Shown here: positions 1 to 34,511 of the stretch, in pieces
Numbering within the stretch: position 1 is the stretch's first letter
Layout: every line of letters begins with the position of its first letter
Source: a virus
Reading direction: 5' to 3' (one strand)
IMG/VR virus record: IMGVR_UViG_3300025655_000147
Span: 1-34,511 of that record
Length of the DNA: 34,511 nucleotides
Position numbers and translations under genes: made by a program
Notes under the pieces: generated by a model
Database searches by the model: none
Told to the model about the DNA's origin: nothing
Seen by the model: only the letters and a program-made list of their open reading frames with translations

Positions 1-1
1 C

Positions 2-2785
2 GGCTACCTATCCGATGTCTATTTCATTGACGGTCAAGCCCTAGACGCAAGCAGCTTTGGTCAGTTCACCAACGGCTATTGGGAAGCTAAAGACTACGCT
101 GGCACATACGGTACAAACGGTTTCCACCTGACCTTCCAAGATGATGTGGTCAGCGAGGGGTTCAATGCAGTTACCTATCGTGGCAATGGTTCAGCGAATG
201 GTCAAAGCATAAGCGGGCTGGGCTTTCAGCCTGATTGGGTTTGGATAAAAATTAGAAACGGTTTGTCGGGTAATAACGTATTTGATTCGGTACGCGGCGC
301 AACTTATCGTTTATACACAAACGGAACAGCAGCGGAAGATACTCTTTCTGGAGTAACATCATTTGACGCAGACGGTTTTACGTTAGGTTCTGCCCTTAAT
401 GGTAGCGGGTACAATCACGTTGCGTGGAACTGGGATGCTGGCAGCGGTTCACCTGTCAGCAATACTGATGGGTCAATCGCCAGTACGGTCAAGGCTTCAC
501 AAGCTAATGGATTTAGCATCGTTACTTGGACAGCAACCACAGGAACAGTCGGACACGGGCTTGGGACTGCCCCAGAACTAATCATTGAAAAACGGCGCAG
601 TTCAACATCAGATTGGATTGTTGGAACTACGGCTATTGATGGGAGTAACGATTATTTAAGACTTAATACAACTGTTGGCAAAACTGATAGTGCTAGTGCT
701 TCCCCAACCGCAACCGTGTTTACACCGAATACAGGTTCAGGTGATGTTGTAGCCTACTGTTTCCATTCGGTGGCTGGCTACTCGTCCATCGGTAGCTTTA
801 CTGGCACAGGTGCGGCTGGTAATGCTGTGAACTGTGGCTTCCGTCCAGCTTGGCTTCTAGTAAAGGACACAACTAGCACAGGAAACTGGTTTATTTATGA
901 TAATACCAGAAGCGTTGATGGAACTTACGGTGATTATTTAAGGGCAAACCTATCTGACGCTGAAGGTAACTTTGACAGCTTTGTAGCTACAAGCACAGGA
1001 TTTGAAACTCTTGGTTCTGCACTCAATACATCTGGCAACACTTTTATCTATATGGCCTTTGCCGACACACGCGAAGCAGCCTTCTGGAAGGACGTATCTG
1101 GGCAGGGCAACCACTGGACACCTAACAACCTAGACTATCGTGACAGTCTGATTGACAGTCCGGCGAATAACTTTGCTGCAATGAACCCCTTATTGGATAC
1201 CACAGGAAACATCACATTTAGCGAAGGTAACTTAAAAACTGTAGACACTAACGCCAGCACATCTGGAAGTGCAATAGCTGTTAGCAGTGGCAAGTGGTTT
1301 GCTGAAATGGTTTGCACAGCTAAAACAGCTTCTAACGCTATGGTTGGTATATGTACTGTAGATGGGTTTGATAGCGACAGGCAGCTTGATGAGTCATTGA
1401 TTGGCGGTTCTGGTTACGGCTATGTAATGAACGGTTCAAAACTCCCCGGCGGTGCGGCTTATGGCGCAACTTGGGCTATTGGCGATGTTATTGGAATAGC
1501 GTTAGATTTAGATAGCGCACAAAACACTGTTACGTTTTACAAAAACGGTTCATCTCAAGGTGCTATCAATATTAATAATGCTGAATATGTTTTCTGTAAT
1601 AGTAACGGACAAGGAAGTTCCACGGTTACATATGTTTCTAACTTCGGCCAAGACAGCACCTTTTCTGGCGCAACCACCGCTGGCGGCAACCAAGACGACA
1701 ACGGCATAGGTGACTTTGCCTATGCGCCACCGTCAGGCTACCTTGCGCTTTGTACCGCAAACCTTCCAACGCCTACGATTGTGGATGGGTCGGAACATTT
1801 CAATACGGTGCTTTATACTGGTGATGGAACCAGCAGCAAAGCGGTGACTGGCACAAATCACACCCCAGATTTTTTGTGGTTTAAGAAAAGAAGCGGTGCT
1901 GAAAGTCACCATTTAGGTGACACAATCAGAGGCGCATCACAGCGGCTTGTATCTAATACAACAGCAGCAGAAACCACAGAAAGCGGTCTTGTATCATTTG
2001 ATAGTGACGGCTTTACAATCAGCGGTTCTGGTGGCGGTTCAACCAATGATAATGGCGCAACTTACGCAGCGTGGTCTTGGAAAGCTGGCGGTACAGCGGT
2101 CAGCAATACCGATGGTAGCATTACGTCACAGGTTTCCGCGAATACCACGGCAGGGTTTAGCATAGTTAGTTATACTGGTACAGGTTCTAACGCTACAGTT
2201 GGTCATGGTTTAGGCGTTACCCCAGATTTGGTAATTGTTAAGAATAGAGATTTTGCTGATAATTGGCGTGTCTGGAGTGTTGGTTTAAGCAGTGGAACTC
2301 ATTACATGAACCTTAATGGCACTAGCGCAGAAGCATCTAATTCCTCTTTCTTTACTGGACTTCCAACATCTTCTGTTTTTCAAATTGGAACTGACACTTC
2401 AGTAAATAGAGGCGGTGATGAACTCATAGCCTACTGTTTCGCAAACACAGACACCACTAAGGCGGGTTCCTACACCGGCAACGGCAGCACAGATGGGCCG
2501 TTTGTCTACACAGGGTTTAGGCCAGCTTGGGTTATGATTAAAAGTAGCACAACCGCACAATCGTGGGAAATTAGAGATGACAAACGTGAACCTTTTAACG
2601 ATGGTTCAAGAAATGTTTTATTTGCTGATAGTTCTGGTGCTGAAACAGTAGACGCATTTCCAATAGATTTTACATCAAACGGTTTTAAGTTAAGAAATAG
2701 TGGAAACGGAACTAACGCATCCGGCGCAACATTCATATTCCTCGCCTTTGCCGAAAACCCCTTTAAATACGCTAACGCCAGATAG
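2..2785 (+). CDS. Tail fibre / receptor-binding-like protein with SPRY-like domain (5' partial)
   Basis: The reading frame is open from base 2, so the start lies outside the window. The first residues (GYLSDVYFIDGQ...) continue straight into the rest, and the first in-frame GTG (146) is internal. The product is secreted-virion-like: rich in Gly, Ser, Thr and Asn, nearly Cys-poor, with no membrane segment. It has two halves (about 146-1060 and 1790-2785) built of related modules. Each half carries cores such as GFRPAWLLVK, GLGTAPELIIEK, GFRPAWVMIK and GLGVTPDLVIVK. Between them lies a SPRY/concanavalin-like domain (about 1190-1680) with KWFAEMV, GDVIGIALDLD and TVTFYKNG. This composition fits a phage receptor-binding or fibre protein. 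The adsorption role is inferred from composition and position, not from a catalytic motif. Confidence 0.75.
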   Translation, partial: GYLSDVYFIDGQALDASSFGQFTNGYWEAKDYAGTYGTNGFHLTFQDDVVSEGFNAVTYRGNGSANGQSISGLGFQPDWVWIKIRNGLSGNNVFDSVRGATYRLYTNGTAAEDTLSGVTSFDADGFTLGSALNGSGYNHVAWNWDAGSGSPVSNTDGSIASTVKASQANGFSIVTWTATTGTVGHGLGTAPELIIEKRRSSTSDWIVGTTAIDGSNDYLRLNTTVGKTDSASASPTATVFTPNTGSGDVVAYCFHSVAGYSSIGSFTGTGAAGNAVNCGFRPAWLLVKDTTSTGNWFIYDNTRSVDGTYGDYLRANLSDAEGNFDSFVATSTGFETLGSALNTSGNTFIYMAFADTREAAFWKDVSGQGNHWTPNNLDYRDSLIDSPANNFAAMNPLLDTTGNITFSEGNLKTVDTNASTSGSAIAVSSGKWFAEMVCTAKTASNAMVGICTVDGFDSDRQLDESLIGGSGYGYVMNGSKLPGGAAYGATWAIGDVIGIALDLDSAQNTVTFYKNGSSQGAININNAEYVFCNSNGQGSSTVTYVSNFGQDSTFSGATTAGGNQDDNGIGDFAYAPPSGYLALCTANLPTPTIVDGSEHFNTVLYTGDGTSSKAVTGTNHTPDFLWFKKRSGAESHHLGDTIRGASQRLVSNTTAAETTESGLVSFDSDGFTISGSGGGSTNDNGATYAAWSWKAGGTAVSNTDGSITSQVSANTTAGFSIVSYTGTGSNATVGHGLGVTPDLVIVKNRDFADNWRVWSVGLSSGTHYMNLNGTSAEASNSSFFTGLPTSSVFQIGTDTSVNRGGDELIAYCFANTDTTKAGSYTGNGSTDGPFVYTGFRPAWVMIKSSTTAQSWEIRDDKREPFNDGSRNVLFADSSGAETVDAFPIDFTSNGFKLRNSGNGTNASGATFIFLAFAENPFKYANAR

Positions 2786-2794
2786 GAGATACCA

Positions 2795-3343
2795 ATGGCA
2801 TATAAATACTCAGGTCGTATTATCCGCGCTGGCAAAGCGTGGACAGACAATGACGGAATACAGCACCCATCCAACTGGATGCTATGGGATGCGGCAACCA
2901 AAGCAGCCAAGGGGCTAGTCTGGGAAGATGACGCAGCCAGCTTTGATGGGCGGTTCTACTGGTCAGCCGGTGTGGCTAAGTCGCTGGATGACGTGAATGA
3001 GGTTGACGAGAACAACAACCCTGTGCTGGACGCTGACGGTCAACAGGTTGTGACCAAAGGGCTAAAGACTAACGCCATTCAACTGGTCAAGCGTCAAGCG
3101 GGTGACAAGCTGGCGGTAACTGACTGGATGGTTATCAAGGCATCTGAGGTTGCAGACTATTCATTGCCGACAGACGTTGCTACTGCCCGCGCCGCAATCC
3201 GCACAGCCAGCAACAATATCGAAGCAGCCATCACAGCGGCTAGTGATTTAACTGCGTTTATGGCATTATATGATGTGCCGGTTGATGCCGATGGCAATCC
3301 AACTGGCAACGCACCCATCAATAACTGGCCTGATGAGGCGTAA
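2795..3343 (+). CDS. Small fibre-associated protein, possible tail-fibre assembly/chaperone-like
   Basis: This 182-residue protein starts nine bases after the fibre gene behind a clear AGGAG site. The N-terminal part (MAYKYSGRIIRAGKAWTD) and the aromatic-rich middle are unfamiliar. The C-terminal third (about residues 108-165, DWMVIKASEVADYSLP then RAAIRTASNNIEAAI) looks like the helical region of phage fibre-assembly proteins: a Trp-anchored segment followed by an arginine-rich amphipathic helix. Position directly after a fibre supports a role as a fibre chaperone or fibre-bound subunit. The family assignment is weak. Confidence 0.5.
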   Translation: MAYKYSGRIIRAGKAWTDNDGIQHPSNWMLWDAATKAAKGLVWEDDAASFDGRFYWSAGVAKSLDDVNEVDENNNPVLDADGQQVVTKGLKTNAIQLVKRQAGDKLAVTDWMVIKASEVADYSLPTDVATARAAIRTASNNIEAAITAASDLTAFMALYDVPVDADGNPTGNAPINNWPDEA

Positions 3344-3519
3344 TGATGACCGAAGAAACCAAGACAACGGCTGACCTAGCTTTTGGCGGTATTACGATAG
3401 GCGCGTTCTTTGAGGCGTTGCCTGAGATTACTGCGCTGGTTGCGTTGTGTTGGTGGCTGCTGCGTATCTGGGAGACCGAGACCGTCAAGCGGTTGACTGG
3501 TCGACAGGACGATGTATAA
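3343..3519 (+). CDS. Small single-span membrane protein, holin-like
   Basis: A 58-residue gene whose ATG overlaps the preceding TAA (TAATGATG). A second in-frame ATG at 3346 is equally possible. GAGGCG just upstream serves as ribosome-binding site. The product has a polar N-terminus, one hydrophobic span (about residues 18-41, ending in the aromatic run CWWLLRIWE) and a charged tail. Size and topology fit small class II/III phage holins. The gene begins a run of overlapping lysis genes that ends with an M15 peptidase. The holin role is inferred from topology and position, not a family signature. Confidence 0.5.
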   Translation: MMTEETKTTADLAFGGITIGAFFEALPEITALVALCWWLLRIWETETVKRLTGRQDDV

Positions 3520-3712
3520 GGCGATTGTCCTAGCTTGTGTCATTGGTTCACCGACTAACTGTGTAGAATTTCACGATATTAGAGGCCCATATTATACTGA
3601 GAGAGAGTGTCGTAACCGCGCTATGGAGATGTCAAGGGCGGTAGGGGAGATAGCAAACTTAATGCCTATCAAATGGCGTTGTGACGTTCTAAAGAAAGGA
3701 ATGCTGTCATAG
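3512..3712 (+). CDS. Small Cys-containing protein, possibly exported
   Basis: A 66-residue protein overlapping the upstream gene by eight bases, with AGGA just before the ATG. The hydrophobic N-terminus (MYKAIVLACVIG) could be a short export signal, although its positive charge is minimal. Four cysteines (C9, C17, C33, C57) could form disulfides outside the cytoplasm. The pattern around GPYYTERECRNRA recurs, in my recollection, in small proteins of marine phages of unknown function. Its place between holin-like genes suggests a lysis accessory role such as a spanin-like or periplasmic factor, but nothing proves this. Confidence 0.5.
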   Translation: MYKAIVLACVIGSPTNCVEFHDIRGPYYTERECRNRAMEMSRAVGEIANLMPIKWRCDVLKKGMLS

Positions 3713-4185
3713 ACCCTATTAGCATCACAGCGGCTGTCAGTGGGGCTACAGCGGCGTTTAACACTATCAAGAGTATGATTGCTGCTGGCAGAGACATTGA
3801 ATCCTGTATGGGCGATGTGTCGCGCTGGATGAAGATGGCATCTGACGTTGACCAGGCCGAGAAACAGGCCAAGAACCCACCTATATTTAAGAAGCTATTA
3901 GCCGCTGGTTCTGTTGAGGAGGAGGCGTTACAGGCTTACGCAGCCAAGAAGAAGCTGGAAGCGCAGCGACAGGAACTCAAGAACTTTCTGAACATGTCAT
4001 ACGGCCCACAAGCCTGGGCAGATTTAATCCAGCTTGAAGGCAGAATAAGGAAACAGAGACAGGAAGCCATTTACAAGCAGCAAGAAAGACGGCGGCAAAT
4101 ACTAGAGGTAGTGGTTGTTGTGACTGCAACTGGACTAGGCGCTGCCTTATTGTTATTTATAATCTGGCTGGCGGTAAGAACCTGA
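3709..4185 (+). CDS. Membrane-anchored lysis-region protein with apparent AUA start
   Basis: The obvious internal ATG (3775) would cut off a convincing N-terminus: DPISITAAVSGATAAFNTIK precedes it in frame. The frame is open back to 3685 with no ATG, GTG or TTG. The only plausible initiator is ATA at 3709, eight bases after AAAGAAAGGA and overlapping the upstream stop (ATAG), which gives 158 residues. The rest is a charged helical middle (VEEEALQAYAAKKKLEAQRQ) and a C-terminal hydrophobic span (EVVVVVTATGLGAALLLFIIWLAV). Its topology and neighbours suggest a lysis or envelope role. Alternatives are an assembly or true base change of ATG, or a minus-one fusion with the upstream gene. Confidence 0.65.
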   Translation: MDPISITAAVSGATAAFNTIKSMIAAGRDIESCMGDVSRWMKMASDVDQAEKQAKNPPIFKKLLAAGSVEEEALQAYAAKKKLEAQRQELKNFLNMSYGPQAWADLIQLEGRIRKQRQEAIYKQQERRRQILEVVVVVTATGLGAALLLFIIWLAVRT

Positions 4186-4186
4186 T

Positions 4187-4600
4187 ATGAGTCAGACAAC
4201 CACGGGCTTGATTGGTGAATACCTGGCAGCGGGAATTATGTTATCATTAGGCTGGCGAGTGTCGATGTGCCAGCAAGACAAAGTGGATTTATTGGCGTGG
4301 AAAGATGATGAATATATCAGGATACAAGTTAAGACTGCGCAGCTATCTGGCGAGAAAGATGCTAGAACTCCGGTGTACCATTTTCAGTTTGGTAGTGGAC
4401 AAAAGAATAAAATTTTACCAAGTGAGAAAGACTATGACATATTATGCCTTGTGGGCTATCAACATCGGAAAGCGTTGTTCTTGCCAATCGCCCAAGTGCA
4501 ACAATATTCTAAGCGCATGTCGCCCCAGTTATTTGATGCGCCTAAAGCGGAGTTGCATTCGTTTAATAAGGCGCTTGCGGCAGTTAGGGCGGCACGATGA
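4187..4600 (+). CDS. PD-(D/E)XK family nuclease-like protein
   Basis: A 137-residue protein with the compact PD-(D/E)XK layout. GLIGEYLAAGIMLSLGW carries the motif-I glutamate (E11), followed by DKVDLL (D34) and IQVKTA (Q47-V-K49). This matches small phage and plasmid endonuclease-like proteins of the PDDEXK_11 type, usually without known substrates. It could act in host DNA breakdown, junction cleavage or defence. It sits oddly among lysis genes, two bases after one membrane protein and overlapping the next gene by ATGA. Fold assignment is fairly confident; function is open. Confidence 0.65.
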   Translation: MSQTTTGLIGEYLAAGIMLSLGWRVSMCQQDKVDLLAWKDDEYIRIQVKTAQLSGEKDARTPVYHFQFGSGQKNKILPSEKDYDILCLVGYQHRKALFLPIAQVQQYSKRMSPQLFDAPKAELHSFNKALAAVRAAR

Positions 4601-4824
4601 GTGCTAAACAGATACTTGAGTGGAAGATACTGCCACGCTTTATGATGCTGGTTATGACGCTAATGAGTTGGCGTGTGGTAGAATGGTTTATGTCGTTGCC
4701 TAATCCAAGCCCTTCACAAGCTGGCCTGGTTAGTGTGGTGACTGGCGCGATGACTGGCGCATTTGCAGTCTGGATGAACCATGAGGGTAAAGGACATGGC
4801 CAAGAAAGTAGAAGTAAAGTTTGA
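4597..4824 (+). CDS. Two-span membrane protein, putative holin
   Basis: A 75-residue protein with two hydrophobic stretches (about residues 13-33 and 41-60) separated by SLPNPSPSQ, and a charged tail (NHEGKGHGQESRSKV). This is the usual size and layout of class II holins, which make the membrane lesion that frees the endolysin. The ATG overlaps the stop of the upstream nuclease-like gene (ATGA), so translation is probably coupled. A second, three-span holin-like protein follows at 4908, so one of them may instead be an antiholin or pinholin. Confidence 0.6.
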   Translation: MSAKQILEWKILPRFMMLVMTLMSWRVVEWFMSLPNPSPSQAGLVSVVTGAMTGAFAVWMNHEGKGHGQESRSKV

Positions 4825-4906
4825 ACCTAAAAAGCCAAAGCATAGGCCAGGCCAACACAAGAAGCGGGTAAACAAACGCAATAAGGTAAAAACATTCTGG
4901 GGGTAA
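4796..4906 (+). CDS. Tiny basic protein (36 aa)
   Basis: ATG at 4796 follows GAGGGTAAAGGA and overlaps the 3' end of the holin-like gene. The product starts MAKKVEVKFEPKKPKHRP, ends KVKTFWG, and is almost half Lys, Arg and His. The next gene starts one base after its stop. Such tiny Lys/Arg-rich proteins are common in marine podoviruses, but I know no function. A nucleic-acid- or membrane-binding role is only a guess from charge. Confidence 0.6.
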   Translation: MAKKVEVKFEPKKPKHRPGQHKKRVNKRNKVKTFWG

Positions 4907-4907
4907 T

Positions 4908-5303
4908 ATGTTACAAGCACTGATTGGGCCTGTCACTGGGCTATTAGACAAATTCATTGAAGACAAAGACCAGAAAGCCCAACTGGCCCATGAGATTGCC
5001 ACTATGTCAGAAAGACATATGCAAGAACAAATCATGGGGCAGCTTGAGATAAACAAGGCAGAGGCACAGCATCGTAGCATCTTTGTGGCGGGCTGGAGAC
5101 CATTTCTTGGCTGGATTTTGGCGAGTGCAATGGGGTGGCACTTTATTTTTGCCCCTGTTACAATTTTTGTATGTGCTTACTTGGGTGTAGAAATACCAGA
5201 GTTACCTGTATTTGACATGGATAGCCTGATGACTGTACTCTTAGGTATGCTTGGACTTGGTGGTCTAAGGACGGTAGAAAAGTTAAAGAAGGTAACAAAA
5301 TGA
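4908..5303 (+). CDS. Holin of the three-transmembrane type
   Basis: A 131-residue protein. An amphipathic N-terminus (IGPVTGLLDKFIEDKDQKAQL) and a charged coiled region (HMQEQIMGQLEINKAEAQH) lead into GWRPFLGWILASAMGWHFIFAPV and further hydrophobic spans near residues 80-95 and 107-122, then a basic tail. The Trp-Arg-Pro motif followed by aromatic-rich spans is typical of the holin_3TMs family. It would time lysis by permeabilising the inner membrane. It overlaps the next tiny gene by ATGA. Confidence 0.75.
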   Translation: MLQALIGPVTGLLDKFIEDKDQKAQLAHEIATMSERHMQEQIMGQLEINKAEAQHRSIFVAGWRPFLGWILASAMGWHFIFAPVTIFVCAYLGVEIPELPVFDMDSLMTVLLGMLGLGGLRTVEKLKKVTK

Positions 5304-5449
5304 AGCGCGGTTTATATGCGAACATCCACGCCAAGCGTAAACGTATTAAAGCTGGTAGTGGAGAAACGATGCGCAAGCCTGGAAGCAAAGGCGCACCGAC
5401 GGCAAAGGCGTTCAAGCAATCGGCAAAGACAGCCAAGAGGAAGAAATGA
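5300..5449 (+). CDS. Tiny basic protein (49 aa)
   Basis: The ATG overlaps the holin stop (ATGA). The product begins MKRGLYANIHAKRKRIKAGS and continues with MRKPGSKGAPTAKAF, ending in a Lys/Arg cluster. The MKRGLYANIHAKRKR N-terminus recurs in many phage genomes in my experience, always as an uncharacterised short basic protein near lysis or structural genes. Overlapping starts and stops on both sides and reading-frame integrity support a true gene. It may be DNA-binding or virion-packaged; no function is known to me. Confidence 0.65.
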   Translation: MKRGLYANIHAKRKRIKAGSGETMRKPGSKGAPTAKAFKQSAKTAKRKK

Positions 5450-5568
5450 TGCCATACAACAAGTATTCACCAAAGCAGAAGAAGCTGGCTGCAATGGCTT
5501 CGCCTCGCAAGAAGATTACCGGCGCAGACCTAAAGGCAGTCAAGAAAGCTAAGAAGAAAAAGAAATGA
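5446..5568 (+). CDS. Tiny Lys-rich protein (40 aa)
   Basis: ATG at 5446 overlaps the upstream TGA. An adjacent in-frame ATG is at 5449. The sequence MPYNKYSPKQKKLAAMASP then RKKITGADLKAVKKA ends in a run of five lysines. It shares its overall composition with the two other tiny basic genes of this block, and its stop overlaps the start of the M15 peptidase (ATGA). Function is unknown. Confidence 0.6.
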   Translation: MMPYNKYSPKQKKLAAMASPRKKITGADLKAVKKAKKKKK

Positions 5569-6020
5569 GTTATTATCTGTCGCCCAACTTTACGTTGGAG
5601 GAGATGGTTAAAAGCCAGACTGCTGACCGTAAAGGCATACCGAATACTCCAGAGTTGCATCATATAGAAGCAATGGAGATGTTATGTGAGAAGATATTAC
5701 AACCAATTCGTGACGAGTTTGGGCCATTTATGGTATCAAGTGGATACCGCAGTCCAGAGTTGTGCATTGCTATTGGCAGTAGTTTAGACAGCCAGCATGC
5801 CAAGGGCGAGGCGGCAGACTTTGAGGTTCCAGGCATAGACAACTATGACTTGGCTAAATGGATTGAGGACAACCTAGACTATGACCAGCTTATTCTTGAG
5901 TGCTACACTGGCGGTAATTCTGGCTGGATACATTGTAGCTACGTTGAGAGTGGTCGAGGCGAGTCGCTTACATACAACAAACACAATGGATACGTCCACG
6001 GGCTGAAGAAAGATGGCTAG
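5565..6020 (+). CDS. M15-family peptidase, probable endolysin
   Basis: This 151-residue protein has the zinc ligands of M15 D-Ala-D-Ala carboxypeptidases/L-Ala-D-Glu endopeptidases: SQHAKGEAADFE (H78, D85) and WIHCSY (H123). A VSSGYRSP motif precedes them. The whole protein is one catalytic domain (about residues 5-148) without a signal peptide, so it would need a holin to reach peptidoglycan. It is translationally coupled to the preceding tiny gene and follows several holin-like proteins, which supports a lysis role. A virion-bound or tail peptidase is less likely. Confidence 0.85.
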   Translation: MSYYLSPNFTLEEMVKSQTADRKGIPNTPELHHIEAMEMLCEKILQPIRDEFGPFMVSSGYRSPELCIAIGSSLDSQHAKGEAADFEVPGIDNYDLAKWIEDNLDYDQLILECYTGGNSGWIHCSYVESGRGESLTYNKHNGYVHGLKKDG

Positions 6021-6285
6021 GAAGCCTATATCAAAGAAGACACTGAAGTGTAATAAGCCTCGCCGTACTCCAGGCCACAAGACTAAATCGCATGTGGTCA
6101 AAGCCTGTTCCGGTGGCAAGGAAAAGATTATCCGCTTTGGTCAGCAAGGCGTATCTGGTGCCGGTAAGTCACCTAAGACCGCAGCGCAAAAGGCACGACG
6201 CAAATCTTTCAAAGCGCGTCATGCCAAGAATATTGCCAAGGGCAAAATGTCAGCCGCTTACTGGGCTAACAAGGTTAAGTGGTAG
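6013..6285 (+). CDS. Small basic protein, conserved in marine phages (DUF5872-like)
   Basis: A 90-residue, strongly basic protein overlapping the peptidase end by eight bases. Recognisable segments are TLKCNKPRRTPGHKTKSH, KIIRFGQQGVSGAGK and the C-terminal SFKARHAKNIAKGKMSAAYW. I recognise this pattern from many phages, where it is uncharacterised; the DUF5872 label is from memory. The charge suggests nucleic-acid binding. It is the last rightward gene: its 3' end overlaps the oppositely oriented DnaA-domain gene by 11 bp with no terminator visible between them. Confidence 0.7.
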   Translation: MARKPISKKTLKCNKPRRTPGHKTKSHVVKACSGGKEKIIRFGQQGVSGAGKSPKTAAQKARRKSFKARHAKNIAKGKMSAAYWANKVKW

Positions 6286-6649
6286 TTATATACTGAGTGA
6301 TTGCCTCTGCCTTTTCTAGCATCTCTTTCAAATTGTCTGAGACTTTGCGCTTCTCCAAGTGCATAGCTGATGTATGGTCACGGGCTATTATGCTGCCTAT
6401 AGTCGGGTAGCTAAAGTCTGTATGCTTTACGCATAGTAAAACAAACAACTGCCTTGCATCCACAAAGGATAATTTCCGGTTGTGTCTGCGTAAGTCTTTC
6501 AATGACAGCCCAGAAACAGTGAATACAATATTCTCAATGTTCTCTACATCTAACTCACAACAGTATCTTTTCCAGTGTTTTGGGTCTGCCGGATTATAAC
6601 CTTTGTTATAACTCGTTCCAGTAGTCGGAAATTGTACGACTTGTCCCAT
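6275..6649 (-). CDS. DnaA domain IV-like DNA-binding protein
   Basis: A 124-residue protein. Its C-terminal half matches the DnaA box-binding domain: DARQLFVLLCVKHTDFSYPTIG (about residues 65-86) and RDHTSAMHLEKRK (about 90-102), close to the bacterial signature GRDHTTVLHA. No AAA+ ATPase, P-loop or domain I is present, so it can bind DNA but cannot form a DnaA helix by itself. It may mark a phage origin, recruit or compete with host DnaA, or regulate transcription. The start is fixed by GAGGAGGGC seven to nine bases upstream. It is the distal gene of the leftward early operon. Confidence 0.75.
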   Translation of the reverse strand: MGQVVQFPTTGTSYNKGYNPADPKHWKRYCCELDVENIENIVFTVSGLSLKDLRRHNRKLSFVDARQLFVLLCVKHTDFSYPTIGSIIARDHTSAMHLEKRKVSDNLKEMLEKAEAITQYITTT

Positions 6650-6812
6650 GATAGCCCTCCTCGTTTTTCTTTTTGACTAGGCAGCTTTTCTCTATTGAAT
6701 GGCAGTACATCTTCTTATTGCCACTAACCACCCAGCCGCCGTGTTGAATGAAGTGTTCTTTGCCGCAGAAATCGCAGCTAATCTTCCTGGTATCTGTCTT
6801 CTTCTTTGCCAC
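6606..6812 (-). CDS. Small zinc-ribbon-like protein
   Basis: A 68-residue protein with two Cys clusters, CDFCGKEH (C13, C16) and CHSIEKSC (C37, C44), plus H20 and H24, so one structural zinc site is likely. The start appears to be GTG (6812) behind GGAG about ten bases away. It overlaps the genes on both sides by 34-44 bp in the compact early operon. No family is recognised; it may be a nucleic-acid-binding or replication accessory factor. Confidence 0.6.
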   Translation of the reverse strand: MAKKKTDTRKISCDFCGKEHFIQHGGWVVSGNKKMYCHSIEKSCLVKKKNEEGYHGTSRTISDYWNEL

Positions 6813-6978
6813 AACGTTTTAACTCCACAACGCTACGATGCACCAGTTCCTGTGCCATGTTCAGCATTTGGGTATAGGTCATCTGCTTGAAGTATGACTC
6901 ACCATGAAGGGTAAGTAGCAGCCCATTGGGATAGACTGCTACTAGGATTTGCGAATCAGAATGGGATGTTATCGTCAT
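6778..6978 (-). CDS. Small early protein of unknown function
   Basis: A 66-residue protein starting at ATG 6978 within the end of the SSB-like gene. It shows a beta-rich N-terminus (SQILVAVYPNGLLLTLHGESY) and an amphipathic helix (TYTQMLNMAQELVHRSVVEL) with an acidic tail. There is no membrane span, cysteine pair or known motif. The overlap with both neighbours and the shared operon place it with recombination/replication functions. Confidence 0.55.
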   Translation of the reverse strand: MTITSHSDSQILVAVYPNGLLLTLHGESYFKQMTYTQMLNMAQELVHRSVVELKRCGKEEDRYQED

Positions 6979-7279
6979 CTAACATAATCCGTGGCTTCTC
7001 CACGGTCTCTGCTATCTTCTTGAACCCACCCTGCCGGACGTTATCAGCGATATTGTCAGCGGCGTTGTAATCTCTGTCGATAGTACGTTCATTGATTACA
7101 ATGTCCATTGACCCGTCTTCATTCTGGAACACTGAGATGCTGTGGCGTGTGTCCTTTGACAGCACCAAATCAACAGGTTCTTTGCCCTTGTACGGCTTCC
7201 AGTTTGAGTTGCCGTGTGTGGCTTTCTTGTCTGGGTCATTAGGAAATACACGAATTGTAGTCAGTTTATTTAAGGCCAT
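6956..7279 (-). CDS. Putative single-stranded DNA-binding protein
   Basis: A 107-residue protein ending MLDDDNIPF, which closely imitates the acidic C-terminal tip (DDDIPF) that bacterial SSBs use to recruit partners. The N-terminal 75 residues are beta-rich (TTIRVFPND, PVDLVLSKDT, HSISVFQNED, MDIVINERTI), compatible with an OB-like fold, though the sequence is not a standard SSB. Its ATG shares a base with the stop of the ERF-like gene, the usual partner of a phage SSB. The functional call rests on the tip plus context. Confidence 0.6.
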   Translation of the reverse strand: MALNKLTTIRVFPNDPDKKATHGNSNWKPYKGKEPVDLVLSKDTRHSISVFQNEDGSMDIVINERTIDRDYNAADNIADNVRQGGFKKIAETVEKPRIMLDDDNIPF

Positions 7280-7986
7280 TAACTTTCTCCGTTACTTAGT
7301 CTGTCCTCATGCTTCATAAACAGTTCCAGAATATGCTTGGCACGTTCTGGGCTGCGCTTCTTAATCTCTTGTATCTTGGGTTTCATCTCCTCAAACAGTC
7401 CATGAACTTTAGAAATGTGTCGTGCCTGTGTCAACTTGGACGACATATCCATGTAAAAGGCTTTGTCATACCTTTTGTTCTGTTCTTCATCATCATCATC
7501 GGAGGGTCGTTCAGCCGGAGGAGGAACGGCTTGGAGGGCATCACTCGACTCCGGCTGAGATGGTGTTGTATCATTTCTAGCAGCCTCGTCAAGATGTTTT
7601 TGCTTGCGAGGTACAGCATCCATCTCATTAGCTGATGCGTACTCACCGCCGGACAAACCAAGGCTTGCCAATGCCCGTCCGATAGCTGATGTTTCAGCAT
7701 TTTCCAGCGCAGACGTGGTGTTCACATGCCCTTGGCCTCTGATTTCTTCAGCCATACCGGAACCAACTGTGATGCCATCCTTGTTTGTGACGATAGCCTT
7801 CACTACAACGCGGTGTCCATCGTCCACCAGTATTTCTGTGTCGATACCGTAGTCAGCCCCAACTGTGCGGCGAAATGCCTCAACACGATGCACAACTTGT
7901 AGGTACATCTTGCCGCCCTTTTGTTTGATAGCGTGGTCTTTGTGTAGTTCATTGACCAGCCCCATTGCCTCTTGAATTTTACTCAT
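7279..7986 (-). CDS. ERF-like single-strand annealing recombinase
   Basis: I place the start at ATG 7986 (MSKIQEAMGL), with AGAGG about nine bases upstream, giving 235 residues. The hallmark is the helix TTSALENAETSAIGRALASL at about residues 90-109, followed by GGEYASANEM, as in phage ERF/Sak-like annealing proteins. The N-terminal core (residues 1-125) should bind ssDNA. The middle is acidic and disordered (SDDDDEEQ), and the end is a Lys-rich helical segment. Neighbouring exonuclease, SSB-like and resolvase genes complete a recombination module for concatemer formation or repair. Confidence 0.7.
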   Translation of the reverse strand: MSKIQEAMGLVNELHKDHAIKQKGGKMYLQVVHRVEAFRRTVGADYGIDTEILVDDGHRVVVKAIVTNKDGITVGSGMAEEIRGQGHVNTTSALENAETSAIGRALASLGLSGGEYASANEMDAVPRKQKHLDEAARNDTTPSQPESSDALQAVPPPAERPSDDDDEEQNKRYDKAFYMDMSSKLTQARHISKVHGLFEEMKPKIQEIKKRSPERAKHILELFMKHEDRLSNGES

Positions 7987-8155
7987 TTTCGTTTGCCTCT
8001 TTCTGGTAGTCTGTAATTGCTTGCATGAAAGACGCAAGCATCGTGTGCAGTTCATCAAGGCTTTTCTGCATATGTGCCATGTCTTTCTCTAAACGGTTCA
8101 GCCTCTCTTGCGTAAAGTCGATAGCCTGTGCGTGTTCCATTTCTACTTCAGTCAT
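7979..8155 (-). CDS. Small coiled-coil early protein (58 aa)
   Basis: A short gene with GAGGAGGG seven bases before ATG 8155. Its stop overlaps the ERF-like start (ATGAGTAA). The product, starting MTEVEMEHAQAIDFTQER, is one long charged amphipathic helix with heptad-like spacing through RLEKDMAHMQKSLDELHTML and no Cys. It probably forms a coiled-coil dimer or binds the annealing protein with which it is translationally coupled. No family recognised. Confidence 0.6.
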   Translation of the reverse strand: MTEVEMEHAQAIDFTQERLNRLEKDMAHMQKSLDELHTMLASFMQAITDYQKEANENE

Positions 8156-8378
8156 ATTTCCCTCCTCTTTTAGTATTAGCCCGTGCGTCTATCTCTTGGC
8201 ATTTTCTGCATTGCCTGTTGGACGTTAGCCTTTGCGCTATGTGTCCACGAATGCAAGGTATGCCAGTGAAATAAAACTTGGCGTTAATCTTCAATGCGTG
8301 TTCCAGTGATGTGTTACCAGCGTCTTTGAATGGTATCTCCAAAGCCTTTTTTATTTCTTCAATAGTTGGTACTTTCAT
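8148..8378 (-). CDS. Zinc-knuckle protein related to the HNH endonuclease N-terminus
   Basis: A 76-residue protein whose second half (FYFTGIPCIRGHIAQR then LTSNRQCRKC) has C42-x3-H46-x10-C57-x2-C60. The HNH endonuclease at 10209-10856 has the same module (YFTGKPCKRGH..., C23-x3-H27-x10-C38-x2-C41) with the same spacing. Here there is no HNH domain: it is either a truncated homing-endonuclease relic or a stand-alone DNA-binding module. Its intact frame, good start and ATGA overlap with the exonuclease gene argue for a functional gene. Confidence 0.65.
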   Translation of the reverse strand: MKVPTIEEIKKALEIPFKDAGNTSLEHALKINAKFYFTGIPCIRGHIAQRLTSNRQCRKCQEIDARANTKRGGKYD

Positions 8379-9271
8379 TCTGCCCTCCAGGCTTGCTTGG
8401 CTATGTCTAATATTTCACGCCCGTGTCTCTGCGCAATTTCTGCGTAGTCAGGTGTGACCATGCCGAACAAGGTTTTCCAGTTACCACTAGCAGCTTTCAT
8501 TAAGTTCTGAAGCACAAGCCAGCGCTGCACGACTGACTCATATGCTTCTTCTAAGACAGGCTTACTCAACATGTCACAGTTATCTGGTGTGCAGATGTTG
8601 TAGCCCTCGGCGGTGACAAACAGCAAAGCTGGTGTCAGGCCGGTACCTTTCCAGTAGACAGCTTGCTGCATGACTTGCTGCATCGTTGGTTCTGTTTTTG
8701 GCTTTGGTACGCGCCACGTTCTTGTGCCGTCTTTCTTTACTGGGTTAGCCACTGGCAGACTGCATTTAAGGTCAATCTGTCTGGTGTCGTCGGCATAATC
8801 CAAGAACATAATTGTCGGTATGTCGAGGCGGTCATCTTTAAATGTACGCTGGTACTCACCGACAAGTTCCACATTCTTGCCAAAATATTCTTCAATACCC
8901 TGCACAGCATAACGTATCATCTGAGGCACAACATCTTTGCAAGCCTCATAAACGTCAGCATCCTTACCGCCATCCCAATCCAGCGGCTTATATGTCATAA
9001 ACTCTGTGGTTGCGTGTCTGATTGCCTCGTCTACTGATAAGCCCTCTTGTTGGCCTCTGACGGGTGAGTAATCGTGCAGACCAAAGTAATGGTCGCAGCC
9101 CTCTTGCACTATCTGTCCGGTACGAGGTCGGGCAGACATAGGGAAGTTCATCTTGTATTCCTTGCGGAGATACAGCTTCAAGACATTTTCATAGGTTGAT
9201 TGCGTACCGCCGGATGCGCTGTTGTGATAACAGCCAAACTCCTTGCGGTAGTCTGGAATCTCATATTCCAA
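8375..9271 (-). CDS. RecB/Cas4-like PD-(D/E)XK exonuclease
   Basis: A 298-residue nuclease. TGQIVQEGCDHYF (about 51-63) resembles the first motif of PDDEXK_1/Cas4-type nucleases. TIMFLDYADDTRQIDLKCS supplies D158 and the D167-x-K169 catalytic pair, and MQQVMQQAVYW (about 197-207) is the downstream Gln/Tyr motif. It likely resects DNA ends for the ERF-like annealing protein, as lambda Exo does for Beta. The start is a TTG at 9271 with GGAGGG five bases upstream, since the nearby ATG is out of frame. It is the first gene of the leftward early operon. Confidence 0.75.
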   Translation of the reverse strand: MEYEIPDYRKEFGCYHNSASGGTQSTYENVLKLYLRKEYKMNFPMSARPRTGQIVQEGCDHYFGLHDYSPVRGQQEGLSVDEAIRHATTEFMTYKPLDWDGGKDADVYEACKDVVPQMIRYAVQGIEEYFGKNVELVGEYQRTFKDDRLDIPTIMFLDYADDTRQIDLKCSLPVANPVKKDGTRTWRVPKPKTEPTMQQVMQQAVYWKGTGLTPALLFVTAEGYNICTPDNCDMLSKPVLEEAYESVVQRWLVLQNLMKAASGNWKTLFGMVTPDYAEIAQRHGREILDIAKQAWRAE

Positions 9272-9310
9272 TTAGCCCTCCATTTGACGCTTTGCGTTTT
9301 CAGATACTCT

Positions 9311-9339
9311 TACCTAGCACCCTGTTTACAATCTGTCAA
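9311..9339 (-). promoter_or_regulatory. Leftward early promoter (sigma70-like)
   Basis: On the minus strand TTGACA (9339-9334) is followed after 17 bp by TAGGTA (9316-9311). The transcript would begin about 45 bp before the exonuclease gene. Its -35 box lies inside the inverted repeat at 9322-9342, so a protein bound there would block it. Confidence 0.6.
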
Positions 9340-9342
9340 CAG
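9322..9342. promoter_or_regulatory. Operator-like inverted repeat between divergent promoters
   Basis: CTGTTTAC-aatct-GTCAACAG, 8-bp arms with one mismatch around a 5-bp centre. A tighter palindrome, CTGTCAACAG, is nested in the right arm (9333-9342). The repeat covers the -35 boxes of both divergent promoters. It is the natural site for the HTH protein encoded at 9360 or for the second HTH protein at 11305. Confidence 0.6.
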
Positions 9343-9353
9343 TGTATTAGTAT
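9325..9353 (+). promoter_or_regulatory. Rightward repressor promoter, probably leaderless transcript
   Basis: TTTACA (9325-9330), 17 bp, TAGTAT (9348-9353). The expected start point is about base 9360, which is the A of the ATG of the HTH gene. No Shine-Dalgarno sequence precedes that ATG, consistent with leaderless mRNA as for lambda cI from PRM. It overlaps the leftward promoter back to back. Confidence 0.55.
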
Positions 9354-9359
9354 GCAGTT

Positions 9360-9560
9360 ATGTACTTAGAAGATTACATTAAAGAACAAAGACTTAGCAT
9401 GAGACGGTTTGCTAGTAAAGCTGGTTTATCTGTCTCTGCCGTGTCTCTCATTGTTCGCAATAAGCGGTTTCCAGCACCGGAAACTATGCGTAGGATATTC
9501 CTTGCAACAGATGGAAAGGTGAAGGCTGATGACTTCTTCAAACAATACCACGGACAATGA
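9360..9560 (+). CDS. Cro/CI-like helix-turn-helix regulator
   Basis: A 66-residue protein with an XRE/YdaS-like helix-turn-helix spanning about residues 4-45: LEDYIKEQRLSMRRFASKAG, then LSVSAVSLIVRNKRFPAPET. A short tail (ATDGKVKADDFFKQYHGQ) follows. It is too small for a full CI repressor with a dimerisation/protease domain, so it is Cro-like. It probably binds the inverted repeat just upstream and represses the leftward early promoter and itself. The ATG coincides with the predicted transcription start, suggesting leaderless translation. Confidence 0.75.
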   Translation: MYLEDYIKEQRLSMRRFASKAGLSVSAVSLIVRNKRFPAPETMRRIFLATDGKVKADDFFKQYHGQ

Positions 9561-9759
9561 TGAGTGGGTAGTCTGCCCTGAGTGTGGCGGCTGGGGTGAG
9601 TATGAGGTTGAGGTCGCTGTCATTGACCATATGAACGGCGGTTATCTGACTGAGGCAAAGGAAGAATGCGAAATGTGTGGCGGGGCTGGTGAGGTTCTCG
9701 CTGAAGACCTTGAGATGCAGATTGAGGTATTCTTAGAAGGTGGTGATGGCTATCACTAG
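9529..9759 (+). CDS. DnaJ-zinc-finger-like small protein
   Basis: A 76-residue protein with CPECGGWGEYE (C16, C19) and CEMCGGAGE (C47, C50), the CxxCxGxG repeats of the DnaJ cysteine-rich domain, so one zinc site is expected. No J-domain is present. Phages often carry such proteins near regulators and nucleases, with unknown role. The gene overlaps the HTH gene by 32 bp and has AAGGTGAAGG just upstream. The acidic C-terminus (AEDLEMQIEVFLEGGD) suggests protein rather than DNA contacts. Confidence 0.65.
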   Translation: MTSSNNTTDNDEWVVCPECGGWGEYEVEVAVIDHMNGGYLTEAKEECEMCGGAGEVLAEDLEMQIEVFLEGGDGYH

Positions 9760-10261
9760 GTTAGTTTGCCGTTATGCGCTGGCAGATGAACCAGTGCCGG
9801 ATGGTTGGGAATGTAAGCCAATACAGGGATGGCACGGTGCTGAAGGCCGTGTGATATGGAGTAGGAAAGTGACAAATTCTAGGCAAAAAGGTGCATCCTT
9901 TGAACGTGAGATTGCCAACAAGATATATGATGCAACAGGGATTGAGGTGAAGCGAGACCTAGAACAGTACCGCGCCTCTGACCACGGGGATTTGATTGGC
10001 TTTCCAGGATGGACGATTGAATGCAAGCGGTATAACAGCCACGGGTCTATCTATTACAAGAAGGAATGGTGGCAACAGGTAGTCAATGCCTCGTTATCAA
10101 CTGCCACCCAGCCCGTTCTCATTTACAAGTATGACAGGCAACCTATTTGCTGCGTGGTCTTTCTCTCCAGCATCAATGCTGACTATGCTGGCAAGGACGA
10201 CACGGCGATTATCCCGTTTGAGACTTGGTGTATGCTGGCATCTGAATCATTGTGTGATTAG
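9746..10261 (+). CDS. Holliday-junction-resolvase-like PD-(D/E)XK nuclease
   Basis: ATG at 9746 has AGAAGG five bases upstream and gives 171 residues. The catalytic core is GASFEREIANKIYDATG (E53 or E55), SDHGDLIG (D82) and WTIECKRYN (E92-x-K94), with WWQQVV afterwards. This is the archaeal Hjc/phage resolvase arrangement. It would cut branched DNA before packaging or process recombination intermediates. The N-terminal 45 residues (PDGWECKPIQGWH) are an extra Trp/Cys-containing segment. Its 3' end overlaps the converging HNH gene by 53 bp. Confidence 0.7.
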   Translation: MAITRLVCRYALADEPVPDGWECKPIQGWHGAEGRVIWSRKVTNSRQKGASFEREIANKIYDATGIEVKRDLEQYRASDHGDLIGFPGWTIECKRYNSHGSIYYKKEWWQQVVNASLSTATQPVLIYKYDRQPICCVVFLSSINADYAGKDDTAIIPFETWCMLASESLCD

Positions 10262-10856
10262 GGCCATAGAAATCCTCTGGCATTTTGTTGCCTTTGGCTA
10301 GGTTTTCCTCTGCTGTAATGATTTGTAGGTTCCACGGTACGTTTAGGCCGCAGATTGTTTTACCTTGTAAAGGGTAATAGTGGTCAACGTGGTGTTCGAT
10401 GCCGGTGTTTTGCGATAGTCTATTCCGTAGCGCATAAATTTTCTGTATGTCTTTTATTACGACCCATTTCGGAGTGGCTTTTTTCATCTGCTTTTTACTG
10501 CGTGAACTATATGCAGCGTACATGTCTTTATTTTCCAAATAGTGCTTTCTCATATTAGCAAGCATTGTCTGTTTGTTTTCCTTGTAATACTTGCGGCATT
10601 TAGCCCTTTGTTTTTCAGCCCAAACGTAATCTTTGCGCCTTTCTTTGAAGTATTCCGACAGCTTTTTCTTATTTTGTTTGCGCCACTTTTCTAGGCGCTT
10701 TTTAGTTTCTGGCATTTCATTTCTTAATTGTAAGCAATCAGCACAAGAATTATTGCTTGTGTACCTACTGCACACATGACCACGCTTGCACGGTTTTCCC
10801 GTAAAGTAGTGCCTAAGACCTTTTTCTTTTGCCTCTTGTTTTGTGATTATCTGCAT
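10209..10856 (-). CDS. HNH homing-type endonuclease
   Basis: A 215-residue protein. The zinc-knuckle N-terminus (YFTGKPCKRGH, then C38 and C41) is followed by a long Lys/Arg-rich helical linker (about residues 50-130) and an HNH domain. That domain carries VDHYYPLQG (D158, H159), GLNVPWNLQ (N176) and a final ENLAKGNKM. This is the free-standing mobile endonuclease type that spreads between phage genomes. ATG 10856 has GGAGGG nine bases upstream. Its 3' end runs 53 bp into the resolvase gene on the other strand, as if inserted or extended there. An alternative role is a DNA-packaging nick. Confidence 0.75.
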   Translation of the reverse strand: MQIITKQEAKEKGLRHYFTGKPCKRGHVCSRYTSNNSCADCLQLRNEMPETKKRLEKWRKQNKKKLSEYFKERRKDYVWAEKQRAKCRKYYKENKQTMLANMRKHYLENKDMYAAYSSRSKKQMKKATPKWVVIKDIQKIYALRNRLSQNTGIEHHVDHYYPLQGKTICGLNVPWNLQIITAEENLAKGNKMPEDFYGPNHTMIQMPAYTKSQTG

Positions 10857-10893
10857 CGGAAACCCTCCATTTCAATGCTTTATCATTTTGTGG

Positions 10894-10921
10894 TTGACAG
10901 CTTTTTTCTGCTTTGTATAAT
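10894..10921 (+). promoter_or_regulatory. Consensus sigma70 promoter pointing against the accessory operon
   Basis: TTGACA (10894-10899), 16-bp spacer, TATAAT (10916-10921): both boxes match the consensus exactly. No plus-strand gene follows; transcription would run through the repeats at 10943-11042 and then antisense to the leftward accessory genes. A short palindrome TCCGC-atta-GCGGA (10921-10934) covers the expected start site (about 10928), a likely operator. Confidence 0.65.
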
Positions 10922-10927
10922 CCGCAT

Positions 10928-11032
10928 TAGCGGAGTTTTATAAAACTTGCTATGCTAAACTTGCTAAATAAAACCTGATTGTTGATATAAAAAATCTGGA
11001 CGTTAAACTTGCTAAGCCTAGCAAGTTTTATA
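10928..11032 (+). ncRNA. Possible short untranslated RNA
   Basis: Transcription from the consensus promoter would start near 10928 and could stop after the hairpin at 11005-11028, whose right arm runs into TTTTATAT. The RNA would be about 100 nt with no reading frame preceded by a ribosome-binding site. It could be an antisense RNA, a replication primer or simply a transcriptional activator of an origin. The terminator is weak because the stem is AT-rich. Confidence 0.3.
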
Positions 11033-11042
11033 TAACTTGCTA
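10943..11042. repeat. Iteron-like repeats AACTTGCTA
   Basis: The 10-mer AAACTTGCTA occurs at 10943-10952, 10957-10966 and 11005-11014, inverted at 11019-11028, and as AACTTGCTA at 11034-11042. The third and fourth copies form a perfect 10-bp-arm palindrome with a 4-base loop followed by TTTTATAT. The region between copies is AT-rich. This is the arrangement of a replication origin or a multi-site operator. The palindrome could also end a short plus-strand RNA. Confidence 0.6.
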
Positions 11043-11063
11043 AGCATAGCACCCGTTTCTCTC

Positions 11064-11303
11064 CTATTTTTCTTCTATGATTGCATCATACAAATCAGCC
11101 ACGCGATTTGCGTCTTTTTTAAACTCCTCCATTGCAGCATCAATCAATTCGGGTTCAGAAAACCCCAACGAATTCTCTGCTTGCTTGCGCGACACATTGA
11201 AAGCCTTTCCTACTGCCATACCGCTGCCGTTTCTCTCCCAAGCAATCAGGTCTACGTTGTAGGTTTTGCCTGAGTGGTGCTTTGTTATCCTTACTTCATA
11301 CAT
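11064..11303 (-). CDS. Small accessory protein (79 aa)
   Basis: A 79-residue protein starting MYEVRITKHHSGKTYNVDLI, with a beta-rich N-terminus and a helical acidic C-terminus (ELIDAAMEEFKKDANRVADL). It is probably the last gene of the leftward accessory operon. GGAGGAG lies ten bases before ATG 11303, inside the end of the preceding HTH gene. The stop is followed by the repeat region. No domain recognised. Confidence 0.55.
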   Translation of the reverse strand: MYEVRITKHHSGKTYNVDLIAWERNGSGMAVGKAFNVSRKQAENSLGFSEPELIDAAMEEFKKDANRVADLYDAIIEEK

Positions 11304-11304
11304 T

Positions 11305-11481
11305 TTATTTCTCCTCCAATTCGATAGCTTCCAAAGCCATCTCTATAACCCGACTTATCGGGGTTTCTCCCATCTCATAAGCCTGAATACTACGACGAGA
11401 CAATCCCAGCCTTTCAGCAAATGTTTGCTGCGTGTAACCAAGAAATTCGCGCCTCTGTTTAAACTCCGCTGGTGTCATCAT
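11305..11481 (-). CDS. Second XRE-family helix-turn-helix regulator (58 aa)
   Basis: A short gene with ATG 11481 (alternative 11478) and GAGG just upstream. MMTPAEFKQRREFLGYTQ is followed by QTFAERLGLSRRSIQAYEMG, a textbook XRE HTH with the recognition helix in SRRSIQAYE, then SRVIEMALEAI. It resembles small phage and toxin-antitoxin regulators. It may repress the accessory operon via the palindrome at 13883-13897, bind the repeats downstream of it, or cross-regulate the early switch. Its ATG shares a base with the stop of the upstream gene. Confidence 0.75.
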   Translation of the reverse strand: MMTPAEFKQRREFLGYTQQTFAERLGLSRRSIQAYEMGETPISRVIEMALEAIELEEK

Positions 11482-11705
11482 CAATCCTCTAGCCCCATTG
11501 GCTGCTTTCTTAGCAATTCTTCTCGCATGCTATCGGTGATTGTGGCAACGCCGCAATCTAGCAAGTCCATGTCGTATTGATGGATAAGGTTACGCATTTG
11601 GGTTTGTGCTTTCTCTGCGGAGTCGAAGCACTCCCATTTCTGAACCTCGGTGGCCTGGCCTACCGCATTGCTGCGGTAAGCTATGGTTGCAAATACTAGA
11701 TACAT
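11481..11705 (-). CDS. Small accessory protein (74 aa)
   Basis: The start is ATG 11705, eight bases after AAAGGAGG, rather than the further-upstream ATG 11729. The product (MYLVFATIAYRSNAVGQATE..., C-terminal QPMGLED) has a beta strand N-terminus and a helical middle (SAEKAQTQMRNLIHQYDMD). It resembles no family I know. It sits between two genes with one-base and two-base spacing, so it is cotranslated with the HTH gene downstream. Confidence 0.55.
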   Translation of the reverse strand: MYLVFATIAYRSNAVGQATEVQKWECFDSAEKAQTQMRNLIHQYDMDLLDCGVATITDSMREELLRKQPMGLED

Positions 11706-11707
11706 GG

Positions 11708-12019
11708 TTAAACCTCCTTTAATTCCCATTCATGGCAATGCCACATTGTTCTGCCTTCATCATCCTTTGGCGGTTCTATGCTTGCCGATTTTCTGATATT
11801 GTCTCGCGTCTTTCTCAACCGCTGCAAATCAGAAAACCAGAAATCGCCTTCGCATTCATCCATATTTGATAGCATGGCATTGATTGCGTTGTGTATGTCC
11901 AGCAATTCATTCCTAGCTTTGTCTACTAGAAACCGCATTGCTTCGTTTGTCGCCTCCAGTTCATGTTCAAGTGCATCAATTACTTGGTTCAATTCTTCCA
12001 TTTGTTTTTTAGTAGCCAT
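11708..12019 (-). CDS. Coiled-coil accessory protein (103 aa)
   Basis: Starts MATKKQMEELNQVIDALEHE and is helical throughout with strong heptad periodicity to about residue 50, then a Trp/Phe-rich segment (ECEGDFWFSDLQRLRKTRD) and a C-terminus with HCHEW. GGAGGG precedes ATG 12019 as part of the operon's repeated start cassette. Its own 3' end supplies the GGAGG for the next gene. Possibly a small host-takeover or regulatory protein; no family seen. Confidence 0.55.
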   Translation of the reverse strand: MATKKQMEELNQVIDALEHELEATNEAMRFLVDKARNELLDIHNAINAMLSNMDECEGDFWFSDLQRLRKTRDNIRKSASIEPPKDDEGRTMWHCHEWELKEV

Positions 12020-12032
12020 TGTTTAACCCTCC
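12017..12032 (-). repeat. Start cassette copy: ribosome-binding site, stop and start in one 16-mer
   Basis: The minus-strand 16-mer GGAGGGTTAAACAATG occurs identically here, at 12188-12203 and at 13505-13520. In each it combines the ribosome-binding site, the upstream gene's TAA and the downstream ATG. Close variants sit at 12437-12452, 12608-12622, 11703-11717, 13023-13038, 13676-13690 and 13840-13855. Confidence 0.7.
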
Positions 12033-12190
12033 AATTCGATAGCAGATACTGTTTCTGCTGTTGATATGATGCCGCCGGTCAATGCTGCCCATTCGCCTTC
12101 GGCCTTGCTTTGTGCAGACTCGGTGCAATCTGCCTCTACAATTACAGTTCTTTCCACTGTACCGATTACGATTACTTGATATTGTGCCAT
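12023..12190 (-). CDS. Small accessory protein (55 aa)
   Basis: Short gene: ATG 12190 carries the start cassette GGAGGGTTAAACAATG, and its own stop forms the next copy. The product starts MAQYQVIVIGTVERTVIVEA, which looks like a beta hairpin, and ends SAIELEG. The final Leu-Glu-Gly-stop is dictated by the ribosome-binding site of the following gene. The last 16 coding bases (GCTATCGAATTGGAGG) are identical to the end of the HTH gene at 11305. Function unknown. Confidence 0.6.
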   Translation of the reverse strand: MAQYQVIVIGTVERTVIVEADCTESAQSKAEGEWAALTGGIISTAETVSAIELEG

Positions 12191-12203
12191 TGTTTAACCC
12201 TCC
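12188..12203 (-). repeat. Start cassette copy
   Basis: Second identical copy of the GGAGGGTTAAACAATG 16-mer. It joins the end of the 12194-12439 gene (ending LEG) to the start of the 55-residue gene at 12190. Confidence 0.7.
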
Positions 12204-12439
12204 AAATTAAAGTGGTGTTTCTCTAGTGATATGGTCATTACATAACCCCTTGCATCCTTTAGCCCTACCTCATAGATAAATTCGCCGTTTCTCTGCAAAT
12301 CATCGTCAAGGCTTGCGCTGCGGTTTATTTCCGATGCTATACCGCTTGCCCATAGGTCAAAAACCTGCGGGTTATAATCTTGATTGTTATCAATCCAATC
12401 CTGAATGTGATAAACGCCCTCTTTGTTTACTGTTGCCAT
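12194..12439 (-). CDS. Small accessory protein (81 aa)
   Basis: Starts MATVNKEGVYHIQDWIDNNQ, with an amphipathic helix near DLWASGIASEINR and a beta-rich acidic end (GYVMTISLEKHHFNLEG). ATG 12439 has the operon's start cassette in the variant GGAGGGCTAAACCATG. The frame is intact and the spacing to neighbours is minimal. No recognised family. Confidence 0.55.
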   Translation of the reverse strand: MATVNKEGVYHIQDWIDNNQDYNPQVFDLWASGIASEINRSASLDDDLQRNGEFIYEVGLKDARGYVMTISLEKHHFNLEG

Positions 12440-12442
12440 GGT

Positions 12443-12610
12443 TTAGCCCTCCTTACCCTGCATTAATGCGTTATGACGCAACACCATTGCCGCAAAACAC
12501 GCACCGGCACTGTCGCCTGATGCTATGAATTTGCCGTTTATCAAAAGCGAATATCCATAGTTGTCTTTAACTATTTCGTATCCGTGTGGCATTTTAATTG
12601 TTTTAGCCAT
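12443..12610 (-). CDS. Small accessory protein (55 aa)
   Basis: I choose ATG 12610 (MAKTIKMPHGYEIVKDNYG) because GGAGGG lies seven bases upstream; the more distant ATG 12670 lacks such a site. The product looks like one alpha/beta unit: YGYSLLINGKFIASGDSAG followed by ACFAAMVLRHNALMQ. Its 3' end encodes the cassette for the next gene. Function unknown. Confidence 0.55.
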   Translation of the reverse strand: MAKTIKMPHGYEIVKDNYGYSLLINGKFIASGDSAGACFAAMVLRHNALMQGKEG

Positions 12611-12695
12611 TTTATACCCTCCTATGATTAATGGCGATTTAAAGGCCGCTGACAGGCTTTCGCCCGTCAATGGTAGTCTGTTAGGGTTTTGCCCA

Positions 12696-12839
12696 TTAGC
12701 GGGCTAGGTAAGCCGCTAGGGCGTACCATGTATAGCTTTTGCTGTTCTCTATGCCGAATAGCCAAAGCCAATCTATAAAGCCCATAAGCAAGGCAATCGT
12801 TCCGATTACGCACAAGGCATCAAATGCTTTTTGAGTCAT
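12696..12839 (-). CDS. Tiny single-span membrane protein (47 aa)
   Basis: Short gene with ATG 12839 and GAGGTG eight bases upstream. The product, MTQKAFDALCVIGTIALLMG followed by FIDWLWLFGIENSKSYTW, has one clear hydrophobic span with a Trp-rich edge. It is separated from the next gene by 85 bp (12611-12695), where I see no gene; this is the longest gap within the operon. It may be a superinfection-exclusion or membrane-stress factor, a role often played by such small early proteins, but this is a guess. Confidence 0.5.
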   Translation of the reverse strand: MTQKAFDALCVIGTIALLMGFIDWLWLFGIENSKSYTWYALAAYLAR

Positions 12840-12842
12840 TGG

Positions 12843-13025
12843 TTACACCTCGCCGCGCAGGTCAAAGATTGCAATTAGCTGATGCCATGGCCTAAACTCG
12901 CCTATTGAACGGCGCAAAATGTATGCTTCAGCCATCCACATTTTATAGCGTTTACTGCTTTCGGTTTCGTAAAACTCGGCCTGTTTTTCGGCAAAGATTA
13001 TGCTTTTGATTGTGTCGCGTAACAT
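12843..13025 (-). CDS. Small helical accessory protein (60 aa)
   Basis: Starts MLRDTIKSIIFAEKQAEFYE, is helical and charged, and ends HQLIAIFDLRGEV, where GEV comes from the ribosome-binding site of the next gene. ATG 13025 shares its first base with the stop of the upstream gene (TAATG), and GGAGGG lies seven bases before it. No motif recognised. Confidence 0.55.
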   Translation of the reverse strand: MLRDTIKSIIFAEKQAEFYETESSKRYKMWMAEAYILRRSIGEFRPWHQLIAIFDLRGEV

Positions 13026-13225
13026 TATAAAACCCTCCAGTTTTGCGGATGCATTACATAGCGGTCGAAAAATGCCTTTTCCAGCCTTTTGTATTTGCTA
13101 GGTTTGCCGCCGATATATTGGTCAAGCCAGCGGCGTCCGTTCTTGTCCGTTCTGGCATAACGTGCAGCCAGCCAAGCATTGATAGTTAGATATTTATCGG
13201 CGTTTATGTTGTGTGTTTTACGCAT
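13025..13225 (-). CDS. Small basic accessory protein (66 aa)
   Basis: A strongly basic protein, MRKTHNINADKYLTINAWLA then RYARTDKNGRRWLDQYIGG, with several Trp, Tyr and Arg residues that suggest DNA or RNA contact. GGGGGC precedes ATG 13225. The stop overlaps the next start. No family assigned. Confidence 0.55.
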   Translation of the reverse strand: MRKTHNINADKYLTINAWLAARYARTDKNGRRWLDQYIGGKPSKYKRLEKAFFDRYVMHPQNWRVL

Positions 13226-13234
13226 GACTGCCCC

Positions 13235-13507
13235 CTAGTTTAGATTTACCAGCTGGATTTCTCCGGCCTTGATTGCTTTTAATGTCTCGGCTTTATTCAT
13301 GCCTAAGAATTGGTTGCGATATTTGCCGGTAGTTGTTGAATAATCCCAATAGTAGGAATCCAGATAAGTTTTGCCAGTCTTATAACATTTCTTAGCTATT
13401 GCGCTTTTGTATGACTGGAAAACTTCGCTATCATCGGTTTCGATGATGAACTGGTTTTTAACTGGATTGCCGCTTGACCGGCTGACGATGTTGCGAACTT
13501 TTAGCAT
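13235..13507 (-). CDS. Small accessory protein (90 aa)
   Basis: Starts MLKVRNIVSRSSGNPVKNQF. The protein is beta-rich, with a Tyr-dense middle (SYYWDYSTTTGKYRNQFLG) and a final helix (NKAETLKAIKAGEIQLV). ATG 13507 carries one of the three identical copies of the start cassette. It resembles single-domain early phage proteins without known function. Confidence 0.55.
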   Translation of the reverse strand: MLKVRNIVSRSSGNPVKNQFIIETDDSEVFQSYKSAIAKKCYKTGKTYLDSYYWDYSTTTGKYRNQFLGMNKAETLKAIKAGEIQLVNLN

Positions 13508-13520
13508 TGTTTAACCCTCC
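13505..13520 (-). repeat. Start cassette copy
   Basis: Third identical copy. It joins the two-span membrane protein gene (ending LEG) to the 90-residue gene starting at 13507. Confidence 0.7.
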
Positions 13521-13678
13521 AAGGTTGCTTCAATAAGTGGTGCGAAAAATGTAAACAGGCCGATAACAGCCAATGCCAGCGGAAAGAACAAGCCTGATTG
13601 AAAGCCTGTAATGGCATCCATGACCGATGCCAGCATCATTACAAGGCCGATAATCATAAGCAGAATGTTATTGAACAT
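13511..13678 (-). CDS. Tiny two-span membrane protein (55 aa)
   Basis: Short gene. MFNNILLMIIGLVMMLASVM and LFFPLALAVIGLFTFFAPLI form two hydrophobic spans joined by DAITGFQSG, with an EATLEG tail supplied by the next gene's ribosome-binding site. GGAGGTTT lies just before ATG 13678. A membrane role such as superinfection exclusion or early lysis control is possible. It is far from the lysis genes and in the early-type operon, so a holin is less likely. Confidence 0.6.
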   Translation of the reverse strand: MFNNILLMIIGLVMMLASVMDAITGFQSGLFFPLALAVIGLFTFFAPLIEATLEG

Positions 13679-13680
13679 TG

Positions 13681-13842
13681 TTAAACCTCCATACCATCTT
13701 GTTTCAATGCAGCAAGCAATTTGTTTGTGGTTTTCTTTGACATTGAACGATTGAACAAGGCGCGCATATAACCCTTGTAGGCATCAACATTGCCAGCGGC
13801 TAAATGCTTGCGTGCTGTTTGAATGTGTCTGTCTATTGTCAT
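13681..13842 (-). CDS. First gene of the accessory operon, small helical basic protein (53 aa)
   Basis: MTIDRHIQTARKHLAAGNVD then AYKGYMRALFNRSMSKKTTN: two short basic helices. GGAGGG lies eight bases before ATG 13842. It is the first translated gene after the operon promoter at 13877-13905. The position of first and therefore most expressed gene suggests an early host-interaction role; no family known. Confidence 0.6.
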   Translation of the reverse strand: MTIDRHIQTARKHLAAGNVDAYKGYMRALFNRSMSKKTTNKLLAALKQDGMEV

Positions 13843-13876
13843 TTTGTAACCCTCCAAGGTTCGTTGTGTTAATTGC

Positions 13877-13905
13877 TAGATAGCGCAGTAACTGCGCCAT
13901 GTCAA
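13877..13905 (-). promoter_or_regulatory. Promoter of the leftward accessory operon with embedded operator
   Basis: Minus strand: TTGACA (13905-13900), 17 bp, TATCTA (13882-13877), about 35 bp before the first gene. The spacer is filled by a perfect 15-bp palindrome, GCGCAGT-t-ACTGCGC (13883-13897), placed to block RNA polymerase. One of the two HTH proteins of this phage, or a host repressor, is the likely ligand. Confidence 0.65.
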
Positions 13906-14102
13906 CAGCAAAATATAAAAAAAGTTTACACATGGCAAAAAAGTTTGTTTATATATATAAGTGTGGCAAGCGTTGAATTTGTTTGAGATTTGTTTTTGGG
14001 AAGGTTGGTTTTGTATTTCAAAACACGCACAACGCACGAAAGATATCGCGCTGCAATGCATGGCGGCAAGGCTAACAGATGAATAAAACAACGTCAACAA
14101 TG

Positions 14103-14145
14103 CTGCCATATATAGGACAGCAGCACTGACATACATAGGACAGCA
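14103..14145. repeat. Tandem 20-bp repeats, candidate terminase binding site
   Basis: Two copies of CTGMCATAYATAGGACAGCA at 14103-14122 and 14126-14145, differing at two positions, period 23 bp (about two helix turns on one face). A weaker third AGGACA is at 14166-14171. They lie 150-200 bp before terS, where small terminase subunits of many phages bind a pac or cos region. A role in late-promoter activation is the alternative. Confidence 0.5.
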
Positions 14146-14297
14146 ATGCTTACCTTGTTGCAGTCAGGACACAGTGTGACATTTGTGCCACAGTCAAAGG
14201 CATGGGGGGGCATGTTTTCGAGGCGGTACACCCGACAGCGACCGGCCAGCTTTATATATGTTAAATAGACATATTCAACACACACCCAGAGGTAACG

Positions 14298-14690
14298 ATG
14301 ACCAAACTAACAAAGCAGAGAACCGACATAATCATATCCAGCTTGGCAGACGGGCATAGCATTGTGGACGTGTGCGAGGCCACAGGCGTGTCTAGGACGG
14401 CCTTCTACCAGCGTTGCAAGCGGGATGAGGCATTTGCTGCGGCGGTGAAGGAGGCACAGCAGCAGAGTGCTGAGAAGGCGCTAGAGGAACTGGATACGTT
14501 GTATGGCGATGCCCTTCACGGCAGAAAGGATTATAACCCTCATGTGTTGCGGGATTATGCCCATCATGTGCGCTGGAAGGTGGGTAAGGTGTTGCCTGAG
14601 AAGTTTGGTGACAGTAAGAACCGTGCTGGTGTAGAGGTTAGTGACGGAACCGTGCGCATCCTTTGGGAGACTGACAGTGGCAGCAATTAA
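14298..14690 (+). CDS. terS: Terminase small subunit
   Basis: A 130-residue protein with an N-terminal DNA-binding HTH (about 5-38: LTKQRTDIIISSLADGHSIV then GVSRTAFYQRC) and a helical oligomerisation region (FAAAVKEAQQQSAEKALEEL). The segment near HVRWKVGKVLPEKFGD is common in small terminase subunits. It should select phage DNA and hand it to TerL. AGAGG precedes the ATG, and it overlaps the terL start by 14 bp. The repeats 150 bp upstream are its probable target. Confidence 0.8.
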   Translation: MTKLTKQRTDIIISSLADGHSIVDVCEATGVSRTAFYQRCKRDEAFAAAVKEAQQQSAEKALEELDTLYGDALHGRKDYNPHVLRDYAHHVRWKVGKVLPEKFGDSKNRAGVEVSDGTVRILWETDSGSN

Positions 14691-15966
14691 AATTCCTTAC
14701 AAGCCTAGACCTTTACAAGCAGAGATGCACAATAGTTTGAAGCGTTGGAATGTGCTTGTGATGCACAGACGCTTTGGCAAAACGGTCTGGGCGGTAAATG
14801 AATTGATTAAGAAAGCCCTTACTTGTGAGTTACCACGGCCTAGAGTTGCTTTTGTGGCACCTACTTTTACCCAAGCCAAACGTATTGCTTGGGATTATGT
14901 GAAGTATTATGCCGGAGTGATACCAGGTGTTTCTTTCAATGAGACAGAATTACGGGTGGACTTTCCCAATGGTGGCAGATTGATGTTGCTGTCGGCTGAG
15001 AACCCTGACTCTTTGCGTGGTATTTATTTGGACATGTGTGCTTTCGATGAGTTTGGCATGCAGAACCCAAGGGTATGGGGGGAGGTTGTTAGACCGGCAC
15101 TGTCTGATAGAGAGGGTGCGGCTATCTTTTTAGGTACACCGGCAGGGCATAATCATTTTTATGATTTGATGCAGACAGCTATTAGCGAGGTGGAGAACGG
15201 GTCTGACCAGTGGTATCACAAGACGGTCAAGGCTAGTGAGAGTGGGCTGGTTAAGGAGGAGGAACTTGCCGCTGCCCGTGCGCAGATGACACCGGAACAA
15301 TATGAACAGGAATATGAATGTTCGTTCACGGCGGCTATTATTGGTGCTTATTATGCGAAGCTGTTAGCTGCGGCTGACGATGATGGCAGGGTGACACGGA
15401 TACCTTATGACCCTATGTACCCTGTGCATACCGCTTGGGATTTGGGTATCAATGATTCCACAGCTATTTGGTTTGCGCAGATATTCCGTGGCGGTGCGGT
15501 TAATGTGATTGATTATTATGAGAGTAGCGGGGTTGGCTTAGACCATTACGCTGACATTCTTAGCAAGAAGGATTACACCTATGGAGACCATCTAGCCCCG
15601 CATGACATTGAGGTGCGTGAGTTAGGCAGCGGTAGGTCTAGGCTAGAGACTGCTTATACGCTGGGTATTAAGTTTCGTGTAGTTCCAAAGATGAAGGTAG
15701 CTGATGGTATTAACGCTGCACGGATGCTGATACCTAAATGTTATTTTGATAAGGATAAGTGCCATGAAGGTTTGGAATATTTACGGCAGTACAGGCAGGA
15801 GTTTGACGAGAGGCGTAAAGTATTCCGCGACCATCCGTTGCACGACTTTACCAGCCACGCGGCTGATGCTTTTAGATATTTGGCGGTTGGTCTGGAGAAT
15901 AGAAGCAACTTTACCAAGCCTCCCCAGCAAGTTGCCCAAATGGATTACAACCCGTTTACGCTATGA
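14677..15966 (+). CDS. terL: Terminase large subunit
   Basis: The start is GTG 14677 with GGGAG seven bases upstream, giving 429 residues. The ATPase has an Arg-rich Walker A (MHRRFGKT, about 29-36), Walker B AFDE (122-125) and the coupling motif GTPAG (153-157). The RNase-H-fold nuclease shows AWDLGINDS (D255), HDIEV near 310 and HAADAFRY (D397). It powers DNA translocation into proheads and makes the packaging cuts. The overall length and motif order match T7-like and P22-like large terminases. The stop overlaps the next gene by ATGA. Confidence 0.92.
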   Translation: MAAIKIPYKPRPLQAEMHNSLKRWNVLVMHRRFGKTVWAVNELIKKALTCELPRPRVAFVAPTFTQAKRIAWDYVKYYAGVIPGVSFNETELRVDFPNGGRLMLLSAENPDSLRGIYLDMCAFDEFGMQNPRVWGEVVRPALSDREGAAIFLGTPAGHNHFYDLMQTAISEVENGSDQWYHKTVKASESGLVKEEELAAARAQMTPEQYEQEYECSFTAAIIGAYYAKLLAAADDDGRVTRIPYDPMYPVHTAWDLGINDSTAIWFAQIFRGGAVNVIDYYESSGVGLDHYADILSKKDYTYGDHLAPHDIEVRELGSGRSRLETAYTLGIKFRVVPKMKVADGINAARMLIPKCYFDKDKCHEGLEYLRQYRQEFDERRKVFRDHPLHDFTSHAADAFRYLAVGLENRSNFTKPPQQVAQMDYNPFTL

Positions 15967-16373
15967 GTAAGTCAGTTGATGTAGATGCAATCAAACGATT
16001 GCTTGATGGCAGCGATTACCACGGCTGGTGGGGCGTTGAGGAGGTGGAGAAATATATCCGCACCCCTATGATGCTAGACCAGTATATAGTTCTGCGCGAT
16101 GAGAACGACCAGCCCGCTGTGTTTGCAACTTGGGGTTTCCCTAACTATAGGCACATAGTTTACTATACGGAAGAACTTGAGTTCCCTGTTTCTGGGTACG
16201 ATGGCGGCGGTGCGTTACCTTGGCTGATTGACTTTATTGCGCCAGGAGGAAAGCGTAATATTGCTTTAGGTTTCAGAAAAATGAAAAGTGTGTTATCTAA
16301 TAAGGGTTATAACAAAGCATTCTGGCTTCGCACTGAAACCCAGAAGCTAGGTTTCCATGAGTGGGGTAATTAA
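15963..16373 (+). CDS. HlyC-like toxin-activating lysine-acyltransferase family protein
   Basis: A 136-residue protein that parallels E. coli HlyC. An early His after a short helix (SDYHGWW, H20) is followed by QYIVLRDENDQPAVFATW and then LPWLIDFIAPGG (D90). In HlyC the matching residues H23 and D92 are catalytic, in HRNW and WFIDWIAPFG. HlyC transfers fatty acyl groups from acyl-ACP to lysines of RTX toxins. In phages the substrate is unknown; a virion or membrane-penetrating protein is conceivable. It overlaps terL by ATGA and precedes the head genes, so it is expressed late. A generic GNAT role is the alternative. Confidence 0.65.
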   Translation: MSKSVDVDAIKRLLDGSDYHGWWGVEEVEKYIRTPMMLDQYIVLRDENDQPAVFATWGFPNYRHIVYYTEELEFPVSGYDGGGALPWLIDFIAPGGKRNIALGFRKMKSVLSNKGYNKAFWLRTETQKLGFHEWGN

Positions 16374-16374
16374 A

Positions 16375-16659
16375 ATGGGTGCTGCGAGGCAATTATTTTC
16401 AAATCCAGAGTTGATGGCAAAGCTGAAAGATGCTTCTAAAAAAACAGACAGAGACGCTGCCATGACTGACATTGCAAGTGACTTAGCGCTTAACATGGGC
16501 ATTCCAAAAGAAAACCAGAACGTAGTCATTTCTGGCGATGCCAAGGCTGCGCCAACACCAGTCGCACCTTCACCAGAAGGAACAACGTTGTCAAATATGA
16601 GTAAGCAGCGCCGCAAGCGTGGCGGTACAATTATGGAAAGCAGCGGCCTGATTATTTAG
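16375..16659 (+). CDS. Small virion-module protein with C-terminal basic-Gly-Thr motif (I)
   Basis: The start is ATG 16375 (MGAARQLFSNPELMAKLKDA), just after the upstream stop; ATG 16357 would overlap that gene. The first 50 residues are helical. A Pro/Ala linker leads to the C-terminal QRRKRGGTIMESSGL. The two following genes end with related segments (KGKRAGAAGTLMEGYGV and ARKRKGAGSTIVAGALG). Its place before the portal suggests a head or neck component or packaging accessory. No formal family known to me. Confidence 0.6.
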   Translation: MGAARQLFSNPELMAKLKDASKKTDRDAAMTDIASDLALNMGIPKENQNVVISGDAKAAPTPVAPSPEGTTLSNMSKQRRKRGGTIMESSGLII

Positions 16660-16676
16660 GAATAGGAGTATCTAAT

Positions 16677-17051
16677 ATGGGTTCAGTAAAAAAAGCAGTT
16701 AAGAAACTGGAACGTGGCGTAAAGAAATACGTCGTCAAGCCAGTTGGTGAAGTTGTTGAAGAAGTAATCGAAAAGCCATTCAAGAAAGTGGCTGACGAAA
16801 CTTTTGATGTGGTTATGAACACTGACAAAGAAGAACGCCGCGCAATGCTATACGGCGCACCAGAAGCACCAGCGACGACACCAGAAGTTACGCCAGAGGT
16901 AACGCCGGAAGTTGTACCTGACGAAACAGTGCTTGGTCGTGGCACTCGCCGCACTAAAGGCAAACGTGCTGGTGCGGCTGGCACTTTGATGGAGGGCTAC
17001 GGTGTAGCCTACGCAACGCCTAGCGCAAAATCACCAACAGGGGGTCAGTAA
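16677..17051 (+). CDS. Small virion-module protein with C-terminal basic-Gly-Thr motif (II)
   Basis: A 124-residue protein. It has a basic amphipathic N-terminus (MGSVKKAVKKLERGVKKYVV), a helix (GEVVEEVIEKPFKKVADETF) and a Pro/Glu/Thr repeat (TPEVTPEVTPEVVP). The C-terminal RRTKGKRAGAAGTLMEGYGV is shared in pattern with its neighbours. AGGAG stands before the ATG, and the stop overlaps the next start (TAATG). A disordered, virion-associated adaptor is likely; function unknown. Confidence 0.6.
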   Translation: MGSVKKAVKKLERGVKKYVVKPVGEVVEEVIEKPFKKVADETFDVVMNTDKEERRAMLYGAPEAPATTPEVTPEVTPEVVPDETVLGRGTRRTKGKRAGAAGTLMEGYGVAYATPSAKSPTGGQ

Positions 17052-17275
17052 TGTCTTTTCTGAAGCCAAAAGTATATGTTCCACCAGCGCCACCACCACC
17101 ACCTCCACCAGCACAGGCGGGTGAAGAAGATACACAACGCGCAGCGGCAATGGCTGAAGAAGCGACAATGCGGGCTAGAAAGCGTAAAGGCGCTGGGTCT
17201 ACCATTGTTGCTGGTGCTTTAGGTCAACAAACCGGAACCACTGGTGGCGGCGGCGCACCTACATTATTGGGGTAA
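17051..17275 (+). CDS. Polyproline small virion-module protein with C-terminal motif (III)
   Basis: A 74-residue protein: MSFLKPKVYVPPAPPPPPPP, an acidic/helical middle (EEDTQRAAAMAEEATM) and a C-terminus with ARKRKGAGSTIVAGALG and a final GGGGAPTLLG. Short phage proteins ending in such a basic-Gly-Ser-Thr-Ile segment and LLG are familiar to me from genes next to podovirus portals, but without a function. It starts on the stop of the previous gene and lies three bases before the portal gene. Confidence 0.65.
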   Translation: MSFLKPKVYVPPAPPPPPPPAQAGEEDTQRAAAMAEEATMRARKRKGAGSTIVAGALGQQTGTTGGGGAPTLLG

Positions 17276-17278
17276 TAC

Positions 17279-18868
17279 ATGCAAGATTTCGTTAAGGGCT
17301 TAGTAAAGCGGTACGAATACCTTAAAGGCCGTAGAGATAACTGGGATACGCATTATCAGGAACTAGCTGATTACATGCTGCCCCGCAAAGCGGATATTGT
17401 TCGTAAGCGTAGCCGTGGCGAAAAGCGCATGGAACTTATCTTTGACGGTACTGCACTCCAGGCCGTTGACTTGCTTGCTGCTAGTTTGCACGGAATGCTG
17501 ACCAGCGGTGCTACGCCTTGGTTCATGCTGGACATGAAAGACGAGAATATCGGGCGTGACGATGACGTGCGAGAGTGGCTACAAGATACTAGCCAGCGTA
17601 TGATGCGGGCTTTTGGTCAGTCAAACTTTGAAACTGAAGTCCATGAAATGTATGTGGACTTGGTTGTGTTTGGCACAGGCTGTATGTTTGCTGAGATTGA
17701 CGACGGTAATCTGCGGTTTAGCACACGCCACATTTCTGAGTTCTATGTGCAAGAAAACCAATTCGGGATTGTAGACACAGTATTCCGTCTTTACAAAATC
17801 CCAGCGCGTCAGGCTGTGCAACGGTTTGGCATAGACAACGTGACGGACTACATTCAAAAGATATTCAAGAATAAGCCGGACGAGGAAATTGAAATCCTAC
17901 ACGCTGTAGTGCCACGAATTAACCGTGACCCTAACAAGCGAGACAATAAGAACATGCCATTCGCATCGTTCTATATTGATATGCAAACCAAGGGGCTGCT
18001 TTCTGAAAGCGGTTTCCAAGAGTTCCCGTACATTGTCCCACGATTTTTAAAGGCGACTGGTGAGACAATGGGGCGTTCCCCAGCGATGGTTGCGTTGCCT
18101 GACGTTAAGATGCTTAATCTTATGTCAAAAACAATCATCCAAGCTGCGCAGAAACAAATAGACCCTCCCTTACTTGTTCCTGACGATGGTTTCCTCTTGC
18201 CCATTCGTACGCAGCCTGGGGGATTGAATTTCTTTAGAAGCGGTACACGCGATATGATTACGCCGCTAAACACAGGTGCGAACATTCCTATCGGTCTAAG
18301 CATGGAAGAACAGCGCCGCACAGCAATCCGTTCAGCCTTCTATGTTGACCAGCTTCTTAGTGGACAGTCACCTAACATGACCGCGACAGAGGTTGTTCAA
18401 AGGCAAGAAGAACGCATGCGGGTGATTGGCCCCGTGCTGGGAAGATTGATGAACGAAATGCTACGTCCTTTGATTGACCGTGTATTTGCTTTGATGCTTC
18501 GTTCAGACATGCTTGCACCGCCACCGGAAATCCTACAGGGGCGTGATGTGGATATTGAATATGTATCACCGCTTGCCCGTGCGCAGAAATCAAGCAGCCT
18601 CAACAGCACAATGAAGGCACTTGAGATATTAATGCCACTATCACAATCACTTCCAGTTGGCGACCATATTGATGCCGACGGATTGGTAAAGCATGTTACC
18701 GATGCACTAGGCGTTCCGAAATCAGCATTGAGGTCAGAACGTGAGGTTCAACAGGTTAGAGAGGAACGTGCAGCGCAACAACAGGCGCAGATGGAGATGA
18801 TGCAAGAACAGCAAGATGTCCAGAATGTAGCCCAGATAGCGCAAGCGTCCAGGATGGTTAGTAAGTGA
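17279..18868 (+). CDS. Portal protein (head-to-tail connector)
   Basis: A 529-residue protein of the T7 gp8-type head-tail connector family. Evidence includes YEYLKGRRDNWDTHYQELAD and PRKADIVRKRSRGEKRMELI at the start, the LLAASLHGMLTSGATPWFML segment, and FGTGCMFAE around residue 125. Further support comes from the core GQSPNMTATEVVQRQEERMR near 365 and the Gln/Met-rich tail (AQQQAQMEMMQEQQDVQNVA). It forms the dodecameric channel for packaging and ejection. It is followed without a gap by a Bbp19-like gene, scaffold and coat protein. Confidence 0.92.
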   Translation: MQDFVKGLVKRYEYLKGRRDNWDTHYQELADYMLPRKADIVRKRSRGEKRMELIFDGTALQAVDLLAASLHGMLTSGATPWFMLDMKDENIGRDDDVREWLQDTSQRMMRAFGQSNFETEVHEMYVDLVVFGTGCMFAEIDDGNLRFSTRHISEFYVQENQFGIVDTVFRLYKIPARQAVQRFGIDNVTDYIQKIFKNKPDEEIEILHAVVPRINRDPNKRDNKNMPFASFYIDMQTKGLLSESGFQEFPYIVPRFLKATGETMGRSPAMVALPDVKMLNLMSKTIIQAAQKQIDPPLLVPDDGFLLPIRTQPGGLNFFRSGTRDMITPLNTGANIPIGLSMEEQRRTAIRSAFYVDQLLSGQSPNMTATEVVQRQEERMRVIGPVLGRLMNEMLRPLIDRVFALMLRSDMLAPPPEILQGRDVDIEYVSPLARAQKSSSLNSTMKALEILMPLSQSLPVGDHIDADGLVKHVTDALGVPKSALRSEREVQQVREERAAQQQAQMEMMQEQQDVQNVAQIAQASRMVSK

Positions 18869-19068
18869 CACCTGAGATTGAAAAGCTAAAAGACCTTTAC
18901 AGACAAACATTTAACAGCGAGAGTTCAGTTAAAGTGTTAGCTGATTTAGAGGCACGGTGTAATTATCGTGCTTCTAGTTATGTGGCTGGCGATGCCAATG
19001 CCACAGCATTCGAGGAAGGGAAACGTGCTGTTATCCTTCATATCCACAATATGATGAAAGAGGAGTAA
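18865..19068 (+). CDS. Bbp19-like small protein
   Basis: A 67-residue protein starting at GTG 18865, which overlaps the portal stop (GTGA) and has AGGA upstream. The pattern LYRQTFNSESSVKVLADLEA ... EEGKRAVILHIHNMMK matches the Bbp19-type proteins found between portal and scaffold in many podoviruses; the function there is unknown. It is entirely helical with no Cys pair. The alternative name is simply hypothetical virion-module protein. Confidence 0.6.
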   Translation: MTPEIEKLKDLYRQTFNSESSVKVLADLEARCNYRASSYVAGDANATAFEEGKRAVILHIHNMMKEE

Positions 19069-19070
19069 AC

Positions 19071-19916
19071 ATGTCATTGGAAAACGCCGAACAGGTAGCC
19101 CAGCCAGAAGCTGCGCCTATGATGGAAACCCCATCAGAAGTAGCGTCAGGCGGGTCTGGTAACGAGTTTCTAAACATGATACCAGAAGAACTACGCCAGC
19201 ATCCTAGCATTTCGCCTATCAAGGATGTTGAAAACCTAGCCCGTTCATATGTTAACGCGCAAAGATTGATTGGTGCTGACAAGATAGCAGTTCCAGTCAA
19301 CCCAACAGATGAAGACTTAGACCGTATTTACGACCGCCTAGGCCGTCCAGAGACACCAAAGGATTACAGCTTCGATGTTGATGGAAACGTAATTACTGAA
19401 GAATTAGCAGCAAATTACGCAGATGTTGCGCACAAACTGCGCTTGACACCTGACCAAGCCAAGGGTGTTCTTGATTACTACAGAAGCACAGTTGAACAGG
19501 AAGGTGCGCAGTCTCTTGAATTAGCAGAGGTTGCCAAGGAACAAACTGTGCAGTCATTGCGGCAAGAATGGGGTAGGGCTTTTGACCAAAAGGTTGAAGC
19601 GGCTGCGCGAGTAGCACAAGAGTTTGCAGACCCTGAGATGTTTAACATCACTTTAGCAGATGGTTCAAAGCTGGGCGACAACGCTGAGTTTATTAAAGCA
19701 TTTGCAAAAATCGCAGATTTCAGGCAATCTGTGACCAGTGAAGACACTGTTGCAGAAATGTCACAGTCAAGCGTAATGACACCAGCTACAGCGCAAGCTG
19801 AGATTGATGCCATTATGAATGATAAGTCTCATGCTTATTGGGATAGAAAGAACCCGATTGCAAGACAGAAAGCTGTGGAACGTATGCAACATTTGATGGA
19901 ACAGTTACATGGATGA
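19071..19916 (+). CDS. Scaffolding (capsid assembly) protein
   Basis: A 281-residue acidic protein. The MIPEELRQHPSISPIKDVEN / LARSYVNAQRLIGADKIAVP segment and GRPETPKDYSFD are signatures of podovirus capsid-assembly proteins. A long helical middle (about 100-200) and a basic C-terminus (NPIARQKAVERMQHLMEQLH) match the coat-binding helix of T7 gp9-like scaffolds. It guides prohead assembly and leaves before maturation. GAGGAG precedes the ATG. It overlaps the next small gene by eight bases. Confidence 0.88.
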   Translation: MSLENAEQVAQPEAAPMMETPSEVASGGSGNEFLNMIPEELRQHPSISPIKDVENLARSYVNAQRLIGADKIAVPVNPTDEDLDRIYDRLGRPETPKDYSFDVDGNVITEELAANYADVAHKLRLTPDQAKGVLDYYRSTVEQEGAQSLELAEVAKEQTVQSLRQEWGRAFDQKVEAAARVAQEFADPEMFNITLADGSKLGDNAEFIKAFAKIADFRQSVTSEDTVAEMSQSSVMTPATAQAEIDAIMNDKSHAYWDRKNPIARQKAVERMQHLMEQLHG

Positions 19917-20148
19917 GGAACTGACCATCACAGATATTCGGCTTGAATGCCTACGATTAGCTGTCGAGTTCGGTAGCGGTCGTGATGTACTCAAGCCGCA
20001 CTTACTCGCAGATACTTACTTCGAGTGGGTGATGCAGGGTAGCGAGGCGACTCGTCCTGATGACGACCAGAAAGATGGTGGCCTTAAGTCGGCTGAAAAG
20101 ACCAGGAGTGTCCGTAAGGGTAGCGCACCGAAAAGCGTTCAAATGTAA
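19909..20148 (+). CDS. Small head-module protein (79 aa)
   Basis: MDEELTITDIRLECLRLAVE begins a helical N-terminal region (to about residue 42, DTYFEWVMQG), followed by a charged disordered tail ending RKGSAPKSVQM. It starts inside the scaffold gene. The short helix-plus-tail form, placed between scaffold and coat genes, suggests a minor head or assembly factor. I know no named family. Confidence 0.5.
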   Translation: MDEELTITDIRLECLRLAVEFGSGRDVLKPHLLADTYFEWVMQGSEATRPDDDQKDGGLKSAEKTRSVRKGSAPKSVQM

Positions 20149-20175
20149 CCCCGTGTAAAGAAGGAGTGACAAGAT

Positions 20176-21039
20176 ATGTCAACCCAAGTAACCACGGCAT
20201 TTGTCCAGCAGTATTCTGCAAACGTGCAGATGCTATCGCAGCAGATGGGTTCCCGTCTGCGTGATGCGGTGCGCGTAGAGAATATGACTGGTAAAAATGC
20301 CTTCTTTGACCAGGTTGGTAAGGCAACAGCGCAGAAGCGCACAACTCGCCATGCCGACACACCACAGATTGATACCCCACACGCACGTCGTCGGGTGTCA
20401 CTCGTAGACTATGAGTATGCAGACCTGATTGATGACCAGGACAAAGTACGCATGCTTATCGACCCAACATCAGCATATGCACAAGCTGCTGCCGCAGCTA
20501 TGGGCCGCGCAATGGACGATGAAATCATCGCCGCTGCACTTGGCACAGCATTTACTGGTGAAACTGGTTCAACCTCAACAGCCCTGCCAGCCGCACAGCA
20601 AATTGCTAACGGCGGTGCTGACATGTCACTTGCAAAGTTGCGTCAGGCTAAGAAGATTCTTGACCTGTCAGATGTTGACCCATCTATCCCACGCTACCTC
20701 GCATGTGGCCCTGACCAGATTGAAGCACTCTTGGCTGACACAAACGTCACCTCAAGCGACTTCAACACTGTGAAGGCACTTGTTCAGGGTGAAGTCAATC
20801 AGTTCATGGGCTTCAACTTCATTGTAACCAATCGTCTAGCTAAATCTGGTGACATCCGTTCATGCTTTGCATGGGCAGAGGATGGTCTTGCATTGGCAGT
20901 AGGCCGTGACGTAATGGCGCGCATTGATGAACGTAACGACAAAGGTTACGCGACTCAGGTGTACTATTGCATGTCAATCGGTTCTACCCGTATGGAAGAA
21001 GAAAAAGTCGTCCAGATTGACTGCGACGAAGCTGCTTAA
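20176..21039 (+). CDS. Major capsid protein
   Basis: A 287-residue protein with a very good ribosome-binding site (AAGGAG, nine bases before the ATG), in the canonical position after the scaffold. N-terminal VTTAFVQQYSANVQMLSQQM and the segment RRRVSLVDYEYADLIDDQDK are typical of podovirus HK97-fold coats. AAAAAMGRAMDDEIIAAALG is the long spine helix, and FIVTNRLAKSGDIRSCFAWA lies in the A-domain. No N-terminal delta domain of size is present. It forms the icosahedral shell and should be the most abundant virion protein. Confidence 0.9.
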   Translation: MSTQVTTAFVQQYSANVQMLSQQMGSRLRDAVRVENMTGKNAFFDQVGKATAQKRTTRHADTPQIDTPHARRRVSLVDYEYADLIDDQDKVRMLIDPTSAYAQAAAAAMGRAMDDEIIAAALGTAFTGETGSTSTALPAAQQIANGGADMSLAKLRQAKKILDLSDVDPSIPRYLACGPDQIEALLADTNVTSSDFNTVKALVQGEVNQFMGFNFIVTNRLAKSGDIRSCFAWAEDGLALAVGRDVMARIDERNDKGYATQVYYCMSIGSTRMEEEKVVQIDCDEAA

Positions 21040-21053
21040 GGGAGTGATGTGAA

Positions 21054-21515
21054 ATGGCTACTGTATACTCAACACAGCGCACTAATTCACGCGCAACCCC
21101 TGTAGTGATGAACAAGACCAACGAAATGGGTGGTCGGGTTCGTGTTGCACATGGTGTTTACGAAGCGTCTGCCCTACCGGCTGATGACGTCATTGAAATG
21201 TTCCGTCTCCCAGACGGCGCACGGATTCTGACAGGTTCACTGGCGCATGACGCGCTTGGTGCATCAACTCAGTTGTCTGTAGGTCATGGTGCTTACGCAA
21301 ACGCTGACGGCACAACTGTTGCTTTGGACGCAGATGAGTTCAAGGCCGCAGCTTCATCAGCCAGCGCCGCTAAAGCAGACATTGCTGCTACACTGGCACT
21401 TGGTTCAGGTATCGAAATTGATGCCGACGATGAAGGCTATCCAGTCACAGTTACCTTGACTGGCGCAGCCGCTACAGGAACGATTGAACTGACAGTTCTC
21501 TACGTTGTAGACTAA
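21054..21515 (+). CDS. Head decoration / capsid-associated protein
   Basis: A 153-residue protein, beta-rich, Ala/Thr-rich, with RVRVAHGVYEASALPADDVI, a segment with ARILTGSLAHDALGAST and a C-terminal Ig-like/jelly-roll end (VTVTLTGAAATGTIELTVLY). It follows the coat gene by 14 bp with GGGAG upstream, and is followed immediately by a strong hairpin, so the two genes form a highly expressed pair. Position suggests a decoration or head-stabilising protein; the family is not certain. Confidence 0.65.
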   Translation: MATVYSTQRTNSRATPVVMNKTNEMGGRVRVAHGVYEASALPADDVIEMFRLPDGARILTGSLAHDALGASTQLSVGHGAYANADGTTVALDADEFKAAASSASAAKADIAATLALGSGIEIDADDEGYPVTVTLTGAAATGTIELTVLYVVD

Positions 21516-21519
21516 ATAA

Positions 21520-21545
21520 TGTGGGGGCGGTTCGCCGCCCCCATA
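21520..21545 (+). terminator. Strong GC hairpin after the capsid genes
   Basis: TGGGGGCGG-ttcg-CCGCCCCCA (21522-21543), extendable by a G-U and a T-A pair to 11 bp, with a UUCG tetraloop. No T-tract follows (ATACAACCC), so it is more likely an attenuator or mRNA 3'-end stabiliser than a full intrinsic terminator. It separates highly expressed head genes from the tail genes. Confidence 0.55.
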
Positions 21546-21569
21546 CAACCCATCATGCTGGAGGGCGAT

Positions 21570-21938
21570 ATGATGAAACCGTGCGGCGATTTTCGCTGGG
21601 ATTTAGAAGTTGGTCAAATAGCCGAAAGGTGGCTAGGCGAAGTATTAGATGGAAATACAATAGAGGTTAAAAGAGATTTTAAGGCTTTAGAAACTGGGAA
21701 TGTTTATGTGGAATACCATTGCTGGGGAAAGCCAAGCGGAATATCAATATCACAAGCAACACATTGGGCATTCGTATTTGATGATGAAACTGTGGTATTA
21801 TTGCCTACAGAAAAGTTAAAGATTATTGCAAGGGAAGCATATAGACAACGAGGCCCGTTCAAGGGTGGGGATAGCAACGCAAGTCTCGGCGTACTGGTTA
21901 GAGTTGAAAGGTTACTAAATCATGCCCTCAGTTGTTGA
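21570..21938 (+). CDS. PD-(D/E)XK-like nuclease family protein in the structural block
   Basis: The start is ATG 21570 (or 21573) with GGAGGG upstream; the earlier in-frame ATG at 21519 would translate through the hairpin. The 122-residue product has DFRWDLEVGQIAERWLGEVL, NTIEVKRDFKALETGNVYVE and GKPSGISISQATHWAF. IEVKRD...TGN...VE and SGI..A..W are the signature of a phage PD-(D/E)XK family often labelled endonuclease. A junction-processing role in packaging or a moron-like insertion are possible. It overlaps the next gene by 17 bp. Confidence 0.6.
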   Translation: MMKPCGDFRWDLEVGQIAERWLGEVLDGNTIEVKRDFKALETGNVYVEYHCWGKPSGISISQATHWAFVFDDETVVLLPTEKLKIIAREAYRQRGPFKGGDSNASLGVLVRVERLLNHALSC

Positions 21939-22518
21939 TATATGTAATGAAGCGTTGGACTTACTCGGCGCAGCAACCATTACATCTCTTACGCAAAACT
22001 CCAAAGAAGCTAGACTGTGTAACCGTAACTATGAACTGGTGCGGGATGCTGTGCTACGCGCACATCCTTGGAATACGGCGGTGACACGGGCAGAACTAGC
22101 GCAAGACACCGCAACACCAGCTTTCGGATTTACTTACCAGTATACATTGCCAACAGAACCGTTCTGCTTACGAGTTCTGTCATTCTGGGATTCAAACGTA
22201 AATAGCGATATAGCGGCTTATGATAGCAATGTCATGTATAAGATTGAAGGACGCAAAATCCTGTCAAACCAAGGCACATGCAGAATTGTGTATGTTGGTC
22301 GCATTGAAGACACAGAACAATATGACTCGCTGCTTTCGTCAGCAATCGCACATCGTCTAGCCGCTGAGACGGCTTACGCAATTACAGGCAGCGGTACTGT
22401 CGCGCAAACTATGAACGCATTATATGAACAAAGATTAAGAGAAGCCAAGTCTATTGACGCTATGGAAGGTTATCCAGAACAGCCTCAAGCCGACACATAC
22501 ACCAACATCAGGTTCTAA
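21922..22518 (+). CDS. Tail tubular protein A (T7 gp11-like)
   Basis: A 198-residue protein. SVVDICNEALDLLGAATITS, ARLCNRNYELVRDAVLRAHP and the Trp/Asn-Ala start (WNTAVTRAEL) are hallmark segments of the podovirus tubular A (gatekeeper/adaptor) family, and YQYTLPTEPFCLRVLSF is the conserved beta-segment. A C-terminal helix (YEQRLREAKSIDAMEGYPEQ) follows. It forms a 12-subunit ring under the portal. It is followed two bases later by tubular protein B. Confidence 0.9.
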   Translation: MPSVVDICNEALDLLGAATITSLTQNSKEARLCNRNYELVRDAVLRAHPWNTAVTRAELAQDTATPAFGFTYQYTLPTEPFCLRVLSFWDSNVNSDIAAYDSNVMYKIEGRKILSNQGTCRIVYVGRIEDTEQYDSLLSSAIAHRLAAETAYAITGSGTVAQTMNALYEQRLREAKSIDAMEGYPEQPQADTYTNIRF

Positions 22519-22520
22519 GC

Positions 22521-25133
22521 ATGGCGCGTGTATCCTCCATTATCACCAACTTTCGCACTGGTGAAATATCTCCAAAGCTAGAAGGCCGCATTGACTTACA
22601 AAAGTACAATGAAGCTGCCCAGACATTGAACAATATGATTGTGTATCCGTCAGGCGGCGTTACACGGAGACCAGGCACATACTTTGCTGGACGCACAAAA
22701 GACGGCGGTAAGGTCAGGCTGATTGATTTTGAGTTCAGCGATGAACAGGCATATATCCTAGAGTTTGGCGCTAACTATATTCGGTTCTACAGAGATGGTG
22801 GTCTGCTAACAAGCAATTCACAAAACATCACAGCGGCTACACAATCTAACCCTGTGGCTGTGACGATTAGTTCACATGGTTACATAACAAACGACAGGAT
22901 ATTTATCAGTAATGTTTCCGGCATGACTGAGTTGAATAACCGTGAATTTGAAACTATCCAATATTACGAAATTGATTTTACTAGCCTATCTGGGGCGTAT
23001 CTGGCTGGGGAAACAATAACAGGCGGCACATCAGGTGCGACTGGAACGTATGTTTCTGATGACGGCACTACAATGCTTTTGGAATCTGTATCTGGCAGTT
23101 TTGTGTCTGGTGAGACATTGACTGGTGGCACAAGTACCGAAACATCAACTTCTACTAGCGTTGATTCTATATCAGACCAGTTTGGCCTTTTGGGTATAGA
23201 TGGTACTGCGTTTAATGCTTATGTTAGCGGCGGCACTGCATCCGATATTGTTGAGGTGGCGACTACATATTCGGTCACGGACATATTTGAAATTAACCAC
23301 GCACAGTCTGCTGATGTATTGTACTTGGCACACAAAGACCACGCCCCTGCCAAGCTAACACGCACAACAGCTACCAGCTTTACGCTAACTGACATTGATT
23401 TTACTGACGGCCCTTACCTTGACGAGAATGACACGACAACAACTTTGTATGCGTCAGCCCAGACTGGAAGTGTAACGATTACAGCATCGGCAGCATTGTT
23501 CACCGCAGCGGATGTTGGGCGTTACATCAGGTTCCGTGAGGTGCTTGAAATTGAACATGATGAGTGGGCGGCAAGCACCAGCTATGCTAATGGTGTATCT
23601 GTACGTTATAATGGACATGTGTATACTCAGGTAACAGGTTCTACCCAAACATCTGGGAACACACCGCCAGTACACCTAGAAGGCACAGAAACATATGGTT
23701 CGATTGCTTGGCGTTACGACCATGATGCTACAGGTTACGTTGAAATAACTGCTTTCACAAACTCAACAACGGTTACGGCTACAGTAAAAGAAGACTCATT
23801 TGGGAATAGCAACTTGCCTGACCACGTTATCGGTTCTGGCAATGCTACAAAGAAATGGTCACTAGGTGCATTCGGTGGCGACCAAGGCTACCCAAAAGCA
23901 GTAGGCTTCTATGAACAACGCCTATACTTTGCTGGTACTACAGGCCAGCCGCAGACTGTATTTGGTTCTGTTAGTGCAGACTTTGAGAACCACACGCCTG
24001 GCACGAATGATGACGATGCAGTAAACCTGACGATTGCGTCAGACAAGGTGAATGTTATCCGGCATTTGCTTCCAGCGCGTTTCTTGCAAATCCTAACCAC
24101 AAGCGCAGAATTTACGCTATCAGGTGGCACAGGTGCTACGCCAGTTACGCCAACAAACGTAAACGTGCTGCGTGAGACGACATTCGGTTGTTCAGAGGTA
24201 AGACCGCTACGGGCTGGCAACAGCACCATCCTTATCCAGAAGGGGCAAGAGAAGGTGAAAGAGATTACCTTTGACTTGGACACTGATGGATTGTTGGGTA
24301 TCGACTTGAGTATCCTGGCTGACCATATCCCCCGTGGTGGTCTGATTGACATGGTGTGGCAACAGGAACCAGAACTTATTGTGTGGTTTGTTCATAATGA
24401 CGGGCGGCTAATCGGACTAACATATGACCGTGCTAACGCGGCTATCGGCTGGCATGACCATGACATTGGTGGCAGCGGCATTGTTGAGAGTGTTACGGCT
24501 ATACCATCAGGTGCAGAAGACCAAGTATATGTGTCTGTAAGGCGCACTATCAATGGTGCTACTGTGCGTCATGTTGAGTATCTGAAGCCTATTGAGTTTG
24601 GCGATGATGTTGAGGATGCGTTCTACTTAGACAGCGGTTTGACATACGACGGTTCAGCTACAACCACCATTAGTGGACTAAATCATTTAGAGGGTGAAAC
24701 TGTTTCCATCCTAGCAGACGGTTCTACACACGCTGATAAAGTAGTGTCTGGCGGGCGGGTTACATTAGACCGTTCAGCATCTAAGGTGCATTTGGGCTAT
24801 GGATACACGTCTACCATTGAGACGCTGCGGCTAGAGGCTGGCGCTGACGACGGTATCGCCCAAGGTAAGATTAAACGTATTCATGGCGTGACTGCGCGGT
24901 TCTTTAAGACAGTCGGCGCAGAGTTGGGGCCAGACCTCAACAACCTAGACAGACTACCATTCCGTGATAGCAGCATGGCTATGAACCAAGCCGTGCCGTT
25001 GTTCACAGGCGACAAAGAGATTTATTTTCCATCAGGGTATGAGACAGATGCACGGGTTATTGTGCGGCAGTCACAGCCATTGCCTATGACTGTGCTGGCT
25101 ATCATGCGGAGGTCAAACACTTTCGATGCTTAG
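22521..25133 (+). CDS. Tail tubular protein B / nozzle (T7 gp12-like)
   Basis: An 870-residue protein. NFRTGEISPKLEGRIDLQKY, NEAAQTLNNMIVYPSGGVTR then RPGTYFAG, and LIDFEFSDEQAYILEFG are the classic start of podovirus nozzle proteins. Two insertions stand out. A repeat of the GETITGGTSGATG type occurs twice (about 22975-23150). A Trp-anchored carbohydrate-binding-like module, WAASTSYANGVSVRYNGHVY, lies near 23565-23715. The C-terminal half is beta-propeller-like (GLLGIDLSILADHIPRGG, HDHDIGGSGIVESVTAIPSG). It forms the tail tip and may contact surface glycans. It overlaps the next gene by eight bases. Confidence 0.85.
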   Translation: MARVSSIITNFRTGEISPKLEGRIDLQKYNEAAQTLNNMIVYPSGGVTRRPGTYFAGRTKDGGKVRLIDFEFSDEQAYILEFGANYIRFYRDGGLLTSNSQNITAATQSNPVAVTISSHGYITNDRIFISNVSGMTELNNREFETIQYYEIDFTSLSGAYLAGETITGGTSGATGTYVSDDGTTMLLESVSGSFVSGETLTGGTSTETSTSTSVDSISDQFGLLGIDGTAFNAYVSGGTASDIVEVATTYSVTDIFEINHAQSADVLYLAHKDHAPAKLTRTTATSFTLTDIDFTDGPYLDENDTTTTLYASAQTGSVTITASAALFTAADVGRYIRFREVLEIEHDEWAASTSYANGVSVRYNGHVYTQVTGSTQTSGNTPPVHLEGTETYGSIAWRYDHDATGYVEITAFTNSTTVTATVKEDSFGNSNLPDHVIGSGNATKKWSLGAFGGDQGYPKAVGFYEQRLYFAGTTGQPQTVFGSVSADFENHTPGTNDDDAVNLTIASDKVNVIRHLLPARFLQILTTSAEFTLSGGTGATPVTPTNVNVLRETTFGCSEVRPLRAGNSTILIQKGQEKVKEITFDLDTDGLLGIDLSILADHIPRGGLIDMVWQQEPELIVWFVHNDGRLIGLTYDRANAAIGWHDHDIGGSGIVESVTAIPSGAEDQVYVSVRRTINGATVRHVEYLKPIEFGDDVEDAFYLDSGLTYDGSATTTISGLNHLEGETVSILADGSTHADKVVSGGRVTLDRSASKVHLGYGYTSTIETLRLEAGADDGIAQGKIKRIHGVTARFFKTVGAELGPDLNNLDRLPFRDSSMAMNQAVPLFTGDKEIYFPSGYETDARVIVRQSQPLPMTVLAIMRRSNTFDA

Positions 25134-25548
25134 GATTGTGCCATTTAACTCTAGCCTTGTTAATAGCATTGAGACTGACTTTGAGTTTCCAGAAAGCATG
25201 CGGGCTGCGTTTGACAACGGCAAACAGGTTATTGGCTATGCTGTGATGGGCGATGATGAGGTTGTAGCTGTCGGCGGCATACATGAGATGTGGGATGGTG
25301 TTGGCGAGGGCTGGGTAATCCTGTCCAAGCATGCGCCGAAATGGAAGCTGTCACTAGCTAGGTATGCTAAGACACTGTTTAGTAGTATACTGGCGACAAC
25401 GAATTTACATCGTGTGCAAGCTAGTATTCACACGGGCGACCCAGAGGCGATTAGGTTTGCCAGATGGATGGGATTTGAAGATGAAGGTGTTATGTATAAA
25501 TTTGGGCCAGACGGTAGTAACTACTATCGCATGGCAAGGGTGATGTGA
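25126..25548 (+). CDS. GNAT-like internal virion protein (T7 gp13-like)
   Basis: A 140-residue protein with the layout of the gp13-like GNAT family. It has PESMRAAFDNGKQVIGYAVM near residue 23, GGIHEMWDGVGEGWVILSKH at 50-69 and HRVQASIHTGDPEAIRFARW at 95-114, then MGFEDEGVMYKFGPDG and the C-terminal YRMARV. The order tubular B, GNAT, gp14-like, gp15-like equals T7. T7 gp13 is not needed in the mature virion but assists internal-core assembly; whether the acyltransferase fold is active is unknown. The next start overlaps its stop (ATGTGATG). Confidence 0.75.
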   Translation: MLRIVPFNSSLVNSIETDFEFPESMRAAFDNGKQVIGYAVMGDDEVVAVGGIHEMWDGVGEGWVILSKHAPKWKLSLARYAKTLFSSILATTNLHRVQASIHTGDPEAIRFARWMGFEDEGVMYKFGPDGSNYYRMARVM

Positions 25549-26003
25549 TGGAAGCATCAACAATGGCACAAGGGGGTTCCATTCTAGGTGGAGTCTTAGG
25601 TTTCAAAGGTAATCAGGCGGCGGCAAAGCAAGCAAAGGCTACGGCTGAGTATAATGCAAAAGTTGCTGAAAATGAGGCGATACTTTTACAGCGTCGCAAG
25701 ACCACTGAAGAAGCAAATATGCGCAAGGCTTCTGAACGTGTAGTTGCCACACAGCGGGTAACTACAGCGGCATCAGGGGTTGAACTAGCGGGAAGCACAT
25801 TAGATGCTATAGCTGATTCTTTCTTCAATACTGAAATGGATGCGTTAAACATACAGTATGCTGCTGATGTGGAACAGGCAGCTAAAGCGTCAGAGGCTGC
25901 GTTGACTAGGGCGACTGGCAGGGCTAAAGCATCTGCCTACAAGCTAGCATCATATCAATCTTTGTTGGCTGGCGGCACTCAAGCTGCAACCATAGGTGCG
26001 TGA
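25548..26003 (+). CDS. Internal virion protein B (T7 gp14-like)
   Basis: The ATG at 25548 shares a base with the previous stop and has AAGGG seven bases upstream; ATG 25563 is an alternative. The product has a Gly-rich hydrophobic start (MAQGGSILGGVLGFKGNQAA) and a long Ala/Glu coiled helix. It continues with TQRVTTAASGVELAGSTLDA and ALTRATGRAKASAYKLASYQ. These match the podovirus core protein gp14, which is ejected to form the outer-membrane part of the channel. The SGV...GS...D..A segment is especially typical. Confidence 0.8.
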   Translation: MEASTMAQGGSILGGVLGFKGNQAAAKQAKATAEYNAKVAENEAILLQRRKTTEEANMRKASERVVATQRVTTAASGVELAGSTLDAIADSFFNTEMDALNIQYAADVEQAAKASEAALTRATGRAKASAYKLASYQSLLAGGTQAATIGA

Positions 26004-26010
26004 GGAAGTA

Positions 26011-28620
26011 ATGCCAAAAATACCAGTATATGAAAGACAACAAACAGAACTCGCCGCTGGGTCATTGGGGCCACGGGCGGGTGCTGGCTTTGAAGCCCCT
26101 GGTCAAGCACTTTCTAGCTTTGGAAAGCAGCTTGGCGACATTGCTTTCAGATTTGGCATGGCTGAGAAAGAAGCCGAGACAGAAAAGTTTGCCAATGAAG
26201 CAAAGACGTTTGCAAACCAACAGTTAAATAATTTCACTAATGAAAACGAAGCAACAACAGTTGCTGATTACCAGTCAGATGCGAAAGCATTTGCAGATAA
26301 ACTGCGCCAGCAAAAATTAGAACCCCTTAGAGATAAGCTGACTAAAAATCAGTTCCGCAAAGTTGAGTCCGAATTTAATAACCAAGTCGCAGCCAAGATA
26401 GCTACTGGCAGTCAACAAGCATTTCAGAAGCATCAAGCAATCCGTGTCAGTCAAGTTGAACAGACAATTCAAGACACAATGTCACAGATGAGAGGCTTAG
26501 ACCCATCTAGCGACTTGTATCAGCAACTACAAAAAAATCTTGATGCTGGCTTTGATAGATGGGCTGCGCAAGGTTTAAGAATTAGGTACAACAAAGGTAA
26601 TTACAGGAAAGAACTATCTGCCAGCAGCTTTGAAGTACAACTAAACGGTGCGAAGTCGCAGTCAGACATAGATAAAATGCGCAGCACATTAGAGGCTGAC
26701 CGCGCAAATATGTCAGCGCAAGATTATGCCACAAGAACAACCGCAATTATTGCCCAAGAAAAAGTCGTAGATGATTTACAGGTCAATGCTGCCTATGAAC
26801 AGATTGTAAATGAGTCACAAGAAGCATTCTTGGATATGAAAGAGATTGATGAAACCAACCCTAATTCGGCTGTATCTAAAATTAGGCGTGGGGAATCCAT
26901 TGAGATAACAAACAATGCCGGAGAAACAGTTACTGTAGACTTCAAAACAATGAAGCCACGGAACAGAGACTTCTTGATACAGAAAATAAAAGCGCGCCAC
27001 ACCTCTGACAAGTCTGCAACATTAAGCGCAAACTTGAATGCCATAGACGCACAAGTTCAGGATATGCCATTAGCTGATTTAAAGACTATGGAAAATCAAG
27101 TAACAAGCACTGATGAAAAAGGTGCATTTGTTATTGCGCCTGATATCAAGGATTTCAATGACAGGCAAGTAATAAAACGCCTTATCAATGCTGAAATAGC
27201 AGAACGCGCTACCAGAGTTATAGGTGAATCGGCAGCGGCTGAACGCGAGTTGGTTGCTAAAGTCAATGTTAATGACGGTGTAATGACCGACGAAATGCAG
27301 ACTGAAGCTGCGCGAATAGCGACAAATCTAAGGAACGCAGAACAGTTCGCAGCGGCTGATAAGTTTGAGTTAGAGATAGCGTCATCATCTGCCGCATCAA
27401 GCATATTCAAGGGCATAGAGTTTTCTAGTGCTGAAAAGCAACGGGCTGCGCTTAGTGAAGCGTACAAAGGCAGAGGTACAGCCCAAGGTGCAAGAACCTA
27501 CGAATTACTACAAGAACGCATCGGGGAACGAGACAAGTTAATAAAAAATGATTTTGTGGGGTACTACCAAAGAAAAAATCCAGGCAAGGAAACTACGCCT
27601 AATGAACTCATACAGATGCAAATCAAAATGGGTATACCTCCGTTAGACGCGCGTGTGGCAAGTAACGCTGAATTAAATGCGTTTAAGGCTGCGTATGACG
27701 CGGAAGAATCTTACGATGGCAAGGCCAAGATTATGGACGAGTTCCTTAATAGCTATGGCGAAAACCAAAACAGAGTAATGCGCCACTTAACGACCACGGG
27801 GCAAATTAGCCTCGCGCAAAATGTGGCGGCTAGTGACCCTACAAACGTAAACATGAAGGCTGTTCTTGCTGGCAACACAGCGGAAGGCAAGAAAGAGTTT
27901 CAAGATAAAGTTGCAAAAAGCGATATAGACGACATAAAGGCTGAAACCGCCACTATGATGAAGGAGTATTCTTCTAGCATCATCGGAGGTATTACTGACG
28001 ATGTTCTTGGCGGGGGTATGAGTCAAGGCAGGGCGAGTCATGTATTAGAAATGCGAGACATTGTATCTAACACAGCGGCGTACATTAAAGCTGTAAGCCC
28101 AGATATTACTTCAAGGAAGGCTGTGGAAATTGCTTATAATACAGTTGTTGGCAACAAGTTTGTATTCACCGAAATAAACAAATCTTCACTAAGAATTGAC
28201 CGGACTTATGAGGGCTTAAAAGCCCCTATAACCGCCGTTCTTTCAGCAAGTTTTAAGGACGACAGAGAACACTTAGCAGCCAGCATAGAATATCCACCTA
28301 CACCAGAAGGCAGGGATGATGCAATATTTAGAGAGGAATATATTACCGACCTCATAAGGGAAGGTACATGGCGCACATCTACTGATAATAAAAGTGTGTA
28401 TTTGGTTGACCAGACCGGAAACGTAGTTAGAAAGCGTAGCGGAACCGGCGCACCTGTTGCCCCGTCTGGTGGTGCTATGGATGCGTTTATTACGGTTCCA
28501 ATGACGGCTGTTGCATCTATGGCTAGAACTTATCAAGAAATGAGTGTGTCGGGGCCAGCTTATGTTGGTAATGTTGCAAACAGAAAGCGCAAGTTGCTGA
28601 GTTCTAGAAAGCTGTTCTAA
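26011..28620 (+). CDS. Internal virion protein C (T7 gp15-like)
   Basis: ATG 26011 has GAGG five bases upstream and gives 869 residues. The protein is almost wholly helical and charged, beginning MPKIPVYERQQTELAAGSLG and FEAPGQALSSFGKQLGDIAF. Charged segments (FANEAKTFANQQLNNFTNEN) recur as in gp15-like channel proteins. No enzymatic motif is visible. It probably makes the periplasmic part of the ejection conduit with gp14 and gp16. The ATG of the next gene overlaps its TAA. Confidence 0.75.
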   Translation: MPKIPVYERQQTELAAGSLGPRAGAGFEAPGQALSSFGKQLGDIAFRFGMAEKEAETEKFANEAKTFANQQLNNFTNENEATTVADYQSDAKAFADKLRQQKLEPLRDKLTKNQFRKVESEFNNQVAAKIATGSQQAFQKHQAIRVSQVEQTIQDTMSQMRGLDPSSDLYQQLQKNLDAGFDRWAAQGLRIRYNKGNYRKELSASSFEVQLNGAKSQSDIDKMRSTLEADRANMSAQDYATRTTAIIAQEKVVDDLQVNAAYEQIVNESQEAFLDMKEIDETNPNSAVSKIRRGESIEITNNAGETVTVDFKTMKPRNRDFLIQKIKARHTSDKSATLSANLNAIDAQVQDMPLADLKTMENQVTSTDEKGAFVIAPDIKDFNDRQVIKRLINAEIAERATRVIGESAAAERELVAKVNVNDGVMTDEMQTEAARIATNLRNAEQFAAADKFELEIASSSAASSIFKGIEFSSAEKQRAALSEAYKGRGTAQGARTYELLQERIGERDKLIKNDFVGYYQRKNPGKETTPNELIQMQIKMGIPPLDARVASNAELNAFKAAYDAEESYDGKAKIMDEFLNSYGENQNRVMRHLTTTGQISLAQNVAASDPTNVNMKAVLAGNTAEGKKEFQDKVAKSDIDDIKAETATMMKEYSSSIIGGITDDVLGGGMSQGRASHVLEMRDIVSNTAAYIKAVSPDITSRKAVEIAYNTVVGNKFVFTEINKSSLRIDRTYEGLKAPITAVLSASFKDDREHLAASIEYPPTPEGRDDAIFREEYITDLIREGTWRTSTDNKSVYLVDQTGNVVRKRSGTGAPVAPSGGAMDAFITVPMTAVASMARTYQEMSVSGPAYVGNVANRKRKLLSSRKLF

Positions 28621-30335
28621 TGGTTGATGTTTATATCCCAGAACAACAAGAAGACGAGAACCTAAGAAACCAGTATTTTGATTACATGAAAACTGGAACA
28701 TTAGATGTTCTAGGGGCTACGCTTGACGAAACTTTGTACTACAACCCTGTCAATGCGTTAGGGCGACTAGCGGAACAAAAGCTAGGTTCTGGGCGTGAAG
28801 GCAGAACACTAACAAAAGATGAGTGGGCGGCAAGCGACTATTATCGTGACGGCATTCAGGTTGGTGACGAAGGGATTAAAGAAGGTTTAGCAACATTACT
28901 GGCTGACCGATATGATGAACGCGCTGAGTTCAAGACCACATTATCGCGTTCTCGCGGTGGGCTAGGATTAGGCGCGGCACAGTTTGGCGTGGCTATTGCC
29001 GGTAGTTTTCTAGACCCGTTGAATGTAGCGTCTGCTTTTATTCCATCTGTGGCTACGGCGAGGCTGGCAACCAGCGCCTCAAGGATGGGTCGTAACGGCA
29101 ACAGATTTACCACTGGCATGATGGATGGTGCTATCGGTGCAGCGGCTATTGAACCTATTGTTATTGGCGCGGCGATAGCTGAACAGGACGCAGATTACGG
29201 TTTGATGGATAGCTTTCTGAATGTAGCTGTAGGTTCTGCGCTTGGGGGTGGGTTACATTGGGGTGCTGGTAAAATATCAGACCGCATTAACAAAATGCCG
29301 TCATCAACCCGTGACCAGACTCAGCGAATATCTATCAAGCAAGCGGTGTCTGACGAAGAAATAAACGTAACAAGCATAACAGACAATGTAGAAAAAACTA
29401 ATGTCGCCAAGATGGAAGAACAGGCTGGCAAAAAGATTGTCTATGACGCTGAAGGCAACCCAAAGGCTGTAGATATTGTAGATATAGACAAAGACGGAAC
29501 AATCACAATACGAGATGTTGACGGAACTGAAAAAGTTTTGGACACAAGCGACACATTCTCTAAGTCTCCATACGATGAGGACTATGAAGTAACTGTACTT
29601 GATGGTGAGGACGCTGTGTCTAGCTTGCCGACCGAAAACCTTGATGATGTAATTGACTTGTTTGACTCGCAAATCTTAGCAGCACAGGATTCGGGTGACG
29701 CGCCGTTAGTTGCAAAGTTGAAAAAAGACAAAAAAGCTGTGGAAATTGAAAAGCGGCGCAGGGCTGGTGAAACAATAGAACGCCCAGCCGAACCTGACAT
29801 ATCTGATGCAGCGGCAAAAGAAATAGCCAAATTAAAAGCTGACATACAAAAAATACAACAAGATGTTTTAGCCCGTCAAAAGAAAGAAGGGCTAGACAAA
29901 CCTAAGTACACAGCGAAACAGCTATCAGAACTACAGTCAAAGCAAGAGAAAATTGCTACGCTTCAATCTCAGCAACAACAAGCATCTGGATTAGTAGAGA
30001 CAGAACAAGGCGTTCTGAACCCGCAACAAAAAGAAAACGCTGCTGATAATGCCTCTATGGATGGTGACGGTTTAGGGCGTTTAGCGGAACACAAAGATGC
30101 TGTCAAAGAGATGGAAGCTGATAAGCCTGTTATGGAGGAAATTGACCCAGCAGAAATTGAGGCAGAAAACGAATTGTTAGCTGAAGACCTAAACACGCCT
30201 GAGACACAAGCTATACTGCCTAATGATATAAAGCAGTCTATCGCGGCTACAGAAGAACTAGACGCAAAAGCAGAAGCGTATGAGAACCTAAGTCGCAAAG
30301 GCGCGGCTTGCCTAATACGGAGTCCAAGAACATGA
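28620..30335 (+). CDS. Internal virion / DNA-ejection protein, gp16-like N-terminal part
   Basis: A 571-residue protein. The hydrophobic Gly/Ala segment GGLGLGAAQFGVAIAGSFLD (about 115-135) and AAAIEPIVIGAAIAEQDADY then LMDSFLNVAVGSALGGGLHW (about 178-220) resemble membrane-inserting stretches of large podovirus ejection proteins. The C-terminal 300 residues are acidic and coiled (KSKQEKIATLQSQQQQ-like helices, DPAEIEAENELLAEDLNTPE). T7 gp16 is a single 1318-residue protein; here the equivalent seems split between this gene and the next. No lysozyme-like or transglycosylase catalytic motif is seen. Confidence 0.65.
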   Translation: MVDVYIPEQQEDENLRNQYFDYMKTGTLDVLGATLDETLYYNPVNALGRLAEQKLGSGREGRTLTKDEWAASDYYRDGIQVGDEGIKEGLATLLADRYDERAEFKTTLSRSRGGLGLGAAQFGVAIAGSFLDPLNVASAFIPSVATARLATSASRMGRNGNRFTTGMMDGAIGAAAIEPIVIGAAIAEQDADYGLMDSFLNVAVGSALGGGLHWGAGKISDRINKMPSSTRDQTQRISIKQAVSDEEINVTSITDNVEKTNVAKMEEQAGKKIVYDAEGNPKAVDIVDIDKDGTITIRDVDGTEKVLDTSDTFSKSPYDEDYEVTVLDGEDAVSSLPTENLDDVIDLFDSQILAAQDSGDAPLVAKLKKDKKAVEIEKRRRAGETIERPAEPDISDAAAKEIAKLKADIQKIQQDVLARQKKEGLDKPKYTAKQLSELQSKQEKIATLQSQQQQASGLVETEQGVLNPQQKENAADNASMDGDGLGRLAEHKDAVKEMEADKPVMEEIDPAEIEAENELLAEDLNTPETQAILPNDIKQSIAATEELDAKAEAYENLSRKGAACLIRSPRT

Positions 30336-32962
30336 GTTGCGTAGATGAGGTAATGGCAGCAGCCCGTGAGGCGGGAATCAATCTGCTTCCAGATGAGGCT
30401 GATGAAATAATCGAGGTTCTAAATGAACGCTTATCCAAGCGTGTTGAGAATGCCGCTGAAGGCGAAGAACTAGAGATATTTGGTTTAGCCAAAGAAATTG
30501 CGAAACAAGCCAGAATCAACGCGGTGATGCAAAAGCGTAATAGACTGCTAAACGCGAAGGCTTATGCTGACACAATGCGTTTTGTGAAAGCCTCTGATGA
30601 CCCCGCCGCCGCCTTATCAGCTATTATGGTTGGTAGCTATAAGTTTATGAAGGGTGGTCAGAACAGCATTGATGCCCGTCAACAAGCTATTATGACAAAG
30701 TATGCTGGCGAATTGGTTGCAGCACTCCGCAGGGAGAAGCTAGATGTTCTGTTCAAAAGCGGAGAGTTAGATGAAAAAATATACGAAGCTATGTTTGACC
30801 CTGACACATTCAACACCAGCCAAGCCGGTGGCCCAGAAGCTAAACGTATAGCTGAGATAATTCAAATAACACAGAAACGTCTTCTAAAGCGCAAGAACAG
30901 ACTAGGCGCTATGGTAGGAGAGTTGAAGAATTATGTCGTCCGTCAGACACACGACCCTATCTTGTTAAGAGACGGGGCAAAGACTGACGAACAGTTTAGG
31001 CAAGCTAGGGCAAAGTGGGTTGCCTATATGATGCAAGATGGCGTTTTGGATGCAAAGACATTTCAGAATAAACCTCCAACCAAGGATGGACAGCCGTATT
31101 CAAACGAAGATTTCTTGGGTGACATATGGGATAATCTTGTTAGTGGAAATCACCAAAAAGTTAATGCGCTGAGAGGCGACGACGGTAAGGTTGATAGCTT
31201 GGAGTCTTTTACTGGCCCAGCTAACTTGGCGAAGAAACTAAGCCAAAGCCGTGTGATACACTTCAAAAGCGGAAAGGCAGCGCACGAATACGCTAAAACC
31301 TATAGCCGCCAGAGTTTAGCGGAATCTGTCATAAACGGCGTAACGCATGATGCCCAAGCAATCGGCATAATGGAAGTCTTCGGAACAAACCCAGAGGCCA
31401 TGTTTAAGCGCATTATAAATGATTTGGAAAAAGACCCAAGCATGGCTGGCGTTGACAAAGTTCGGCGTAGAAAAGGCAGATTAGAAAATCAATTCAAGGA
31501 GATAGATGGTTCTACCCGTGCGAGGGGTGCTGGGCTTCCTGTAGCATTTGGTGCAGATTTTGCGGGCATCGCGGCTGGATGGCGCATGTTGCAAAACATG
31601 GCAAAGCTAGGCATGGCAACAATATCATCATTTTCAGACATTGCTACCAAGGCGCACTTTATAAACACTCGAACTGAACGTGGCATATTCGGTTCATATG
31701 CGGAAGCCTTCAGTGACATATTCAGAGGCTACAATAGCGATGAACAGAAAGAACTAGCGTATCTTTTAAGTGTAGGTGTTGAGAGTTTCTTGGGAGATGT
31801 CCACGCTAGATTTGGCGCAAATGACAGTGGCCCTGGCGCAATAGCCAAAGCACACCAGATGTTCTTTAGAATTAACGGAATGAACTGGTGGAATAACGCA
31901 CAAAAGGTTGGCTTGGCGCGGATGATGTCTGCGGATTTAGCTAGGTATGCTGGAAAATCATTTAATGAGATTGGCGACAGGACAAGGCTTAACTTAGAAC
32001 GCTATGGCATAACAGAAGCCGACTGGAATGTTATGCGTAGTATGGACATGAAAGCTGTAGATGGACGCGATTACATTACGCCATCTGGCATTGAGACAGT
32101 AGCTGACTCTGTGGTGGAGGCTGCGGCACTAGCAAAAATAAACGCAACCCGCCAACGCCCATTAAGAAAAGCTACGGCAACCATGATACAGAAATATCGT
32201 GATGACTTGTCTACAAAAATATCAACCTATCTTACAGACTCGGCAGACACCGCGATACCTACGCCTGGTGCAAAAGAACGCGCTTTTATGAACCAAGGCA
32301 CAGCGCGTGGCACAATCGCTGGTGAGGCGTTACGCGCTATAGGCCAGTTAAAAGGTTTTCCAATCACTATGGTTATGAAGGGAATGTCTGGTCAATACCA
32401 AGTGTCTAAGCAACTCGGTGGTGGCACTAAGAGTGGTATATACGGTCTTGCACAGATGATGGTTGGAACGACAATGATGGGGTATTTGTCGTTGACCTTG
32501 AAAGACATACTGAAGGGTAAAGAACCATTAGAGGCGTTTAGTGTTGAAGAAGGTCTTAACGTAGAAGTCCTAACAAAAGCGTTTGTTCAAGGCGGTGGCG
32601 CTGGGATTTACGGAGACTTTTTGTTCGGCGAGTATAATAAGTATGGGCAAACTCTGACACAGAACCTTCTTGGCCCTACATTTGGAAGTATTGATGATAT
32701 AGCAAGAATATATGGGAACGTTTTGGAAGCTGTCGAAACAGGTGACACTGACCCACTTGTAAAAAATGCAACACGATTTGCTGTCAGCAATACACCTGGC
32801 TTAAATCTTTTCTACACAAAAACAGCACTAGATTACCTGTTCATATACGGGCTAATGGAAAAGACAAACCCAGGCTATTTACGCAGAATGGAACGGCGCA
32901 TGGAAAGCGACATGGAACAGGAGTTTTATTTCCCACCAAGTCAGTACGCACAGAAATTCTAA
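30332..32962 (+). CDS. Internal virion / DNA-ejection protein, gp16-like C-terminal part
   Basis: The start is ATG 30332 (MSCVDEVMAAAREAGINLLP), which overlaps the previous stop by ATGA and has CGGAG upstream; the longer frame from TTG 30308 is less likely. The 876-residue product is helical. Around 420-440 it has GIAAGWRMLQNMAKLGMATI then SSFSDIATKAHF, and later GMNWWNNAQKVGLARMMSAD. The segment MMVGTTMMGYLSLTLKDILK (about 715-735) is hydrophobic. These are recurring segments in large podovirus ejection proteins that carry DNA through the inner membrane. No enzyme site found. Confidence 0.7.
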   Translation: MSCVDEVMAAAREAGINLLPDEADEIIEVLNERLSKRVENAAEGEELEIFGLAKEIAKQARINAVMQKRNRLLNAKAYADTMRFVKASDDPAAALSAIMVGSYKFMKGGQNSIDARQQAIMTKYAGELVAALRREKLDVLFKSGELDEKIYEAMFDPDTFNTSQAGGPEAKRIAEIIQITQKRLLKRKNRLGAMVGELKNYVVRQTHDPILLRDGAKTDEQFRQARAKWVAYMMQDGVLDAKTFQNKPPTKDGQPYSNEDFLGDIWDNLVSGNHQKVNALRGDDGKVDSLESFTGPANLAKKLSQSRVIHFKSGKAAHEYAKTYSRQSLAESVINGVTHDAQAIGIMEVFGTNPEAMFKRIINDLEKDPSMAGVDKVRRRKGRLENQFKEIDGSTRARGAGLPVAFGADFAGIAAGWRMLQNMAKLGMATISSFSDIATKAHFINTRTERGIFGSYAEAFSDIFRGYNSDEQKELAYLLSVGVESFLGDVHARFGANDSGPGAIAKAHQMFFRINGMNWWNNAQKVGLARMMSADLARYAGKSFNEIGDRTRLNLERYGITEADWNVMRSMDMKAVDGRDYITPSGIETVADSVVEAAALAKINATRQRPLRKATATMIQKYRDDLSTKISTYLTDSADTAIPTPGAKERAFMNQGTARGTIAGEALRAIGQLKGFPITMVMKGMSGQYQVSKQLGGGTKSGIYGLAQMMVGTTMMGYLSLTLKDILKGKEPLEAFSVEEGLNVEVLTKAFVQGGGAGIYGDFLFGEYNKYGQTLTQNLLGPTFGSIDDIARIYGNVLEAVETGDTDPLVKNATRFAVSNTPGLNLFYTKTALDYLFIYGLMEKTNPGYLRRMERRMESDMEQEFYFPPSQYAQKF

Positions 32963-33013
32963 CAACCTTTCGCAACAGGTAAAAATGCTGTATATATATG
33001 CTAGGAGTTAAAT
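32963..33013 (+). promoter_or_regulatory. Possible weak late promoter and ribosome-binding site before fibre genes
   Basis: The only sizeable gap in the tail block. TATATA lies 17 bp after TTTCGC, so only the -10 resembles a sigma70 site. CTAGGAG six bases before the fibre ATG is a good ribosome-binding site. Independent expression of fibres is possible but unproven. Confidence 0.3.
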
Positions 33014-33754
33014 ATGACAGTTAGCAGTACCACAACTAAAAATAGCTACGCGGGTGATAGCAGCACCGTTGCGTTTTCGTACACGTTCAAGATATTTGAC
33101 GAGGACGATATCGCTGTAATTCTGCGCGACAACGCTACAGCTACTGAGACTGTCCAGACAATCACGACAAACTACACTGTATCTGGTGTAGGCAATGCTG
33201 GTGGTGGAACGGTTACATTCGTCACAGCCCCAGCTACAGGCAAAACAGTTTTGTTGCGGCGTGAGTCAGCACAGACACAGACGACAGATTACACACCGAA
33301 TGACCCGTTCCCAGCCGAAGCACATGAAGATGCGCTTGATAAGCTGACGTTCTTGGTACAGGAAGTCCAGGAAGAACTAGACCGTTCAATCAAACTGTCG
33401 CGTACGAATACTATGGCCTCGACAGAATTTGCTGTGGGTGCGGCTGACCGTGCAAACAAAATTCTAGCATTTGACACGAATGGCGAACTTGCGGTTACTC
33501 AAGAGATTGGTGTGTCTAAGGGCGTTTGGGCATCTGGCACAGCATATACTGCGCGTGACATTGTTACCGATACCAGCAATTACAATGTGTATATTGCTAA
33601 CACAGCGCACACATCAAGCGGCAGCACACCGATTAGCAGTAACGCGGACGCTGCTAAATGGGATTTGTTGATTGATACTACCGCCGCACTTGGCGGTGCA
33701 TCTACAGCCCAGATTGAATCTTTAGCAGGTGAGTTCGCAATAATCTTAGGATAG
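33014..33754 (+). CDS. Tail fibre adaptor (T7 gp17 N-terminal-domain-like)
   Basis: A 246-residue protein. The first 150 residues match the T7 tail-fibre N-terminal domain: GDSSTVAFSYTFKIFDEDDI, TNYTVSGVGNAGGGTVTF, GKTVLLRRESAQTQTTDYTP, AHEDALDKLTFLVQEVQEEL then DRSI. The C-terminal segment GVWASGTAYTARDIVTDTSN then YNVYIANTAHTSSGSTP resembles a small carbohydrate-binding module. T7 gp17 is 553 residues; this protein lacks its distal shaft and tip and must bind the separate fibre genes that follow, acting as an adaptor. Confidence 0.85.
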   Translation: MTVSSTTTKNSYAGDSSTVAFSYTFKIFDEDDIAVILRDNATATETVQTITTNYTVSGVGNAGGGTVTFVTAPATGKTVLLRRESAQTQTTDYTPNDPFPAEAHEDALDKLTFLVQEVQEELDRSIKLSRTNTMASTEFAVGAADRANKILAFDTNGELAVTQEIGVSKGVWASGTAYTARDIVTDTSNYNVYIANTAHTSSGSTPISSNADAAKWDLLIDTTAALGGASTAQIESLAGEFAIILG

Positions 33755-33758
33755 TAAA

Positions 33759-34109
33759 ATGGCTAATACCTTTAAACTAAAAACTAATGGGGCTATGCCA
33801 GCCAGTGCTGGTACGCCTGACACGCTTTATACAGTTCCGGCTGCGACTACGGCAGTTATTATTGGGCTGACACTGGCAAACATCCACACAACCTCAGTTA
33901 CAGCCACAGTGCAAATTGTGTCTACAACGGTTGACACTGAGACTAACGAGACGGTCAGCGTTATCAAAGACGTTCCTATCTTAGTTGGTTCATCACTAGA
34001 GTTAATGTCTGGCAATAAGTACATCTTGCAAACTGGTGACGTTATCAAGATTGATTGCAGCGTGTCTGCCAAGATTGACGCAACATTGAGTGTTACGGAG
34101 ATAACCTGA
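33759..34109 (+). CDS. Small fibre/tail-associated beta protein
   Basis: A 116-residue protein with alternating beta pattern: ANTFKLKTNGAMPASAGTPD then TLYTVPAATTAVIIGLTLAN, TATVQIVSTTVDT, and GNKYILQTGDVIKIDCSVSA. This profile is common in small phage proteins between fibre genes, likely trimeric head- or tail-surface proteins. It starts four bases after the adaptor and its stop overlaps the next ATG (TGATG). Function is inferred from position. Confidence 0.6.
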   Translation: MANTFKLKTNGAMPASAGTPDTLYTVPAATTAVIIGLTLANIHTTSVTATVQIVSTTVDTETNETVSVIKDVPILVGSSLELMSGNKYILQTGDVIKIDCSVSAKIDATLSVTEIT

Positions 34110-34511
34110 TGCGGTACATTGGTGCTGACGCGAACTTTAGTAACAACGCCGTTTACACTTACACGGCTGTTGGCGGCGAGACTAGCATTTCTGGCGTTGA
34201 TAACGCTGGCAATCCGCTGTTGTTTACGTCAGGTTCAAATGTCACGGTACATCTTAACGGCACATTGTTAGCGGCTGGCACTGACTACAACACAAACACA
34301 GCCAATACCATTGATGGCCTCACTGCATTGTCAGCTAGTGACAGTGTAGTTGTTACTGTCTACCGCCTATATAACGGTGCTGATGCAATGCCGTTGATTG
34401 GCGGTACGTTTAATGGTGCTGTTGTTGGGTCTACTGACACTAGGTCTATTCCGGCTGCTGGTGCTGCTACTGGCAACATTACGCTGGACTTTGCCACACA
34501 TCAGAATTTTA
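34109..34511 (+). CDS. Tail fibre-like protein (3' partial)
   Basis: ATG 34109 overlaps the previous stop; the frame stays open to the window end (134 codons). MRYIGADANFSNNAVYTYTA, ISGVDNAGNPLLFTSGSNVT and VHLNGTLLAAGTDYNTNTAN resemble the T7-fibre-type beta domain found in phage fibre subunits. The last part (GAATGNITLDFATHQNF) is a typical lead into a fibre shaft. It is cut by the window end. Confidence 0.65.
   Translation, partial: MRYIGADANFSNNAVYTYTAVGGETSISGVDNAGNPLLFTSGSNVTVHLNGTLLAAGTDYNTNTANTIDGLTALSASDSVVVTVYRLYNGADAMPLIGGTFNGAVVGSTDTRSIPAAGAATGNITLDFATHQNF

Follow-up and report, generated by a model that had tools for sequence, protein, structure and literature searches.

The par locus of pAD1, of the Fst family, encodes a convergent pair of RNAs with a shared bidirectional terminator and direct repeats. 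Iteron-type phage origins, such as lambda ori, have repeats that adjoin an A/T-rich tract, and transcription crosses the site. The lambda pR'-tR' leader ('6S RNA') combines a strong sigma-70 promoter, a short untranslated RNA and an intrinsic terminator, and the antiterminators Q, AlpA and GafZ bind at promoters with a spacer that is conserved beyond the hexamers (PMC6606751, PMC9371919, PMC11150451). Additionally, phages make stand-alone small RNAs with their own promoter and terminator, no ORF and strong predicted structure, which do not depend on their neighbours (PMC12197685).

The element described here lies in an uncultured marine phage, in a window that comprises the whole of a 34,511-base IMG/VR virus record (G000). 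We suggest that it is a self-contained, regulated noncoding-RNA gene that is convergent with an accessory operon, a reading that we hold to be about evenly poised between right and wrong. Like the stand-alone small RNAs, it has its own promoter and predicted terminator, no ORF, strong predicted structure and independence from neighbouring genes; unlike them, it has no Rfam similarity, and it carries many copies of a short motif, a long imperfect palindrome and a convergent overlap with the accessory operon. With par it shares two predicted convergent transcripts that overlap at a common terminator, with repeats in the overlap, but no small toxin ORF adjoins it and the opposing transcript is that of a many-gene accessory operon. 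It resembles iteron-type origins in its repeats beside an A/T-rich tract and in the predicted transcription across the site, but here the A/T tract would also serve to terminate transcription. The likeness to the lambda leader extends to the strong sigma-70 promoter, the predicted short untranslated RNA and the predicted intrinsic terminator.

Because its terminase (~50% identical) and portal (~60%) match HTVC010P-type pelagiphage counterparts while its exonuclease and other replication genes are almost without a match in isolates, the phage is, on protein similarity, a member of an uncultured sister group to these pelagiphages, the HTVC010P type, which ranks second in abundance among the ocean's pelagiphage groups (PMC12753301). 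A distant blastn search with a 1 kb query against phage isolates gave no match to the element region, and neither the exo protein nor the promoter-palindrome pattern had a host or prophage copy among 84,980 genomes.

The coordinates are collected in the table. The early rightward operon has a slot of variable content between its zinc-finger and RusA-like genes, and some relatives carry inserted methyltransferase-like genes there (L012 4560-5096, L019 4421-4933, L048 5472-6383, L056 5696-6718). Further left, a 107-aa protein (6956-7279, -) ends in DDDNIPF, an SSB-like acidic tip, and an adjoining 259-aa ORF resembles an ERF-type recombinase; Pfam gave no match for either. A stand-alone DnaA domain IV protein (6275-6649, -; Pfam Bac_DnaA_C, E 4e-14) is conserved in related phages and has no DnaA ATPase part. 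To the right, the palindrome in the likely accessory promoter is kept with changed bases in relatives, and its layout is similar to that of the GafZ element of the Caulobacter GTA promoter. Positions 14245-14297, before TerS, hold a conserved motif (TATATATGTTAAATA...CACACA; in distant relatives TGTGTTAATT...CCACACACAG) that is a candidate late promoter or packaging site, and an invariant AAAAAAAGTTTACAC lies further upstream, near 13920.

Table 1. Positions of the element, its predicted parts and the surrounding genes in the window
Feature	Position	Strand	Remark
exo	8375-9271	-	left of element
Small HTH gene	9360-9560	+	left of element
Zinc-finger gene	9529-9759	+	between HTH and RusA-like genes
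RusA-like PDDEXK resolvase gene (phrog_244)	9740-10261	+	left of element
HNH gene	10209-10856	-	immediate left neighbour of element
Element	10894-11072		between HNH gene and leftward accessory genes
-35 hexamer TTGACA	10894-10899	+	exact consensus; invariant across 26 distinct sequences
16-nt spacer	10900-10915	+	positions 1 (G) and 3-6 (TTTT) 100% conserved
-10 hexamer TATAAT	10916-10921	+	invariant save TAAAAT in L029 and L168
Operator-like palindrome CCGC-ATTA-GCGG	10922-10933	+	expected transcription start (near 10928) lies inside
Predicted noncoding RNA, about 130-145 nt	10928-11072	+	from promoter position and terminator scan; end between about 11058 and 11072
Imperfect palindrome	10934-11037	+	left half complementary to right; self-match on - strand
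AACTTGCTA copy 1	10944-10952	+	exact match
AACTTGCTA copy 2	10958-10966	+	exact match
T-tract of leftward accessory operon terminator (A-tract on +)	10985-10995	-	same place in all six classes
Stem common to both strands' terminators	10997-11055		+ strand: TTTCTCTC after a fold of -18.3 kcal/mol; - strand: ATTTTTTATAT after one of -21.9 kcal/mol
AACTTGCTA copy 3	11006-11014	+	exact match
AACTTGCTA inverted copy	11019-11027	-	sole inverted one; complementary to all others
AACTTGCTA copy 4	11034-11042	+	exact match
T-rich tail of rightward terminator	11056-11075	+	partly reverse complement of neighbouring gene's 3' end
Leftward accessory genes	11064 to about 13857	-	include 11064-11303 and 11305-11484 (small HTH protein, HTH2)
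Likely promoter of leftward accessory operon, TTGACA-17-TATCTA	13877-13905	-	palindrome GCGCAGT-A-ACTGCGC fills spacer
TerS, then late genes	from 14298	+	right of accessory operon

Relatives fall into six sequence classes (A-F), all with the element at the same place in the gene order. Class A is that of the window, with the repeat AACTTGCTA, and class B (L017 and others) has the repeat AACTTGTTAAGCAT. Class C (L064-L073) combines the repeat GCATTGC with a promoter TTGACA-18-TAAAAT that has a perfect DnaA box in its spacer, and class E (L154-L160) has the promoter TTGACG-15-GATAAT; class F consists of L157 and L163. Class D (L048-L082) has a palindrome but no near-consensus promoter, which counts against the noncoding-RNA reading.

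The promoter at 10894-10921 (+), TTGACA-16-TATAAT, is the sole 12/12 sigma-70 match in the window, where about 0.02 are expected by chance over both strands (7e-5 in this intergenic stretch); such consensus matches, like folding energies, are predictions. The preliminary description had already singled it out as the best promoter in the window and as one with no gene downstream on its own strand, and both points hold, the neighbours 10209-10856, 11064-11303 and 11305-11484 all reading leftward. Since the first alignment, of 24 relatives, had been picked by the promoter itself, the count was repeated on contigs retrieved through terminase and exo. When both fetched sets are pooled, with entry requiring at least a 10/12 promoter match plus the repeat signature, the promoter scores 12/12 in 24 of 26 distinct HTVC010P-like uncultured marine phage sequences and 11/12 in the remaining two; the hexamers vary at one position only, and variation is otherwise seen in the flanks and in the rest of the spacer. 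The exo set, fetched by a gene about 1.6 kb from the promoter, carried no promoter requirement for inclusion. Here, every A/B-clade contig that spans the RusA-like gene to HTH2 (homologues of 11305-11484) scores 12/12, except L126 and L168 with 11/12 (TAAAAT); three contigs with lower scores (L130, L149, L151) have no HTH2 gene and appear to stop short of the element.

Judged by this pattern of conservation, the promoter is real and under selection, and the conserved spacer positions are a possible protein site. Homology to relatives begins at the -35 in several differing upstream contexts, with the HNH gene in some relatives, the stop codon of the RusA-like gene in others and two further contexts besides, and the genes to the right of the element differ as well. 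Because homology starts at the -35 while the genes on both sides change, promoter and hairpin are evidently kept as a module.

A palindrome at the start site and repeats behind the promoter had likewise been pointed out from the sequence, and both are confirmed. Six versions of the palindrome follow the -10 hexamer, all of which pair: CCGC/GCGG, CGCT/AGCG (L123), CAGC/GCTG (L029), CCGGC/GCCGG (L168), TCGC/GCGA (class C) and TCAC/GTGA (class E). By our own arithmetic, the chance that a random stretch pairs as well is roughly 1-2%. As pairing that is rare by chance persists across six versions, the palindrome matters as such and is kept by selection, and since the start site falls within it, it most likely acts in DNA, as an operator. 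It is not evident in classes D and F, and CCGCNNNNGCGG, tested as a genome-wide regulator motif, has no second exact copy.

Downstream, five exact copies of AACTTGCTA (four +, one -) lie within 10944-11042; as exact copies are confined to the element, a role as a genome-wide regulator motif was rejected. Absent from the preliminary description is the imperfect palindrome at 10934-11037, with a 70% self-match (E 4e-6) and a folding z of about -3.8. In the genomes that were tested, the element ranks among the strongest-folding sites. The palindrome measures about 100-200 bp, and in all six classes it is centred on the + strand A-tract, with halves that are complementary at z -3.5 to -10.5 versus shuffles, a complementarity that is in part a consequence of the repeats. 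Most stem pairs are invariant within the A clade, where variation is too small for RNA covariation to be decisive; the repeats of the palindrome would fit a DNA-level as well as an RNA-level function, which covariation cannot separate. The recognition helix of the 11305-11484 HTH protein was considered as tracking the repeat sequence and set aside, the correspondence being loose, not strict.

A terminator scan of both strands found, in all six classes, one stem with T-tracts on either side. On the - strand, the stem is followed in every class by T-rich sequence at the central tract, the central A-tract being invariant in alignment A2, with model cases in classes E and F. On the + strand, the T-rich tail is TTTCTCTCCTATTTTTC after the stem in the window and GTTTTTCTTTTTT in class C; this tract is irregular, with T at 5-7 of 8 positions, and in part it reads the final codons of the adjacent gene in reverse complement, and the rightward terminator, predicted from stem plus T-rich tail in all six classes, is of moderate quality. 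These predictions place the end of the leftward operon near 10985 and that of the rightward RNA near 11058-11072. The preliminary description had placed the rightward stop at a hairpin with 10-bp arms (11005-11028) followed by TTTTATAT, giving an RNA of about 100 nt. The hairpin exists, within the larger stem region, but it was rejected as a terminator: the T run is broken in relatives (TTATATATAA in L012, TTAAATATAA in L023), since it forms the loop of a hairpin made with the repeat that follows. A better score goes to the larger stem with its T-rich tail, and a stop there gives an RNA of about 130-145 nt. The further idea of an RNA antisense to a dozen leftward genes is unsupported as a default, because the RNA would end at the predicted terminator without reaching the first gene; going by the anatomy, the predicted overlap with the accessory mRNA involves the 3' tail alone, about 75-85 nt.

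How else might such a region be explained? It could be a convergent terminator that stops two facing operons and makes an RNA without a function of its own, the strong promoter merely adding head-on transcription that keeps the accessory operon out of the replication genes. The leftward terminator at the same spot in all classes and the T runs in both directions at the centre of classes D-F are compatible with such an insulator, but the near-invariant promoter, the covarying start-site palindrome and the extra left-half repeats would be left unexplained, and we consider it quite unlikely. A leader of the lambda pR'-tR' type, the main rival, which we regard as unlikely rather than far-fetched, would yield a short terminated RNA by default until a phage antiterminator loads at the promoter and bypasses the terminator; polymerase would then run rightward to the late genes, silencing the leftward accessory operon en route. 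The unit does face the late genes, its spacer is conserved beyond the hexamers, and in the 438 nt before TerS the best rightward promoter match is 9/12. Just upstream lie the RusA-like gene and a small zinc-finger gene, which all six classes have between the RusA-like gene and the HTH gene and whose product has two CxxCxGxG motifs; 8/8 members tested match two PHROGs named 'anti-termination protein Q-like' (best 4.1e-5), and the protein matches lambda Q in 7ubm weakly (E 0.75). This similarity, however, comes from a generic DnaJ-type CxxCxGxG motif, and the protein measures 58-81 aa against the 207 aa of the Q chain in 7ubm. Whereas the late genes of lambda follow directly in the same direction, about 3.2 kb of opposing genes separate the element from TerS, and the motif TATATATGTTAAATA / TGTGTTAATT, some 35 nt ahead of TerS and conserved in every class for which a TerS sequence was available, could itself be the late promoter. 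The element also has a start-site palindrome in place of a spacer repeat, its left/right complementarity would be unnecessary for such a leader, and at the very start of the transcript the classes share no clear pause site of the -10 type (TATAAA at 10939-10944 in the window, just CATAAC in class B).

The preliminary description had also raised an RNA linked to a replication origin. At such an origin, an initiator would bind the repeats and the palindrome, the A/T-rich centre would open, and transcription from the promoter would activate or prime replication. Repeats in both orientations flank the A/T tract in all classes, the phage encodes the DnaA domain IV protein, and class C places a perfect DnaA box, TTATCCACA, exactly between -35 and -10 (L064, L065, L069, L070, L073), the sole perfect one in the scanned loci L065, L069, L070 and L073. 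This box in one class of relatives keeps an origin-linked RNA conceivable; the window's own element and class have none, GC skew tracks gene direction and gives no sign of an origin beyond it, the central A/T tract is already accounted for as the leftward operon's terminator, and nothing of the kind stands at the equivalent position in the isolate HTVC010P. We consider an origin very unlikely.

What can be read directly in the DNA is a promoter, a conserved palindrome, structure, terminator signals on both strands and their conservation as a unit. Among the earlier ideas, a small RNA from a regulated promoter fares best, because promoter, start-site palindrome and terminator stay together while the flanking genes change. 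Rfam covariance models gave no match above the gathering score, the hits to VrrA and MIR169_8 (E 0.1 each) and to SNORA67 (0.13) being so far below it that they were dismissed as chance, and no conserved ORF was found in the predicted RNA; a new family of noncoding RNA is the best reading. Specifically, a full-consensus host sigma-70 promoter, gated by the palindromic operator at the start site, would make an RNA of about 130-145 nt. This RNA would fold either as one long imperfect hairpin or as its own terminator stem, and an intrinsic terminator would end it ahead of the first leftward gene. The same stem on the opposite strand would terminate the accessory operon at the A/T tract in mid-element, and the two transcripts would overlap tail to tail over about 75-85 nt. 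We infer that the element is transcribed and that a phage DNA-binding protein represses the promoter, with the small HTH proteins 9360-9560 and 11305-11484 as candidates. The structured RNA may then act on the 3' end of the accessory mRNA, which the tail-to-tail overlap makes the obvious candidate target, or on a host factor.

An abundant long-hairpin RNA might also serve as a decoy or sponge, with its several AACUUG motifs and near double-stranded arms, or prime or gate replication via a DnaA-controlled promoter. We find this distinctly improbable; if true, a widespread group of marine phages would be using a new form of takeover or replication control based on RNA. Taken together, if the noncoding RNA is made, the best host-type promoter of this genome would serve a noncoding RNA and no protein gene. 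As such, it would provide a named target for marine metatranscriptomes and a handle on operon timing in phages without an RNA polymerase of their own.
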